From: Bacteroidia bacterium
Lineage (GTDB): Bacteria > Bacteroidota > Bacteroidia > Bacteroidales > JAPLDU01
Assembly: GCA_026391255.1 (NCBI GenBank)
Contig: JAPLDU010000001.1
Span: forward strand, 42,901-106,900
Direction: 5' to 3'
DNA: 64,000 nucleotides
A program made the translations under genes and the position numbers. Every line of letters begins with the position of its first letter. Position 1 is the stretch's first letter. Positions 1 through 64,000 of the stretch are shown here, piece by piece. A model generated the notes under the pieces. It did not search any database. It saw nothing but the letters and a program-made list of their open reading frames with translations, and was not told where the DNA came from.

Positions 1-86
1 GGGAGGGTAAATAAATTAAATTATACGCTAATAATCAAACTCTTAATAAAATTCAAAACAGTTTCTAATAATCTTAAACCGGAATA

Positions 87-1445
87 ATGATTAGATGGAT
101 TGCAGGGTTACTATTTGTTGCACTGAGTATGGCAGGTGTGCATCAGGTTTTTGGCCAGAATGAAAAGGTCATTGACCAGGTGGTTGCCGTTGTAGGTAAT
201 AAAATTATTCTCATATCTGATATTGAAGCTCAATATCATCAATTAAAAGAACAGGGATATATTTCTCAAGGGGATCCGAAATGCGAGATACTGGAAGAAA
301 TGTTATTTCAGAAACTCTTGCTGAATCAGGCTACTCTTGACAGTCTGGAAGTGACCGACAATCAGGTGGAGTCGGCATTAGAGAACAGATTAAAAATGTT
401 TGTCAACCAGGCAGGGTCGGAGCAAAAATTAGAAGAGTATTTTAATAAATCAATACTTGACATTAAGACCGATCTGAAGGAAATCATCCGTGACCAGATG
501 CTTACACAGAAGATGCAGGGAAAGATCACCGACGATATAAAAGTTACACCATCTGATATAAGGCAGTATTATAACCGTATTCCAAAAGACAGCCTGCCTT
601 TGATTGCTGCAGAATATCAGATTGGGCAAATTGTGAAATACCCGGTGATTACTGAGTCCGAGAAGCTCGAAGTCAAGGAAAAACTACAGAATTTTCGGGA
701 TCAGGTGATTGCAGGGAAGAAAAAATTTTCCACCCTGGCATTCATGTATTCTGAGGATAAGGAATCTGCCAAGAACAATGGAGACCTGGGATTTGTCGGC
801 AGGACTGACCTTGTTCCTGAATTTGCTGCCGCAGCTTTCAGGCTGAGGGAAAAGGACGAAGTATCTAATGTTATTGAAACTCAATATGGTTATCATATTA
901 TTCAGCTCATAGAACGAAAAGGTGAAAAGGTGGATGTAAGACATATACTATTGACACCCAAACCTTCTCCGGAATCAATCAATAAAGCCTCGAATTTCCT
1001 TGACAGCATTGCCACAGTGATTCGCACAGGTAAAATCGCCTTTGATGAAGCTGCACAGAAATTTTCAGAAGATGAAAAAACCAGAAATAACGGGGGCCTG
1101 GTTGTCAATGAAGAGTCAGGAAACTCAAAGCTCACTGCAGATGAAATTGATAAAGTGACCAACATACACCTGAAGAATTTAAAGGTCGGTGAAATTAGCC
1201 CTGCTTTTGAATTAAAGGAAATGAAAGGGAGAATTTCTTATAGGATTATTCGACTGAAAAACCTCATTCCTCCTCATACATCCAATCTGACCGATGATTA
1301 TCAGAGGATACAGGATAATGCACTGGCTGAAAAAAAGCAAAAGGCAGTCGACGAATGGGTCAGTAAAAAACTTCAATCTACCTATGTACACGTGGATGAT
1401 TCATACCATAACTGCAGTTTTAAGAATAAAAAGTGGCTTAAATAA
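87..1445 (+). CDS. surA: SurA-like periplasmic peptidyl-prolyl isomerase/chaperone
   Basis: The 452-aa protein starts with a signal peptide that ends near FGQ. A SurA N-terminal-type helical segment follows (VIDQVVAVVGNKIILISDIE). Two parvulin modules come next: one around residues 170-275 (SEDKESAKNNGDLGFVG, then YGYHIIQLIERK) and one around 280-385 (VDVRHILLTP, FSEDEKTRNNGGLV). The parvulin/SurA family folds or escorts outer-membrane proteins in the periplasm, so that is the likely role. Length and order match Bacteroidota SurA homologues. The start is the first ATG. The following moxR is about 190 nt away and is probably a separate unit. Confidence 0.87.
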   Translation: MIRWIAGLLFVALSMAGVHQVFGQNEKVIDQVVAVVGNKIILISDIEAQYHQLKEQGYISQGDPKCEILEEMLFQKLLLNQATLDSLEVTDNQVESALENRLKMFVNQAGSEQKLEEYFNKSILDIKTDLKEIIRDQMLTQKMQGKITDDIKVTPSDIRQYYNRIPKDSLPLIAAEYQIGQIVKYPVITESEKLEVKEKLQNFRDQVIAGKKKFSTLAFMYSEDKESAKNNGDLGFVGRTDLVPEFAAAAFRLREKDEVSNVIETQYGYHIIQLIERKGEKVDVRHILLTPKPSPESINKASNFLDSIATVIRTGKIAFDEAAQKFSEDEKTRNNGGLVVNEESGNSKLTADEIDKVTNIHLKNLKVGEISPAFELKEMKGRISYRIIRLKNLIPPHTSNLTDDYQRIQDNALAEKKQKAVDEWVSKKLQSTYVHVDDSYHNCSFKNKKWLK

Positions 1446-1638
1446 GCATGAAAGACGGATGATAATTCCCAATAATTAGTATATATAACTGAATAACAAG
1501 TAATAGAATAATATCTTACTACTTAGAATTTTCGGAGTAATAATTGTGAATCTCATTGCATTTACAATTTTTGGAGTTAATTACAGTTATTAGTAATTCA
1601 TTATTACAAAATTTGATTAAGTCAAAAAAACATAACTC

Positions 1639-2604
1639 ATGAATTACAAAAATGATGTGGAAGCTGTTGACAGCCTGAGAAAATCATATGAAACCCTTTT
1701 GAATGAAATAAAAAAAGTCATTTATGGACAGGATGATGTTGTTAAAGAAGTAATAATTTCCATTTTCAGCAAAGGACATTGTTTGCTTGTGGGAGTACCT
1801 GGTCTTGCCAAAACCTTACTTGTTAATACGATAGCTCATGCTCTTGGGCTTACATATAAAAGGATACAGTTTACACCTGACCTGATGCCTTCTGATATTA
1901 TCGGAACTGAAATATTAGGTGAGAACAGGCAGTTCAAGTTTGTAAAAGGACCGTTGTTTGCGAATATCATACTTGCTGATGAGATCAACCGCACACCTCC
2001 CAAGACCCAGGCTGCATTACTTGAAGCAATGCAGGAAAGGGCAGTTACTGCTGCAGGTACGCGATATATACTCGATGAGCCATTTTTTGTACTTGCAACA
2101 CAGAACCCTATCGAACAGGAAGGTACATATCCATTGCCCGAAGCACAGCTCGACAGGTTCATGTTCAATATCTGGCTTGATTATCCTGCATTCAACGACG
2201 AGATCACTATTGTTAAAAATACTACATCACACCTTGATTATGTGGCCGGTAAAGTCATTTCAGGTGAGGAAATTAACGATTTTCAAAATTTGGTACGACG
2301 TATCCCGATTAATGATAACGTGCTGGATTACGCTGTAAAACTTGCTTCTAAAACCAGACCTCATACAAAATATGCTCATCCCCTGGCCGACCAGTATATC
2401 CAATGGGGAGCAGGTCCGCGTGCTTCACAGTTCCTCGTACTGGGAGCAAAAACACATGCCGTATTAAACGGAAAATATTCGCCTGATACTGAGGATATAA
2501 AAGCGGTTGCCAAACCTATTCTAAGGCATCGTATCATAAAAAACTACAAAGCGGAAGCGGAAAATATTACTGTAGAACATATTATTGAAGAATTCCTGAA
2601 ATAG
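1639..2604 (+). CDS. MoxR-family AAA+ ATPase
   Basis: This 321-aa MoxR ATPase has a Walker A (GVPGLAKT, residues about 56-63), a Walker B (ILADEINR) and a sensor-1 asparagine segment (VLATQNPIEQEGTYPLPEAQLDRF). A C-terminal lid follows. MoxR proteins are chaperone-like ATPases that usually act with VWA-domain partners. No VWA or DUF58 gene adjoins it here; the VWA protein at 20.9 kb is far away and on the other strand. The ATG start lies about 190 nt after the SurA-like gene. Confidence 0.9.
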   Translation: MNYKNDVEAVDSLRKSYETLLNEIKKVIYGQDDVVKEVIISIFSKGHCLLVGVPGLAKTLLVNTIAHALGLTYKRIQFTPDLMPSDIIGTEILGENRQFKFVKGPLFANIILADEINRTPPKTQAALLEAMQERAVTAAGTRYILDEPFFVLATQNPIEQEGTYPLPEAQLDRFMFNIWLDYPAFNDEITIVKNTTSHLDYVAGKVISGEEINDFQNLVRRIPINDNVLDYAVKLASKTRPHTKYAHPLADQYIQWGAGPRASQFLVLGAKTHAVLNGKYSPDTEDIKAVAKPILRHRIIKNYKAEAENITVEHIIEEFLK

Positions 2605-2722
2605 CAATATATATATTACATTGCATCTGACCAATATGTCTACAATATGACCCTCACTCCAATTTATCAAATTGGTAAAATATTCCTATCAGTGAGAAGA
2701 AAACTGTGTCCTTTCAGTATAT

Positions 2723-2758
2723 AAAAAAACCGGGCAACGAATATCATCCACTGCCCGG
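2723..2758 (-). terminator. Rho-independent terminator of the lipoprotein gene
   Basis: A perfect stem CCGGGCA/TGCCCGG encloses a 15-nt loop. On the minus strand it is followed by a run of seven T. It lies just past the stop of the lipoprotein gene at 2771. Confidence 0.85.
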
Positions 2759-2770
2759 AAAAATAAGTTA

Positions 2771-3241
2771 TTAATGAACCTGTGATGTAACAGTATAGGT
2801 GTACGTCATTGCTCCTGATCCATAATCAGCAACTTCAGAGTACTTAGCTACAATAGTCATAGAATTGATTGAAATAATGGTGTAACTATCAGTTACTCCA
2901 TTGTCAGTGATGGACAAAATTGTATCGTCAGAATTGAACGACCAGATTCCATTAGTGGTCTGAGGATCGTTAGCGGAGCATTTAGAAGCGCCTTCATCAA
3001 ATGTATATACTCCGTTGGTAGTAAATTTCTGGAGGTCATCTTGTCTGCAAGTTTCCTCCTGGGCAAAAATATCAGTTACAAGAGTGCCATTAATATTCAC
3101 AGCCGGATCAATTGTAACTGCTGTAGTTATCCAGTACTTACCAGTAAGAAGTTCAGTTCTTGATTTTGTCTCATCCTTTTTACAGGAAATTACCACCAAT
3201 ACCAGTGATAAAACGATTAAGAAATGTTGTATTATTTTCAT
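2771..3241 (-). CDS. Lipocalin-like lipoprotein
   Basis: The 156-aa protein has a lipoprotein signal with a lipobox ending VISC at about residue 20, followed by KKDE. The rest is beta-rich with an alternating pattern (GKYWITTAVTID, YTFDEGASKC, IWSFNSDDTILSITDNG). This resembles the lipocalin-like lipoproteins common in Bacteroidota (DUF4923/DUF5004-type). It is probably surface or periplasmic. No ligand can be assigned. The gene stands alone and ends in a strong terminator. Confidence 0.6.
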   Translation of the reverse strand: MKIIQHFLIVLSLVLVVISCKKDETKSRTELLTGKYWITTAVTIDPAVNINGTLVTDIFAQEETCRQDDLQKFTTNGVYTFDEGASKCSANDPQTTNGIWSFNSDDTILSITDNGVTDSYTIISINSMTIVAKYSEVADYGSGAMTYTYTVTSQVH

Positions 3242-3425
3242 ATTATTTGAATTAGGTTAATAAATAATTCTATTTTATACTGCAACATTCAATTTTCAAA
3301 AACACTGAACAAATCTTCATATGCAAAACTACGAATAATTTTATTTATAAATTTAAATTATTCAGATAAGCAAAAAATCACTTGGAAAATATTATGGATG
3401 AAGAATAGAAAATTACTGGTAAGAG

Positions 3426-3499
3426 TCGGGGTGAGAAGACTCGAACTTCCGGCCTCCACGTCCCGAACGTGGCGCGCTAGCCAACTGCGCTACACCCCG
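3426..3499 (-). tRNA. tRNA-Pro (CGG)
   Basis: The reverse complement folds as a cloverleaf with acceptor CGGGGTG/CACCCCG and discriminator A. The anticodon loop TTCGGGA gives CGG. The T arm is GTTCGAGTC. CCA is not encoded. It is the last gene of a three-tRNA cluster. Confidence 0.93.
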
Positions 3500-3506
3500 A
3501 TCTGCG

Positions 3507-3590
3507 TGCCCGGAACAGGACTCGAACCTGCACATCCTTGCGAATACTGGTCCCTGAAACCAGCGCGTCTACCAATTCCGCCATCCGGGC
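3507..3590 (-). tRNA. tRNA-Leu (CAG)
   Basis: This 84-nt class II tRNA has acceptor GCCCGGA, anticodon stem CTGGT/ACCAG with loop TTCAGGG (anticodon CAG), a long variable arm and T loop GTTCGAGTC. CCA is not encoded. Confidence 0.94.
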
Positions 3591-3617
3591 GATTCATAAT
3601 ATCGCTTTCTTTTAAAG

Positions 3618-3701
3618 TGCCCAGGACAAGACTCGAACTTGCACATCCGTACGGACACCAGCCCCTCAAGCTGGCGTGTCTACCAATTTCACCACCTGGG
3701 C
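3618..3701 (-). tRNA. tRNA-Leu (GAG)
   Basis: This 84-nt class II tRNA has acceptor GCCCAGG, anticodon stem CCAGC/GCTGG with loop TTGAGGG (anticodon GAG) and a long variable arm. It is the first gene of the cluster, 11 nt downstream of a TAATTTTG promoter element. Confidence 0.94.
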
Positions 3702-3711
3702 AAATGAGGCG

Positions 3712-3719
3712 CAAAATTA
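3712..3719 (-). promoter_or_regulatory. -7 promoter element of the tRNA cluster
   Basis: On the minus strand TAATTTTG matches the Bacteroidota -7 consensus TAnnTTTG. It ends 11 nt before tRNA-Leu(GAG). No good -33 TTTG is seen at 19-21 nt. Confidence 0.5.
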
Positions 3720-3762
3720 TATTAATTTTCATATTTATAAGATTTTTTATATGATTATCCAA

Positions 3763-4669
3763 ATATTAATTACGATCAACAATATTCTTTATAATTAATC
3801 AGTCAACTCTAATATTATCGATAGCTATTCTTAAATCTCTTTACTTTTTAAAATAATAAGAACATAATGAACTTGCTTATAATTTTTGGAATTGCTAATA
3901 ATTCTTTGAATAGTTATTTCATTCAATAAGATTAAAATAACTATAAAAAGGGGAGAACCTTTCCAAATTGTAAAAAATATCAAAAATTTACTCATTTTAT
4001 TTAAAATTTCAATTTTTCATCTAACCAGAAGATTTAAAAAAACCATATGAATATTTAAAAAGATTAATTCAGTTAACTTTTACTTATGTGAACGCATATT
4101 TACCTTATTAAAAAGATAGTTAAAATGTTCAGTAAATAATATTAACCGTATTAACTAGCATAAATTAACCATTCTATTAACTTTACAAATATATTTTGAT
4201 GTTTTGTTTATTCTGTAAATTAATGATTTTAATTAATGATAATCAGTAATATATTCATTACTACCTAAACACTAATATTCCATAATTCTTCAAATAAAAG
4301 TGAAATGAAAAGAATACTTCATTTATATGAAATAATATTTATATATAATTCATATTATCAGTATTTTATATTTATTATCTAAATATCAAATCAAATATGA
4401 AATGTAATTAATTGGTAGTTCATAAAGACAGAAGATATCTTCAACTGCAGATAACTTTTTTATTTATCTGATTACAAGCATAATATTAAATATTATTATT
4501 GACCGGAATATTATAATGATTAATATAATCAACATTGCTAATTGTTTTGATTATTGATTAATAATCAATTAAAAAGAATTTTCTATATAATTTAGTATCA
4601 CATCGGAAAAATTAACTATAGTTAAATATTATATTCTATTAGTTAAGTGTATTTAATTAAAAATATATT
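3763..4669. other. AT-rich gap of about 0.9 kb without a recognised gene
   Basis: No convincing ORF, RNA gene or terminator can be read here. The base composition is extremely AT-rich, with many TAAT and ATTAAT runs. It separates the tRNA cluster from the XRE regulator. I see nothing else that I can support. Confidence 0.5.
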
Positions 4670-4677
4670 TACTTTTG
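4670..4677 (+). promoter_or_regulatory. -7 promoter element of the XRE regulator
   Basis: TACTTTTG matches TAnnTTTG and lies 17 nt before the ATG at 4695. It falls inside the longer ORF that begins at 4647, so that earlier start would be upstream of the transcript. This favours 4695. Confidence 0.5.
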
Positions 4678-4694
4678 TCAATAGGATTAAATTT

Positions 4695-5111
4695 ATGAAA
4701 GAAAGATTAATTCACCTGATTGAGCTCTTAAAATATAGAACACAAAATGATTTTGCAGCACGTATCGGACTTTCGGGATCCATTATATCACAGTACATTT
4801 CAGGGTTAAAGGAGCCAGGAAATAAGTTCTGGCGGGCACTGGCCATGATACACCCAGAAGTAAATCCTGAATGGCTGAGAGACGGAACTGGGTCTATGCT
4901 AAGGTCTGCGACTGTTTTGCAACCAAGTTTGCCTTTTGAATCGATTTTGTCAAATAACACTGAAAATGGAGCACAAATCCCTGAAAATAAAGCAGTAAAT
5001 AAAGAAAAAGTAATCGAAAAAGCACTTCCGGAAGAGAAAAAAAATGTAAAAATTGATAAAATCATCATATTTTTCTCGGATAAGTCATTCCAGGAATTTC
5101 ATCCAGGATGA
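4695..5111 (+). CDS. XRE-type helix-turn-helix protein
   Basis: From the preferred start this is a 138-aa protein. Residues about 1-60 form a Cro/C1-type HTH: the RTQNDFAARIGLSGSIISQY helix pair followed by ISGLKEPGNKF. WLRDGTGSM is typical of phage-repressor-like Bacteroidota regulators. The C-terminal 60 residues are Lys/Glu-rich and look disordered. The tail lacks a peptidase or ligand domain. The target is unknown. It stands alone after a long AT-rich gap and 41 nt before pyrD. Confidence 0.75.
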   Translation: MKERLIHLIELLKYRTQNDFAARIGLSGSIISQYISGLKEPGNKFWRALAMIHPEVNPEWLRDGTGSMLRSATVLQPSLPFESILSNNTENGAQIPENKAVNKEKVIEKALPEEKKNVKIDKIIIFFSDKSFQEFHPG

Positions 5112-5132
5112 TCAGAATTTGAAATAGCTCCT

Positions 5133-5140
5133 TATTTTTG
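5133..5140 (+). promoter_or_regulatory. -7 promoter element of pyrD
   Basis: TATTTTTG matches TAnnTTTG and lies 12 nt before the ATG at 5153. The alternative first codon at 5138 overlaps it and is therefore unlikely. Confidence 0.45.
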
Positions 5141-5152
5141 CAAAAAAAGAGC

Positions 5153-6214
5153 ATGTACAAACTCATCTTCCGAAAGATATTTTTCCTGTTTCAGCCAGAA
5201 TCAATTCATAATTTTGTTGTATTTATTTTAAAACTGATAAACCTGTTGCCTGGATTTAGAATTGTTTTAAATATTTTTTACAGGGTTCGTGATCCACGTT
5301 TGGAAAAAAACGTATTCTCATTAAGGTTTAAAAACCCGGTGGGAATTGCAGCGGGTTTTGATAAGGATGCCGAAGTGTCTGATAGTCTGGAAGCATTTGG
5401 CTTTGGTTTTATTGAAATAGGTACAGTGACTCCAAAAGCTCAGCCTGGTAATGAAAAGCCACGTTTATTCAGGCTTAGGAAGGACCAGGCATTGATCAAC
5501 CGCATGGGATTTAATAACAAAGGAATGCGGAATGCAGCAGGGAATCTGAGTAAAAGGAAAAGCAATGTGATCATTGGTGGTAATATAGGGAAAAACAAGC
5601 TGACTTCCATTGAAAATGCAATGGATGATTACCTGCAGTGTTTTATGGCTCTTTATCCTTATGTAGATTATTTTGCTGTTAATGTGAGTTCACCGAACAC
5701 ACCTGGGTTGCGGAACCTTCAGGAAAAAGAGCCATTGAGGGAATTATTGCATGCTATAATGACAGTCAATAAATCAATGGATAAGATAAGACCTGTCTTG
5801 CTGAAAATTGCACCGGATCTGACAAATGAACAGCTTGACGATATTATTTCCATTGTTAAAGAGACAGGAATTCATGGCATTATTGCAACTAACACAACAA
5901 TCTCTAGAGATTATCTGAACTATGATGAGGCAAGAGTTGAAAGCTTCGGAAGCGGTGGTTTAAGCGGAAAGCCATTGTGTGAAATGTCAACAAAGGTAAT
6001 CAGATACATTATTGAAAAATCAGGAAACACAATTCCGGTAATTGCTTCAGGGGGAATATTTAATGCAATTGATGCCAGAGAAAAACTAAATGCTGGTGCT
6101 TCATTGGTTCAGGTTTACACGGGTTTTATCTATGAAGGGCCATCAATTGCAAGAAAGATTAATAAAGGATTGCTCAGAGAATTAGATTCTGTCAAAGAAC
6201 AATCAAAGAATTGA
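5153..6214 (+). CDS. pyrD: Dihydroorotate dehydrogenase (quinone), class 2
   Basis: The 353-aa FMN enzyme oxidises dihydroorotate to orotate with quinone as acceptor, in pyrimidine synthesis at the membrane. An N-terminal hydrophobic helix segment (residues about 1-45) is typical of class 2. FMN and active-site motifs are visible: [32 protein letters not shown] with the catalytic serine, [13 protein letters not shown] and IASGGI. The start at 5153 is chosen because a -7 element lies just before it. The 3' end overlaps the convergent HAD gene by 23 bp. Confidence 0.94.
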
Positions 6215-7031
6215 CAGCATTAGCTAAAGCGCTATTCTGTTCACCATCTGACATCCGATACTGAGTAATTAATTCATCCGGTGAACCCTCAACAACAAAA
6301 CTGTATGCTGTCCATGCCAAAAGGTCTGAATCATTATAATCGTTACCAATACTCATACTTCGGCTCTGATCAATTGATAAAAATTCACACAACAAGGCAG
6401 CTGCCGAAGCTTTTGAAACATTCCCCGGAAAAACCTCCATCCAAATTGATCTGCCATTAATTGGGGAAGTTGTACGAATAAGTTTAATATTCAATGAATT
6501 AATCAATAATTTGCCACTTAGAAAATCAAACCAGTCTTTATTTTCATCAATAATCCCTACAAACTGACAAGCCTGATCAGGTAAACTGCTAATATCTGTT
6601 AATTCAGATACGTAATCTCTATATATGTCACATCGTTTAATAAAATCATGATTATTTAGGCTGAACTGCTTATAATGGAAACGGTGATTCTCAGGAATAG
6701 GATCATGGATCATAAAATCGACCTGGTAACAGAAAAATATTCGACCAACTTCCTGAATTTCTTTTTGATATAAATGGCAGGAGTGAAGAAGAATTTTGTT
6801 TTTCCAGTCCAGAATACCTGAACCTGAAGAAAAGATCAGGTAATCAACCGGAAAATCATCTGAAATTACTTTAGATATTGAATAGACAGACCTGCCAGTT
6901 GCAATGACTCTTGTTATTCCTGATTTTCCCAATTTGACAAGTATATCATAATCTGGTTCAGAAATTTTCCGTTCACGTGTAAATAATGTGCCGTCAAAAT
7001 CTGTAAATACAATGGACAAGAGTGGTTTCAT
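6192..7031 (-). CDS. Cof-type HAD-superfamily phosphatase
   Basis: This 279-aa HAD hydrolase has motif [10 protein letters not shown] with the nucleophile Asp, motif II near VIATGRS, and motif [15 protein letters not shown] large C2-type cap lies between them (residues about 85-195). Cof enzymes dephosphorylate sugar phosphates or cofactors; the substrate here is unknown. It is convergent with pyrD, with the two coding ends overlapping. Confidence 0.85.
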
Positions 7032-7149
7032 ATTACTGTCAAAACTACTAATATTCTTTGTTTTTTTCGTTAATCACAAGATATTAAGACATTTTACATT
7101 ATTAATAAAGTCTTATAATTAATATTATGTTAAATAGTAATTATTGAAA

Positions 7150-7178
7150 TAAAGGAGAAGCATTCAATGCCTCTCCTT
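7150..7178 (-). terminator. Rho-independent terminator after the TPR gene
   Basis: Stem GGAGAAGCAT/ATGCCTCTCC (one wobble) has a 3-nt loop. On the minus strand TTTATTTC follows. It lies 6 nt past the TPR-gene stop. Confidence 0.8.
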
Positions 7179-7183
7179 CGATA

Positions 7184-8758
7184 TTATTTCTTTTCAAGAA
7201 GATCTTTCATTTCTTTCGCTTTATCATACATCTGCAAGCGGGTGTAAATTATTTGAAGACTTTGTATGGTGGTAACATCTTTATCATTCAGGCTGTGTGC
7301 TTTTTCCAGGTATGGTTTTGCCAGATTTAACTGTTCTTTTGCAGAAGCAATTTCCTGGTCGTATTTCTGTTGCTGATCAGAAGGAATATCATTTGCAGCC
7401 GTAAAATATTCAACCGCTTTGTTATAATACAACGCTCCCAGATTGTACTGTGCATCAAAATAATCAGGCTTAATTTCAAGAGCTTTGTTATATGCTTTAA
7501 TGGCCGCATCTTCATAATTAATATCTGGTTTTTGAGTCGGAACTATTTCTGTCCAGGACTTTACAACTCCATTTTCTAAAATAACAGATATATTTTTATA
7601 CATTAATGTTTCTGTAACTATTTGAGGTTTTGTTTGTTGTATAGATTTTCCTTTTGTACCCGTTTTTGGATTTGAGGCAGGCTTTGCAGGTTGATCTGTC
7701 TTGTCATCCAGGGGCTTCCCAAAAAGCTTGATCACATCATCTTTCTTCATCCCCGTTTTGATGTTATTGATAGGCAATTTTTTCCATTCATCATTCAAAT
7801 TATCGTATAATGAACCTTGTGCAAAATAATAAATATAGTTACCAGGAGATTTCTCAATTGCCACTTTCAGAAACGCTAATTCTTCCGCAGTTTTATTGGC
7901 TTTAGAATAATATTTGACCAGTTCAAGTACCAGTAAATCGCTTTCTTTCGGATATTTATCCATTCCTTCTTTCAAAGCATTTATATACTTAATTGTATCT
8001 TTCTGGTTAATATATCCATTGGCAATTCCCAAATATAAAATATTAGGTTTCAGGTAATCAGCAGTTTTCTTTCCAATAATAGCACCAGGCTTTAATAACT
8101 TGGATAAAACAGTATAATACTCAACTACTTTATCATATTTTTTTGCCTTTTCTGCAGCAAGCGCTGTGTAATAAACAACTGGTGTGTCGAGCCTGGTCAT
8201 TGATGACAGGAACAAAGAAGTCTCAAAATAATCCACTGCTTTTTCATTATCAGTTAAGACGGTCGACTTATATTTTTCTACTCCCTTATTAACAAATACA
8301 TTAGCAAGGCTTGGAAAAATCTCTCCGATAATTTTCATGGTTATTTCCGGATCATCCAAACTTTTCCGATCACTCATCAACTGAGAGAAAACTTTTGCAT
8401 CAGCTTCCTTATTCATTGGATCGAGTGTATGCCATTTTGGATCTTTAAAGTTAAGTACCAATGCTTTTATGTATGAGTTAAATGCAATATCTGCCGCATC
8501 CGGTACCAGGTCACAGAACTTTTTGATTTTGGAAAACATACAGCTATCACTCATCGATTGATAGATCAAACCATTATAATACCATGTCTTGCAAAGGTTC
8601 ATGGTTTTTTCATGCTTGGTAGCACGGTCAATATGTTCTTTAGCTTTAAATAACTCCTTGTATCTCCAATAATTATAAGCGCTTACGACTTCATTAGGCT
8701 GAGCCATTAAAGCATTGAAAACAAAAACAGAGATCAAAACCAAAACAAACCGTTTCAT
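7184..8758 (-). CDS. Exported TPR protein with a BamE/SmpA-like insert
   Basis: The 524-aa protein has a signal peptide ending at MAQ. TPR-like helices fill residues about 25-330 and 410-524 (for example YKSTVLTDNEKAVDYFETSL, AIKAYNKALEIKPDYFDAQYNLGALYYNKA). Between them, residues about 335-405 contain GMKKDDVIKLFGKPLDDK, the signature of the small BamE/SmpA fold, followed by a Lys/Pro-rich linker and short strands. It is probably a periplasmic or outer-membrane-associated scaffold. Function is not known and the neighbours give no clue. Confidence 0.7.
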   Translation of the reverse strand: MKRFVLVLISVFVFNALMAQPNEVVSAYNYWRYKELFKAKEHIDRATKHEKTMNLCKTWYYNGLIYQSMSDSCMFSKIKKFCDLVPDAADIAFNSYIKALVLNFKDPKWHTLDPMNKEADAKVFSQLMSDRKSLDDPEITMKIIGEIFPSLANVFVNKGVEKYKSTVLTDNEKAVDYFETSLFLSSMTRLDTPVVYYTALAAEKAKKYDKVVEYYTVLSKLLKPGAIIGKKTADYLKPNILYLGIANGYINQKDTIKYINALKEGMDKYPKESDLLVLELVKYYSKANKTAEELAFLKVAIEKSPGNYIYYFAQGSLYDNLNDEWKKLPINNIKTGMKKDDVIKLFGKPLDDKTDQPAKPASNPKTGTKGKSIQQTKPQIVTETLMYKNISVILENGVVKSWTEIVPTQKPDINYEDAAIKAYNKALEIKPDYFDAQYNLGALYYNKAVEYFTAANDIPSDQQQKYDQEIASAKEQLNLAKPYLEKAHSLNDKDVTTIQSLQIIYTRLQMYDKAKEMKDLLEKK

Positions 8759-8805
8759 AATAAAAGTTTTAATTATTATAATTCATATAAAAATAACTAT
8801 TCAGG

Positions 8806-8905
8806 TTGTTTAGACTGTAGACTGTCAGGCCTTTAGAAAAGATTAACTTATCAGAATAAAATCAAACATTTAATAGCCTACAGCCTAATAGTCTACAACC
8901 TATCT
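8806..8905. repeat. Family B repeat arms (CTACAGTCT-type), inverted
   Basis: TTTAGACTGTAGACTGTCAG on the left and GCCTACAGCCTAATAGTCTA on the right are approximate inverted copies. They lie in the gap between the TPR gene and gyrA. The same word family recurs near 24.66, 32.43 and 51.87 kb. Confidence 0.6.
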
Positions 8906-8922
8906 GCCTTCAAAAAAAACTA

Positions 8923-11506
8923 TCAGATATCCTCTTCCGGTTCCTCCTGTGAAAGATCTTCTAATTCGTCTTCGTCTTCCAAATCATCGTCCTCTTCCTC
9001 TTCTATTTCAGAGTATTCCGGGTCATCATTAATATCATCTTCTTCAGCAAATTCTTCAATCTCTTCATTCTCAACCGCACTCTCATCCCAATCCTCAGGT
9101 TTATCATTATTTTCAGAGACGTTTTTCTGCTCATTGAATTCTATGGTAGCAACTGCTGCAATCGCATCGTTTTCTTTTAGCTGAATAAGTTTAACGCCCT
9201 GTGTTGCACGGCCAAGAACCCTGATTTTTTCACATTCGAGGCGAATAATATTTCCCGAACGTGTAATAATCATTATGTCATCGGCATCTATCACGGTTTT
9301 CATACCAATCAATTTGCCGGTTTTTTCAGTGATATTTAAAGTTTTTACTCCTTTCCCACCCCTGTTGGTAATCCTGTAATCATCCAGGTTAGATCTTTTG
9401 CCGTACCCGTTTTCGGAAACTACCAGTACGTTTTCTTTTCCGCCTATATCAGCAATAACCATCCCTACCACTTCATCCGTTTCATTAGACAGCCTGATTC
9501 CTCTGACACCTGAAGCATTTCTGCCCATCGGCCTGACTCTTGTTTCGTGGAAGTGTACCGCCCTGCCTGCCCTTGATGCCAGTACCATTTCATTATTTCC
9601 ACTGGTCAGTTTGGCCTCAATTAACTGATCACCTTCTCTTATATTGATTGCTATGATTCCATTTAATCTTGGACGTGAGTACGCAATCAATGAGGTCTTT
9701 TTGATAATACCTTTCTTAGTACAGAGAATGATAAAATTATTAGTGACATATTCTTTATCAGTCAATGATTTTGTATTAATAAATGCCCTGACTTTATCTT
9801 CAGGATCAATATTCAAAAGATTCTGAATTGCCCTGCCTTTGGAAGCCTTGCTGCCTTCCGGTATTTCATAAACTTTAAGCCAGAAGCACTTACCCTTTTC
9901 AGTAAAAAATAACATGGTATTATGCATGGTAGCAATAAACAGATGTTCAAGGAAATCCTCGTCACGGGTGATCACCCCTTTGCTGCCTATCCCTCCCCTG
10001 TTTTGGGTACGGTATTCTGTAAGAGGTGTGCGTTTTATGTAACCAAGATGAGATATAGTAATGGCAACTTCATCATCGGCATAAAAATCCTCAGGATTCA
10101 TGTCCTCAGATGAATATACAATTTCAGTCCTGCGGGGATCAGCAAATTTGTCCCTGACTTCAATCAGTTCATCTTTAATAATCTGCATTCTGATTGACTT
10201 ATTTTCCAGTATTTCTTTCAGATGAGCTATCAGCTTAACAATTTCATCGTACTCATCCCTGATTTTATCTCTTTCAAGCCCGGTAAGTCTTTGCAACCTT
10301 AGGTCGAGTATGGCTTTGGACTGAATCTCGCTCAAACCGAAATTTAGCATCAGCCCGTTTAATGCTTCTTCAGGGTTCTTTGAAGCTCTGATCAGGTTAA
10401 TGACTTCATCCAGATGATCAAGTGCAATAAGCAGTCCTTCAAGAACGTGAGCTTTTTTTTCTGACTGGTCGAGATCGTATTGGGTGCGTCTTACGATAAC
10501 ATCATGCCGATGATTTACGAAATGAAAAATTAACTCCTTTAGGTTCAGTAACTTTGGTCTACCGTCAACCAGGCATATATTATTTACGCTATAACTGGTT
10601 TGTAATTGTGTGTATTTGAACAATTTATTGAGAATCACACCAGCTACGGCATCCCTGCGCAGATCAAAGACAATACGCATACCAAACTTATCTGATTCAT
10701 CATTGGCATTTGTAATGCCATCAATTTTCTTTTCATTGATCAGGTCAGCCACTTTCTTGATAAGTTCTTCTTTATTGACCTGGTAAGGAATTTCTGTGAC
10801 TATGATTTTTTCTTTTCCTGACGGAGATGTCTCAACATTTGTCTTAGACCTGATAACAATACGGCCTCTTCCAGTTTCAAATGCATCTTTGACTCCCTGG
10901 TATCCGTATATTATGCCACCTGTCGGGAAATCAGGTGCAAGAACAAAATGCATGAGTTCTTCAATAGTGATTTCATTTTTATCAATAAACGCCACAATGG
11001 CATTTACTACCTCTCCCAGGTTATGTGGCGGCATATTGGTTGCCATCCCCACTGCAATACCTGAAGCTCCGTTAATCAATAGGTTGGGAATTCTGGTAGG
11101 TAGTACCGATGGTTCCTCCAGCGTATCATCAAAGTTCAGAGTAAAATCAACAGTGTTTTTATCAAGGTCTGACAAAACTTCCTCGGCAATTTTTTTCAGC
11201 CTTGCTTCGGTATATCTCATTGCAGCAGGGCTATCACCGTCAATTGATCCGAAATTTCCCTGGCCATCAATCAAAGGATACCTTAATGACCAGTTTTGCG
11301 CCATTCTGACCATTTTTGTAAGCCCTGTTTGCAGATACCCCGAGTTCATTCATTCCGAATAAAACCCTGCGCTGAACCGGTTTGAGTCCATCCCTTACAT
11401 CAGGAAGAGCACGCGATACTATGACCGACATTGAATAATCAATGTAGGCCGATTTCATTTCCTCTTCTATATTTACCTTAAGAATTCTTTCTCCTGTATC
11501 TTCCAT
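8923..11506 (-). pseudogene. gyrA: DNA gyrase subunit A, broken by an internal deletion and frameshift
   Basis: Two ORFs together spell GyrA. The 79-aa N-terminal ORF (11506-11267) runs from [17 protein letters not shown] to GVSANRAYK. The 808-aa ORF resumes in another frame at [19 protein letters not shown]. By family comparison about 24 residues are missing at the join ([24 protein letters not shown]-like). That corresponds to about 71 nt and removes part of the winged-helix domain, including the quinolone-resistance positions. The catalytic tyrosine (AAMRYTEAR) is retained. The C-terminal beta-pinwheel has a GyrA-box-like [10 protein letters not shown], and the tail is strongly acidic. Gyrase is essential, so an assembly or sequencing error, or a minority variant, is more likely than true loss. 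Confidence 0.85.
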
Positions 11507-11576
11507 TCAATACCTATATAATCAAAACAATTAAATATGAAAATCCTTTAATAATTAACTTTTTTTTAAAGCCACA

Positions 11577-11607
11577 CAAAAGTAGTGATTTAAAGCTAAT
11601 AATCAAC
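11577..11607 (-). promoter_or_regulatory. Promoter of gyrA
   Basis: On the minus strand a GTTG (3/4 match to TTTG) is followed by 19 nt and TACTTTTG. It lies about 70 nt upstream of the gyrA ATG. Confidence 0.6.
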
Positions 11608-11732
11608 TCTTTTTAAATGTATTTATTAACATAAAGATGTAAATAATTGTCAATAAAAATACACGCTATTAAAGATAATATTAATTGGTTATTTGTAGTT
11701 AATAATTTGATTTTAAAATATATAATCAATAT

Positions 11733-11763
11733 TTTGGACTTTAGGCCAATTTTAGTATTTTTG
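11733..11763 (+). promoter_or_regulatory. Promoter of clpC
   Basis: TTTG, 19 nt, TATTTTTG is a full match to the Bacteroidota housekeeping promoter. It lies 19 nt before the ATG at 11783. No heat-shock inverted repeat (CIRCE) is seen nearby. Confidence 0.8.
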
Positions 11764-11782
11764 TCATCACAAATATTTGACC

Positions 11783-14317
11783 ATGGATTCAAAGTTTTCT
11801 CAACGGGTTAGAGATGTATTAACATACAGCAAAGAAGAAGCGATAAGGCTTGGTAATGACTTTGTTGGCAATGAGCACTTATTTTTAGGAATTTTACGTG
11901 ATGGTGAGGGCGTTGCCATTGATGCCCTGCTCTCATTGGGTATTGATCTCATCGACATCAGGCATTCGGTAGAAATTAAAATTAAAAAAGGAATTCCGGG
12001 CAAACGCCTGGAACTTGGAGATATACATTTATTAAAATCTGCAGAGCGCACCTTAAAATTAGTATATCTTGAAGCTCAATCATTTAAAGATCCTGAGGTG
12101 AACACGGGCCATTTGTTGCTTGCTATATTGAAAGATGAAAATAATATTGTGACCCAAATATTTGATACAATGAATATTAATTATCATATTATCAAGCAGC
12201 AATTAAGTGATCCCGGCCCATCGGCCAATTCAGATTTTTCTGATGATGATGACGAAAAACCAATAGGCCAGCAGGGTAATCCCCGTTCGAATGTTCCACA
12301 GTCCGGTAAGTCTAATTCAGATACACCGGTACTTGATAATTTTGGTATTGATATTACAAAAGCAGCAGAAGAAAACAAGCTCGATCCTATTGTTGGCCGC
12401 GAGGTCGAAATTGAACGACTGGCACAAATACTGAGCCGGCGAAAGAAAAATAATCCGGTACTTATCGGTGAACCCGGGGTTGGTAAATCTGCAATTGCAG
12501 AAGGACTTGCACTCAGGATAGTTCAAAAGAAAGTTTCGAGGGTATTATTTGGAAAAAGGGTTATTACCCTGGATCTTGCTTCAATTGTTGCCGGAACAAA
12601 ATACCGAGGCCAGTTTGAAGAACGAATGAAAGCCATTCTGAATGAGCTGGCTAAGACCAACAATATCATTCTTTTTATTGACGAAATTCATACTATTGTT
12701 GGTGCTGGTGGGGCAACAGGTTCCCTCGATGCAGCCAATATGCTCAAACCTGCACTTGCACGTGGTGAAATTCAGTGCATTGGAGCAACAACTTTGGATG
12801 AGTACCGTCAGTATATTGAAAAAGACGGAGCCCTGGAAAGACGGTTTCAGAAAGTGATGGTAGAACCGACCAATGCAGAGGAAACCATAGAGATTTTAAA
12901 TAACATCAAAGAACGTTACGAGGAGCATCACAATGTTACCTATACTCCTGAGGCTATCAAGGCTTGTGTAATACTTACCCAAAGATATATATCTGACAGG
13001 CATTTACCTGATAAAGCCATTGATGCTCTTGATGAATCAGGTAGTCGCGTGCATATCACCAATATCAAGGTACCTAAAAATATTGAGGAAATTGAAAAGT
13101 CAATTGAAGAAATCAAAAACAGTAAGGTAACTGCAGTAAAAAGCCAGAATTTTGAGTTCGCTGCCAACCTCAGAGATAAAGAGAAGGAACTATTACAAGT
13201 ACTGGAATATGAGAAAGTAAGATGGGAAAAAGAATTGTCACTTCACCGCGAGATAGTAGATGAGGAAAAGGTTGCAGAAGTAGTTGCCATGATGACAGGC
13301 GTTCCTGTTCAGAGAATAGCCCAGACTGAGATGACCCGGCTTGCTAATATGGCCGATGAACTGAAGAAAAGCATTATCGGACAGGATGAAGCAATCAGTA
13401 AAGTGGTCAAAGCCATACAACGAAACCGTGTTGGATTAAAAGATCCAAATAAGCCAATAGGGACATTTATCTTTCTTGGACCTACCGGTGTGGGAAAAAC
13501 CCAGTTGGCCAAGGTTCTTTCAAACTATCTATTTGATAGTAAGGATGCTTTGATAAGAATTGATATGAGCGAATACATGGAAAAATTTTCCGTGTCAAGG
13601 CTCGTCGGAGCACCTCCGGGGTATATTGGTTATGAAGAAGGTGGACAACTTACTGAAAAAGTCAGACGTCGCCCCTATTCAGTTGTTCTTCTCGATGAGA
13701 TAGAAAAAGCACATCCTGATGTATTTCATATCTTACTCCAGGTTCTTGACGACGGCCATCTTACCGATAGCCTCGGCCGCAGGGTCGATTTCAAAAACAC
13801 AATTGTGATCATGACTTCAAATATCGGTACCCGGCAACTGAAAGATTTCGGCCGTGGCGTCGGATTTTCAACCAAACTAACGGATGAAATTGACGATACT
13901 TATATTAAAGATGTGATACAGAATGCATTGAAAAAAGCATTCTCCCCTGAATTTCTAAACAGGGTTGATGACCTGATCGTCTTTAATTCACTGAATCGCA
14001 AGCATATTCATGAAATAATCGACATTGAACTCAAAGGCCTGTATGAACGCGTCAATTCATTAGGGTTTAAAATTATTATATCTCCTGCTGCAAAGGACTT
14101 TATCACTGAAAAAGGATATGATGTGAAGTTCGGTGCAAGACCATTGAAAAGAGCTATCCAGAAGTACCTTGAAGATCAGATGGCTGAAGTAATCATAAAA
14201 GCTTCACTGATGAAAGGAGCTGTCATCCATGTGGGATTTAATAAAAAGAAGCAGGATGTGGTGATAAATGTAAAACCAGCTAAGGAAAAAAATAAATTAG
14301 ACGAAAAGCAGAATTAA
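11783..14317 (+). CDS. clpC: ClpC ATP-dependent protease/chaperone subunit
   Basis: The 844-aa Hsp100 unfoldase presumably feeds ClpP. It has an N-terminal Clp_N repeat domain (residues about 1-145) and an Asp-rich linker. AAA-1 has Walker [10 protein letters not shown] and Walker [12 protein letters not shown] middle UVR-type segment ([13 protein letters not shown]) marks ClpC rather than ClpB. AAA-2 has GPTGVGKTQ and [12 protein letters not shown], and a D2-small C-terminal domain follows ([20 protein letters not shown]). The ATG at 11783 is preferred to the upstream TTG at 11777. Neither McsA nor CtsR is adjacent. Confidence 0.94.
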
Positions 14318-14456
14318 ATGTGCTAATTTGACAATAACCCAATGTGATAATGTAGCAATTTGGAAATAAAGATATAGAAATAGGCATCGAATAATTATCA
14401 ATTATCAATTATCAATTATCAATTATCACATTAACACATTAGCACATTTTCAAATT
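14316..14456. repeat. Imperfect inverted repeat between convergent clpC and rimO
   Basis: AAATGTGCTAATTTG and AATGTGATAATGT on the left reappear in reverse complement on the right (TATCACATTAACACATTAGC, then ACATTTTCAAATT). The arms flank the ATTATCA array. The right arm belongs to repeat family A and contains the rimO stop codon. Such a foldback could act as a bidirectional terminator. Confidence 0.55.
14394..14428. repeat. Tandem (ATTATCA)x5
   Basis: Five exact head-to-tail copies of the 7-mer ATTATCA are visible between the convergent clpC and rimO genes. Confidence 0.95.
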
Positions 14457-15748
14457 ATCTCTCCGAAAAGATCGTATTCGCTTGCAGAAGTGATCTTTAC
14501 ATTCAAAATATTACCGATTTCAATTTGATGGCCATTATCTTTTACCAGTACTTCGTTATCAACCTCAGGTGAGTCATATTCGGTTCTTCCGACGAAATAT
14601 TCTCCTTCCTTCCTGTCAACAATAATCCTGAAAATTACGCCGGTTTTTGAGAGGTTTTGTTCTTTCGAAATTTGCTGCTGCAATTTCATAATTTCGGATG
14701 CTCTTTGTTTTTTAACACTTTCAGGAACACTGTCTTTATAATGACTGGCTGAATAAGTGCCTTCTTCTTCCGAATATGTAAAAACACCAAGTCTTTCAAA
14801 CCTGTTCTTCACGACGAATTCTTTCAGTTCTTTGAATTCCTTTTCTGTTTCACCAGGATGTCCCACCAGTAGTGTGGTTCTGATAGCTACTCCGGGTACT
14901 CTGCTGCGAATCTGATTAATGAGTTCGGTCGTTTTAAAACTGTCGATATTTCTCCTCATTCCTACCAGGATTTTGTCACTGATATGCTGGAACGGCAGGT
15001 CTATATATTTGCATATCTTTGAATTAGCATTAATTATATCCAATAATTCGAGAGGAAAATTTGCAGGATAGGTATAATGTAACCTGATCCATTCGATTTC
15101 CGGGATTCTGGTAATTTCTGAAAGCAGGTCAGCCAGCATTGATCTGTTATTCAAATCGTATCCATAATAGGTCAGGTCCTGGGCAATGAGAATCAGCTCT
15201 TTTACCCCAGCACTTGCAAGATTTTCAGCTTCATGCATTATTTCTTCTGGAGGCTTGGAAATATGTTTACCTCTGATAAGAGGGATTGCACAAAACGAAC
15301 ATGAACGGTCACAACCTTCTGATATTTTGAGATATGCATAGTGTGACGGTGTAGTGAGCACTCTTTCTCCCATGAGGCTTTTATCGTACCGGAAACCAAG
15401 CTTTTCAATAATTGAACTCAGATCGTCAATCCCAAAAAATCCATTTACTTCGGGTATCTCCTTTTGAAGTTCGCTTAAATATCTTTCACTTAAACAACCA
15501 ATTACAAATAAATGGTCAATGATACCCTTTGTTTTTGCTTGTGCAAATCTAAGAATGGCATCAATGGATTCTTTTTTTGCATCGTTGATAAAACCACAGG
15601 TATTAATGATAACGGTTTTGTAATCAGGGTCTGAAGAATTATGTACTACCTCAGCATGGTTTGAAGCTATTTGTTTCATCAATACTTCGGAGTCGACCAG
15701 ATTTTTGGAGCATCCGAGGGTTACGATATTGATTTTATGCTTCTTCAC
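14450..15748 (-). CDS. rimO: Ribosomal protein S12 methylthiotransferase RimO
   Basis: The 432-aa radical-SAM enzyme methylthiolates an aspartate of ribosomal protein S12. The N-terminal MTTase domain carries three cluster cysteines (VTLGCSKN, INTCGFINDA, VIGCLSERY). The radical-SAM motif is CDRSCSFC (residues about 146-153). A TRAM domain ends the protein (about 370-432). The start appears to be GTG, since no in-frame ATG precedes the conserved NIVTLGCSKN. It lies 17 nt downstream of ftsY and is probably co-transcribed. The stop codon falls inside a family A repeat. Confidence 0.93.
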   Translation of the reverse strand: MKKHKINIVTLGCSKNLVDSEVLMKQIASNHAEVVHNSSDPDYKTVIINTCGFINDAKKESIDAILRFAQAKTKGIIDHLFVIGCLSERYLSELQKEIPEVNGFFGIDDLSSIIEKLGFRYDKSLMGERVLTTPSHYAYLKISEGCDRSCSFCAIPLIRGKHISKPPEEIMHEAENLASAGVKELILIAQDLTYYGYDLNNRSMLADLLSEITRIPEIEWIRLHYTYPANFPLELLDIINANSKICKYIDLPFQHISDKILVGMRRNIDSFKTTELINQIRSRVPGVAIRTTLLVGHPGETEKEFKELKEFVVKNRFERLGVFTYSEEEGTYSASHYKDSVPESVKKQRASEIMKLQQQISKEQNLSKTGVIFRIIVDRKEGEYFVGRTEYDSPEVDNEVLVKDNGHQIEIGNILNVKITSASEYDLFGEII

Positions 15749-15765
15749 AAGGAAATAAAAGAAAT

Positions 15766-16719
15766 TTATTCGGAGAAAAGTGAATCAACAAATTCATATT
15801 TATTAAAAATCTGGATGTCATCCATTCCTTCTCCTGTCCCGATATATTTTACAGGTATCCTGAACTGATCAGAAATACCAATGACAACACCGCCTTTGGC
15901 AGTTCCGTCTAATTTAGTAATTGCCAGAGAACTGACCTCAGTCGCATTAGTAAATTGCCTGGCTTGTTCAAAAGCATTCTGTCCCGTTGAACCGTCGAGA
16001 ATCAGCAACACATCATGAGGAGCATCCGGAATTACCTTTTGCATCACTTTCCTGATCTTTGACAATTCATTCATTAATGGTATCTTATTATGTAACCTGC
16101 CGGCCGTGTCAATGATCACCACGCTGGCTTTATTTTTCTTTGCAACTACCAATGTTTCATAGGCAACAGAGGCCGGATCGGATCCCATTTTTTGCTTTAC
16201 AATAGCTACTCCTGCCCTTTCGGCCCATATGGATAACTGATCAACAGCCGCCGCACGGAAAGTATCAGAAGCGCCAACATAAACAACATTTCCTGCTTTT
16301 TTGAACTGGTATGCAAGTTTTGCTATGGTTGTGGTTTTACCAACGCCGTTCACACCTACTACCATAATAACATATGGATCATCCATTTCTGGCAGAGTAA
16401 AAGTACTAAGCTGGACTGAATTGTTTTCTTCGAGCATGTCAGTAATTTCCTTTTTCAGAATGGAATTCAGTTCATCCACGCCCAGGAACTTATTTTCCTG
16501 CACTCTTTTTTCTATTCTTCTGATTATCTTAACAGTAGTGTCAACGCCCACATCAGAAGATATCAGTACTTCTTCAAGCTTATCCAGGACTTCATCATCA
16601 ACTTTTGATTTACCGATAACAATACGTGAAAGTTTTTTAAAAACACTTTCTTTCGTTTTGGCAAGGCCTTTTTCAAGGTTTTCATTTTTATCTTTTGACA
16701 GAAATCCGAAAAGTCCCAT
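15766..16719 (-). CDS. ftsY: Signal recognition particle receptor FtsY
   Basis: This 317-aa SRP-type GTPase docks SRP-ribosome complexes at the membrane. An N-terminal four-helix NG bundle (residues about 1-100) lacks the long acidic A domain of E. coli FtsY, as is usual in Bacteroidota. G motifs are VGVNGVGKTTTIAKLA, DTFRAAAVDQL, IDTAGR, TKLDGTAKGG and the closing GTGEGMDDI. It is in line with rimO downstream and separated from the DUF4295 operon by a terminator. Confidence 0.95.
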   Translation of the reverse strand: MGLFGFLSKDKNENLEKGLAKTKESVFKKLSRIVIGKSKVDDEVLDKLEEVLISSDVGVDTTVKIIRRIEKRVQENKFLGVDELNSILKKEITDMLEENNSVQLSTFTLPEMDDPYVIMVVGVNGVGKTTTIAKLAYQFKKAGNVVYVGASDTFRAAAVDQLSIWAERAGVAIVKQKMGSDPASVAYETLVVAKKNKASVVIIDTAGRLHNKIPLMNELSKIRKVMQKVIPDAPHDVLLILDGSTGQNAFEQARQFTNATEVSSLAITKLDGTAKGGVVIGISDQFRIPVKYIGTGEGMDDIQIFNKYEFVDSLFSE

Positions 16720-16743
16720 GAGTGAATATTGATTATTATGAAC

Positions 16744-16773
16744 AAAAAAAGCCTTCCCGGTATGAGAAAGCCT
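16744..16773 (-). terminator. Terminator of the rpmB-rpmG-DUF4295 operon
   Basis: On the minus strand the stem AGGCTTTCTC/GGGAAGGCTT (10 pairs, three wobbles) has loop ATACC and runs into a T tract. It lies between the DUF4295 stop and the ftsY start. Confidence 0.75.
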
Positions 16774-16798
16774 GAATATCGCTGATATTACAATATAA

Positions 16799-16954
16799 CT
16801 ATTTCTTTGCGAAAAAGTCCTTCACATGGTCGGTATGGACAATTTCTTCCTTAAACTCATAGGCACCGGACTTAGGTGATTTTATCATTTTAACGACCCT
16901 GACGAATGTTTTGCCGGATCCGGTTTTCAGGGTTGCGATAACTTTCTTTGCCAT
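16799..16954 (-). CDS. DUF4295 small basic protein
   Basis: This 51-aa ORF is missing from the supplied track. It reads MAKKVIATLKTGSGKTFVRV and ends VKDFFAKK. The Lys-rich sequence and the position directly after rpmG match DUF4295, a Bacteroidota family found with L28 and L33 and thought to be ribosome-associated. It is 9 nt downstream of rpmG and followed by a terminator, so it is the last gene of the operon. Confidence 0.85.
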   Translation of the reverse strand: MAKKVIATLKTGSGKTFVRVVKMIKSPKSGAYEFKEEIVHTDHVKDFFAKK

Positions 16955-16963
16955 AATGTTAAA

Positions 16964-17146
16964 TTATTTAATTTCACGATGAACTGTAACTTTCTTTAAT
17001 ATCTGGTTGTATTTTTTAAGTTCAAGCCTGTCGGGGGTGTTTTTTTTGTTCTTGGTGGTAATATACCTTGAAGTTCCCGGCATGCCGCTGTCCTTATGCT
17101 CTGTACATTCCATAATAACCTGTACCCTGTTTCCTTTCTTTGCCAT
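16964..17146 (-). CDS. rpmG: 50S ribosomal protein L33
   Basis: The 60-aa protein has the L33 pattern: [17 protein letters not shown], then [22 protein letters not shown]. The zinc-ribbon cysteine pairs are not kept, so this is the zinc-free type. It sits 11 nt after rpmB and 9 nt before DUF4295. Confidence 0.94.
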
Positions 17147-17157
17147 GTGTAATTATA

Positions 17158-17397
17158 TTATAAGTTAAGAAAACCTTTCTGTGCAGCATCAGCCATTGCC
17201 CGCTTCAGCCCCACTTTATCAATAATTCTGATTCCTTCAGCCGACACCTTTAATGTAATCCAACGATCTTCTTCGACCGAATAAAAGCGTTTTGTAAACA
17301 AATTGGGATAAAATTTCCTTTTTGTTTTACGGTTTGAATGGGAAACACTGTTTCCAACCATCACTTTTTTCCCTGTTATTTCACAAATTCTCGACAT
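17158..17397 (-). CDS. rpmB: 50S ribosomal protein L28
   Basis: The 79-aa L28 opens [20 protein letters not shown], continues [12 protein letters not shown] and closes with [10 protein letters not shown]. It is the first gene of the rpmB-rpmG-DUF4295 operon. Confidence 0.95.
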
Positions 17398-17553
17398 TTC
17401 GCGTGTTTTTTAAAACGGATTGCAAAGAACGTGGTAATTATTGAATTAACCAAATTATTTTTCAGGAAAGTTATCAAAATATTTTTGTTGATAATTATTG
17501 AACATTATTTTATTATAATCACCAATATAATTGAATGATTATCATGAATATAT

Positions 17554-18792
17554 TTATTTTTCCAATATCATTCTCAACATATTCAGCGCTGTGAGAGATG
17601 CCCTGATAATATTTCTTTCCCTATTATCTCCAAAGCTGTACTTCTTTGAGAACAAGCCATCTGGCGAAGCAATAGCTATCCATACTGTTCCTACCGGTTT
17701 TTCTTCTGATCCACCATCAGGGCCTGCGATTCCTGATGTAGCAATTGCATAATCGGTTGAAAATAACTTACGTACCCCAAATGCCATCTGTTCCACCACC
17801 TCCCTGCTCACCGCTCCATATATTTCAAGTGATTCGTGCTTTACTTTTAACACATTTTCCTTAATGTGGTTCGAATATGCAGTAACTGATCCGGTAAAAT
17901 ATTCCGAACAACCGGAAATTGATGTAATCATGGAAGCAATTTTTCCGCCTGTACAACTTTCAGCAACCGCCAGATTGCTGTTTTTATTTATAAGCAAATG
18001 TCCGACGAGTTTTTCAAGACTGTCGTCATCATATCCATATATTGCCTCCGGAATGATCAGTTTTAATTCCTCAATTTTCTTCCATGCCAGTGATTTAAGT
18101 ACTTCTTCATTTTCGCCCTTCAGGCTGAGTCGTAACCTTAATAGTCCGGGCGATGGAAGATATGCCAGTTTAATACCGTCAGGCAGACTATCTTCCCAAT
18201 CAGCGATCTTGATAGCCAATGTAGATTCAGGTATTCCAAAAGTCAGAACAGTTCTGTGTAAAATGAATTGCGTTTTAAAGTAAGCTTTTATTCTTGGTAT
18301 GACTTCCAGTTCCATCAGTGCTTTCATCTCAAAAGGAACCCCAGGAAGGGAAACAATGACCTTACCATTTCGTTCGAACCACATGCCCGGAGCTGTTCCA
18401 ATCGTATTCGGAAGAGGAATGCAATTATCTGGGACCATTGCCTGCAACCTGTTAAGCTCATTGATGGCAAACCCTCTTTTCACAAACCGGTTGGTGATTG
18501 ATTGAAGAACAGTTTCATTTAATACCAGTTTTGATCCAAAAAATGAACAAAGACTGTTTTTGGTAATGTCATCTTTTGTCGGCCCTAATCCACCGGTAAT
18601 GATCACAAGATATGCATTCATTTCGGAATCAGTTAACGTATCAATTATATGTTGATGATCATCTGAAACAGAAATGATCTGCCTTACATTGATACCTGTC
18701 ATGTTCAGTTGTTCAGCTATCCATGCCGAATTGGTATCAATAACCTGACCAATCAAAATCTCGTCACCAATGGTAATAATATCAGCCTGCAT
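17554..18792 (-). CDS. cinA: CinA-like competence/damage-inducible protein (NMN deamidase type)
   Basis: The protein has an N-terminal MoaB/Mog-like domain (ADIITIGDEILIGQVIDTNS, VIITGGLGPTKDDITK; residues about 1-170) and a C-terminal CinA domain with VAESCTGGKIASMIT, VTAYSNHIK and IATSGIAGPDGGSEEKPVGTVWIA. The C-terminal domain of this family deamidates NMN in pyridine nucleotide salvage. The start at the second Met (18792) fits the family better than 18807. Either start leaves a short overlap with the upstream membrane-protein gene, suggesting translational coupling. Confidence 0.92.
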   Translation of the reverse strand: MQADIITIGDEILIGQVIDTNSAWIAEQLNMTGINVRQIISVSDDHQHIIDTLTDSEMNAYLVIITGGLGPTKDDITKNSLCSFFGSKLVLNETVLQSITNRFVKRGFAINELNRLQAMVPDNCIPLPNTIGTAPGMWFERNGKVIVSLPGVPFEMKALMELEVIPRIKAYFKTQFILHRTVLTFGIPESTLAIKIADWEDSLPDGIKLAYLPSPGLLRLRLSLKGENEEVLKSLAWKKIEELKLIIPEAIYGYDDDSLEKLVGHLLINKNSNLAVAESCTGGKIASMITSISGCSEYFTGSVTAYSNHIKENVLKVKHESLEIYGAVSREVVEQMAFGVRKLFSTDYAIATSGIAGPDGGSEEKPVGTVWIAIASPDGLFSKKYSFGDNRERNIIRASLTALNMLRMILEK

Positions 18793-19510
18793 AGAATTTC
18801 TTTTCATGGTTGATTTTTATTATTAAGAGAATCGCAAAAATATGTAAGACGACTCCCGTCGAAAAAACTGGCCAGTGAAATGATCCGGGAATATAATTCT
18901 TCGCGAGGTCAATAACAGAGTGCTTATCAGAAGGGAAGATAATTTCAGGAAAGGAGAAATGTTTTAATAAAAACTGCATGTAATCTTCAGTATACGATAC
19001 CAGGATTATCAATGAACCGGTAATTAGCAAAACCCAGGCTGAACCTGATATCCGTGCATTTCCGCATCGGCTGCAAAAATACAACAGGAACATTGCCAAA
19101 GCAATCATTATCATAGAGTTAATTACGGGAGCCAATACTGGGCCGACCCAAATAACTGGCACCAGAAACAGAATATCCCAGCTCAGGAACGATTCAGGCC
19201 AGTTAAGTAATAATTTCAGAAACACATAGTAAAAGATATCCCATAAAGCAAAGGAATAGATAAACCATGCAAATTTTTCGGTGAAGTTTTTTCCGGCAAG
19301 CGCTCCGGCTGCGATCAGCATGAAAATGGTAGCTATTTCCCTGAGTAATTCTGTAAATGCGATTCTTCCTGAAATGATTTTCAAAGGAAATCCGAAACCT
19401 TCCGGGTAGTATAACTGACGGAGGTACACAACTACCGCACTTTCAAGAAATCCCATGGCCACTGCAAAAACAGTGATCCATACCAGCTTTTTATAATACT
19501 CACCGGTCAT
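18782..19510 (-). CDS. Polytopic membrane protein of unknown function
   Basis: The 242-aa protein has about six to seven hydrophobic segments. The first, WITVFAVAMGFLESAVVVYL, leads into an aromatic loop (RQLYYPEGFGFPL), and a WPESFLSWDILFLVPVIWVGP stretch lies mid-protein. I do not recognise an enzyme motif. The 3' end overlaps cinA, so the two are probably co-transcribed, with no obvious functional link. Confidence 0.6.
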   Translation of the reverse strand: MTGEYYKKLVWITVFAVAMGFLESAVVVYLRQLYYPEGFGFPLKIISGRIAFTELLREIATIFMLIAAGALAGKNFTEKFAWFIYSFALWDIFYYVFLKLLLNWPESFLSWDILFLVPVIWVGPVLAPVINSMIMIALAMFLLYFCSRCGNARISGSAWVLLITGSLIILVSYTEDYMQFLLKHFSFPEIIFPSDKHSVIDLAKNYIPGSFHWPVFSTGVVLHIFAILLIIKINHEKKFYAG

Positions 19511-19586
19511 ATACTATACTTAGACGCTTTGGAAACAAAACTTACCAACATGTTGTCGCTAATCTTTTTCCCGGGAAACGGATTTA

Positions 19587-19622
19587 ATTTTCAAATTTGC
19601 ACATTTTCAAATTTTCAAATTA
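19587..19622. repeat. Family A repeat at the M48 gene end
   Basis: TTTTCAAATTTGCACATTTT followed by CAAATTTTCAAATTAA: tandem TTTTCAAA words with the core GCACATTTTCAAATT. The TTA that serves as the minus-strand stop of the M48 protease lies inside it. Confidence 0.8.
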
Positions 19623-20843
19623 ATTTAGTGCCCTTATTCTCTGAAGAAGCGTGGGATGCGAATAATGAAAAAACACATAATAAGGATGAGGTGTAATATT
19701 TGTCAGATTCTTAGCTGATAATCTTTTTAATGCATTTATAAGGTACTTAGCGTCAAAATTTATTTTTGTAAAATGATCTGCTTCATACTCGTTTTTCCTT
19801 GATATAAAGTTCATTCCAAGACTGATAATGGTGGAGACAGGACTGTAGATTATGCCAAAGACCACGATCCCGATATGAAAACTGACCTTTGCACCTAAGG
19901 ATGCAGATAGTGAAGGATTGCCGATAAAAAGGGATAAAACATACAAGGTGATCCCGGTTTCGATAACAGAAATGATCATCCCTGTCTGTATATGTTTTTT
20001 TTTGTAATGACCGATCTCATGGGCAAGAACAGCAACTATCTCGTTTACTGACAAATCATTAATCAATGTATCATATAAAACAATTCTTTTCTTAGGTCCG
20101 AACCCACTAAAGTAAGCATTTGCCTTGGTTGACCGTTTGGAGCCATTTATGACAAAAATATTGGTTAACCGGAAACCTACCTTTTTACTGAACTCCTCGA
20201 TTGCATTTCTGAGTTCGCCCTCTTCCAGAGGTATTTGTTTATTGAATAAAGGGACAATCAGGCTTGAATAGAACATGGCCATGAAAATGGAAAAAACGCT
20301 GATGGCAATCCAGGTATATACCCAGAACAAATCAGTGGTGGCCTGGTAAAACCAGACAATGAGGGCAATCAATCCTCCTCCAATGATGGCTGCAAGCAAC
20401 CAGCCTTTTAGTTTATCAAGAAAAAACGTCTTATGCGTGGTAGTATTAAACCCGTACTTCTGTTCAATTACAAAAGTCGAATAAATGGAAAAAGGAATGG
20501 ATATCAAATCGGATGCAAACATCAGAATTCCAAAAAACAGCAGGGCCATAGGCACAGGTTTAACCGTAATGCTCCTTACTAAATCATCAACAAATGAAAA
20601 GCCATTGAATAGCAACATACCCAGTATCAGAACAAAACTCAGGGAACTTGTGATAAATCCGAATCTGGCAGATTCTTTTTCGTATAACCTTGACTTCTTA
20701 AATTGTTCAGGATCGAATACATCTGCCAGTTCATCAGGAATCGCTGAATCTATCATCCTGAAATTCAGGTAATCAAGTATACGTTCAAAAACATAGTAAA
20801 TGACTATGATGGAAATAATGATAAAATAGAGCGTATGTGCCAT
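19620..20843 (-). CDS. M48-family (Ste24/CaaX-type) membrane metalloprotease
   Basis: The 407-aa integral membrane zinc protease has several N-terminal transmembrane helices. The catalytic motif is HEIGH in AVLAHEIGHYKKKH (about residue 274), and the third zinc ligand Glu is in NEYEADHFT. The SKRSTKANAYFSGFGPKKRIVLYDTL segment precedes the HExxH, as in Ste24. The family degrades misfolded or prenylated membrane proteins; bacterial targets are uncertain. The stop codon lies within a family A repeat. VWA and fabG genes lie upstream on the same strand. Confidence 0.9.
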   Translation of the reverse strand: MAHTLYFIIISIIVIYYVFERILDYLNFRMIDSAIPDELADVFDPEQFKKSRLYEKESARFGFITSSLSFVLILGMLLFNGFSFVDDLVRSITVKPVPMALLFFGILMFASDLISIPFSIYSTFVIEQKYGFNTTTHKTFFLDKLKGWLLAAIIGGGLIALIVWFYQATTDLFWVYTWIAISVFSIFMAMFYSSLIVPLFNKQIPLEEGELRNAIEEFSKKVGFRLTNIFVINGSKRSTKANAYFSGFGPKKRIVLYDTLINDLSVNEIVAVLAHEIGHYKKKHIQTGMIISVIETGITLYVLSLFIGNPSLSASLGAKVSFHIGIVVFGIIYSPVSTIISLGMNFISRKNEYEADHFTKINFDAKYLINALKRLSAKNLTNITPHPYYVFFHYSHPTLLQRIRALN

Positions 20844-20872
20844 ATTTTGAAAATACCGTGGAGGATCAATTA

Positions 20873-22957
20873 TTAATAACTACCGAAAAATTTGCGTGTA
20901 AACCATTCTGCACTAAGCAAAATCAGGATAAAAACAAATAATAGCTTGAGGTTTATGAGTTCTGTTAGTTTTTGTTCTGAATATGAGACTGGTACAATAT
21001 CATTATTATTGATCAGCCGGTTATACAAACTATCTGTTTGCCGGGGATAGAACATTTTCCCGTGATTATTCTTAGAAAGCTGAAATAACACCTGGTGATT
21101 TGCAATGGTGTTTGTCGCCTCAGTATTGACCTGCAACACTGTGAATCTTCCGTTTAATGTAAACTTCTTGTCACCGACAGTGGTATTTGCAGTATACGTG
21201 TAATCACCAACAGGAAAAACACCGGCATTCAGCCTGTATGACCTGGCTGTTTTATTGAATACAAAGGGAAACTTATTATTTTCTTTATTCAAAATCTCAA
21301 TAAATACGTCGGGTTCGTTGATCAGTTCATAACTAAGGTTATAAACTTCAGCATTCAGGATGACAGGTTCATTTTCATTAAAAACATTTTTTCCATACAC
21401 GTTTAGTTGTTCCCTGTTCAGTTTTAGGGCTAGGTATTGAACAATTTTATTGATCAGATCGCCAAAAACAACCTGGTTTGAATGCTGCAAAAAATCATAC
21501 ATTTTCCACCGCCAGATGCCTTCACCGGTAATAAAGCCCACCTTGTTATCAGCAAGCTGGCAGAAAAAGAGTAATGGTTTGGAAGTAGGTATTGATTTTA
21601 TTTTCTGATAGTAAAGAACCTGAGCTGACGAGTTGATATTATAATTTCCAAAAGGTGAAATAAGTGGCGGGGCTTTGGGGATAAAGTCCTTACCCTCTTC
21701 CCCGGGTTCAAATAGCATGAACTGGTCATTATACGATGCCTGGGTTTCTTCAAATGATTCTTTAGATTCGATAATATTCAGTCCGGCTTTCAGGTTATTC
21801 AGGCTTTGAACAGAGCTTTGGGAACCTAAAATAAAAAGCACGGGTATCTTATTTTTAAATATTTCCTGTAATACGCTTGTTGCTGAGTTTGTCAATGAAG
21901 GTAATTGATGCAATACAACCAGGTTATAATCTTTTACCGGTTTATTAAAATCGTTTATTGTAAAGCTCTGAACTTCAAAATTTTCATTTGATTTTAAGCT
22001 TTCATAAATAGCAGAAACATCAGGATGAGGAGAATTTGCCAGGATGAGTATCTTCTGGCGGCTGTCAATTACTTCAATTGCAATGTCCCTGTAATTGTTT
22101 TTTGTATTAATCTCCCTGAAATCAGGAGTGAGAGAAATGTGGTAATGTTGCATACCGGTTTTTTTTGCTTCCAGTTCAAGGTTCACAGTTTCAGAATAAT
22201 TTGCGGAAGAAACGTTGATATCCTTAGAGAAAACGGCCGTATTATTATTAAAAACAGTCAGCGTGGTTTTCACCCCGCTAAGGTCTTTCACATCTGCAAT
22301 CACCTGGATGGGAAACCGGTTTCCGAGAAATACGATCTTATTGTAATTGACTTCAGATAAAATAATATCCTTCAATACACTGGTATCACCAAGTGCGAGT
22401 GAATAAATGGGAAAATTAACAGAATTTGCAGAATATACAGGGTTGCTGCCTTCGTTATAAATCCCATCGCTGGCAAGGATCATGGCGCCGACATTCCTGT
22501 TCACATAACGATTCTTTATTTCATCCATCAATGATGAAATAGACGTTTGCTTGTCGGAATAATTAAACTTCAGTCCCTCAGATATCTTGTCACCAAATGA
22601 ATAAGTATTTACCTCATATTTAGATGATAGTTTTCTGATCAGATCATTGACCTTATTCTTGTAGTCATTCCTGTAAAACGATGAATCTTTATTAATGACA
22701 ATAGATTCTGAGTTATCCTGGGCTAAAATAATAATTGGTCTCTCAATATATTTATATAGTGATTTGATCAGAGGCGAAAGCAGAAGAAGAGAAATAAAAA
22801 ATACAGAAACAAAACGCGAAATGGCCATTCCCCAGGTTGCCCAGGCAGGTATATCTTTAAGACTTTTGTCTTTCCTGTAAAGCAAAACAGAGGCTGCAAC
22901 TGCCAGAATAATGCAGAATATTATCAGCCAGAGAGGGTATTCAGTTAATAATCTCAA
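20873..22957 (-). CDS. VWA-like membrane protein
   Basis: The 694-aa protein has two N-terminal transmembrane helices and one C-terminal helix (LKLLFVFILILLSAEWF). Residues about 75-260 form a VWA-like region with a MIDAS-type DNSES at about 81-85 and ILASDGIYNEGSNP. A class-I glutamine-amidotransferase-like fold and beta-domains follow. This layout occurs in Bacteroidota membrane proteins related to BatA, of unknown role. The first in-frame start is TTG; no ATG suits. It is 29 nt upstream of the M48 gene and in the same direction. Confidence 0.65.
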   Translation of the reverse strand: MRLLTEYPLWLIIFCIILAVAASVLLYRKDKSLKDIPAWATWGMAISRFVSVFFISLLLLSPLIKSLYKYIERPIIILAQDNSESIVINKDSSFYRNDYKNKVNDLIRKLSSKYEVNTYSFGDKISEGLKFNYSDKQTSISSLMDEIKNRYVNRNVGAMILASDGIYNEGSNPVYSANSVNFPIYSLALGDTSVLKDIILSEVNYNKIVFLGNRFPIQVIADVKDLSGVKTTLTVFNNNTAVFSKDINVSSANYSETVNLELEAKKTGMQHYHISLTPDFREINTKNNYRDIAIEVIDSRQKILILANSPHPDVSAIYESLKSNENFEVQSFTINDFNKPVKDYNLVVLHQLPSLTNSATSVLQEIFKNKIPVLFILGSQSSVQSLNNLKAGLNIIESKESFEETQASYNDQFMLFEPGEEGKDFIPKAPPLISPFGNYNINSSAQVLYYQKIKSIPTSKPLLFFCQLADNKVGFITGEGIWRWKMYDFLQHSNQVVFGDLINKIVQYLALKLNREQLNVYGKNVFNENEPVILNAEVYNLSYELINEPDVFIEILNKENNKFPFVFNKTARSYRLNAGVFPVGDYTYTANTTVGDKKFTLNGRFTVLQVNTEATNTIANHQVLFQLSKNNHGKMFYPRQTDSLYNRLINNNDIVPVSYSEQKLTELINLKLLFVFILILLSAEWFTRKFFGSY

Positions 22958-22987
22958 TTGGAAAAATTGAACAGGTTAAAATTGTTA

Positions 22988-23734
22988 TCAGGTATTCATT
23001 GCACCACAGACATTTATCACTTGTCCGCTCACATAGGAAGAAAGATCGGAAGCAAGAAAGAGCACCACATTGGCAACATCTTCGGTTGTACCGCCTCTTT
23101 TAAGGGGAATTTTTTCAATCCAGCCGGCTTTTACTTCCTCCGGAAGAGTATCGGTCATTTCAGTGAGGATGAAGCCCGGTGCAACGGCATTACACCTTAT
23201 GTTGCGCGATCCCATCTCTTTTGCTACCGATTTAGTGAATCCAATGATTCCGGCCTTGGATGCCGAATAGTTGGATTGTCCTGCATTTCCACTTACACCT
23301 ACAACAGAACTCATGTTAATAATAGAGCCGGATCGTTGGTTAAGCATTGTTTTTTGAACGGCCTTGGTAAAATTAAAAACGGATTTTAAATTGACATTTA
23401 TCACAGCATCCCATTGATCTTCAGACATTCTCATCAATAAAGTATCTTTTGTGATACCGGCATTATTCACCAGGAAATCTATTCTTCCGAAATCTTTCAC
23501 AATCTGATCTACAACTGTCATTGTATCAAGTAATTTACTCGCATCTGAAGCATAACCCTTGGCTTTAACCCCAAAAGCAGTAAGTTCTTTCTCCAGGTTT
23601 TGCATATGCTCATTGTAAACCAGGTCAGTAAAAGCAACATCAGCTCCTTCTCCAGCCAGTTTCAGAGCGATAGACTTGCCAATTCCCCTTGCTGCACCTG
23701 TTACTACAGCTGTTTTTCCTTCAAGTAATTTCAT
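22988..23734 (-). CDS. fabG: 3-oxoacyl-ACP reductase
   Basis: This 248-aa classical SDR has TGxxxGxG (VTGAARGIGKS), NNAG (VNNAGITKD), the catalytic Ser in INMSSVVG and the YxxxK pair in YSASKAG. It reduces 3-ketoacyl-ACP with NADPH in fatty-acid synthesis. Length and motifs match FabG closely. No other fab gene adjoins it. Confidence 0.93.
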   Translation of the reverse strand: MKLLEGKTAVVTGAARGIGKSIALKLAGEGADVAFTDLVYNEHMQNLEKELTAFGVKAKGYASDASKLLDTMTVVDQIVKDFGRIDFLVNNAGITKDTLLMRMSEDQWDAVINVNLKSVFNFTKAVQKTMLNQRSGSIINMSSVVGVSGNAGQSNYSASKAGIIGFTKSVAKEMGSRNIRCNAVAPGFILTEMTDTLPEEVKAGWIEKIPLKRGGTTEDVANVVLFLASDLSSYVSGQVINVCGAMNT

Positions 23735-23798
23735 AATTATCAGTTTTACATTCTCAATAACAATAATTATCCGGAAAAATTATGATCATGAATGATTG

Positions 23799-23832
23799 CA
23801 AAAAAGCCCTGCCGTTAAAAAAATGCAGGGCT
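23799..23832 (-). terminator. Terminator of the 23858 outer-membrane protein gene
   Basis: The stem AGCCCTGC/GCAGGGCT has a 12-nt loop and on the minus strand is followed by TTTTTGC. Confidence 0.85.
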
Positions 23833-23857
23833 GTATATTTATAAATCCTGTCTGTTT

Positions 23858-24502
23858 TCAATGATTAAAATAAGATCTTTGAGGAAACATTGCAACATTA
23901 TCAAATTGCTGAAAAGGTGCATTGCCACTGACATTTCTGATTTCTATACCAATCATGGAATTATCGGTGACTTTAAATTCTGCACCAAAAGAAAATTCCT
24001 TTGCTTGATAATCAATGCTTTTATTATCGCCATTCTGTTTATAAGTATTAATTCCATAGGCAGCCGTTCCATACAGGGTAATCCTGTCATTCACCAAATA
24101 CCTTCCCCTGGTAAATACCAGTTTCTGGTCAAGAGAGCCAGCTACCGGCAAAGAAATATCACCATATAAAGGATTATAAGTGTTTAGCATATTTCCCCGG
24201 GAATAAGTAACCCCGACATCTAATGAAAACCGGTTTGAAAGATCATAACTGACAAAGGGCGAAACAAAGGTATTAAAGCAGGTACCATAACCTTTAAAAG
24301 AGCTGACAGATGTTCCAAGTTCAAGGGATGTTCTGATTTTCGGATTATTTTTTAAAATATTGAATGAACTGTTTGGTTCTAATGTATTACCAGATTTTAG
24401 AGTATCCTTTCTCCGGGCATATTCAGGAATTTCAGTTGAATATTGGGCGTATCCATTGTAAAAGAGAATACTAAAAGCAAATATGCAAATAAATGTTTTC
24501 AT
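23858..24502 (-). CDS. Small outer-membrane beta-barrel protein
   Basis: The 214-aa protein has a signal peptide ending NGYAQ. Alternating aromatic strands follow (TSLELGTSVSSFKGYG, FSLDVGVTYSRGN, ITLYGTAAYGINTY, FSFGAEFKVTDNSMIGIEIR), consistent with an 8-10-strand barrel. It ends with an aromatic motif (QRSYFNH). No specific function is evident. It is a single-gene unit with its own -7 element and terminator. Confidence 0.6.
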   Translation of the reverse strand: MKTFICIFAFSILFYNGYAQYSTEIPEYARRKDTLKSGNTLEPNSSFNILKNNPKIRTSLELGTSVSSFKGYGTCFNTFVSPFVSYDLSNRFSLDVGVTYSRGNMLNTYNPLYGDISLPVAGSLDQKLVFTRGRYLVNDRITLYGTAAYGINTYKQNGDNKSIDYQAKEFSFGAEFKVTDNSMIGIEIRNVSGNAPFQQFDNVAMFPQRSYFNH

Positions 24503-24526
24503 AACATTTGTATTTCAAATACAACG

Positions 24527-24534
24527 CAAAAGTA
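24527..24534 (-). promoter_or_regulatory. -7 element of the 23858 gene
   Basis: TACTTTTG on the minus strand, 24 nt upstream of the ATG, matches TAnnTTTG. No exact -33 TTTG is seen. Confidence 0.5.
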
Positions 24535-24579
24535 ATCATTTTATTTATGGCGAAATTATTTTTAAGGTGAATCAATTTA

Positions 24580-24695
24580 CGAATGACGAATGACGATTTA
24601 CGAATTAAAGACAACAAATAAGCGACAATATGTTAGTAAGTTTTTTCTCTTAATCGCCTACAGTCTAAAGATGCCTGACAGTCTGGTGCAATCTG
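24580..24695. repeat. ACGAATGACGAATG tandem plus family B repeat overlapping the kdsA end
   Basis: ACGAATGACGAATGACGATT is a short tandem of ACGAATG words. It is followed by CGCCTACAGTCTAAAGATGC, a family B copy that contains the kdsA stop codon. Family B words continue into the last kdsA codons (TVRHL). Confidence 0.65.
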
Positions 24696-25498
24696 ACAAG
24701 TCTGGTCAGCAATCCTTCCAATCGGGACAGATTAAGCATATTTGCCCCATCGGAAAGGGCTTTTTCAGGGTGAGGATGAGTTTCGAGGAAAATTCCATCT
24801 ACACCTGTTGCAATCCCAGCCCTGGCAATTGTTTCGATTAACTCAGGATTACCCCCGGTAACACCTGTTGACTGGTTAGGTTGTTTAAGTGAATGTGTAA
24901 TATCGAGAATCACAGGATAACCAATCTTTTGCATGACAGGAATGCTACGGAAATCAACTACTAAGTCCTGGTAACCGAACATAGTTCCACGTTCTGTGAG
25001 CATTATCCTGTCGTTGCCCGAATCAATTACTTTATCAACGGAGAATTTCATTGCTTCTGCTGACATGAACTGACCTTTTTTAATATTCACCACTTTACCG
25101 GTTTTTGCTGCTGCAATCAGTAAGTCGGTCTGACGACAAAGAAATGCAGGAATCTGAAGTATGTCAACAAATCCGGCTGCCAGGTCAGCTTCTTCTGCAG
25201 AATGAATATCGGTCACAATAACAAGGCCTAGCTGCTTCCTGACTTTAGCAAGTATTTCAAGAGCCTGAACATCACCAATACCAGAAAAAGAATCAACCCT
25301 TGACCTGTTGGCTTTACGGTAAGATGCCTTGAATACCAAAGGAATCTGAAGCACAGAACAAATTTCCCTGACTTTTCCGGCAACTTCAAACACCAGATTT
25401 TCACTCTCCACTACACAGGGACCAGCAAGCAGGAAGAAATTGCCATTCTCAAAATCAAAATCTTTAAACAGGCTACTCAATATTTCATTTTTCTTCAT
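24665..25498 (-). CDS. kdsA: 3-deoxy-8-phosphooctulonate synthase
   Basis: The 277-aa enzyme condenses PEP with arabinose 5-phosphate to make KDO-8-phosphate for the lipopolysaccharide core. Motifs include LLAGPCVVES, FKASYRKANRSRVDSFSG, VTDIHS, LQIPAFLCRQTDLL and DITHSLKQPN. A Cys in LCRQTD and an aligned His/Glu set suggest a possibly metal-dependent form, but this is not certain from motifs. The C-terminus runs into a family B repeat. The 25509 gene lies 10 nt upstream in the same direction. Confidence 0.94.
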   Translation of the reverse strand: MKKNEILSSLFKDFDFENGNFFLLAGPCVVESENLVFEVAGKVREICSVLQIPLVFKASYRKANRSRVDSFSGIGDVQALEILAKVRKQLGLVIVTDIHSAEEADLAAGFVDILQIPAFLCRQTDLLIAAAKTGKVVNIKKGQFMSAEAMKFSVDKVIDSGNDRIMLTERGTMFGYQDLVVDFRSIPVMQKIGYPVILDITHSLKQPNQSTGVTGGNPELIETIARAGIATGVDGIFLETHPHPEKALSDGANMLNLSRLEGLLTRLVRLHQTVRHL

Positions 25499-25508
25499 GT
25501 CAAATTAA

Positions 25509-26807
25509 TTAATTTCCATAAATAAGCTGAATATTAATGCTTTGTGATAAAGAGTTGTCAGGTTTAATAAATCCGATAATATTACCACTTGCTATTCTGA
25601 ATCTGAAACGATGAATTTTAATCTCTGTGCCTAATCCAAGCCTGATATCAGATGAATTTCCACCATAGCTCAACTGGAATAATGCAGCTAGATTATTATT
25701 ATCATTTATATTGAAGAATTTCTTCCCAGCTAAATAGATTACTGGAGCTGGCATTACTGAAGCCTGGTAACAATAAGCACCAGGTGAAAGAATAAGATTA
25801 TTATGTAAAAAAGGGATATCCATTTCAAATGAAATTTTTCTTGGCAAAGATGTTTTATACTCCCCTTTTTTTGCTTGTGAATAATAAAATTGCTTTTTCA
25901 GGCTGTCAATGGAAAATGAGTTGAAATTAGCGCTCCCCAGATCAAAGAGACTTGTAATATCAACACCTGTGTAACTTATTGAAGTATCATGGTTAACTAA
26001 AGTCGACTGATCATTCCAGTAGACTGTGCCTGCATCTTCTAACGTCAATGATATGGTTATCTGGCTTTTAACAAACCTGTATGAAAGCATGAAATCAGTT
26101 GAAAAACCAATTCCTCTGCCATTACCTGTCGAATCTGCGGCTTTTGTACTACGGTAATCATAGTTTGCATCAAGATTCAGGTATTCCCCGTCTTCACTGG
26201 TAGAAATATGCGCATCATTAAATCTTATGGAATAATTATTAACACCATTCACAATGGAAATGGCAGAAAAAAAAGTAAGGTTATTGTGAGCCAGGAATCT
26301 CCTGAACAAACCGAACTTTATTTTTTGATAATCAGTATAATTTAGACTGAACCCGGAAAGGTCAGCAGTTTTCCCTGCAAACATTGAATTTCCATAGAAA
26401 ACAATGTTATAATAATCCCTGGAAAATTTTATTCCTGCAAAATAATTCTGTGATCCCGATATCAGGTATCCACATCTTTTGCTATGAGGAAAAAATCCTG
26501 TGAGGAACCAATCAAGACTTCCTGAAGCAAGAAAGAAATTATTGTTTGCCAGTTTACTGGCTCCTTTCAGATCAGCGCTGATGTATTTCCCCTGATAGAA
26601 TGAATTTACAAAATTGTTTGTCAGTGAATTGGAAAACGTGCCAAGTGTTCCGGAAATGCCTGTTTTTAAACCTGTCGTTGTATCTGAGGTCAAAAAATAT
26701 TTCCAGTATCCATTTGTTTCATCCAATGAACCAAGACCACCATATTGGGAGAATGAATATTGTGCACAAATACACAACATGCTGATAATAAACCAAATTC
26801 TTGTCAA
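25509..26807 (-). CDS. Outer-membrane beta-barrel protein (DUF5723-like)
   Basis: The 432-aa protein has a signal peptide (CICAQYSFSQ) and many amphipathic strands with aromatic girdles. The length, GLGSLDETNGYWKYF opening and repeated barrel strands recall Bacteroidota DUF5723 or PorV-like barrels, but I cannot fix a family. The first in-frame start is TTG, giving MTRIWFIISML; no upstream ATG exists. It lies 10 nt upstream of kdsA and is probably co-transcribed with it. Confidence 0.5.
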   Translation of the reverse strand: MTRIWFIISMLCICAQYSFSQYGGLGSLDETNGYWKYFLTSDTTTGLKTGISGTLGTFSNSLTNNFVNSFYQGKYISADLKGASKLANNNFFLASGSLDWFLTGFFPHSKRCGYLISGSQNYFAGIKFSRDYYNIVFYGNSMFAGKTADLSGFSLNYTDYQKIKFGLFRRFLAHNNLTFFSAISIVNGVNNYSIRFNDAHISTSEDGEYLNLDANYDYRSTKAADSTGNGRGIGFSTDFMLSYRFVKSQITISLTLEDAGTVYWNDQSTLVNHDTSISYTGVDITSLFDLGSANFNSFSIDSLKKQFYYSQAKKGEYKTSLPRKISFEMDIPFLHNNLILSPGAYCYQASVMPAPVIYLAGKKFFNINDNNNLAALFQLSYGGNSSDIRLGLGTEIKIHRFRFRIASGNIIGFIKPDNSLSQSINIQLIYGN

Positions 26808-27132
26808 AAGATATGATTGAATATTTGCTGCTAATAAAATGAAAAAAACTAATTTCTACCTGAATTATTTGGTGGTATTAATTTCAACCTTTTAGTATCT
26901 CATTTCTGAAATATTGACGCGTTTTGGCAAAAAATTCCAAAAAATAAATCACAAAAAACACATAATAAGCAATATCAAAATTTCAAATACGAAACAAGCT
27001 ACTTTGAATTTGTCATTTTGTTGATTGATATTTATTTGTTATTTGTATTTTGAGATTTGTGATTTCTTGTTACGTTCTGGCTCGTCTAGGTTAGGTTCTA
27101 TGCATAATTGGCATTTATAATTAAACTCAATT
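26808..27132. other. Intergenic gap with low-complexity inverted words
   Basis: No gene is seen. The region holds AATTTCAAATACGAAAC on the left and GTATTTTGAGATTTGTGATT on the right, roughly inverted. This is another example of the short AT-rich intergenic repeats. It separates the barrel gene from relA. Confidence 0.45.
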
Positions 27133-29346
27133 TTAGGATTCCAGCCTGATTGCTTTAGTAACTCCTTTTACTTCAATTAATTTTCTGAGTAATATTTGAA
27201 GTTGCGTTTGACCATTGACAAAAACCTTAATAATTCCCTCAAAAACCCCTTTTTTAGAAGACAGAGTAAATGATCTCATATTCAATTTAAGTTCCTGGGA
27301 AATAACGGTCGAAATATTGTTGATCATACCTAATTCATCCAAACCGGTAATTTTAATAATAGCCTGAAAAGCTGATTTCTCAGGACGGGTTCCCCAGGTA
27401 ATTTTCATAATTCTGTAGTTGTATTTTTCTATCATTCGTAAGGCATTGGGGCAATTCTTCCTGTGAATGCTGATCCCTTTGCCTACCCTTACAAATCCAA
27501 AAACATCATCGCCAAAAATAGGACTACAACATTTAGCTAATGAATAATTTACATTTTTTATATTTTCACCCAGATGTATATAATCAGCATTAGTATCTTC
27601 ATTATTAGAATATTCAATATGTTTTTGTTCAGGTAATAAAGGAGTAATCTCTTGTTTTTCAGGGATGGTAAGTATGGTTTTAATCTCGGAAACAGCAATA
27701 CTTTCGTCATAAATCCGGTAGTACAACTCGGTGGAAGTCTTTAACTTATAATGAGCTAATAGCTTAGTAATACTTTCATCCACATTTAATTTCCAGTTTT
27801 TCAGTTTTCTGTGAATGATCTCCTTACCTGCTTCGGCCAACTTAAACTTTTCTTCATCAATCAGTTTCTTTATTCTGGCTCTGGCTTTAGTAGTAACAAC
27901 GATATTCAACCAGTCGTGGGCAGGCTTTTGGTTTTTGCTGGTAAGAATTTCGACCTGGTCGCCGTTCTGCAACTGGTATCGAAGAGGTACGGCTTTATGG
28001 TTTACTTTGGCACCAATGCATTTAGCACCCACATCTGTATGTATCTCGAAAGCAAAATCCAAAGCTGTAGCGCCTTTTGGAAGTTTTTTCAGATCACCGC
28101 CAGGAGTGAAAACAAAAACCTCGTTTGAAGCCATATCCATACTAAAGTAGTTAATGAAATCAACTACATTAAGTTCAGAATTTTCAAGCAATTCGCGTAA
28201 ATTATTCAACCATTGCCGGTCAAAATCACCAGTTTCCTTTATCCCTTTGTATTTCCAATGAGCTGCCAGTCCACGTTCAGCTAAATCATTCATTCTCTGC
28301 GTTCTGATCTGAATCTCAACCCACTTTCCCTGTGGGCCCATTACAGTAGTATGAAGGGATTCGTAACCATTTGATTTCGGTATTGATATCCAGTCCCGCA
28401 GCCGGCTTGGATTTGGTGGATAAATATCTGTGACCACAGAATATACTTTCCAGCATTCCATTTTTTCATTTTCCATGTTGGTTGTCAGTATGATCCTGAT
28501 AGCAAAAATGTCATATACTTCTTCAAATTCCACATTCTGTTTCTTCATTTTCGACCAGATGGAGTAGACCGATTTGGTTCTCCATTTAATTTCATATCGA
28601 ACCTTCCTTTTATCCAGCTCATTTCTCAGCGGCAAAAGGAACGTTTCGACATATTCTTTCCTGACTTCCTGAGTATCAGATAATTTTTGAAATATTGAAT
28701 GATATATGTCAGGTTGGGAATATTTTAGTATAAGGTCTTCGAGTTCAGTCTTAATATTATAAAATCCGAGTCTGTGAGCCAAGGGAATATAAATCTGTTT
28801 TGCTTCTTCGCAGGTTATCAAGGTTATTTCCTTTTCAAACAATGAGGTATTCCTGAGTTTGTACATTTGAATTGCAAGGGAAATCAAGATTACCCTCACA
28901 TCTTTTGCCAGTGAAAACAGATACTTTCTGAAGTTATCGGCCTGCAAAATCACTTTACTATTCGTAACTGTCTGGAACTTGAGCAAGCCATCCAGTATTT
29001 CAGCTTCGACAAGTCCAAATTCATCAGTAATCTGTGCAATAGTGATCTGACCTTCAATTACCGGTATAAAGAGCAATGCACAAATGATTGTGGATGTTCC
29101 CAGTCCTATTTCCTGAACTGAAATTCGCGCAACACCAATCGAAAAGAGAATGGTTGGTTGTTCATTATTTAAATATTTATTACTCTGATATTTTAATAAT
29201 AATTCATAAGCCTTTCGAATCCTTCCTGTATCGCCTTTTTTAAGCAATGGCTTGGAAATTTTAAGTAAAGCTTTATATTCATCATTCAATTTTACTTTGT
29301 CATCTCTGCTGATACCCGATGAAACCAATGATGTATTATTTTTCAT
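27133..29346 (-). CDS. relA: RelA/SpoT-family (p)ppGpp synthetase with degenerate hydrolase domain
   Basis: The 737-aa RSH protein has an N-terminal HD-like domain, a synthetase domain (YEIKWRTKSVYSIWSKMKKQ, YDIFAIRIIL, RLRDWISIPKSNGYESLHTT, EIQIRTQRMNDLAERGLAAH), TGS (EVFVFTPGGDLKKLPKGATA), a zinc-finger-type CC (AKCCSPIFGDD, NCPN) and ACT at the end. In the hydrolase region the usual HDxxED is replaced (ALLFIPVIEGQ) and the first His position reads FSIGVAR, so hydrolysis is probably lost. RLRD resembles the RxKD motif. It most likely makes the stringent alarmone, with a separate SpoT elsewhere. The unknown 29383 gene lies 36 nt upstream. Confidence 0.88.
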   Translation of the reverse strand: MKNNTSLVSSGISRDDKVKLNDEYKALLKISKPLLKKGDTGRIRKAYELLLKYQSNKYLNNEQPTILFSIGVARISVQEIGLGTSTIICALLFIPVIEGQITIAQITDEFGLVEAEILDGLLKFQTVTNSKVILQADNFRKYLFSLAKDVRVILISLAIQMYKLRNTSLFEKEITLITCEEAKQIYIPLAHRLGFYNIKTELEDLILKYSQPDIYHSIFQKLSDTQEVRKEYVETFLLPLRNELDKRKVRYEIKWRTKSVYSIWSKMKKQNVEFEEVYDIFAIRIILTTNMENEKMECWKVYSVVTDIYPPNPSRLRDWISIPKSNGYESLHTTVMGPQGKWVEIQIRTQRMNDLAERGLAAHWKYKGIKETGDFDRQWLNNLRELLENSELNVVDFINYFSMDMASNEVFVFTPGGDLKKLPKGATALDFAFEIHTDVGAKCIGAKVNHKAVPLRYQLQNGDQVEILTSKNQKPAHDWLNIVVTTKARARIKKLIDEEKFKLAEAGKEIIHRKLKNWKLNVDESITKLLAHYKLKTSTELYYRIYDESIAVSEIKTILTIPEKQEITPLLPEQKHIEYSNNEDTNADYIHLGENIKNVNYSLAKCCSPIFGDDVFGFVRVGKGISIHRKNCPNALRMIEKYNYRIMKITWGTRPEKSAFQAIIKITGLDELGMINNISTVISQELKLNMRSFTLSSKKGVFEGIIKVFVNGQTQLQILLRKLIEVKGVTKAIRLES

Positions 29347-29382
29347 TCTTTACGATTAATCGATATATTAACCTAAAAACTA

Positions 29383-30294
29383 TTATTTATATTTATCAAC
29401 CTGAGTCAGATATAATTTACCTCTCCTGAATCTTTCAACCCTGCAATAAATTGTAGTCAGGTTCAGCCAATCATGGAAATTATGGCTTAGAGGGGTAACA
29501 GGACAAGTAATGCCAAATTTATCCCTGGCAGTTAATATGTATTCTTTCTGTTTGTTGTACCAGTTAACTTCTTCGAAACCTGCAAATTGAAACTCATATA
29601 CTTCTCCTGTCCTATAAACAGGATTTTCCACTTCAATATATTGACCTGTTGTTTCTGTTACTAACCCATTTATTTCCTGCTCTTTATGGAAATTAAAATG
29701 ATCATAGTATTTTTTACGGATAATATGCTTGTATCCAAATGGATCCATTATCACAAAATATTCGGTATTTCCGGCAAGGGTCAGAATACCGGTAATTGTG
29801 AATTTATACTGAGAAAACTGAACCAATCCTTTATGGTACTTATAATCATAACTGTTTAAATAAAGCCTGCCTCTTTTGATTCTTTCAATGGTGCAGATCA
29901 ATTCTTTTGGAGGATTAAGCTGTTCATAATCAGATGATACACTAATATCATTTCCCATCTTATCTGAGACAATTAAGAGGTTTTCCTTGTCACCAAAGGA
30001 ATTAACTAAGGATGATGAGGCTTTTACAGGAAATAGATATCTGTTACCAGACTCATAATAAGGATTTTGCGGTTCAATAAATATTTTGCCGCTGCAGTTT
30101 ATTTTATCGATGCGACATTGAACAAACTGACCGGGAAAAAAGTGATAATCTGCATACAGATTCTTAAGGATCAGGTGTTTATTATTAAAATGATCCTTAA
30201 ATAGATAATACTCTTCATGATCAGGCATTAGTACGGTTTTATCAATGATAAACCGGTAGTACTCTCCTTCTCTGAATCTTTCAAACCCTGTCAT
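29383..30294 (-). CDS. Unrecognised protein with a duplicated OB-like module
   Basis: The 303-aa protein shows an internal repeat of about 150 residues. YYLFKDHFNNKHLILK with FIEPQNPYYESGNRYLF in the first half matches YFVIMDPFGYKHIIRK with YIEVENPVYRTGEVYEF in the second. Each half then ends with ERIKRGRLYL or ERFRRGKLYL. The G-x-I-x-IE strands and basic RGKLYL ends recall OB/S1-like beta barrels, but I cannot assign a family. There is no signal peptide. It lies 36 nt upstream of relA on the same strand. Confidence 0.55.
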   Translation of the reverse strand: MTGFERFREGEYYRFIIDKTVLMPDHEEYYLFKDHFNNKHLILKNLYADYHFFPGQFVQCRIDKINCSGKIFIEPQNPYYESGNRYLFPVKASSSLVNSFGDKENLLIVSDKMGNDISVSSDYEQLNPPKELICTIERIKRGRLYLNSYDYKYHKGLVQFSQYKFTITGILTLAGNTEYFVIMDPFGYKHIIRKKYYDHFNFHKEQEINGLVTETTGQYIEVENPVYRTGEVYEFQFAGFEEVNWYNKQKEYILTARDKFGITCPVTPLSHNFHDWLNLTTIYCRVERFRRGKLYLTQVDKYK

Positions 30295-30352
30295 CAGAGA
30301 TCTGTTAATTATCGGTCTGATACATCTGGGAAATACATGAAAAGTAACGAAA

Positions 30353-30793
30353 TCAGAGAGTTATTGTATAGTTATATACTTCAGGTACAGGTTGTTTTGA
30401 AAATTCATCCTGTTCATCTTTCTTAATATCACTTCTGACAAATGAATAAGAAATTCCACCGCCGATTTTGAAATCAATTTTAAGCCTCATGGTCTTTTTC
30501 ACACGCATTCCCCTGTTATAAGTCTTGTTATATTTCAGCATTCTGACCAGGCGTAATGCCTCTTCATCACATTCATGCCCAATGCCTCTCAGGATTTTCT
30601 CATTGCTGACTTCTCCATTGTGGTCAACATCATAACTGATATGCACAAAACCTTCGATTCTGTTATTAACAGCATCGGCCGGATAACGGAGGTTTTCTTT
30701 AATAAATTTATTCAATTCTTCCTTTCCGCCGGGATATTCGGGCAGTTTAATGAAGTCCTTTTTTTTCCTGTTTTCGTTACTCTCTTTCTTCAT
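30353..30793 (-). CDS. TonB C-terminal-domain protein without membrane anchor
   Basis: The 146-aa protein carries a TonB-like C-terminal domain: LPEYPGGKEELNKFIKENLRYP, EGFVHISYDVDHNGEVSNEKILRGIGHECDEEALRLV, then MRLKIDFKIGG. Such domains normally follow an N-terminal helix that spans the inner membrane. Here only a Lys-rich stretch precedes it, so it may be soluble or a truncated derivative. It is in line with 29383 and relA. A TAATTTTG element lies 36 nt upstream. Confidence 0.75.
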   Translation of the reverse strand: MKKESNENRKKKDFIKLPEYPGGKEELNKFIKENLRYPADAVNNRIEGFVHISYDVDHNGEVSNEKILRGIGHECDEEALRLVRMLKYNKTYNRGMRVKKTMRLKIDFKIGGGISYSFVRSDIKKDEQDEFSKQPVPEVYNYTITL

Positions 30794-30828
30794 ATCTTTC
30801 AGATAAGGTTAAAACTCATAAATCCTGT

Positions 30829-30836
30829 CAAAATTA
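30829..30836 (-). promoter_or_regulatory. -7 element upstream of the TonB-like gene
   Basis: TAATTTTG on the minus strand is 36 nt before the ATG at 30793. The -33 element is not clear. Confidence 0.4.
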
Positions 30837-31057
30837 TTCAAACCGGAGCAATCAGGAAAACGAATGTATTTATATATCGACAAAATTTTGATGATGCAGA
30901 TATTTTATTCAATGATATTCATAGTTTGAATCTGTGTATGTATACGATAACTAAATCAATGTCGAGAGATTAGAAAAACTGATTCAAGCTATAATTGACC
31001 AGCTATCTCATTTTTTCTGGTTATATTCGTCAATAAAATATCCTTAAATTTTGCAAG

Positions 31058-32329
31058 GTGGATTTTAATTTTAAACTGGTTTTCGTCTTATTATTTATCA
31101 TACTGATAGATATTTATACATTTAAAGGAGTCAGGCTTGCCTTTTTCAAAAGGATCAACAGTCCAGTTTTTAAAAGGATATTTATTTACCTTTTCTGGAT
31201 TATTACACTGATATTCATCATACTCAGTTTTTATATCTTCAAATTAAAACCTAACATCAGAAGTGTGGTTGCCTATAAGCACATTTATTTTTTTACAGGA
31301 TTGCTGGTGTTGTTATATGTACCTAAACTGATATTTATTATTTTTCATTTTATTGAAGATGTGATACATTACTTTAGGATGCTGCATTTTTTAAAAAAGG
31401 CCAGTAAAGCGATCTCATTGGGTGAAACATTACCCCCTCAGGCAAGGATGACCCTGATATCTGAAATAGGTATAGTTTTGGCCATCATCCCATTTGCATC
31501 CATTGTATATGGAATTTCAGAAGGAAAATTCAACTTTAAAGTAAAGTCAGTTGAATTATTTTTTCCGAATTTGCCGTCGAATTTTGACGGAATGAAAATC
31601 GTACAGATTTCTGATTTTCATATCGGCAGCTTTTACGGGGACAAGAAGCAGATTGAAGCCATTGTTGATCTGGTAAACGAGCAGGATCCTGATATTTTGG
31701 TTTTTACTGGTGACATGGTTAATTATACGGCCAATGAAATGGATAGTTTTATGAGCATTTTATCAGGTTTTAATGCAAAACTCGGTAAATATGCAATATT
31801 AGGTAATCATGATTACGGTGATTACCAAACATGGCAGTCTGATGATATGAAAGAGAATGATCACAGACAACTGATGAAAAATGAGCAACTACTGGGATTT
31901 AAGCTGCTGTTGAATGAGAATGTGAAGATACGGATTGATAATAATGAGATTGCACTGATTGGCGTTGAAAACTGGGGCCTACCTCCTTATAGTCAATATG
32001 GCAACTTGGATAAAGCCATGAAAGGTGTCGAAAATATTGGTTTTAAGCTGTTATTAAGCCATGATCCGACCTTTTGGGATGCAAAAGTAATTAAGAAAAC
32101 TGACATTGACCTGACTTTATCAGGCCATACACATGGAATGCAATTTGGATTTCGCATACCCGGATTAAAATGGAGCCCGGCAAAATATAAGTATCCGCGA
32201 TGGTCAGGTTTATACCAGGTTGGTAAACAATATCTTTATGTAAATGTCGGTCTTGGTTTTTTTGGATTTCCAGGCAGAATTGGCATGCCTCCGGAAATCA
32301 CCGTGATTAAACTTAGAAAAAGACAATAG
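31058..32329 (+). CDS. Membrane-anchored calcineurin-like metallophosphoesterase
   Basis: The 423-aa protein has four N-terminal hydrophobic segments (residues about 5-165). A metallophosphoesterase domain follows with KIVQISDFHIGS, VFTGDMVN, AILGNHDYGDY, LLLSHDP and LSGHTHGMQFG, a complete metal-binding set. The YkuE/YaeI-like layout is known from phosphodiesterases acting on lipid or nucleotide substrates; the substrate here is unknown. The start appears to be GTG at 31058, preceded by AAGG. Confidence 0.88.
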   Translation: MDFNFKLVFVLLFIILIDIYTFKGVRLAFFKRINSPVFKRIFIYLFWIITLIFIILSFYIFKLKPNIRSVVAYKHIYFFTGLLVLLYVPKLIFIIFHFIEDVIHYFRMLHFLKKASKAISLGETLPPQARMTLISEIGIVLAIIPFASIVYGISEGKFNFKVKSVELFFPNLPSNFDGMKIVQISDFHIGSFYGDKKQIEAIVDLVNEQDPDILVFTGDMVNYTANEMDSFMSILSGFNAKLGKYAILGNHDYGDYQTWQSDDMKENDHRQLMKNEQLLGFKLLLNENVKIRIDNNEIALIGVENWGLPPYSQYGNLDKAMKGVENIGFKLLLSHDPTFWDAKVIKKTDIDLTLSGHTHGMQFGFRIPGLKWSPAKYKYPRWSGLYQVGKQYLYVNVGLGFFGFPGRIGMPPEITVIKLRKRQ

Positions 32330-32467
32330 GAATTTGGGCTAAAGACTATGAGACATTAGTCATTTATTTTTGTGAAGATATATTAGTTTGAACTTTATAA
32401 ACTTTATAGACTTTACGAACTTTTAACTATAGCCTACAGTCTAAAGACCTAAAAAGCTATTCAAGCT
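32330..32467. repeat. Tandem ACTTTATA-type words and family B copy between convergent genes
   Basis: AACTTTATAAACTTTATAGA followed by CTTTACGAACTTTTAAC is an imperfect tandem of about 9 nt. GCCTACAGTCTAAAGACC (family B) follows and has a partial inverted mate GGCTAAAGACTATGAGACAT at the left edge. The genes on both sides are convergent. Confidence 0.55.
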
Positions 32468-32872
32468 TTACTTGAATAATTTTCCAAACATTGATTTGTT
32501 CTTTTTCTTTCCTGAGTAGTTAATATTCTTCTCATCATTTTCATTTAATATTTGCCATATATTGCTCCAGCCAGGGAAACCGCCGACATTTCTGTCGTCA
32601 ATATAAACATCAGCTTCAATTTTACGGCTGATGGACCGATCGAAAACTTCTTCGGGGTAATTTTGATTTACTGCATAAAATTCAAGTCCGTTTGCCCGGC
32701 AAAAAGCAACCGCTTCGTCCAGTTCCCTGCCTGCCCTGAATGTCCAGAGCACAAGAATGTGTCCTTTTTTTTGTAATTCTTTAAGTGTCTGAAAAGCAAA
32801 CAGTTTCTCCTCTCCTATATCAGGGTAACAATGTTCCACTATGGTTCCGTCAAAATCAACCGCTATTTTCAT
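32468..32872 (-). CDS. Capless (C0) HAD-family phosphatase
   Basis: The 134-aa HAD protein has motif I AVDFDGTIVEHCYP, motif II VLWTFRAGR and the acidic motif DVYIDDRNVGGFPGW. It lacks a cap insertion, as in the small C0 HAD phosphatases common in Bacteroidota. The substrate is unknown. The Lys-rich C-terminus (KNINYSGKKKNKSMFGKLFK) looks disordered. Confidence 0.8.
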   Translation of the reverse strand: MKIAVDFDGTIVEHCYPDIGEEKLFAFQTLKELQKKGHILVLWTFRAGRELDEAVAFCRANGLEFYAVNQNYPEEVFDRSISRKIEADVYIDDRNVGGFPGWSNIWQILNENDEKNINYSGKKKNKSMFGKLFK

Positions 32873-32895
32873 TTATCAAGTTAAGTTTATTATAG

Positions 32896-32999
32896 TTGTA
32901 AGTCATAAGTCATAAGTCGTAAGTCAACAGTCATTAGTTGTGAGGTATATTAGTCAAATGTTTATGTCTTATGTCTTATTCCTTATGTCTTATTGCATT
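32896..32999. repeat. GTCATAA tandem array with inverted partner
   Basis: GTAAGTCATAAGTCATAAGT (left) and TATGTCTTATGTCTTATTCC (right) are tandem copies of a word of about 7 nt in opposite orientation. They would form a long AT-rich hairpin between two minus-strand genes. Confidence 0.8.
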
Positions 33000-33007
33000 T
33001 TAATCAA

Positions 33008-33412
33008 TCAGAAATACTTCTCAAACAATTCAGTGATATTTTCCGGAGGTTTTTTGAGTTTACGGGTAACAGAATCAATGAATACAAGAGTAGTTTCGGC
33101 CTTATTTACCAATTCATTTTGTTCATTAAAAATTTCGTAAACGAATCTGATACTGGCAGAGGGTTTTTCATCTACTTTTGTCCTGATGGTTATCAGTTCG
33201 TCATAAAGTGATGGTTTTATATAGCGAATGTTCATTGAAATAACAGGCATAAGTATGCCATTATCCTCAATACTTTTATAAGATATGCCTGCGCTGCGCA
33301 TAAGATCTACACGGGCAATTTCATAATATTGCGGGTAATTGCCATAATACACGTATCCCATCTGGTCAGTTTCGCTGTATCTTACCCGTAATTTTGTTTC
33401 AGACTGAATCAT
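33008..33412 (-). CDS. Acyl-CoA thioesterase, 4HBT/YbgC-like
   Basis: The 134-aa hot-dog thioesterase has the 4HBT motif YSETDQMGYVYYGNYPQYYEIAR with the catalytic Asp, and IRYIKPSLYDELITIRT as the long helix-strand element. It hydrolyses short acyl-CoA or acyl-ACP; the real substrate is unknown. The start at 33412 is preferred to the longer ORF (33469) because a full promoter lies between the two. Confidence 0.87.
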   Translation of the reverse strand: MIQSETKLRVRYSETDQMGYVYYGNYPQYYEIARVDLMRSAGISYKSIEDNGILMPVISMNIRYIKPSLYDELITIRTKVDEKPSASIRFVYEIFNEQNELVNKAETTLVFIDSVTRKLKKPPENITELFEKYF

Positions 33413-33431
33413 AATAAATAATTTTGGTCGG

Positions 33432-33464
33432 CAAATATACGGATTGAGGAATAAGAAAACCAAA
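33432..33464 (-). promoter_or_regulatory. Promoter of the thioesterase gene
   Basis: On the minus strand TTTG is followed by 21 nt and TATATTTG, ending 19 nt before the ATG at 33412. Confidence 0.65.
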
Positions 33465-33527
33465 TACAATTTATACAGGTATGATATTTAGGCTATTAAA
33501 TAAGTTTCATGAAAATTACCACAGGTA

Positions 33528-33558
33528 TTTGTTTTGGATTGAAGAAAACGTATTTTTG
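33528..33558 (+). promoter_or_regulatory. Promoter of tRNA-Lys
   Basis: TTTG, 19 nt, TATTTTTG is a full consensus match. It ends 19 nt before the tRNA. Confidence 0.8.
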
Positions 33559-33577
33559 CGGCCTGATTTTTCAGAAT

Positions 33578-33650
33578 GATTTGCTAGCTCAGTAGGTAGA
33601 GCACATCCCTTTTAAGGATGGGGTCCTGGGTTCGAATCCCAGGCAGATCA
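33578..33650 (+). tRNA. tRNA-Lys (TTT)
   Basis: The 73-nt cloverleaf has acceptor GATTTGC/GCAGATC (one T-G pair) with discriminator A. The D arm is GCTCAGTAGGTAGAGC, the anticodon loop CTTTTAA gives TTT, and the T arm is CTGGGTTCGAATCCCAG. CCA is not encoded. Confidence 0.95.
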
Positions 33651-33665
33651 CCTGCAAATTAATGT

Positions 33666-33701
33666 AAAGCATTGTATGAATGAGATATACAATGCTTTTT
33701 T
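33666..33701 (+). terminator. Terminator after tRNA-Lys
   Basis: The 12-bp stem AAAGCATTGTAT/ATACAATGCTTT has a 9-nt loop and is followed by further T residues. Confidence 0.85.
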
Positions 33702-33893
33702 ATTTTCAACTGAAACAATACTGAAACTTTTTTGATTTAGGGCAATGATGGTAAACCTTTTACTTAATATTGGTATCCAAAATGATATATTATTAAATTA
33801 TTGCTATTCAATTGATTATTTACAATGCTTAGCATTAATTAATAGACTGAACAAAGATTCTGATGGTCTTAAATATAATTGATTTCAAATATT

Positions 33894-34088
33894 TCAACGT
33901 TTTTTGATTGATAAGGGATTGATTCGGTTTCGCTTCATCAGGTTTTCGATATCAGCCCTTTCACAGTAGATTTTTCGTCCGATGTGTATGATTTGAAGAA
34001 TCCCCTGTTTGTGATAGTTGTGGAACGTTTTGCTGCATATCCCCAGCATCTTCATTACCTGGGCTTTGGTCAGTTTCTCCCTTGCCAT
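33894..34088 (-). CDS. AlpA/excisionase-like helix-turn-helix protein
   Basis: The 64-aa protein is MerR-like/AlpA HTH: LTKAQVMKMLGICSKTFHNY, then IIHIGRKIYCERADIENLM. Such small proteins are excisionases or regulators of integrative elements in Bacteroidota. It lies 240 nt downstream of tRNA-Lys, a common integration target, but no integrase is present. It may be a relic or a stand-alone regulator. Confidence 0.7.
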   Translation of the reverse strand: MAREKLTKAQVMKMLGICSKTFHNYHKQGILQIIHIGRKIYCERADIENLMKRNRINPLSIKKR

Positions 34089-34209
34089 TTCAGCTATATG
34101 GCCTGACGGAGGAGGAAATTAGGATAGTGAAAGGATAATAAATTTAATTAATTTTGAGAAAATTTGAAGGAAGATAAACATAAGCATCAATTATATAAAC
34201 TTATAAACC

Positions 34210-34629
34210 ATGAGAAGTAAGATTTTATGCCTGGCAATTTTGATAAGTGCATTTACGCTCAATGTTCATGCACAATGCGGTGGTGCAGAACCAGGCACAA
34301 ATAAGCCGACCAGCATTGGCATTGTAATTTATTCAAACGATGCGGAGACTGTCTGGAATGCCATGCGGTTTGCAAATTTCTCGAAGAACCAGGGCGATAC
34401 GGTAAGTATTTTCCTACTTGGAAAAGGAGTGGAATTGGACAACCTGGTGAAGACTGATAAGAATATTAAAGAGCAGACCGATGAATTTACAGAGGCCGGT
34501 GGAACTATACTTGGCTGTGGCACTTGCTTACAAAGCCGTAAAATAAGTGAACCACAGGTATGCAAATTCTCATCTATGAAAGACCTGTATGATATTGTCC
34601 GCAAAAACAAGGTTGTTTTAACATTTTAA
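34210..34629 (+). CDS. Exported DsrE/DsrF-family protein
   Basis: The 139-aa protein has a signal peptide ending NVHAQ. Its core is a DsrE-fold: SIGIVIYSNDAETVWNAMRFANFS, VSIFLLGKGVELDNL, then GGTILGCGTCLQSRKI with two cysteines where DsrE homologues carry the active Cys. DsrE proteins relay persulfide sulfur, but most are cytoplasmic, so an exported one is notable. A TAATTTTG element lies about 53 nt before the start. It points toward the sulfur cluster but is on the opposite strand and convergent with it. Confidence 0.8.
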   Translation: MRSKILCLAILISAFTLNVHAQCGGAEPGTNKPTSIGIVIYSNDAETVWNAMRFANFSKNQGDTVSIFLLGKGVELDNLVKTDKNIKEQTDEFTEAGGTILGCGTCLQSRKISEPQVCKFSSMKDLYDIVRKNKVVLTF

Positions 34630-34703
34630 TTTTTATTTTGAATAACATAATCAGATAGGAAATTCAAGTCAATTCATTTAATAAAAAACTAAAAATTACT
34701 GTC

Positions 34704-34916
34704 ATGAAAAAAAACATGGGAAGTGCCGACAAGATAATCAGGTTGGTCATTGCGGCCATTATTGTAATTCTATATATGACCAATGTCATTTCCGGTACAT
34801 TGGGTATTATTTTACTGATACTTGCGGGGATTTTTGTGCTGACAAGTATTATTAATTTTTGTCCCCTTTATACTATTTTCGGACTAAAAACCTGTAAGGA
34901 AAAGTTAGAACAGTAA
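34704..34916 (+). CDS. DUF2892 membrane protein
   Basis: The 70-aa protein has two hydrophobic helices (IIRLVIAAIIVILYM, LGIILLILAGIFVLTSI) and the DUF2892 close FCPLYTIFGLKTC. The family is often found beside or fused to rhodanese domains (YgaP). It is 74 nt after the exported DsrE gene, so a link to sulfur handling at the envelope is plausible. Confidence 0.85.
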   Translation: MKKNMGSADKIIRLVIAAIIVILYMTNVISGTLGIILLILAGIFVLTSIINFCPLYTIFGLKTCKEKLEQ

Positions 34917-35241
34917 AATAAAATACAATATCCCAGGTGCAGGAAGCTGAAGCTTTTATTCTGATCAGTACCGGTTCAGGAAAAATAAGTACTTCCTGAA
35001 AACTCAAATATTTCCGGGATTAATTAGTGTCTGTCTTTAAACTCAATGATGATAATGATTTAAGAACAAGGATTACTCACAATCATATTAATTTTAAAAT
35101 GTGTTCGTGAGATCGCTTCGCTAAGTTAACGATTTTTGATTTTAGAAGTATTTGTAATCATCTGATTTAATGATAACATCAAAAATCTAAAATCGTTAAT
35201 CGATATTCGTCAATCAAAATATTGAACATTATTGACGGACT
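34917..35241. other. Convergent gap with hairpins, no gene
   Basis: Contains an 8-bp hairpin TTCAGGAA/TTCCTGAA (34975-35000) and a long imperfect inverted repeat: TTAACGATTTTTGATTTTAG near 35126 and AATCTAAAATCGTTAA near 35184. These could terminate transcription from both sides. Confidence 0.5.
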
Positions 35242-36363
35242 CTAATTATTTGATAAATTCTCCCGGAAGTAATAAAATAATGCCAGTGGTCTGTACACAG
35301 CGTGTGCAAACTTTGAAAATGCAAACAGGAGTACCAGTTCCATTGAAATAATGGTATGCACTAGTAAAATGTAGTGATTTGCAGGATGGTTAAAAGTAAA
35401 AAATACGGATATTTCCATCCAGAAGCCTGTAAATCCTGCTATCCAAAGAAACCATAGGAAAACGTTATCGGCAATATTTGTCTCTGCATAAGACCTTGTG
35501 GCTTTCCTGCTGCGGTAAAGGAGCATCATGCTTGTGCCATAAATCAGAAATAAACCGGCCAGGGTTCCCAATATGCGGGCAGGCCACCAGGTTGTGGTTG
35601 CCGGATCTTTCAACAGAAAATCAAGTAAAGTGGCTGCAAGTAAACCAATAAACCCCCACATCACCGACCAGTGAATAAACCATGGTTTCTGAAAAGCAGG
35701 TTTGTCCTTCCAGTATGAATCTTCTTCCAGGTCGCATGTCCGGTAACGTTTCATGGTGGCTAATTCGCCAAATACTTCTTTCCAAGAACTAAGACAGCTG
35801 TTTTTCTTTGCTTCACCTGATTTATTACTTTTCAGCCTGAGGAACATGTTCAAAAGCCCCCAGATGATTGACATTCCGGTAATAGTGAATATAACCAGTC
35901 CCATGTTATGGATCACAGCGTATGGGATCATTTTAAATATCCACCTCGATACAACATGATCTGGTTTCAGGGTAAAAAGAAAAACCCCGAGTACTAATGC
36001 CATGATTGATGTAAACAGGATGAATAAAAGCTTGTTTTTGAACAATAACTTTGTTAGGCCGGTAGGTTCGTAGCTGGCAATGGCGTAACGATGCAGGGCT
36101 GCCATGTAATTACCGGGTGCGGCCTGCCTTGGGCAGGTTTCGGAACAATCACCGCAGGCATAACACAACCATAATTCTTTGCTTTTGAGGATTTCTTCTT
36201 TTAATCCTAACATACCGTATCGTATGAACATGCGGGGGAAGTTAGCATCATTTGCCGTTAATCCACATATAGCAGTGCAATTGCCACAATTAAAACAAGC
36301 ATTGAAATCGCTGGCTCCGTATTTTGTTATTTCGGATGCAAAACCCGGATCAATTCTGGTCAT
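35242..36363 (-). CDS. qmoC: QmoC-like subunit: HdrC ferredoxin domain fused to haem b membrane domain
   Basis: The 373-aa protein has two HdrC-type [4Fe4S] motifs, CFNCGNCTAIC (residues about 23-33) and CYACGDCSETC (about 67-77). About five to six transmembrane helices with histidines follow, typical of a NarI/HdrE-like haem b domain. This fusion is the hallmark of QmoC in sulfate reducers, where the Qmo complex links menaquinone to AprAB; no aprAB is seen here. The start overlaps the hdrA stop by 14 nt, so translation is coupled. It is the last gene of the sulfur cluster. Confidence 0.85.
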   Translation of the reverse strand: MTRIDPGFASEITKYGASDFNACFNCGNCTAICGLTANDANFPRMFIRYGMLGLKEEILKSKELWLCYACGDCSETCPRQAAPGNYMAALHRYAIASYEPTGLTKLLFKNKLLFILFTSIMALVLGVFLFTLKPDHVVSRWIFKMIPYAVIHNMGLVIFTITGMSIIWGLLNMFLRLKSNKSGEAKKNSCLSSWKEVFGELATMKRYRTCDLEEDSYWKDKPAFQKPWFIHWSVMWGFIGLLAATLLDFLLKDPATTTWWPARILGTLAGLFLIYGTSMMLLYRSRKATRSYAETNIADNVFLWFLWIAGFTGFWMEISVFFTFNHPANHYILLVHTIISMELVLLFAFSKFAHAVYRPLALFYYFRENLSNN

Positions 36364-38344
36364 GTTGTATATTCTTCAGTCTGTAATAATAATATTCATC
36401 GGAATCATCCATCCCATCAGCCTCAACCAGGCTGTATTTATTCATTGTCATCAGGTGATAAGTCAGGACATTGGCAGGTACATCAAGCTCTTTTACCAAT
36501 GCAGGTATAGTCTTTGATTCCTTCTGCAGAGATGCTGATATTCTTAGCCATAACTGCGGCTGGTCTTTCATTTCAGCCCCGGTAACTGCACTTTGTTCAT
36601 CTTCACTTTCTGCGGATTCTTTGAGTTCGACTTTCTCTGAAAATCCGTCAATCATTCCTTCGATTTCAGCATTCGAATACTGAGCTATGTCAATGGCATC
36701 GTTAGGGCAAACAGGTGCGCAGATACCACAACCCTTACAAACCGCTTCGTTCACTGAGGCAACTGTTTTTCCGTACATTTCCAATGGATGAACAGCGTCG
36801 TATTCACAGACTTCAGCGCATTTTCCGCACCAGACACAGGTATCAAAATTCACTCTTGCAATGACGGGTTCAAGTTGAATAGTAGGATTTTTCGTGAGGG
36901 CATTGATCTTAACTGTTGCAGCCATGGCTGATTGTACCGATTCTGTGATATTCTTCGGTCCCTGGCATGATCCGCCGATGAATACTCCATTGATCACTGT
37001 TTCTACAGGTCTTAACTTTGGATGTATCTCATTAAAAAACTTATCATTTCCGACCGGTATCTTCAGTTTTCCCGCTAATTCCGCTGTATCTTTTCCGGGA
37101 ACCAACCCGGTGACAAGTACCACAAGATCAGTCTCCAGTTCGAGGTCCTGTTTTCTTGTAAGTTCATCCTTCACCTGAATAAGGAGGCGATGCTTTGAAT
37201 TACTCACTTTGGGAGGTATTTTCTCATCAAATTTCAGGTAAATATCCCCGTTCTTTGATGATTGTTCATACAATACTTCCTGTTTCCCATAAGTACGAAT
37301 ATCCCTGTAAAGGTGATATACCAAAACTGATTTGAATTTATTATGAACAAGCAGTGAACTATGGATGGCAGTAGTGCAGCAGACCCTGGAACAATATTTG
37401 TTTTCGCCTTTGGTCTGCCGCATTCCAACACAGTAAATAAAAGCTATGCTGTTTACCTTTTTATTCTGATAATTGAGAGTATCACCGCAGTTATTTAATA
37501 GCTCTCTAAATTCAGGCAGGGTAATTACATTAGAAAGTTCACCATATCCATATTCACCAATAGCCGGCTGGTAATGGTCATATCCGGTGGTGACAAGAAT
37601 AGCTCCCACTTTTAAATTCAGTATTTCATCACTAATTCTGACTTCAACATCGAAATTTCCGAGACTGCCGCTGACCTTACCAATACCGGCATTAGTAAAC
37701 AGGGTGATATTTTTATCGGATTTCACTTTGGTCAACAGTGCGGAAATAATTTCATCACCTGTTTTTCCATCCATAAACATTTCTCCCCAGCGGGCAATGT
37801 GCCCTCCCGGTTTGTATTCCTTTTCGATCAGGTACACCTGGTTTCCCATTTGTGACAAACCTATTGCTGCACGCATACCGGATACGCCTGCACCAATGAC
37901 TACTGCTGCCCTTGTTGAACTGACTTCAATATTTTCAAGCGCTTCAGAATGTGAAACTCTGTTGATACCTGCCAGAATGAGACCTGCTGCTTTCTCACTT
38001 GCTTCTGATGGGGTGTCTGAATGAGCCCATGAACATTGCTCACGTATATTCACCTGGGTATAATTGTAAGGATTTAATCCGGCTCTTATTGCCACATTGC
38101 GGAAAGTATGCAGGTGAAGTTTAGGAGAGCAGGAAGCAACAACAATACCATCAAGCTTTTGATCAACAATATCATTGACCATTTCCTTCTGGTTTGAATC
38201 GGCACAGGCAAACATCACATTCTTTGCGACCACAACCCCGTCCAGTCCTTTCACAATATCTTTTATCTGTGATACATCCACATAGTCGGAGATATTTCCC
38301 CCGCAATGACAGATGTACACTCCTATCCGTTGTTTTTTCTCCAT
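36350..38344 (-). CDS. hdrA: HdrA-type flavoprotein with C-terminal winged-helix domain
   Basis: The 664-aa protein has the HdrA N-terminal domain (VYICHCGGNISDYVDV), the FAD fold (AVVIGAGVSGMRAAIGL), the CCG-like region YCVGMRQTKGENKYCSRVCC, and two ferredoxin clusters (CVWCGKCAEVCEYDA, CKGCGICAPVCPNDA). After an acidic linker the last 60 residues read LWLRISASLQKESKT, VPANVLTYHLMTMNKYSL and YYYYRL, an ArsR-like winged helix not found in standard HdrA. HdrA carries the FAD at which electron bifurcation occurs. ATG at 38344 is preferred to the TTG at 38353. It is coupled to qmoC. Confidence 0.86.
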   Translation of the reverse strand: MEKKQRIGVYICHCGGNISDYVDVSQIKDIVKGLDGVVVAKNVMFACADSNQKEMVNDIVDQKLDGIVVASCSPKLHLHTFRNVAIRAGLNPYNYTQVNIREQCSWAHSDTPSEASEKAAGLILAGINRVSHSEALENIEVSSTRAAVVIGAGVSGMRAAIGLSQMGNQVYLIEKEYKPGGHIARWGEMFMDGKTGDEIISALLTKVKSDKNITLFTNAGIGKVSGSLGNFDVEVRISDEILNLKVGAILVTTGYDHYQPAIGEYGYGELSNVITLPEFRELLNNCGDTLNYQNKKVNSIAFIYCVGMRQTKGENKYCSRVCCTTAIHSSLLVHNKFKSVLVYHLYRDIRTYGKQEVLYEQSSKNGDIYLKFDEKIPPKVSNSKHRLLIQVKDELTRKQDLELETDLVVLVTGLVPGKDTAELAGKLKIPVGNDKFFNEIHPKLRPVETVINGVFIGGSCQGPKNITESVQSAMAATVKINALTKNPTIQLEPVIARVNFDTCVWCGKCAEVCEYDAVHPLEMYGKTVASVNEAVCKGCGICAPVCPNDAIDIAQYSNAEIEGMIDGFSEKVELKESAESEDEQSAVTGAEMKDQPQLWLRISASLQKESKTIPALVKELDVPANVLTYHLMTMNKYSLVEADGMDDSDEYYYYRLKNIQHDQN

Positions 38345-38351
38345 GAAACTC

Positions 38352-38386
38352 AATTTGAAAATTTGAAAATTTGAAGATTTGAAGAT
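38352..38386. repeat. Family A repeat (reverse orientation) upstream of hdrA
   Basis: AATTTGAAAATTTGAAAATT followed by TGAAGATTTGAAGAT is a tandem of ATTTGAA words next to the hdrA start. With the copy at 38514-38548 it forms an inverted pair in the 197-nt spacer between the two HdrA-type genes. Confidence 0.8.
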
Positions 38387-38513
38387 GAGGAGATAGGCAT
38401 TAGTGAATTATGATACAAGTTCAGATAATTAATCATAATATAATTTTGAATTTCTATATTGGGTTCATATTTATTCGATTGACGATTCATGTGTTTACTT
38501 GTATTTTATGATA

Positions 38514-38548
38514 ATTTTCAAATTAGCACATTTTCAAATTTTCAAATT
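38514..38548. repeat. Family A repeat at the HdrA-GltD gene end
   Basis: ATTTTCAAATTAGCACATTT and TCAAATTTTCAAATT contain the GCACATTTTCAAATT-like core. The stop codon TGA of the 916-aa gene lies within it. Confidence 0.8.
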
Positions 38549-41292
38549 CTTTCATTCAGGTAACCGGCCACTTCTGAGGCAGCACATCCTGCTGACAATA
38601 TCGAATCGGGAATATCCATTGGTGCTGCAGCAGTTCCGGCAACAAACACTCCATCGACCGATGTTCTGGCCGGGCTTGTCATTACATCTATCTGGCGTAT
38701 GAAACTAAACTGGTCAAGTTCCGGCTGATTGTCACCGAAGGCCTGTACAATTTTATTATCAGGCAAAACACCTACAGACAAGACTACCAGGTCGTGAACC
38801 ACTTCTTTTACCTGGCCGGTCTCAATATTCTCATATCTCAGGATAAGGTCTCCGCTTTTATCGTCCTTTTCCTTAATCCTTGCAACCTTACCTTTGATAA
38901 AATTTACTCCCATAGATTTCGACTGCTGGAAGAATTCTTCGTATCCTTTTCCGAAAGCCCTGATATCGATGTAATAAATGGTAATATCGGCCATGGGCAA
39001 GGCACCCATTAACAATTGTGCCTGTTTGATAGAATACATACAGCAAATCTGTGAGCAAATGGGGTTGTTGGCACTGGCCATGCTGCAGGAGCGGTAATTT
39101 TCAAGGCTTGAATCACGTGATCCGGTACAAAGCACATAAGCTATATTTCCCGGTATCTTTCCATCACCCGGTCGCAGGACATTATTAAATGGCCTGGTCG
39201 GAGCAATGAGACGGTCCATCTGCAGTGAATCGATTACGTTGGGATAGATGGCAGAGCCGTACTGAGGTTTAGATTCAGGATTAAACAAATTGAATCCAGT
39301 TGAAATGATTACTGAACGGGCGTTTGCAGAAATGCTCTCTTCCTTTTGTGAGAAATCAATGGCATCGGCCGGACAGGCAGAAATGCACTGATGACACTCA
39401 CGGCAGTTGCTGCAATCAAGACACCTGTTTGTACTCTGCCTGACCTCGTCTTTAGTGAATGTCAGTTCCACATCCTCGAAATCCCTGATCCTTTCTGAAA
39501 CAGGACGCATTTTTTCTTTCAGTCCGGGAAGCAATAAAATATCTTTACGTTCCAGTATCTTGTTTTTATCAACCGGAGCAAGCTTATCGCCAAATTCATA
39601 CTCTCCGGGATTTTTACCTTCCAGAAATTTGTTCATATAAAAAGCGGCCCTCTTTCCTTGCCCAATAGCTTCAATGATGGTTGACGGGCCTGTCACCGAA
39701 TCACCTCCTGCGAATATCCATGATGTGTTTGTTTGTAAAGTTTTATCATTTACTTTTATGGCTCCGTCTTTGCCCAGTGTCAGTTCTCTGCCGAACACCG
39801 ATGTTGTCGGATACAGACCAATGGCTTCAATGACGAAATCAACATCAACCGAATATTCCGAACCTTCAATGGAAACTGGTCTTCTGCGCCCGCTTTCGTC
39901 TTTATCACCAAGTTTCATCCTGATTAGCTCAGCTTTAACTACATTACCGTTTTCGCCTATAAATCGTACAGGGTTACTCAATTCATTAATTTTGACACCT
40001 TCTTCCTCAGCCTCATGAATCTCTGCTTTCCAGGCCGGCATTTCATTTCTGCTCCTGCGGTAAACAATGTTCACTTCTTTTGCGCCGAGCCTGATGGCAG
40101 TGCGAGATGCATCCATGGCTGTATTACCTCCACCTATTACCATGACCTTTTTACCTTCCAGGCTGATCTTATTCCCTATCTTTGATTCACGCAGAAAATC
40201 AAGGCATGAAACAATTCCTTGTAGTTCTGAGCCTTCCACATTCATCTTACTTGTTTCGTGAGTACCCACAGAGACAAACACGGTATCAAATCCAGCATTT
40301 TTAAGAGTTTCAAGATTTTCAACCTTGTGGTTCACTTCATATTCAACACCCAGCGACAATATGTTCATAATATCCCTGTCGACAATGGCTTTTGGAAGCC
40401 GGTATTCGGGAAGGGTAAGCTTCAGCATGCCACCAAGTTCGGAAGCTGCTTCAAATAATTTAACCTGGTGTCCGGCCAGTGCAAGAAAATAGGCTGCTGT
40501 GAGCCCTGCAGGCCCTGATCCCACCACGGCAGCTTTTTTGCCTGATTTCTTTTCAATTGAAATGGCAGGAGGAACAGGGTATTTTGTATAGTAATCTTCA
40601 GCAAAGAATCTCTTTATCCTGCGTATATCAACTGATGCTTCAAGGCTTGCACGTGTACACTCACTTTGGCAGGGAGCATAGCATGCACGGCCCAGACTGC
40701 CTGGTAATGGAGCATCCTCAAGGTGAAGCATCATGGCATCTTCATATTGTCCGTTCCTGACTAATGAAATATAGCCATATGGCTTTATACCTCCGGGACA
40801 GGCTGCGATACATGGCGCAGATGAATCCTGCCTGTCAATGACTGCAATACGGGGGTTTGCCAGGCTGAATGGTATATAGGCCACTTTTCGGCCTGCCAGG
40901 TAACGGTTGTATTCATCTGGTCTGACTTCAGGGCATGCCTGCTCACATTCCTGGCAGCCGGTACATGCTTCAGGGATAACATACCTGGGACGCTTATTGA
41001 TATTAATGCTGAACTCTCCGTTATTTTTCCTGATGCTCTTAATATCACTGTTCAGAAGCACAGTAATATTCGGATGTCTTGCTGTCTCTGACATCTTTGG
41101 AGTTGTGATGCAGGCAGCACAATCGAGAGTAGGAAATACCTTGCTTAACTGAATCATTTTCCCGCCAATGGAAAGTTCTTTATCAACCAAGAGAACTTTA
41201 TAATCCATATTGGCCAGGTTGAGCGCCGCTTCCTGCCCGGCAATCCCTCCGCCAATAACCAATGTGTCGAATGTCTGATTGTTATTTGTCAT
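38542..41292 (-). CDS. HdrA-GltD fusion: bifurcation-type flavoprotein with NAD(P)H module
   Basis: The 916-aa protein begins as HdrA (LVIGGGIAGQEAALNLANMD, FPTLDCAACITTPKM) with a [4Fe4S] set CTGCQECEQAC at about 110-120. A complete GltD-like module is then inserted: Fe-S cysteines (CIAACPGGI, CYAPCQSEC; about 160-215), FAD fold VVGSGPAGLTAAYF (about 256), NAD(P)H fold VMVIGGGNTAMDASR (about 383) and YRRSRNEMPA. HdrA resumes with CLDCSNCRECHQC (about 624) and the C-terminal half (YVLCTGSRD, CSQICCMYS). It thus has two flavin sites and a nucleotide site in one chain. The ATG overlaps the FlpD stop by 4 nt. Confidence 0.85.
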   Translation of the reverse strand: MTNNNQTFDTLVIGGGIAGQEAALNLANMDYKVLLVDKELSIGGKMIQLSKVFPTLDCAACITTPKMSETARHPNITVLLNSDIKSIRKNNGEFSININKRPRYVIPEACTGCQECEQACPEVRPDEYNRYLAGRKVAYIPFSLANPRIAVIDRQDSSAPCIAACPGGIKPYGYISLVRNGQYEDAMMLHLEDAPLPGSLGRACYAPCQSECTRASLEASVDIRRIKRFFAEDYYTKYPVPPAISIEKKSGKKAAVVGSGPAGLTAAYFLALAGHQVKLFEAASELGGMLKLTLPEYRLPKAIVDRDIMNILSLGVEYEVNHKVENLETLKNAGFDTVFVSVGTHETSKMNVEGSELQGIVSCLDFLRESKIGNKISLEGKKVMVIGGGNTAMDASRTAIRLGAKEVNIVYRRSRNEMPAWKAEIHEAEEEGVKINELSNPVRFIGENGNVVKAELIRMKLGDKDESGRRRPVSIEGSEYSVDVDFVIEAIGLYPTTSVFGRELTLGKDGAIKVNDKTLQTNTSWIFAGGDSVTGPSTIIEAIGQGKRAAFYMNKFLEGKNPGEYEFGDKLAPVDKNKILERKDILLLPGLKEKMRPVSERIRDFEDVELTFTKDEVRQSTNRCLDCSNCRECHQCISACPADAIDFSQKEESISANARSVIISTGFNLFNPESKPQYGSAIYPNVIDSLQMDRLIAPTRPFNNVLRPGDGKIPGNIAYVLCTGSRDSSLENYRSCSMASANNPICSQICCMYSIKQAQLLMGALPMADITIYYIDIRAFGKGYEEFFQQSKSMGVNFIKGKVARIKEKDDKSGDLILRYENIETGQVKEVVHDLVVLSVGVLPDNKIVQAFGDNQPELDQFSFIRQIDVMTSPARTSVDGVFVAGTAAAPMDIPDSILSAGCAASEVAGYLNERI

Positions 41293-41687
41293 TCCAGTTC
41301 AGCTAATATCCTGGTAAAATTGGCCATATGGCTGGCAAACGGCTCAGCACAAACTGAACAGATCGCTGCCATCCTGATACGTTTCGGGCTGATATTTGCC
41401 TCCTTCATTAACCGCTGTGATTCCTCAATGATCATGTTGGTATATTCTGGACACTTAGAGCTGTAGGAACACTCATGCCCATCAGCAGCAATGAATACCC
41501 CATCGAAACCCTGGTTGAAAGCATGCATGATCCAGCGAGGTTTGATGCCTGAAGAACAAGGCAGACTTATCACATAAACAGAAGGTGAGTAATGGATTTT
41601 TCTCAATCCTGCCTGGTCAATGCCCGGATCAGAAATTTTATCAGTTGAAAATACCAGTATCCTTGGTCTGGTATGTTGATTTCCCAT
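41289..41687 (-). CDS. FlpD/MvhD-type hydrogenase iron-sulfur subunit
   Basis: The 132-aa protein has the MvhD pattern: SLPCSSGIKPRWIMHAFNQGFDGVFIAADGHECSYSS with CPEY, then a C-terminal AAICSVCAEP. MvhD/FlpD carries a [2Fe2S] cluster and wires HdrA to a hydrogenase, formate dehydrogenase or NADH module. Here the gene overlaps the HdrA-GltD fusion by 4 nt, so it probably relays electrons between that fusion and the second HdrA. No hydrogenase gene is near. Confidence 0.85.
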   Translation of the reverse strand: MGNQHTRPRILVFSTDKISDPGIDQAGLRKIHYSPSVYVISLPCSSGIKPRWIMHAFNQGFDGVFIAADGHECSYSSKCPEYTNMIIEESQRLMKEANISPKRIRMAAICSVCAEPFASHMANFTRILAELE

Positions 41688-41749
41688 GATTGTCTAATAA
41701 ATTGATAATAATCTTAAGTACTCCAAAATTCCGTGGATTTAATACTCTT

Positions 41750-41822
41750 ATTTTTTTTGCGTCCCTTGCGTAAGTTGAGTTAAAAATTAAACGCAAAAGG
41801 CGCAAACGACGCAATTTCAAAG
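41750..41822. repeat. TTTGCGTC-type inverted repeat upstream of the FlpD gene
   Basis: TTTTGCGTCCCTTGCGTAAG on the left and AACGCAAAAGGCGCAAACGA with CGCAATTT on the right form a GCG-word foldback. It lies in the 164-nt spacer between tusA and the FlpD gene. Confidence 0.65.
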
Positions 41823-41851
41823 TACTCTTACAGAGATGTTAAAGATCATAT

Positions 41852-42103
41852 TCAGGCTTTTTTCAGGAAAAGTCTTGAATAACTGTCTTCTTCAATGATT
41901 CCGAGGAATTCATGTGTCATTTTCTGACACCATTTCGGAATGTCATTTTTGGTTCCTTCATCTGATGAATAAATCTCCATGATCTCACCTGATCCGATTT
42001 CCCCAATTCCTTTTTTTGCGGCCAGCAGTGGTCCGGGACAGGCTGTTCCTCTTGCATCAACAATTGTAGCTGGTTTTATTCCTTTTAATTCTTCTGTAGT
42101 CAT
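41852..42103 (-). CDS. tusA: TusA-family sulfur carrier
   Basis: The 83-aa protein has the TusA/SirA motif with the persulfide cysteine CPGP (VDARGTACPGPLLAAKKGI) and a second block (IYSSDEGTKNDIPKWCQKMTHEF). TusA accepts sulfur from cysteine desulfurases and passes it to DsrE-type partners. It is 11 nt downstream of the DsrE2 gene, in the same operon. Confidence 0.93.
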   Translation of the reverse strand: MTTEELKGIKPATIVDARGTACPGPLLAAKKGIGEIGSGEIMEIYSSDEGTKNDIPKWCQKMTHEFLGIIEEDSYSRLFLKKA

Positions 42104-42114
42104 TGTATGTTATT

Positions 42115-42666
42115 TTAAATGAATAATTGTATTTTACTTTCCTGAGCATCTGCAAGGAATGTTGCCACGCCACAAACTGTTAAACCGGGGTAATCAATCA
42201 TTTCTTCCTTTTTGAATCCCATCAGGTTCATCGACATCTCGCATATATTGATCACAACCCCAAGTTCACCGGCTGTTTTAATCATTTCAGGGAGAGATGC
42301 AACCTTGTGTTTTTTCATGATGCCTTTGATCATGGATGTTCCCATACCGCACATGTTCATTTTCGAGAGTTTTACCTTTCTGCTTCCTTTGGGAAGCATC
42401 ATTCCAAACATCTTTTCCACCAGATTTTTCCCTTTCCCGCTTTTTTCAGGATCACGCAAAGCTGAAGTAGCCCAGAATGTGAAGAATAGTTTGACTGTCA
42501 TATCATAAGCTGCGGCACCTGTCGCAATAATCATTGCAGCAAGAATTTTATCCAGGTCGCCGGAAAATACTACCATTGATAGCTGATCCTTTGTACCGGT
42601 TTCAATCTTATATACTTTGGAAGTCAATTCCATCAACTGCCTTTCAAAATCAGGGGTCATAGTCAT
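42115..42666 (-). CDS. dsrE2: DsrE2-like DsrE/DsrF/DrsH-family protein
   Basis: The 183-aa protein has the DsrE fold: LSMVVFSGDLDKILAAMIIATGAAAYDM, KLFFTFWATSAL, a long middle loop with MCGMGTSMIKGIMKK, and a C-terminal LGVVINICEMSMNLMG with a candidate active Cys. DsrE2 proteins associate with TusA and rhodanese in sulfur-transfer clusters. A candidate CRP/FNR-type site and a -7-like element lie upstream, so this is probably the first gene of the dsrE2-tusA unit. Confidence 0.85.
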   Translation of the reverse strand: MTMTPDFERQLMELTSKVYKIETGTKDQLSMVVFSGDLDKILAAMIIATGAAAYDMTVKLFFTFWATSALRDPEKSGKGKNLVEKMFGMMLPKGSRKVKLSKMNMCGMGTSMIKGIMKKHKVASLPEMIKTAGELGVVINICEMSMNLMGFKKEEMIDYPGLTVCGVATFLADAQESKIQLFI

Positions 42667-42711
42667 GTATATTAATTTATATATATAGATTTATAAATAT
42701 TTGCAATGTTA

Positions 42712-42720
42712 CAAAGTATA
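42712..42720 (-). promoter_or_regulatory. -7-like element of the dsrE2-tusA unit
   Basis: TATACTTTG on the minus strand resembles TAnnTTTG with a one-nt longer spacer. It lies about 46 nt before the dsrE2 ATG. The match is imperfect. Confidence 0.35.
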
Positions 42721-42742
42721 TAAATGCTTTAAAAATTATATA

Positions 42743-42758
42743 TGTGCTTTATATCACA
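42743..42758. promoter_or_regulatory. Candidate CRP/FNR-type operator upstream of dsrE2
   Basis: TGTGCTTTATATCACA matches TGTGA-N6-TCACA with one mismatch in the left half. Its centre is about 34 nt upstream of the -7-like element, close to the class II activator position. The same consensus appears perfectly at 48438. Confidence 0.5.
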
Positions 42759-42773
42759 ACACAATGTGCAATT

Positions 42774-43946
42774 TTACACATTGCGATTTTTGCCAATAGC
42801 AGCAATATCTGCAAGGGCATTTATTGCCGTATCGATATGATCCTCAGTATTAAATGGCCCTATACTTAACCTGACAGTACCATGAATTTTATCAGTTCCA
42901 AGCAATTCATGAACCATTGGCGCACACTGGAGTCCGGTTCGTACTGCAATATTGTAATCTACGTCAAGTAAAGTACCCACATCGCCTGAGTCGAAGCCTT
43001 TGATGTTCAGACTCAGAACAGGATTATGGTGGATTATACTTCCTGCGCAATAAATAGTTATGTTCTCAATATTCTGCAGACCATTTAGAAGTTTGTTCCA
43101 AAGAGCCATCTCGTGGTCATGCAGTTTATCAATCCCTCTTTCTAGTATCCATTTAACACCTGCATTAAGTCCTGCAACCCCAAGTATATTAAGTGTACCA
43201 CATTCAAGTCGGTATGGATATTCATCGAGGTGTGTTTTTTGAGCAGAACGAACCCCGGTTCCACCGTAGCGCGAATGGCGCACATTTACTCCTTCCATTA
43301 CGTATGAACCGCCTATTCCTGTCGGCCCCATCAGGCATTTATGTCCTGTGAACACAATTATATCAATTCCCATTTTTTTCATGTCGATAGGTATTGCTCC
43401 GGCGCTCTGGCTTGAATCTACTACAAACAGAACTCCATGTTCTTTACATATCTTACCAATTTCCTCAAGGGGTTGAATTGTTCCTATCACATTTGAACAA
43501 TGGTTCACAACTACCATTTTTGTATTAATGCGTAAGGCCTTTTTTATATCGTCAGGTTCGACGTAACCTTGTGAATCAAATGGGATGTAGGTCACATTTA
43601 TTATTTTATCAAGGCTTAAATGATATAATGGCCGCAGTACTGAATTATGTTCGAGCATGGTTGTCACCACGTGGTCACCTGGCTCAGCAAGCCCCTGCAA
43701 AATCATATTTAGTGAATCGGTGGCATTATAACTAAATGTAAGGCGGTTCGGGTCATCTCCGTTAAAAAGACCGGTAAGCAGTTTCCTGGTTTCCTGTACA
43801 AGGCTTTCTGTTTCAATTGCAGCATCAAACCCGGAACGACCATGGTTAACACCATGCTCACGGTAAAACTTGCACATGAAATCGTACACAAAATCAGGTT
43901 TTGGGAATGTTGTAGCTGAATTATCCAGGTAAATCAGATTGCTCAT
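42774..43946 (-). CDS. Cysteine desulfurase-family PLP enzyme
   Basis: The 390-aa class V aminotransferase-fold protein starts IYLDNSATTFPKP. It has NHGRSGFDAA, the substrate-loop His in TTMLEHNSVLRPL, the PLP Lys in FTGHKCLMGPTGIGG and the catalytic Cys in VRTGLQCAPMVHELLG. This matches the TIGR01977-like cysteine desulfurases rather than IscS. It would supply persulfide to TusA and DsrE2, whose genes follow 107 nt downstream. Confidence 0.88.
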   Translation of the reverse strand: MSNLIYLDNSATTFPKPDFVYDFMCKFYREHGVNHGRSGFDAAIETESLVQETRKLLTGLFNGDDPNRLTFSYNATDSLNMILQGLAEPGDHVVTTMLEHNSVLRPLYHLSLDKIINVTYIPFDSQGYVEPDDIKKALRINTKMVVVNHCSNVIGTIQPLEEIGKICKEHGVLFVVDSSQSAGAIPIDMKKMGIDIIVFTGHKCLMGPTGIGGSYVMEGVNVRHSRYGGTGVRSAQKTHLDEYPYRLECGTLNILGVAGLNAGVKWILERGIDKLHDHEMALWNKLLNGLQNIENITIYCAGSIIHHNPVLSLNIKGFDSGDVGTLLDVDYNIAVRTGLQCAPMVHELLGTDKIHGTVRLSIGPFNTEDHIDTAINALADIAAIGKNRNV

Positions 43947-44095
43947 TTTGCTGGCATTTATATTAATTTTAGAATTACGATTTACGAATATAATAATATG
44001 ATATTTAATGGATTAAACAATATTTATGTAATAAATAAATTTCGGTTTAATATTATTAAAAATTGACTATTTGTGGGAGAATTAATCTTGAGTTT

Positions 44096-45394
44096 TCAGA
44101 AATTAGTTTTATGGGGAATAATAGCTTCCGCTACTATTTCGGCCATGGTCATCAATTTTATTCCAAGTTTATAATAAATGTTAACCTGTGTAAGCTGGTC
44201 GATACAATTGTGGCATGGAGTCACGACAATTTTGGCTCCTGTTTGCCTTATCTGTTCAGCTTTTATTACGGCTGCTTTCATCCGTCGCTCATTGAACTCG
44301 CTCATGGCAAGCTGACCGCCGCCTCCTCCACAGCAGAAATTATCAATTCCGTGAGGCTCCATTTCTATAAATTGTTTTACGAACTGTTTCAGAATATATC
44401 TTTGCTCGTTAATTACACCACCATTTCTAACCAGGTTACACGGGTCGTGAATCGTAACCGGTACTTTAATTTTATCAGGGTCGAGATTTATACGGCCTTT
44501 GCGGATATAATCAGCAATGCACTCAACCGAACTTATCACTTTGAACGGAAATTGCTGCTTAAGGTAATTCGGAGCCTCCCAGCGAAATGCCCTTGTACCA
44601 TGTCCGCATTCTGCAAGCACCAGCGTGTTGCAATCAAGATGTTTCATTTCTTTTCGCAACCGTTCTGCAATAATAGCTGCCTCTTTGTTGTTACCTGAAA
44701 AATATGCATAATTGGTCACATCGTACATTTCTGATGACAATGTCCAGCTTTCGCCGGCGAAATAAAATATTTTTGCCATTGCTGAAATCGACAACGGATA
44801 AAATTTGGGTTCCCTTGGATTAAGTGTATACAAAATTTCTTTTCGTTTTTCATTAACCGGAATACGTGAAAGGGGATCACCTGTCTCATCCATCAGTTCC
44901 TCTTCCATCCATTTAATAGTATCAAGAAATTCTGTTAAAGGGATACTCATATTATTTCCGCTTTCCAGCGCTGCATTCACCGTCGATTGCAATGTTGCAG
45001 GAACAAAGCCCATTTCGGAAAGCATTGTCCTTCCCAGGCGGACAAGGTATGGTACATCAACACCGGTTGAGCAATGCATAGAACATCTGCCGCACATGGT
45101 ACAAGCTCCAAAGAGCAGATCGGTCATCTCTGATGCAAATTCGCCGTTCAGTTCTCTTGCATTTACCAGCTTTGGAAACACTTTTCCCTGCCATGTGCAG
45201 TAACGCCTGTATACAGATGTTACAAGATCGGCTTTCCTGCCTGGCATGAACCGCTCATCTTTTGTGGCCAGATAAAAAAAACAGCTTTCCGCACAAAGAC
45301 CACAGTGCACACAACTGTTCATATTTGTAATCATCCTGCTGTCTGGATGATTATTAAATATCCCGGGTTTTATTTTTGGTGTATTTCCCTGCAT
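44096..45394 (-). CDS. dsrK: DsrK/HdrD-like iron-sulfur disulfide reductase subunit
   Basis: The 432-aa protein has two ferredoxin motifs (CVHCGLCAESC about 28-38, CTMCGRCSMHC about 97-107) and a C-terminal CCG domain (VTIHDPCNLVR, NFCCGGGGGQL, TPCHNC). The CCG cluster in the DsrK/HdrB/HdrD family is the site of disulfide or trisulfide cleavage, here most likely on DsrC. It lies 16 nt downstream of the DsrM-like gene, as in dsrMK pairs. Confidence 0.86.
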   Translation of the reverse strand: MQGNTPKIKPGIFNNHPDSRMITNMNSCVHCGLCAESCFFYLATKDERFMPGRKADLVTSVYRRYCTWQGKVFPKLVNARELNGEFASEMTDLLFGACTMCGRCSMHCSTGVDVPYLVRLGRTMLSEMGFVPATLQSTVNAALESGNNMSIPLTEFLDTIKWMEEELMDETGDPLSRIPVNEKRKEILYTLNPREPKFYPLSISAMAKIFYFAGESWTLSSEMYDVTNYAYFSGNNKEAAIIAERLRKEMKHLDCNTLVLAECGHGTRAFRWEAPNYLKQQFPFKVISSVECIADYIRKGRINLDPDKIKVPVTIHDPCNLVRNGGVINEQRYILKQFVKQFIEMEPHGIDNFCCGGGGGQLAMSEFNERRMKAAVIKAEQIRQTGAKIVVTPCHNCIDQLTQVNIYYKLGIKLMTMAEIVAEAIIPHKTNF

Positions 45395-45410
45395 TTCCCT
45401 GAGGTCATAT

Positions 45411-46034
45411 TTATTTTTCGTTTACCGGTGGCCATACTCCGCGTCTTCCAAAGAAAAGCCCGAGATGATAACGGGCTGCAAAGAAATATACGGCATGTTT
45501 AAGCTTTCCTACCGGAAAATAAAGGAAAAGCAAACCTGAAACAATGAAATATGTAAAGTATGCAGATGAAAAATTAAGTACAATGACTGTTGTTACCTGA
45601 AAACCTGTAACAAGGATATTGGAAATGTAATCATCAGGATTTGATAATTTGCGCATCCTGGAATTGGTCATCCTTTTTATCAGAATTCCGATTCCACACA
45701 GGGCAGACGAGACCAGCACAATTGATGTAATAAAAATAACAGGTTCTGAAGGTGATAACTGCAGCCAGATGAAAGGGAAAAAAATAAGCGACAGGAATGT
45801 TCCGGCATGATAGATAATGCCTGCGGCATATGTTGGGAGATGCAAAAATGCTGTTTCTTTTCTTGCCGGGTTCATTGATGAAGTATAGGCGTACCTGATA
45901 CTTTCAGAAATGTTGCCGGCTGGTACTGAAAAGTCCTCAGGACGGCCAGGAGTAACAAGCCGGATTATCAACCGAAGGCAGGTTATACAGGCTAACACAG
46001 GCGGAATTATTGCAACCCAGTAATACCATTTCAT
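45411..46034 (-). CDS. dsrM: DsrM/NarI-like haem b membrane subunit
   Basis: The 207-aa protein has about five transmembrane helices and histidines placed as in NarI-type haem b proteins (LPTYAAGIIYHAGTFL, GKLKHAVYFFAARYHLG). It is shorter than typical DsrM. It precedes dsrK and follows dsrC, so it should pass electrons between menaquinone and DsrK. The ATG at 46034 is preferred over the TTG at 46055, which would overlap dsrC. Confidence 0.75.
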   Translation of the reverse strand: MKWYYWVAIIPPVLACITCLRLIIRLVTPGRPEDFSVPAGNISESIRYAYTSSMNPARKETAFLHLPTYAAGIIYHAGTFLSLIFFPFIWLQLSPSEPVIFITSIVLVSSALCGIGILIKRMTNSRMRKLSNPDDYISNILVTGFQVTTVIVLNFSSAYFTYFIVSGLLFLYFPVGKLKHAVYFFAARYHLGLFFGRRGVWPPVNEK

Positions 46035-46045
46035 AGCACGGATAG

Positions 46046-46363
46046 TTAAACGCAACCGTCAGGTTTAGGTAATCCTGCGACGCGGCATGCCCCGCGGGCA
46101 GGGCCAAGAGGAAATAACTCATATATCTCACGGAGTTTTAGTCCTGTTTGCTGGCAGATTACACGTATCATAGGCGCCATTCCTGTTTCTTCCCAACTTT
46201 TACGAATGATTCTGACAATTGCCCAATGTTTTTCATTTAATTCGGTAATGCCGTCGTATCCGGCAAATAACCGTGCTACTTCATCATTCCAAATGTCAGG
46301 CGTAAGTAAGAAACCATCACCATCAATCTCAAAATTTCTACCTTCAATTTCAATGCTTGGCAT
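46046..46363 (-). CDS. dsrC: DsrC sulfur carrier
   Basis: The 105-aa protein is DsrC/TusE-like: IEGRNFEIDGDGFLL, WNDEVARLFA, then the mobile C-terminal arm ARGACRVAGLPKPDGCV. Both arm cysteines are present, the penultimate CysA and CysB 11 residues before it, which marks true redox-active DsrC rather than TusE (CysA only). In sulfite reducers DsrC takes sulfur from DsrAB as a trisulfide and is reduced by DsrMK. The neighbours dsrM and dsrK fit that role, but dsrAB is absent here. It is 11 nt after the class V PLP gene. Confidence 0.93.
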   Translation of the reverse strand: MPSIEIEGRNFEIDGDGFLLTPDIWNDEVARLFAGYDGITELNEKHWAIVRIIRKSWEETGMAPMIRVICQQTGLKLREIYELFPLGPARGACRVAGLPKPDGCV

Positions 46364-46374
46364 AATTCGTTATT

Positions 46375-47862
46375 TTATAAAATAAACCATGATTCAACTT
46401 GTATCGATGATCTGTCTTTTCTTTTATTAACAAATTCATTGGTTCGCCTGTCATATTCATAATCCCTGCCCCATTCATCATAATGATTCCGTATCTGCCT
46501 GATTGCATCGATAATGTAAATCACATCTGTATCAGACATAGTCGGGTGAAGCGAAATTCTAACCCATCCCGGCTTTTCTGACAGGTCGCCAGCATTTATC
46601 TTACCTGTGATTTTTCGTGATTTTTCATAGCTGACATCAAGCAGGTAATGTCCGTATGTTCCGGCACATGCACATCCGCCCCTTGACTGAATTCCAAACC
46701 GGTCACTCAGTGACTTAACGATCAGGTTATAATGGATACCGGGAATATAAAATGAGATAACACCAAGACGGTCTTTAATATGATCAGCAAGTATATGAAT
46801 ATCAGGTACTGATTGCAATTCCCTGAAAGCAATATTAACCAGTTGATCTTCCCTTTCATGAATTTTTGAAGTATTCATTTTGTTTTTTAAATCAATACAC
46901 AGGGCTGTCTTGATTGCTTGCAGAAAACCAGGGGTACCGCCGTCTTCACGAATCTCAATATTATCAATGAATTTATATTCACCCCAGCGATTAGTCCAGT
47001 CAACTGTGCCGCCCCCCGGTTGGTCAGGTGATTTGTTATTGTATAGTTCTGAATCAAAGATAAGAACTCCTGATGCCCCGGGACCACCCAAAAATTTATG
47101 TGGTGAAAAGAAGATGGCATCAAGTTTTTCCCGTGGGTCATCCGGATGCATATTAATATCATCATATGGAGCTGAGGCAGCAAAGTCAATAAAAGCAAGG
47201 CCTCCGTATTCATGCATCAAGCGGGCCATTTCATGATAGGGAGTACGAATACCTGTAACATTTGAACAAGCGGAGAATGATCCGATCTTACGCTTCCTGT
47301 CTTTGAATTTTTTCAGTGCATCTTCCAGTTTGTTCAGATCAACAAGCATATCTTCTCCTGGCTCGACTACCACCACATCTGCGGATGTCTCGTACCAGGT
47401 GGTCTGATTGGAGTGATGTTCCATATGAGTGACGAATATCACAGGTTTTTCTGTTTCCCTGAGACATTTACTGTGTAATATATCTCCGCAAAGTTTTAAT
47501 CCGAGGATTCTCTGAAATTTAACTACAGCTCCTGTCATGCCAAATCCGGTCGTCAGGATAACATCATCAGCGTTGGCATTTACATGTTCTTTAATCTTTT
47601 TATGGGCAAGATGGTAGGCCTGTGTCATCAGCTTCCCGGTTTCACTGGTTTCAGTGTGTGTGTTACCGATGAATGGACCGATATGTTCAGTGATCATTTC
47701 TTCAATAGGCCTGTATAAACGACCACTTGCAATCCAGTCGGCATAGACCATTTTCACCCTGCCATATGGAGTCTGGTAATACTGGTCAATACCAATGATA
47801 TTATTGCGAAATGTACTGAAGTATTGCTCTGAATGGACTATTTCTTTGTCTGTAAGGAACAT
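46375..47862 (-). CDS. Class V aminotransferase-fold PLP enzyme (desulfurase-like)
   Basis: The 495-aa protein has YADWIASGRLYRPIEE near the start, GNTHTETSETG, the His in THMEHHSNQTTW, the PLP Lys in FFSPHKFLGGPGASGVL and a Cys-rich motif SRGGCACAGTYGHYLL at the catalytic-Cys position. It is longer than SufS/IscS and may be a cysteine desulfurase or lyase acting on another sulfur amino acid. Position directly before dsrC suggests it feeds sulfur to DsrC. Confidence 0.78.
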   Translation of the reverse strand: MFLTDKEIVHSEQYFSTFRNNIIGIDQYYQTPYGRVKMVYADWIASGRLYRPIEEMITEHIGPFIGNTHTETSETGKLMTQAYHLAHKKIKEHVNANADDVILTTGFGMTGAVVKFQRILGLKLCGDILHSKCLRETEKPVIFVTHMEHHSNQTTWYETSADVVVVEPGEDMLVDLNKLEDALKKFKDRKRKIGSFSACSNVTGIRTPYHEMARLMHEYGGLAFIDFAASAPYDDINMHPDDPREKLDAIFFSPHKFLGGPGASGVLIFDSELYNNKSPDQPGGGTVDWTNRWGEYKFIDNIEIREDGGTPGFLQAIKTALCIDLKNKMNTSKIHEREDQLVNIAFRELQSVPDIHILADHIKDRLGVISFYIPGIHYNLIVKSLSDRFGIQSRGGCACAGTYGHYLLDVSYEKSRKITGKINAGDLSEKPGWVRISLHPTMSDTDVIYIIDAIRQIRNHYDEWGRDYEYDRRTNEFVNKRKDRSSIQVESWFIL

Positions 47863-47939
47863 AATGATTTCAGGGAATATCTTTTGCAGATGTTAGATTG
47901 AAAAATATAAGTCAAATAACCCATTAGCTTGATAATCAG

Positions 47940-48269
47940 CTAAGGGCAACAGCAATAATTTGATTCCCTGTGAAGATATTCTGCCAGAAAATGAATGACA
48001 GCCTTAGTAATGATCTGATCATCAGAATTTATGATCTCTTTATTTTTTAAATTTAACTGCTGGCGGTATTTATCTTCAATTTCCTTTACTAAAATCCCAT
48101 CGCAATCAGTTATGTTATCATCTGAAATCCCGGGGTTTCCTGAAATGTTCCAGCGTAACTGCTGCTCAGTGATCTCACCTGATTTGATTGTAAGGATGAG
48201 AAACCCTTTGGCAGACCCAAAGTTGCGTGTCATCATCAACCCATCATCAGTCGGAATGGCTAATTTCAT
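47940..48269 (-). CDS. NifX/NifB-type Fe-Mo-cofactor-domain protein with CCC tail
   Basis: From the ATG at 48269 it is a 109-aa protein with the dinitrogenase-cofactor domain opening (KLAIPTDDGLMMTRNFGSAKGF) and an unusual C-terminus NYCCCP. Such small domains bind Fe-S or metal clusters in non-nitrogen-fixing organisms. The ORF extends further upstream, but the -7 element at 48310 fits the shorter start. It lies 77 nt before the class V PLP gene and may be the first gene of the dsr unit. Confidence 0.75.
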   Translation of the reverse strand: MKLAIPTDDGLMMTRNFGSAKGFLILTIKSGEITEQQLRWNISGNPGISDDNITDCDGILVKEIEDKYRQQLNLKNKEIINSDDQIITKAVIHFLAEYLHRESNYCCCP

Positions 48270-48309
48270 ATATTTCAGATTATTGGTTAATAAACAAATA
48301 TCACTTTTA

Positions 48310-48317
48310 CAAAAGTA
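48310..48317 (-). promoter_or_regulatory. -7 element of the NifX-like gene
   Basis: TACTTTTG on the minus strand lies 40 nt before the ATG at 48269. The -33 element is not recognisable. Confidence 0.45.
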
Positions 48318-48437
48318 CTCAGTAATAGTGCTGTAGGAGGTAAAGGAAATGTGATTATAACTATAATAGGTTGTGAGAGATGACCTGATATTATATACGT
48401 AAATACACATACATATATGACTATGTAATTAATAAAT

Positions 48438-48453
48438 TGTGATATATATCACA
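48438..48453. promoter_or_regulatory. CRP/FNR-type operator, perfect palindrome
   Basis: TGTGATATATATCACA is a perfect 16-nt palindrome with the TGTGA-N6-TCACA consensus. It lies in the divergent region of the FNR-like gene and the sulfur-cluster strand. Its centre is about 25 nt upstream of the TAAGTTTG -7 element, so it overlaps the -33 position. Confidence 0.75.
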
Positions 48454-48466
48454 TATTGTCATTTTC

Positions 48467-48474
48467 TAAGTTTG
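48467..48474 (+). promoter_or_regulatory. -7 element of the FNR-like gene
   Basis: TAAGTTTG ends 1 nt before the first ATG at 48476. A transcript starting about 7 nt downstream would miss that ATG, so the second Met (48506) is the likely start. Confidence 0.55.
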
Positions 48475-48505
48475 CATGATTACTTTTGCAACAACAAAAA
48501 CTCCG

Positions 48506-49204
48506 ATGTTTGAATTTGAGAATAAAAAGACAACGTGTCCTGATTGTAAGGATAAATCCTGTGCAGCTGCCATCCTGAGCAGGGAAGAGCTTGAAATGAT
48601 CAACTTTAACAGCCATGAGAGTGTGGTCAAGAAAGGAGAAATCATCCTTCATGAAGGTTCTCTGACTTCTCATATTATATACCTGAAGAGCGGGCTTGCC
48701 AAGGAGTTTGTAAAACCCACACCTGAGTCAGAGCAGATACTGTCCATCGTAAAAGAACATACCTATTTAGGTTTGTCCTCTTTATTTGGTGACAGGATCA
48801 ATCACTATTCCTATTCGGCACTGGAAGATGTAAAGGTGTGCTATATTGATATTGCAGTTTTTATCAATCTGGTCAGGAAGAACGGAAATTTTGCATATGA
48901 AATATTGGTATCGGTGAGTCGTGACAGCCTGAACAATTTTCACAGGTTTATCAATCAACTGCATAAAAAGATTTATGGTCGTGTAGCTGATGGGATTCTG
49001 TATTTCTCCAGGATCATTTACGAAAATACCACCTTCTCCCTTCCCATGTCAAGGCAGGAATTTGCTGATCTGATTGGTGTATCGAGGGAAAGCGCCACCA
49101 GGGTGCTCATTAAATTCAAGGATGAGGGGATCATCAATATTAAAGGCCACCTGATTGAAATAAACAAGGTGGAATTACTCGAACAGATCAGCAGGAAAGG
49201 TTGA
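48506..49204 (+). CDS. FNR-like CRP-family regulator with four candidate cluster cysteines
   Basis: From the preferred ATG it is a 232-aa CRP/FNR protein. The N-terminus has CPDCKDKSC (Cys 11, 14 and 19). A fourth Cys lies in DVKVCYIDI (about 112), at the place of FNR Cys122, so an oxygen-labile [4Fe4S] cluster is plausible. The cNMP-type barrel includes KKGEIILHEGS. The HTH is SRQEFADLIGVSRESATRVLIKF; its RE-xxx-R set is CRP-like and suits the TGTGA half-site just upstream. It probably autoregulates and controls the divergent sulfur genes under anoxia. Confidence 0.88.
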   Translation: MFEFENKKTTCPDCKDKSCAAAILSREELEMINFNSHESVVKKGEIILHEGSLTSHIIYLKSGLAKEFVKPTPESEQILSIVKEHTYLGLSSLFGDRINHYSYSALEDVKVCYIDIAVFINLVRKNGNFAYEILVSVSRDSLNNFHRFINQLHKKIYGRVADGILYFSRIIYENTTFSLPMSRQEFADLIGVSRESATRVLIKFKDEGIINIKGHLIEINKVELLEQISRKG

Positions 49205-49239
49205 TATTAATTAATATTACTTCAAATCCATGATAAAAT

Positions 49240-49935
49240 TCAGCCTGTTTTACTGATTTTTTCAAGCCTTGTTTTATCAATAATCACAATGTCTTTTTCT
49301 CTGAGGCTGATCACAGAATCTTTCTCAAGTCCTTTAAGCAGCTTTACAGTACTTTCGGTTGATATACCTGCAAAGTCGGCAATATCCTTTCTTGAAAGTA
49401 GTTGGAAAATCTCCGGATTTCCGGCCTTTAATTGATTAATATAAAGCAAAGTATCAGCCAAACGACCATTCATTTGTTTAAACAGAACATTTTGCAAAGA
49501 GTGAAACAGGTTTGTGTTTTGTTCACAATATCGTTTTATGATATTGAATCCAAACAGTCCATTTTGCTTTACCACTTCTTCAATAGCTTCCTTTTCAACT
49601 AAGTAAGCCTGGCATTCTGTAAGGCATACAGCCGAATAATTATAGGTGTTCTTTAAAAAAACAGATGACAAACCGACAAATTCACCTTTAGTTATGATCT
49701 TCAGGTTATAACTTTTATCATGTTCACTTTCAATATACTGTTTGACAAATCCGTGAATGATAAACAATATGTATGATGCAAAGACTCCCTGTTTGGTCAG
49801 AGTATCCCCTTTCCTGAAAAGCACCTGTGTCTTGCTTTTTCTGACAAGTTCCGCCTCGTCAGACGAAAGCATCTGAAAGCATGGAGCCTGTATGTCACAA
49901 ATGAAATCGTGATTGGTTTCGACTATTGTCTTCAT
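49240..49935 (-). CDS. CRP/FNR-family regulator without full FNR cysteine set
   Basis: The 231-aa protein has two N-terminal cysteines (FICDIQAPCF), a cyclic-nucleotide-type barrel (FRKGDTLTKQGVFASYILFI) and a C-terminal HTH (SRKDIADFAGISTESTVKLLKGL). The recognition helix lacks the CRP RE-xxx-R set, so it should read another site. The inverted repeat TTTACCA-N11-TGGTAAA just upstream of its start may be its operator. It is convergent with the FNR-like gene. Confidence 0.85.
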   Translation of the reverse strand: MKTIVETNHDFICDIQAPCFQMLSSDEAELVRKSKTQVLFRKGDTLTKQGVFASYILFIIHGFVKQYIESEHDKSYNLKIITKGEFVGLSSVFLKNTYNYSAVCLTECQAYLVEKEAIEEVVKQNGLFGFNIIKRYCEQNTNLFHSLQNVLFKQMNGRLADTLLYINQLKAGNPEIFQLLSRKDIADFAGISTESTVKLLKGLEKDSVISLREKDIVIIDKTRLEKISKTG

Positions 49936-49940
49936 TAAAA

Positions 49941-49965
49941 TTTACCAGATTATTTGAATGGTAAA
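49941..49965. promoter_or_regulatory. Inverted repeat upstream of the second CRP/FNR gene
   Basis: TTTACCA, 11 nt, TGGTAAA is a perfect 7-bp inverted repeat starting 6 nt upstream of the ATG. This position suggests repression of its own gene. Confidence 0.45.
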
Positions 49966-50034
49966 ATTAATCTAAATCAATAAATAAGTTGTCGCATTTC
50001 AATGGGATAGTTGTTGCCATATACACGAAACTGC

Positions 50035-50065
50035 TTTGTAATAAATTAATTAGCCGGTACTTTTG
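50035..50065 (+). promoter_or_regulatory. Promoter of the thioredoxin module
   Basis: TTTG, 19 nt, TACTTTTG is a full consensus match. It ends 36 nt before the ATG at 50102. Confidence 0.8.
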
Positions 50066-50101
50066 AGCCGTATTTAATTATTCACATTAAAATTTAAAAA
50101 T

Positions 50102-50398
50102 ATGTTGTACACTAATTTAAAACACATCGAATCGGTATCTGAACATGCTAAGGTAATCAGTGAAAATGATAATGTCATGATAGTTTGCGGTCGTATGGGA
50201 CCCATGTGTATCCCTGTTTATGGGATTGCTGAAGAACTTGAGGAAGAATATTCCCATGTAAAATTCTGTGATTTGGAATTTGATAACCCTGCATCGTCTG
50301 TTATCCGCAATTTGCCTGAAGTACGCGGTTTTATGGGTATTCCATTTACCATATATTATTACACAACAGGTAATCACCATTCTGAAGGAATACTTTAA
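50102..50398 (+). CDS. Thioredoxin-like protein with a C-x6-C motif
   Basis: The 98-aa protein has a thioredoxin-like order (NVMIVCGRMGPMCIPVYGIAEELEEEYSHVKFCDLEFD, then MGIPFTIYYYTTG with the cis-Pro). The usual CxxC is replaced by C-x6-C (CGRMGPMC). It is the first gene of the module and lies 11 nt before trxB. It may be a dedicated partner of this TrxB. Confidence 0.7.
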   Translation: MLYTNLKHIESVSEHAKVISENDNVMIVCGRMGPMCIPVYGIAEELEEEYSHVKFCDLEFDNPASSVIRNLPEVRGFMGIPFTIYYYTTGNHHSEGIL

Positions 50399-50409
50399 AG
50401 TTCCGGTCA

Positions 50410-51381
50410 ATGCATAAAATGATGAATCAAAGCAAACATTACGATACCATTGTGATAGGTGCAGGCCCTGCCGGATTGACGGCAGGGATATACCTTTCAC
50501 GGGCAAAACTGAAGACCCTCATTCTGAATGAAGGCACGGTAGGCGGGCAAATGGTACTTACGCACGAAATTGCCAATTTTCCCGGTGTAGAAAGCACCAG
50601 CGGTTACCAGCTTGCCAATATTATGAAAAAGCAGGCAAAATCATTCGGTTGTGATATTCTGGCGAATGTAAATATCTGTGATATTGATCTTGATGGAGAC
50701 ATTAAAACCGTTGCAATCACTGACGGGAGCACTTACACATCGGATAGTGTCATCCTTACACCGGGAGGAAGACCACGTACTTTGAATGTGCCGGGAGAAG
50801 ATCAACTCAAGGGGAAAGGTATTTCCTACTGTGCAACCTGTGATGGCGATTTCTTTACGGGTAAAGAGATTGTAGTGGTTGGAGGTGGAAACTCTGCACT
50901 GGAAGAAGCAGTTTCGCTTACTAAATATGCAACCACAGTGACTGTTGTACACCAGTTTGATCATTTCCAGGCTTATGAACATGCGATTGAAGAAGCCCGG
51001 GAACATCTCCAAATAAATTTTGTAATGGAATCAACCATTTCAGCTTTTTATGGTAATGAAAACCTCGAAAGTGTCGATATCATCAGCCTTAAAACAGGTG
51101 AAGTGACTAATTTCAAAACAGACGGTGTCTTTATATTCATCGGATATATTCCAAATACTGAATTTCTTAACAAAAAAGTGGAATTGAATCAATGGGGTGA
51201 AATAGTTGTAATGCCCGACATGTCAACCAATATTGAAGGTGTTTATGCCGCTGGTGATTGTACTGCAAAAAGATACAGGCAGGTTACTACAGCCGTGGGT
51301 GATGGGACGATTGCTGCACTGGCAGTTTCAAATTATATGAACGAAGTAAAAGCAAAACAAAAAGAATTAATATTAGTATAG
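50410..51381 (+). CDS. trxB: Thioredoxin reductase-like flavoprotein with altered NADPH site
   Basis: The 323-aa protein has FAD motif VIGAGPAGLTAGIYL, redox CATC (SYCATCDGDFF) and GGGNSALEEAVSLT. The segment that normally reads HRRDxFR, which binds the NADPH 2-prime phosphate, is HQFDHFQA, with all three arginines lost. It may therefore use NADH, ferredoxin or another donor. The C-terminal AAGDCTAKRYRQVTTAVGDG is standard. The ATG at 50410 may be replaced by one 9-12 nt downstream. Confidence 0.9.
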   Translation: MHKMMNQSKHYDTIVIGAGPAGLTAGIYLSRAKLKTLILNEGTVGGQMVLTHEIANFPGVESTSGYQLANIMKKQAKSFGCDILANVNICDIDLDGDIKTVAITDGSTYTSDSVILTPGGRPRTLNVPGEDQLKGKGISYCATCDGDFFTGKEIVVVGGGNSALEEAVSLTKYATTVTVVHQFDHFQAYEHAIEEAREHLQINFVMESTISAFYGNENLESVDIISLKTGEVTNFKTDGVFIFIGYIPNTEFLNKKVELNQWGEIVVMPDMSTNIEGVYAAGDCTAKRYRQVTTAVGDGTIAALAVSNYMNEVKAKQKELILV

Positions 51382-51382
51382 T

Positions 51383-51799
51383 ATGCAAACAACAATGATT
51401 ATTATTGGCGCAGTAGTTTTGGCTATCGGTGTTCTGATCTATTTAGCCAGATTAAAGATGAAAAACATTCCGGTTGTAGAGGATCATCAGAACATAGTCA
51501 AGCTAACCAATGCAAACTTTCAGTTGCAGACAAAGAACAAGCTTATCCTGGTTGACTTCTGGGCAAGCTGGTGTGCCCCTTGCCGTATGATGGCACCAGT
51601 TTTGAACGATGTTGCCAGAGAATTAAATGGCAATGCCAGTGTGGGCAAGGTCAATGTAGAACATGAGCAATTGCTGGCACAAAAGCATAAAGTCAGGAAT
51701 ATCCCAACGCTTGTACTTTTTAGGAATGGTAAGGAAATTGACCGGTTTGTCGGTGTTAAATCAAAAGAATTTTTATTACAACAAATTCAGAAAGCATAA
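51383..51799 (+). CDS. Membrane-anchored thioredoxin
   Basis: The 138-aa thioredoxin has an N-terminal transmembrane helix (IIIGAVVLAIGVLIYLA) followed by DFWASWCAPCRMMAP with the WCAPC active site and NIPTLVLFRNGKE. Orientation is uncertain; with positive residues after the helix the domain probably faces the cytoplasm. It starts 1 nt after the trxB stop. Confidence 0.9.
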   Translation: MQTTMIIIGAVVLAIGVLIYLARLKMKNIPVVEDHQNIVKLTNANFQLQTKNKLILVDFWASWCAPCRMMAPVLNDVARELNGNASVGKVNVEHEQLLAQKHKVRNIPTLVLFRNGKEIDRFVGVKSKEFLLQQIQKA

Positions 51800-51822
51800 T
51801 AATAAAGGTTTAGACAATAGAT

Positions 51823-51868
51823 TATCAGGTGTTTAGGAATAATAATATTTATACCCTAAAACCTGATA
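51823..51868. terminator. Foldback between convergent trx and NifX-like genes
   Basis: TTATCAGGTGTTTAGG and CCTAAAACCTGATA pair with one bulge and a 17-nt AT-rich loop. Family B words (CTACAGTCTCTAAAAGCCTA) follow. It could stop transcription from both sides. Confidence 0.5.
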
Positions 51869-51898
51869 TTCTACAGTCTCTAAAAGCCTACAGTCAAT

Positions 51899-52285
51899 TT
51901 AATGGTTGCATTGCTGGCCGTTGCCCTGACCATGATGTTCCTGATGAAGGGAACAACTTTCACCGCTATCAGAAATCCTGCCTTCAATAAACTGTTTTAC
52001 AAGGTCGGCGGCATTTCCGGAGCAGCCCCGAATTACCTGAATGCCCCATTGATTTAGTACATTGATTGCACCGCCACCAATGCCACCGGCAAGCATCGTT
52101 GTAACTCCCTGTTCAGATAAAACACCTGCAATATTTGACTTGCATCCGCAACCCTGTTCAGATTTTAAAAATTGAACATCGACTATTTCATTTTTTTCTG
52201 AGATGGTATAAACTCCGTAAAATTCACAATGACCAAAATGGTCGTCTACCTGGTTACCTCTGGTAACTGGAATTGCTATTTTCAT
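51899..52285 (-). CDS. NifX/NifB-type Fe-Mo-cofactor-domain protein with Cys/His tail
   Basis: From the ATG at 52285 it is 128 aa: KIAIPVTRGNQVDDHFGHCEFYGVY, EQGCGCKSNIAGVLS, MLAGGIGGGAINVL, then a metal-binding-looking tail (CSLHQEHHGQGNGQQCNH). Dinitrogenase-cofactor domain proteins of this type are common in anaerobes lacking nitrogenase. It follows a methyltransferase and OsmC gene in one run. Confidence 0.82.
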   Translation of the reverse strand: MKIAIPVTRGNQVDDHFGHCEFYGVYTISEKNEIVDVQFLKSEQGCGCKSNIAGVLSEQGVTTMLAGGIGGGAINVLNQWGIQVIRGCSGNAADLVKQFIEGRISDSGESCSLHQEHHGQGNGQQCNH

Positions 52286-52311
52286 ATTATTTAAATTATT
52301 GATTAGTAACA

Positions 52312-52953
52312 TTATTTATCAAAAATACCTGAAGGTACTGCATTTGCAGTTACCAGAAATACAGGAAATTCTTTTTCATTTCCGCTATTCCCGGGTCTTT
52401 TAATTACAAAACAAGGTTTCAGATTAATATTATGAAATCCTGTCAGTTCAAGAAGATGAACTAAACTGTAAGGATCAAAACCATGATGACCCGTAAAATC
52501 AGCATCATGAAACGATCCGTCTTCTTTGTATAGATCAGCAATAGCCAAATGTCCGCCAGGGTTTAATAAATGATAAAACTTCAAAAACATTTTCTCAATG
52601 TTGTCAACGTGATGAAGAGCCATTTGGGAGAAAATATAATCGAACTTTTTTCCCGGGTATTCATCCTTTTCTAAATCAAAAAGAAGAGGATGAAGATGAT
52701 CAATTCCGTTTTTGGCAAGTTTTTCCCTTGCAGTTTTGATCATCTCAACTGAACTATCCATCAGGATTATCTCAGAAAAATAGTCCTTAAGTGTGAAGCT
52801 AAGCAGACCTGTGCCTGATCCAATTTCCAATGCGGTTTTCTGCACATCTAATTCACCTCTGGCTATCAGCTCTTTTGCAATTGCTTCAGTCCTATCGAGG
52901 TGCATCTGGTTTTTGTCCCAATCCCCGGCAACCTGGTCAAAATGGTTTGCCAT
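52312..52953 (-). CDS. Class I SAM-dependent methyltransferase
   Basis: The 213-aa protein has the Rossmann SAM motif (ALEIGSGTGLLSFTL), acidic loop (LMDSSVEMI) and FSQMALHHVDN with LNPGGHLAIADL. It resembles UbiE/SmtA-type enzymes. Substrate unknown. It lies 26 nt before the NifX-like gene and 7 nt after OsmC. Confidence 0.85.
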   Translation of the reverse strand: MANHFDQVAGDWDKNQMHLDRTEAIAKELIARGELDVQKTALEIGSGTGLLSFTLKDYFSEIILMDSSVEMIKTAREKLAKNGIDHLHPLLFDLEKDEYPGKKFDYIFSQMALHHVDNIEKMFLKFYHLLNPGGHLAIADLYKEDGSFHDADFTGHHGFDPYSLVHLLELTGFHNINLKPCFVIKRPGNSGNEKEFPVFLVTANAVPSGIFDK

Positions 52954-52960
52954 TATAATG

Positions 52961-53350
52961 TTATAAAATGCTTGTAATCACTTCAAATTTTGGCGGGTTT
53001 GCAATGGTCTTTTTAACCTTGCATAAATCAGCAGCATTAATAACAGCTTCCTTGTATTTTTCAGGAAAATCAGCAGGGACCTGTATATCAATTTTAATAT
53101 TGGTTGGCAGACCTGTTTCCCGATTATATTCAGCAGTTTGAACGATTTTTATATTATCAGTTGCTATCTTCCTCTGGTCGCAGAATGATTTCACGTATAT
53201 ACCAGCACAAGTGCCAATTGAAGCTAAAAATAATTCAAAAGGCGAAGGTGCTGAATTTTCACCACCTTCTTTTACAGGCTGGTCAGTCCTGATTGTATGT
53301 TCGTGTAAATGGGCGGTAATTACTTTTCCGCCATCGAAAGTAACATCCAT
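52961..53350 (-). CDS. OsmC-family peroxide-detoxifying/thiol protein
   Basis: The 129-aa protein has the OsmC pattern PSPFELFLASIGTCAGIYVKSFC with the reactive Cys and a downstream Cys in ADLCKVKKTI. The family reduces organic peroxides or carries thiols. It is in a run with methyltransferase and NifX-like genes. Confidence 0.87.
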   Translation of the reverse strand: MDVTFDGGKVITAHLHEHTIRTDQPVKEGGENSAPSPFELFLASIGTCAGIYVKSFCDQRKIATDNIKIVQTAEYNRETGLPTNIKIDIQVPADFPEKYKEAVINAADLCKVKKTIANPPKFEVITSIL

Positions 53351-53398
53351 ATTAATAATTATTATTGATTAAAATTTGGTTAATATTTTATTGTATGA

Positions 53399-53824
53399 TC
53401 AAATCTGTTCAGTAATTGCCGGATTGAGATTTATCAGTTCAGTGCTTCCATACATTTTGCAATCGGTACATTTAATGTGATTTTCAGCGCCTTCAATTAA
53501 TTTATAGCACTTTTTACATCTGAACCATTCTTTTTCAAATTGATAACTTCCACCTTCAATTAAAATCGCTTTACCTTCTACAAATGCCTTGGTTATTGTC
53601 TTTAATGCTTTGTTGTAAACCCGTGTTAAAGTTGGCCTGGAGACATTCATCTGCTCTGCTGCCTGTTCCTGAGAAAGCATTTCATAATTAACCAATCTGG
53701 TACTTTCGTATTCCTCAAGAGTCAACCTGATAGTCTCCATTTTACACAATGGCATTCCAAAAGGTTTAAATCCCTTCATCAGAGGTGGCTCACAGATTTT
53801 CCTGTTTTTTTCCGGTCTTGCCAT
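53399..53824 (-). CDS. DUF134 HTH regulator with C-terminal zinc ribbon
   Basis: The 141-aa protein begins ARPEKNRKICEPPLMKGFKPFG, a DUF134 signature, followed by a sigma-70 region 4-like HTH (LSQEQAAEQMNVSRPTLTRVYNKALKTI). The last third carries CKKCYKLIEG and CTDCKMYG, a zinc-ribbon type. It likely senses a metal or redox cue for the NifX group. A palindrome in its own promoter suggests autorepression. Confidence 0.87.
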   Translation of the reverse strand: MARPEKNRKICEPPLMKGFKPFGMPLCKMETIRLTLEEYESTRLVNYEMLSQEQAAEQMNVSRPTLTRVYNKALKTITKAFVEGKAILIEGGSYQFEKEWFRCKKCYKLIEGAENHIKCTDCKMYGSTELINLNPAITEQI

Positions 53825-53866
53825 TAATCACTGATCATTTTGAAGTTCACAGATAAAATATTTTGG

Positions 53867-53897
53867 CAAAGATAATGAACCTACGTTCATAATAAAA
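53867..53897 (-). promoter_or_regulatory. Promoter of the DUF134 gene
   Basis: On the minus strand TTTT (3/4 match), 19 nt, TATCTTTG lies about 43 nt before the ATG at 53824. Confidence 0.5.
53875..53890. promoter_or_regulatory. Palindromic operator in the DUF134 promoter
   Basis: ATGAAC, 4 nt, GTTCAT is a perfect inverted repeat placed between the -33 and -7 elements, a position where a bound repressor would block transcription. Confidence 0.55.
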
Positions 53898-53912
53898 ATT
53901 CTTTGCTGATAT

Positions 53913-53932
53913 TTGTAAAATTTTTTTTACAA
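53913..53932. promoter_or_regulatory. AT-rich palindrome TTGTAAAA-N4-TTTTACAA
   Basis: An 8-bp perfect inverted repeat with TTTT between arms, about 90 nt upstream of the DUF134 start and 160 nt from the divergent FISUMP gene. It could be an operator or a weak hairpin. Confidence 0.35.
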
Positions 53933-54090
53933 TGGATGAATGGATAAGAAAATCTGAAACGAGACAATTTAGAGTCATTTTTCCAGGTATTATAAATAAC
54001 AATGATCGGCTTTACTATTTTTTACATTACCACCTCCATAAGATGTGGATTTTTAATTTGAAATAGTAGTAACTTTAAAACCAAATTAAT

Positions 54091-54780
54091 GTGAAACAGA
54101 TGTGCAAAATTTGGATTTACTCATTAGCTATAATGGGAATGTTATTAAGCAGTTGTAAAAATAATACGGGCAGTTGTAAACAAAATAAAGATACAGTTAC
54201 TGATATTGACGGCAATAAATATCATACCGCGACTATTGGTAGTCAGGAATGGATGGTGGAGAACCTTAAGACCACCAAATACAACAATGGCATAGCAATA
54301 CCGCTGGTGACTGATAATACTGCTTGGAGTAATTTAAGCACTCCCGGATATTGTTGGTCTGACAATGATTCTACCAACAAAAATACTTATGGAGCCTTGT
54401 ACAATTGGCACGCTGTAAATACAGGGAACCTTTGCCCGACTGGCTGGCACGTACCTACTGATAATGAATGGACAACATTGACTGATTATTTGGGAGGATT
54501 ACGTCTTGCCGGAGGTAAATTAAAGTCAAAAATAGACTGGTCCAGTCCTAACGACATCGAAACGACAAATAGTAGTTGTTTTTCAGCTCTTCCAGGTGGT
54601 CACTGTGAGTCTAATGGTTCATTTCAGGAAGTAGGCCGCCACGGATACTGGTGGTCATCATCTGAGTACGATATTAACAGTGCATGGATGCGCAGGATGA
54701 ATAACAGTAGTTCATGTGTATTCTGTAACAACTACCTTAAAATGAATGGGCTTTCAGTACGTTGCATCAGGGATAAATAG
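54091..54780 (+). CDS. FISUMP-domain lipoprotein
   Basis: The 229-aa protein has a lipobox ending LLSSC and then a Fib_succ_major (FISUMP) domain: DIDGNKYHTATIGSQEWMVENLKTTKYNNG, CPTGWHVPTDNEW, GGRLAGGKLK-like and WWSSSEY, SVRCIRDK at the end. These domains are common on Bacteroidota surface lipoproteins of unknown binding partner. The start is GTG at 54091 or ATG at 54100. The gene is isolated. Confidence 0.87.
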   Translation: MKQMCKIWIYSLAIMGMLLSSCKNNTGSCKQNKDTVTDIDGNKYHTATIGSQEWMVENLKTTKYNNGIAIPLVTDNTAWSNLSTPGYCWSDNDSTNKNTYGALYNWHAVNTGNLCPTGWHVPTDNEWTTLTDYLGGLRLAGGKLKSKIDWSSPNDIETTNSSCFSALPGGHCESNGSFQEVGRHGYWWSSSEYDINSAWMRRMNNSSSCVFCNNYLKMNGLSVRCIRDK

Positions 54781-54781
54781 A

Positions 54782-54886
54782 CTATTTTGATTTCTTTTTT
54801 GCAAATTCTTTGACTTCATCTGTTACCTTGTTTGAACAACCCTTGCTGACCTCTTCAATTTGTTTTTTCTGTTTATAATTTTGTCA
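54782..54886 (-). pseudogene. Possible gene remnant (open frame without start)
   Basis: On the minus strand 34 codons, stop included, remain open after a TGA. They encode KKQIEEVSKGCSNKVTDEVK and end with AKKKSK. The lack of an ATG and the coding-like Lys/Glu pattern suggest the 3' end of a decayed gene. I cannot identify the parent. Confidence 0.25.
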
Positions 54887-55177
54887 TTTAAGTCGGTTCC
54901 CGATGTACGTTTGACCCAAGCCATTTACAAGATAGACCATTAAATTCTTTGTTATATATTCAGTATTCAATTTCATATATAACATCCTATCTGGTATCTA
55001 CTCAATTTAATTATTGATATTTAATAATTAGGAACTGAAATCAGATAAAAAAATATTGGGGTCGGGTTGATTATTTTTGTTCATACATAACAATTGGTAC
55101 TTATTCAATAATTTAACATTCAACATAGCTATAAAATTTATGTCAATTACGATAATTAATAAATTAATAAAGTTGGA

Positions 55178-55211
55178 TTAACAAATAGTTAATATACGTG
55201 ATCTACTTTTG
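55178..55211 (+). promoter_or_regulatory. Candidate Pho-box promoter of the porin-pst-phoU operon
   Basis: TTAACA, 5 nt, TTAATA gives an 11-bp-period direct repeat. After 9 nt comes TACTTTTG, a -7 match. No -33 TTTG is seen at the right distance, so the repeat occupies the place of the missing element, as Pho boxes do in other bacteria. It lies about 225 nt before the porin start. Confidence 0.45.
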
Positions 55212-55436
55212 TCATGTTAAAAAACATATAATGTTTAAGCTTTGTATGATTTGAAAATAATATGTCGATGGAACCTAATAGAAGATATATAAAATTGAAG
55301 GAAATTTCTCCTGAAAAATAGCAATAATGCTTGTAATAGCCAAATTGCCACACTGATACAGAATGAAATAAATATTTACCATATATAAAATTATAAATAA
55401 TATTGAAACTAAATCTCTAATCTAATTTTAATTATA

Positions 55437-56579
55437 ATGAAAACAACGATTTATTTAATTGCAGCAATCTTTTTTATGATTAGCACATCCTATGCGCAGG
55501 ATGCTACTAAAAATGACTTTATCCCATCGGGAAAAGTCTGGGGATATGCATTTGGTGATTATTACATGAAATTACATGCAGATTCTCTTAACAGGGGAAA
55601 AACACAATATGCAAATATGCCTAAAAGTTCTAATTCATTTGAATTCAGGCGTGTTTACCTTGGTTATGATTATAACATCAGTCCAAAATTCTCATCCGAA
55701 TTTCTGTTGTCATATGAAGGTACAACTTTAAGTGATGGAGTGACCCGGACAGTATTTATTAAAAGTGCAAATATCCGGTGGAACAATATTCTACCTAATA
55801 CTGATTTGATTTTCGGGCAGTCGGCTACGCCCGGATTCCCGGGATCAACTGAGAAAGTCTGGGGTTACCGTTCAATTGAAAAAACGATAACGGATATGAG
55901 GGGTGTCTGCAGTTCAAATGATGTTGGAATTGCACTGAAAAGTAAACTTATTTCCAATGATAACACTGAATTGGGGATTCATTTTATGGTTGGTAACGGA
56001 ACAGGCCAGAAATTAGAATCTGACAGGTTTAAAAAATTGTATGGAGAAATATATGCATTAATACTGAACAAAAAGATACTTATCGATTTATATGGTGATT
56101 TCAACCGTGACCAGCTTGATCCATATCATAAAAGCCGTATGACTATGAAAGCTTCTCTTGCTTATATCTCCGATATGATCAATGGTGGTATTGAAATCTA
56201 TAACCAGGCCCAGCAGAATTATGTTATCAATGCAGATTCCCCAACAGGTACAAAAGATACTACCAACGCAATATCATTTGGTGTTTCTGTTTTTGTTAAC
56301 GGGAAAATCATTAAAGATAAACTTAGATATTTTGCACGCTACGATATGTATAATCCGGATAATTCTTTTAAAGCTGATAAATATTACTTCAGCGGCGGTT
56401 TACCAAATACTGAATCATTTATCACTGCCGGAATAGATTATATACCTGCCAAAAATATTCATATTATGCCCAATATTTGGTACGATTCATATAATAACAG
56501 AACGAGTGGTGTGACAGGTTTGACAAAGAGTGATTATGATATGGTTGCCAGACTGACTATATGGTACATTTTCAAATAA
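55437..56579 (+). CDS. Phosphate-selective porin (OprO/OprP-like)
   Basis: The 380-aa protein has a signal peptide ending SYAQD, then beta-barrel strands such as NSFEFRRVYLGYDYNISPKFSSEF, INGGIEIYNQA-like and PNIWYDSYNNRTS. The FRRVYLG motif and barrel order fit the OprO/OprP family. Directly before pstS it would bring phosphate across the outer membrane. Confidence 0.82.
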   Translation: MKTTIYLIAAIFFMISTSYAQDATKNDFIPSGKVWGYAFGDYYMKLHADSLNRGKTQYANMPKSSNSFEFRRVYLGYDYNISPKFSSEFLLSYEGTTLSDGVTRTVFIKSANIRWNNILPNTDLIFGQSATPGFPGSTEKVWGYRSIEKTITDMRGVCSSNDVGIALKSKLISNDNTELGIHFMVGNGTGQKLESDRFKKLYGEIYALILNKKILIDLYGDFNRDQLDPYHKSRMTMKASLAYISDMINGGIEIYNQAQQNYVINADSPTGTKDTTNAISFGVSVFVNGKIIKDKLRYFARYDMYNPDNSFKADKYYFSGGLPNTESFITAGIDYIPAKNIHIMPNIWYDSYNNRTSGVTGLTKSDYDMVARLTIWYIFK

Positions 56580-56626
56580 TAATAAATAAATTTCAGTACA
56601 AATAAATTATAATTAAAAATATTAAA

Positions 56627-57706
56627 ATGAAAACTTTTAAATCAGCATTATCAATAGTTATTTTAACAGCTGTAATAATTATAGCAATGGCATTTTCCAA
56701 TACCAAAAATGAAAATGCGAAAATGACCGGTTCATCAGATATTGAACTTACCGCCGCCGGCGCCACATTCCCTTATCCTTTGTATTCAAAATTGTTTTAT
56801 GAATATAATAAGCAAACGGGTGTAAAAGTGAATTACCAATCCATTGGTTCAGGCGGAGGGATCAAACAACTTCAGTCAAAAACCGTAGACTTTGGCGCTT
56901 CAGATGCTCCTATGAGTGATGAAGAATTACAAACATCCCCCGGAGCAATAGTTCATATCCCGACCTGCCTTGGCGCTGTTGTTGTGACCTATAATCTTAC
57001 AGGCAATCCTGTATTAGCACTGACTTCTGATGTTGTTGCTGATATTTTCCTTGGAAAAATCACCAAATGGAATGACAAACGTATCCAAGGAATCAACCCT
57101 GGTGTAAAACTTCCTGACCTTGCAATTTCAATCATTCATCGTTCAGATGGAAGCGGAACTACATACATATTCAGTGATTATTTATCAAAAGTCAGTGACA
57201 GTTGGAAAAACAAACCCGGTACGGGTAAATCGCTTGACTGGCCGGTTGGTATCGGGGCAAAAGGTAATGAAGGTGTCAGCGGATTAGTAAAACAAACTCC
57301 GGGTAGTATAGGATATGTGGAACTTATTTATGCCATCCAGAATAAAATGCCATTTGCCAAATTAAAAAACAAGAGTGGTAATTTTGTGGAAGCTTCTCTT
57401 AAATCTGTAAGCGCTTCAGCTGATGTTTCCATTCCTGCCGATGCAAGGGTCTCCCTTACCAATACTGATGCTAAAGATGGTTATCCTATCAGTAGTTTTA
57501 CATATATACTTGTTTATAAAGATCAAAAATATGGTACACGTTCAGAATCTCAGGCAAAATCAACTATAGATTTAATCTGGTGGATGATTCATAATTGCAA
57601 ACAATATGCAGAACCTCTCAACTATTCATCTCTTCCTGTTGCTGCGTTAAAAATAGCTGAAGCAAATCTGAAATCTGTGATGTATGGAAATAAGAAATTA
57701 TTGTAA
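56627..57706 (+). CDS. pstS: Phosphate ABC transporter substrate-binding protein PstS
   Basis: The 359-aa protein has an N-terminal hydrophobic signal segment (IVILTAVIIIAMAF). Phosphate-binding motifs are AAGATFPYPLYSK, YQSIGSGGGIKQLQ, VDFGASDAPMSD and HRSDGSGTTYIFSDYL. It binds phosphate in the periplasm for PstCAB. It lies 47 nt after the porin gene and 126 nt before pstC, with hairpins in between. Confidence 0.95.
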   Translation: MKTFKSALSIVILTAVIIIAMAFSNTKNENAKMTGSSDIELTAAGATFPYPLYSKLFYEYNKQTGVKVNYQSIGSGGGIKQLQSKTVDFGASDAPMSDEELQTSPGAIVHIPTCLGAVVVTYNLTGNPVLALTSDVVADIFLGKITKWNDKRIQGINPGVKLPDLAISIIHRSDGSGTTYIFSDYLSKVSDSWKNKPGTGKSLDWPVGIGAKGNEGVSGLVKQTPGSIGYVELIYAIQNKMPFAKLKNKSGNFVEASLKSVSASADVSIPADARVSLTNTDAKDGYPISSFTYILVYKDQKYGTRSESQAKSTIDLIWWMIHNCKQYAEPLNYSSLPVAALKIAEANLKSVMYGNKKLL

Positions 57707-57792
57707 TATATAGCTCTCTCATTATTTTAATAATTGCAAATAAAACATATATAATCCGAAATGATTTTTTCGGAAAGTCATTGAACGATCTT

Positions 57793-57819
57793 AGGGCAAT
57801 CCTCCGTGGGATTGCCTTT
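57793..57819 (+). terminator. Hairpin between pstS and pstC
   Basis: GGCAATCC/GGATTGCC with a 6-nt loop is followed by TTTATAG. A second small stem TCCGAAA/TTTCGGA lies 25 nt upstream. Partial termination here would make more PstS than membrane subunits. Confidence 0.6.
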
Positions 57820-57832
57820 ATAGTAAAATAAT

Positions 57833-58735
57833 ATGCCAATTACAACCGATCAGCAGATAAAAGGAATAAATTTTTCGGAATTTGCATTCCGGAAAATATT
57901 ATTCATTTCAGCAATCAGTATTGTCATATTGTTATTTTGTTTTTTTCTGACACTTGTTGCTTCTTCACTTCCTTCAATTAATACAATCGGTATAAAATTT
58001 ATTTATGGGGTCACCTGGGACCCGGTCTCTGATAAATTCGGAGGATTCCCTTTTTTAGCCGGCACACTATTTACCTCTTTACTTGCTTTAATCATTGCAA
58101 TTCCTTTTTCTTTATCTGTCGCATTATTCCTTGGGGAATATTTTCGCACAGGGTTAATTTCAGCAATTTTTAAGAATATTGTTGAATTACTGGCTGCAAT
58201 TCCATCTGTAATATACGGTTTTTGGGGTTTATTTGTCCTTGTACCATTAATCCGTTCCCTTGAAACAAAAATAGGGGTGGCTCCTTATGGCGTGGGTATT
58301 TTAACCTCTTCAATAATATTGTCTATTATGATCGTACCTTATGCAGTTTCACTCACAGTACAGGTAATCACACTTGTTCCTGCAGACCTTAAAGAAGCTG
58401 CATATTCACTTGGCGCTACAAGGCTTGAAGTAATCAGGAATATCATTCTCCCCTATACCCGTTCCGGAATTTTTGCCGGGATACTTCTTGCTCTTGGTCG
58501 CGCACTCGGTGAAACTATGGCTGTTACAATGCTTATTGGCAATTCTCATATCGTACCTGTTAGTATTTTTAGTCCGGGCAATACAATGGCCAGCGTTATT
58601 GCGAACGAATTTACAGAAGCCACAGGAAAAATATACCTTTCTGCACTTATAGAAATGGGATTATTCCTGTTCCTGGTCACTACTATCATTAATATTATCG
58701 GGAGAAGCGTAATAAAACGATTTTCAATAAGCTAA
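57833..58735 (+). CDS. pstC: Phosphate ABC transporter permease PstC
   Basis: The 300-aa permease has six transmembrane helices and the EAA-type loop LKEAAYSLGATRLEVIRNIILPY. GRALGETMAVTMLIGN matches PstC. Its stop overlaps the pstA start by one base. Confidence 0.94.
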   Translation: MPITTDQQIKGINFSEFAFRKILFISAISIVILLFCFFLTLVASSLPSINTIGIKFIYGVTWDPVSDKFGGFPFLAGTLFTSLLALIIAIPFSLSVALFLGEYFRTGLISAIFKNIVELLAAIPSVIYGFWGLFVLVPLIRSLETKIGVAPYGVGILTSSIILSIMIVPYAVSLTVQVITLVPADLKEAAYSLGATRLEVIRNIILPYTRSGIFAGILLALGRALGETMAVTMLIGNSHIVPVSIFSPGNTMASVIANEFTEATGKIYLSALIEMGLFLFLVTTIINIIGRSVIKRFSIS

Positions 58736-59580
58736 TGGTAACAACTATTAAATACAGGGAATTTAAAAATAAATTATTTAAAGTAATAATTATTCTTTTG
58801 ACAACGGTTTGCACATTGCCATTGCTTCTGGTGCTTTACAAGATATTCAGGGAGGGTATATCTGCAATAAATTGGGATTTTTTTGTAAATCTTCCGAAAC
58901 CGGTTGGTGAAACAGGAGGAGGAATTGTCAATGCCCTTATCGGAAGCGTGCTACTTATTCTTGTAGCATCGGTCATTTCCATTCCATTAGGTGTTTTTAC
59001 CGGTATATATTTAAGCGAATACAGGAATACTAAACTGTCTTACTTTACACTATTATCAGTCGATGTTTTAACGGGAGTTCCTTCAATAGTTATTGGTATT
59101 ATAATTTACCTATGGGTAGTAAAGACAATGGGAGGATTTTCGGCTATTTCAGGAAGTATTGCTCTTTCGGTTATGATGCTTCCTTCCATTATTAAATCAA
59201 CTGAAGAAACACTGAAATTAATTCCCAATACTTTAAAAGAAGCATCCCTGTCCTTAGGCGTCCCTTATTACCGAACGATATTAAAGGTAATTCTTCCCGC
59301 AGGAATAACGGGAATTTTATCAGGTATAATACTCAGCATCGCAAGAGTCGCGGGAGAAACAGCCCCGCTATTGTTTACTGCATTTGGAAATCCATTTATC
59401 AATACTAATATCCTGAAGCCAATCAGCAGTCTGCCTGCAATCATATTTAATTATGCCATAAGTCCTTATGAAGACTGGCATAAATTAGCTTGGGGGGCAT
59501 CTTTTGTATTAATAATTATTGTTTTATTTCTGAACATTATCACAAAAATTGCCCAGAGAAAATGGAAGGTACAATTTTAA
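58735..59580 (+). CDS. pstA: Phosphate ABC transporter permease PstA
   Basis: The 281-aa permease has six helices and the loop [28 protein letters not shown], with [17 protein letters not shown] typical of PstA. The 3' end overlaps pstB by 19 nt. Confidence 0.94.
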
Positions 59581-60320
59581 AAACATTCAATTTTAGCGCT
59601 AATTTCGGAGAATCCCAGGTTCTGAAAAACATCAGTATTGAAATTAACCGGAATGAGGTCGTTGCTGTGATGGGACCCTCAGGTTGCGGGAAAACTACTT
59701 TTATCCGTTGTATCAACCGTATGCACGAACTGACGCAGGGAGCAACCGTGAATGGTGACATCAGGGTTGATGATAACAGTATTTATACAATGAACCTCAT
59801 TGTTTTAAGAAGAAAAATCGGAATGGTTTTTCAACACCCAAATCCTTTTCCTACCATGAGTATCTACCAAAACGTGGTTGCCGGATATTTGCTGAACGGG
59901 ATCAAATTAAAAAAAACTGAACGTGACGAAGTAGTAGAAAGATCACTTAAAAGAGTAGCATTGTGGGATGAAGTAAAAGATGACCTGCATAAAAAGGGGA
60001 CATTCCTGTCAGGCGGACAACAGCAACGCTTATGTATTGCGAGATCAATTTCGATGAATCCGGAAATACTCTTACTCGATGAGCCAACTTCTGCCCTGGA
60101 TCCTATTTCAACTGCAAAAATTGAAGAACTAATTTTTGAATTGAAAAAAAATTATACCATTATTATTGTAACGCACAATATGCAGCAAGCAGGAAGGATA
60201 AGCGATAGAACAGCATTCTTTTATCTTGGTGAATTACTTGAATTCAATGATACAACTGAATTATTTATAAATCCCAAGCATGAAAAAACACAGAATTATA
60301 TTACCGGAAGGTTTGGTTGA
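59562..60320 (+). CDS. pstB: Phosphate ABC transporter ATP-binding protein PstB
   Basis: The 252-aa ATPase has Walker [11 protein letters not shown]-loop FQHPNPFP, signature [15 protein letters not shown], Walker [13 protein letters not shown] and H-loop THNMQQA. The ATG at 59562 is chosen because it gives the usual PstB length; the longer ORF from 59490 would extend deep into pstA. Confidence 0.95.
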
Positions 60321-60350
60321 TAATTTCAACAATTAAATAAAAATAAAAAA

Positions 60351-61031
60351 ATGACTCATTTAGAAGAACAGATACAAATGCTGAAAGCAAGCACAGTTGA
60401 AATGTGGCATCTGGTAATCAGCCAGCTGAGCAAATCACAGGCAGCCGTTAAGGATTTTGATAAAAGCATTGTTCATAATATACAGGTGAACGAAAAAATG
60501 GTTGATACCTACGAATTGAAAATTGATAAAGATTGTGAAAATATTATTGCACTTTTTAATCCTGTGGCTATCGATCTCAGGTTTGTCCTTGCCGTTTTAA
60601 AAATAAATTATAACCTGGAAAGGATCGGTGATTATGCCTATGGTATTTCAAAATTGCTCGATGATATGGATTCCCCGTTTTCAGATGAATTATTGAAGTC
60701 TTGCAGGATTTCTGAAATGTTTGATATTAGTATTGAATTGCTGATAGAAACACTTATTTCTTTCGAAAACGAAAATAAACAACTTACCAAAACCATTATT
60801 GGTAAAGAAAAACCCCACAACAAAATAAATAAAGATGCTATTGAAAAAATTGCAGAATACAAAAATAACACACCCGGTGAAATTAAAATGACCATGAAAA
60901 CCCTGGCAATCATACTGAAATTGGAAAGAGTGATTGACCATATTCAAAACATAGCCGAAGAGATGATTTTCCACATGGAAGCCAGGGTACTGAAACACGA
61001 TAAAAAAGGAAAAAAGGAAATCAGTCGGTAA
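60351..61031 (+). CDS. phoU: Phosphate uptake regulator PhoU
   Basis: The 226-aa helical protein has two PhoU repeats, with NPVAIDLRFVLAVLKINYNLERIGDYAYGI and later ILKLERVIDHIQNIAEEMIFHMEA carrying acidic metal-binding residues. It usually links Pst transport with PhoR signalling. It closes the operon, followed by a convergent terminator. Confidence 0.94.
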   Translation: MTHLEEQIQMLKASTVEMWHLVISQLSKSQAAVKDFDKSIVHNIQVNEKMVDTYELKIDKDCENIIALFNPVAIDLRFVLAVLKINYNLERIGDYAYGISKLLDDMDSPFSDELLKSCRISEMFDISIELLIETLISFENENKQLTKTIIGKEKPHNKINKDAIEKIAEYKNNTPGEIKMTMKTLAIILKLERVIDHIQNIAEEMIFHMEARVLKHDKKGKKEISR

Positions 61032-61037
61032 TATTTG

Positions 61038-61099
61038 TGTAAAAAGCAAACTTTCATTTTCCAGTTTGATTCCTGGTAAGGAAAGGATTGCTTTTTACA
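61038..61099. terminator. Bidirectional hairpin between phoU and the OmpA-family gene
   Basis: A 12-bp perfect stem TGTAAAAAGCAA/TTGCTTTTTACA encloses an inner CCAG/CTGG stem. Convergent genes lie on both sides. Confidence 0.65.
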
Positions 61100-61140
61100 A
61101 AAATTATATGAAATTGATTATGATGGGTTATCTTATAAAA

Positions 61141-62004
61141 TTACTTTTTCACCAACAATTTGAAAAACTGATCCAGTTGTGGTAAAATGATAATTCGTGT
61201 CCTGCGGTTAAGTGCCCTGCCATCAGCACTATTGTTTGATGCTATAGGATCATATTTTCCATGACCTGCTGCAGTCATTCTCAATGGATCAATTTTGTAT
61301 TTGTCCTGCAATATTCTCACTACTGATGTAGCCCGTTTCACACTTAAATCCCAATTGTCAAATAATATCGGATTGTGGATGGGAACGCTGTCCGTGTGTC
61401 CTTCAACCATTAAATCAAGGTCAGGATGAGCATTCAGTACATTTGCTATTTTACTTAACACCTTTTTGGCATTTTCTGTAACTGTATATTGACCACTGTT
61501 AAACAGTAATTTATCCGATAAGTCAATATAAATTACTCCTTTTTCTACTTTAATATTGATATCCTTGTCATTAATATCACCTAAACTGCTTTTGAGATTC
61601 ATCACAAGAATCATGTTCAATGAATCTTTACGCATAATAGCTGACTGAAGGTTTTTGATATATGCTTCCCTTTCAGAAAGAGTTTTTAATGATTCCTTCA
61701 TGCTTTCTGCTTGTTTGCCTGATAAAACTGACATATCCTGCAGTGTGCTCAACACTTGATTACTGCTTTTTTTCAGATAGGCCACCTGTTCAGCAAGGGA
61801 TTTGTTTTGATTGACCAGTTCAGTATTTGAGGCGTTTAAGTTCATATTCTCCTGTTTCATTTTTTCAGTTAGTGTCGCGCAATCTTTCTGATCTGAAAGT
61901 GATTTCTGATACTTGGAATCAAGAGTTGTATACTTTTTGGAACTTACGCATGATAACATTAGCGTTGAAAGTCCAATAACGAACAGATAAATTATTGTTT
62001 TCAT
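61141..62004 (-). CDS. OmpA-family lipoprotein
   Basis: The 287-aa protein has a lipobox LSC near residue 19, a coiled-coil-like stretch (residues about 30-130) and a C-terminal OmpA/peptidoglycan-binding domain: LLFNSGQYTVTENAKKVLSKIA, VEGHTDSVPI, DNWDLSVKRATSVVRIL, GRALNRRTRIIILP. It anchors the outer membrane to peptidoglycan. It is a single gene, convergent with phoU. Confidence 0.9.
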   Translation of the reverse strand: MKTIIYLFVIGLSTLMLSCVSSKKYTTLDSKYQKSLSDQKDCATLTEKMKQENMNLNASNTELVNQNKSLAEQVAYLKKSSNQVLSTLQDMSVLSGKQAESMKESLKTLSEREAYIKNLQSAIMRKDSLNMILVMNLKSSLGDINDKDINIKVEKGVIYIDLSDKLLFNSGQYTVTENAKKVLSKIANVLNAHPDLDLMVEGHTDSVPIHNPILFDNWDLSVKRATSVVRILQDKYKIDPLRMTAAGHGKYDPIASNNSADGRALNRRTRIIILPQLDQFFKLLVKK

Positions 62005-62370
62005 CGCATTATAATATAATTAGTCAACAATTAATTAATAAACCTATTTTTAAAAAATCAAACGGGATTCATATTAAAATGTTATTAAAATAATATTTTT
62101 TAAGATTCCGTTAACCCTCTTTTCATTCAGGTGAATTAAAGCTCGGGGTTGTAGTATTTATGCCGGCATATCTAAAGGATTCCTATTACTATGTAACAAA
62201 GCATACTTCTAATATGCACCATCATTAATTCCCTTTACAGATATTATTTTCCCATTTGAATTCTTAACATCATTTAACATTTACTGAGAAGGGAATAAGT
62301 CTGATTATAATTTAACTTAGTTTTTTGATACTATCGGTAATACATTCCTTTGCCTTTGCCCATGCAAGGT
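62005..62370. other. Gap of 366 nt without a recognised gene
   Basis: AT-rich sequence between two minus-strand genes. No promoter of the TAnnTTTG type, tRNA or clear terminator was found. Confidence 0.45.
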
Positions 62371-63453
62371 TTAAGTTTGCGCAGCGAAATACTTTCTTTT
62401 AAATGAGAACGCCACATTTACAAGACCTATCATGACAGGAACTTCCACCAAAGGGCCGATGACGGCGGCAAATGCTTCGCCGGAATTCATGCCAAAGATG
62501 GCAATGGCTACTGCAATGGCAAGTTCAAAGTTGTTGCTGGCAGCTGTGAATGATAAGGTCACTGCCTGGCCATAAGTTGCACCAACTTTTTTACTCATAA
62601 AGAAAGATAGTGTGAACATCACCACAAAGTAAATAAGCAAAGGGATAGCGATCATTACAACATCAAGTGGGATTTTGATGATGTATTCGCCTTTAAGCGA
62701 AAACATGACTATGATTGTGAAAAGCAGCGCTATCAGTGTCAACGGGCTGATTTTGGGAATAAATTTCCGGTGATACCAGTCTTTGCTTTTCACCCTGATG
62801 AGAATGAAACGGGTAAGAAAACCAGTGATAAAAGGGATGCCGAGATAAATAAATACACTTTTAGCAATCTGTCCAATGGTGATCTTTTCAACAGCATCGT
62901 TTGTCGGAATACCAAACCAGCCCGGTAGAATAGCAATAAAGAAATAGGCGTAAACAGAAAAGAACAAAACCTGGAAAATGGAATTAAAAGCTACCAGTCC
63001 TGCTGCATACTGTGTGTCGCCTTTTGCAAGATCGTTCCAGACAATCACCATCGCAATACAACGTGCAAGTCCTATCATGATAATGCCATACATATAAGGC
63101 AGGTTGGCATTATTTACGCCCGGGAACACCTTGAATAATAAGATTGCGAGGGCAAACATCAGCACCGGGCCTATGATCCAGTTCTGAACCAATGATAGCG
63201 AAAGCACTTTCCAGCTGCGGAACACATCGCCCAATTCTTCGTACTTCACTTTTGCCAGTGGAGGGAACATCATCACGATTAACCCTATGGCAATCGGGAT
63301 ATTTGTTGTGCTTTCAGGGGATGATTTTAGTGATTCCCAGAAAGTGGCTATTGCCGGGAAAAGATAACCGGAAAGAACACCGACAGCCATTGCAAGAAAA
63401 ATCCATAACGTGAGGTAGCGGTCAAGAAAATTTAATCTTTTTTCTGAAGGCAT
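62371..63453 (-). CDS. acr3: ACR3-family arsenite efflux permease
   Basis: The 360-aa protein has about ten transmembrane helices. The opening [25 protein letters not shown] and the conserved Cys in [15 protein letters not shown] fit ACR3, as do [18 protein letters not shown] and the C-terminal [13 protein letters not shown]. It exports arsenite by proton exchange. The start at 63453 is preferred, because the longer ORF from 63534 would overlap arsC by 68 nt. It follows arsC by 13 nt. Confidence 0.93.
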
Positions 63454-63466
63454 GGTAAACAATTTA

Positions 63467-63892
63467 TTAATTTGAAAATGTGTCAATTTGAATATAAAAC
63501 TCCCAAAACCTGGCTTTGATCTGATCTCTGGCATCCCTGAACTTTACTATAATTTCGTCGTCAGTCCCTTTTGCATCAGCCGGGTCTTCAAATCCAATAT
63601 GCAACCTGTTTTTTACTTTACCTATGAAGACAGGACAGGTTTCTTTAGCATCATCGCATACAGTGATCACATAATCAAATTCCTGTGATAAAAACTCATC
63701 AACATTTTTAGGTTTATTTCCCTTCAGATCAATTCCGGCTTCTGCCATAACCCTGATGGCATAAGGATTTACATTTACAGTGGGCTTTGTTCCTGCTGAA
63801 TAAACAAGCAATTTATCATCAAATGATTTCAGAAAGCCTTCAGCAATCTGACTGCGGCAACTATTGCCTGTGCATAAAATAAGAATTTTCAT
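63467..63892 (-). CDS. arsC: Thioredoxin-coupled arsenate reductase
   Basis: The 141-aa low-molecular-weight phosphatase-fold enzyme has the P-loop CTGNSCRSQ, and [12 protein letters not shown] with the two redox cysteines of the thioredoxin-linked ArsC type. It reduces arsenate to arsenite for ACR3. The last residues DTFSN are encoded by a family A-like repeat (GACACATTTTCAAATTAA). Confidence 0.93.
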
Positions 63893-63895
63893 TTA

Positions 63896-64000
63896 TTAAT
63901 TTATTTCTCCATTAATCAGGTTAATCTTTCTGTTTCCGAATTCAGCAGCCAAAGGGCTGTGGGTAACCATCAATATGGTAATGTTTTCCTGTTGGTTTAT
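63896..64000 (-). CDS. ABC transporter ATP-binding protein, C-terminal part (cut by window end)
   Basis: The 34 codons visible read TILMVTHSPLAAEFGNRKIN and end with NLINGEIN. This is the H-loop His and the tail of a LolD/MacB-type ABC ATPase. The stop lies 3 nt before the arsC ATG, so it appears to be in the same operon. The gene runs off the window. Confidence 0.75.
   Translation of the reverse strand: MNQQENITILMVTHSPLAAEFGNRKINLINGEIN

Follow-up and report, generated by a model that had tools for sequence, protein, structure and literature searches.

A winged-helix domain fused to an HdrA-like flavoprotein in Bacteroidota: a candidate docking or assembly module of a Qmo/Hdr-like complex

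Among the closest described relatives of the locus considered here is QmoABC, in which an HdrA-type flavoprotein (QmoB) stands beside the flavoprotein QmoA and QmoC, a subunit that combines HdrC and cytochrome b parts. In sulfate respiration, QmoABC is a partner of APS reductase. The HdrA and HdrA2 proteins of methanogens (5odc, 7bkb) have an FAD domain interrupted by a ferredoxin domain, and MvhD occupies the C-terminal position of the HdrA2 profile. Two kinds of winged-helix protein are also relevant. The ArsR-type proteins sHdrR, SoxR and SqrR are sulfane-sulfur sensors with two conserved cysteines, and the sulfane-sulfur-responsive repressors sHdrR and SoxR govern sulfur oxidation genes (PMC12423496). 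FeoC, a small winged-helix protein, was first predicted to be a regulator; it binds FeoB and shields it from FtsH (PMC10710835, PMC5519574).

The window, that is, the whole stretch of 64,000 nucleotides from a Bacteroidia bacterium that was analysed, resembles QmoABC in that an HdrA-type flavoprotein gene (36350..38344, minus strand) lies beside genes for a QmoA-like flavoprotein and a QmoC-like subunit. The latter (35242..36363, minus strand) combines an HdrC-type Fe-S domain with cytochrome b, and its start overlaps the end of hdrA by 14 bases. Unlike in QmoABC, the HdrA protein of the window ends in a winged helix, MvhD is encoded by a separate gene, and the qmoC product reaches 188.9 bits against a curated cut-off of 300. 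A search of the genome, which is 97% complete, gave no match to aprA or dsrA. Consequently, sulfate respiration is unlikely.

The hdrA/qmoB-like gene encodes 664 residues from an ATG start, with an alternative TTG start possible at 38353. The protein consists of an N-terminal Fe-S domain (1-140), an FAD/thioredoxin-reductase-like domain (~141-495), a C-terminal ferredoxin with two [4Fe-4S] clusters (496-560), a linker (~570-591) and the winged helix (~592-658). The sequence-only reading had described a normal HdrA, with FAD and two ferredoxin clusters, that ends in an ArsR-like winged helix. The gene is real, and the FAD domain and the two-cluster ferredoxin are present, which together with the N-terminal Fe-S domain make the protein HdrA-like in domain composition. 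The word normal does not hold for the FAD domain, from which the inserted ferredoxin domain is absent; canonical HdrA proteins, including a paralogue elsewhere in the same genome, retain it. The core shares the fold of methanogen HdrA and HdrA2 at 28-33% identity (33% to 5odh), and its top NCBIfam family is HdrA2, with a score under the cut-off of that family. In part of the fused clade (e.g., L054:9001-11193 and L057:9001-11199) the insert is kept and its cysteine motifs are gone, as if it were being lost.

The winged helix itself (residues ~592-658; 36371..36571, minus strand) follows a variable acidic linker (residues ~570-590; 36575..36637, minus strand; pLDDT <50 at 577-595). It contains the motifs that had drawn attention to it, TIPALVKELDVPANVLTYHL at residues ~612-631 and YYYYRL at 651-656. 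Searches with the single sequence give weak matches, to HTH_20 (E 0.002, 18.6 bits against a cut-off of 27) and, as the best NCBIfam match, to the ArsR-type family TsoR (NF045707; E 6e-4). Membership of TsoR is ruled out on score, the domain reaching 19.8 bits against a cut-off of 115. A profile built from 48 domains of the family, in turn, recovers relatives at E 1e-27 to 1e-33, and an AlphaFold2 model of the domain alone, computed with 47 relatives, gives helix-helix-helix-strand-strand with a two-stranded wing at a block pLDDT of 92-94. Since both profile and model support a domain, a chance motif is rejected. The closest solved structures in Foldseek and VIA-align are SmtB, SqrR, HlyU and CzrA of the ArsR/SmtB family and MarR (Foldseek TM 0.6-0.7, E ~1e-3; VIA-align Z 10-12 to ArsR/MarR chains), which confirms the proposed resemblance to ArsR. 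Chains of Z-alpha domains (4lb5, 5j6x) are also among the matches, and Pfam assigns Z-alpha to two members. Such a level of similarity is frequent among winged helices; it demonstrates the predicted fold, not a function. The full-length model is weak (pTM 0.57) and cannot place the winged helix on the HdrA core.

The distribution of the domain was followed across Bacteroidota by searching 99 genomes of the order in full and scanning public genomes, which yielded about 50 loci of the HdrA type found in the window. The search for further HdrA-winged-helix fusions, suggested by the earlier reading, returned 29 loci with the fusion, the window included; a cultured member, Petrimonas, has the fused form. 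Because the same fusion recurs in these loci, a frame or assembly artefact is ruled out as its source. In at least 24 further loci (23 in the tree described below and L030, where a contig edge truncates hdrA), a free winged-helix gene of about 90-130 codons lies directly after hdrA and before qmoC. Its distance to hdrA ranges from a 26-base overlap to a 131-base spacing and is about 10-30 bases in most cases. It overlaps or abuts hdrA and qmoC in several loci. Three deep relatives, L078, L079 and L146, belong to a different class of the phylum, and there the gene shares a few bases with each of its neighbours. The arrangement DsrE2-TusA-MvhD-QmoA-HdrA-(winged helix)-QmoC recurs widely. Other HdrA subfamilies in the same genomes (loci L024, L025 and L032-L037) are without a winged helix, and a search of plasmids found distant HdrA proteins only. 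Among the readable loci of the HdrA clade of the window, none is without a winged helix; the one exceptional locus, L045, is frame-broken. It belongs to the fused clade and has no intact domain, and its DNA still matches residues 4-659 while the neighbouring genes are fragmented too, so that the loss looks like an assembly error.

Co-occurrence with hdrA is exclusive. With the 48-domain profile, 23 of the 99 genomes yield strong matches (E 1.4e-27 or better), 24 in all since one genome contributes two; the window is included, and every one of the 24 lies within, or directly after, an hdrA gene of the window type. The remaining matches in these genomes (E 6e-5 and 1e-4) are different helix-turn-helix proteins at other sites. 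A search of 395 genomes of the phylum adds just two strong matches, and another two come from an additional search within one class; all four adjoin hdrA and qmoC. Other weak matches that were examined are ordinary ArsR-type or different helix-turn-helix proteins. Because the free-gene relatives always adjoin redox genes, the winged helix is more probably a dedicated part of an enzyme complex than a gene switch.

A quick tree was built from 61 HdrA cores. It unites the fused proteins, with L045 among them, in a single group at an SH-aLRT support of 100%. The free-gene loci occupy its sister group and two deeper branches, L146 and L078/L079, whose exact placement is unsure because the branches are long. 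With free loci basal and fused loci in a single group, the simplest history suggested by these sequences is that the free gene came first and was fused once. The small protein encoded between hdrA and qmoC would then have become the C-terminal part of HdrA in a lineage of Bacteroidales. A single fusion, together with the plausible ArsR ancestry of the domain, is also what would be expected of a relic, a former operon regulator caught by read-through fusion and now functionless. This explanation is extremely doubtful. Across 22 aligned fused proteins the share of rows with the majority residue averages 65% over the winged helix and 36% over the preceding linker, residues T628, M632, T633, M634 and Y637 are invariant in 22 of 22, and the domain is missing solely in the frame-broken assembly.

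The sequence-only reading had left two roles open for the fused domain, that of a sensor and that of a protein-docking module. As a sensor, HdrA would be a trigger enzyme whose flavin and Fe-S centres report the redox or sulfur state while the winged helix represses or activates the operon. The top fold matches to ArsR, SmtB and SqrR are in its favor, as is the precedent of sHdrR and SoxR, which run sulfur oxidation genes elsewhere (PMC12423496). Some free members even exceed the ArsR Pfam cut-off (HTH_5, 22 bits), L020 with 29.1 and L016 with 24.9 bits. The equivalent of the recognition helix, TYHLMTMNKY (residues 628-637; 36434..36463, minus strand), is moreover the most conserved segment of the winged helix. 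Both of these last points also count against docking; a best-conserved recognition helix is equally expected of a DNA reader. For the same reason, asking whether conservation is limited to helices used for complex formation, a check proposed with the earlier reading, does not discriminate between the two roles.

The residues that would contact DNA point the other way. In 18 ArsR proteins from neighbouring genomes, used as controls, the reading helix is S-T-V-S-Q-H-L-K, of the Ser-x-His-Leu-Lys type. When the window family is aligned with them, this pattern is replaced by Thr-x-His-Leu-Met or Tyr-x-Leu-Met, the helix reading V-T-Y-H-L-M-T-M-N-K-Y in fused proteins and typically V-x-Y-Y-L-M-S-L-x-K-Y-G in free ones. 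The wing EADGMDDSDEYYYYRL (residues 641-656; 36377..36424, minus strand) is acidic. The mean charge of the wing loop is -4.1, against +0.1 in the 18 controls, a comparison of few and related sequences in which the p-value of the charge test overstates independence; the acidity is lower in the deepest free relatives (L079, L146). The model of the window domain, whose ends are disordered, shows no dimerisation helices flanking the winged helix. None of the conserved columns of the 48 members holds a cysteine, and the window domain has none at all. A persulfide sensor of the SqrR/sHdrR type is therefore ruled out. Furthermore, the neighbouring QmoC, the presumed partner, is a membrane subunit, and many loci already have a regulator of the Crp type. 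In the window this divergent Crp-family gene stands at the operon head (48476..49204, plus strand); it is found there in 18 of 34 other loci examined, several of the others being short of upstream sequence. The operon thus does not need the winged helix as a regulator. Taken together, a DNA-binding sensor appears quite unlikely, and a membrane-bound respiratory flavoprotein complex with a functional DNA-binding head of its own, reading its redox state directly on DNA, is very improbable. A conserved helix with Met in place of the ArsR Lys, next to an acidic wing, would suit contact with a protein better than contact with DNA.

Of the two roles first proposed, docking thus has the stronger support. 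As a free gene or as a fusion, the domain keeps to a single place in a single operon, its DNA-reading signature is replaced, its wing is acidic, its model is without dimerisation helices, and the operon has a separate Crp-type regulator. With moderate confidence, the winged helix can be assigned a part in docking or assembly within a membrane-bound sulfur redox complex of the Qmo/Hdr-like kind, a role resembling that of FeoC towards FeoB. The complex would comprise QmoA, HdrA/QmoB, the cytochrome b subunit QmoC and the separate MvhD. The conserved recognition helix and the acidic wing most probably bind another protein, candidates being the cytosolic face of QmoC, MvhD, or an incoming sulfur carrier (TusA, DsrE2 or DsrC). 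The likely partner is taken to be MvhD or QmoC because the winged helix holds the C-terminal place that MvhD has in the HdrA2 profile. Such docking could aid assembly, stability or electron transfer.

The comparison with FeoC extends to small size, winged-helix fold, location in an operon with a membrane system, and initial description as a regulator; the membrane partner itself is unrelated. The same precedent allows for a different function, in which the winged helix sets how long the complex persists, either shielding it from a membrane protease or exposing it to one, and plays no part in electron transfer or assembly. Such a turnover tag is unlikely. FeoC reportedly carries an oxygen-sensitive [4Fe-4S] cluster, whereas the window family has no conserved cysteines, and independent turnover would be lost in a permanent fusion. 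Should the docking or assembly role be correct, the Qmo/Hdr-like complex of Bacteroidota would contain a winged-helix protein as an additional subunit, one that annotation of single genes would name a regulator. It would also be another case, after FeoC, of a winged-helix protein in the service of a membrane enzyme, and the gene could mark a sulfur redox system in bacteria that have no genes for sulfate reduction. No account of such a subunit turned up when the literature outside subscription journals was searched for HdrA or Qmo combined with a winged helix or helix-turn-helix, an absence that is weak evidence.

The surrounding genes indicate the chemistry in which the complex may take part. 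Upstream of hdrA lie, all on the minus strand, genes for the QmoA/HdrA-like flavoprotein (38542..41292; 916 aa), an MvhD/FlpD-type iron-sulfur subunit (41289..41687), the sulfur carriers TusA (41852..42103) and DsrE2 type (42115..42666), a DsrK/HmcF/TmcB-like Fe-S protein (44096..45394), an HmcE/TmcC-like membrane anchor (45411..46055) and a DsrC-like sulfur carrier (46046..46363). From this gene content, the most plausible setting would be a redox system linked to quinone or NAD(P)H, with carrier-bound sulfane sulfur as its substrate. The QmoA-like protein contains a nested NAD(P)H-dependent GltD-like module in its inserted ferredoxin region. This long form occurs in most loci of the fused clade, and a QmoA of about 440 aa without the GltD-like module in most free-gene loci, with L146 as an exception. 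The sulfur-carrier operon (41289-47862), with its DsrC, DsrK/HmcF-like, HmcE-like, DsrE2, TusA and MvhD proteins, also encodes two cysteine-desulfurase-like proteins. At its head, the divergent Crp-family regulator has an N-terminal C-x-x-C motif, which might serve in metal binding or sulfur sensing, and a second Crp-family regulator is found at 49240-49935. Beside the operon, a DsrE-like protein (34210-34629) has a signal-peptide-like N-terminus and is possibly periplasmic.
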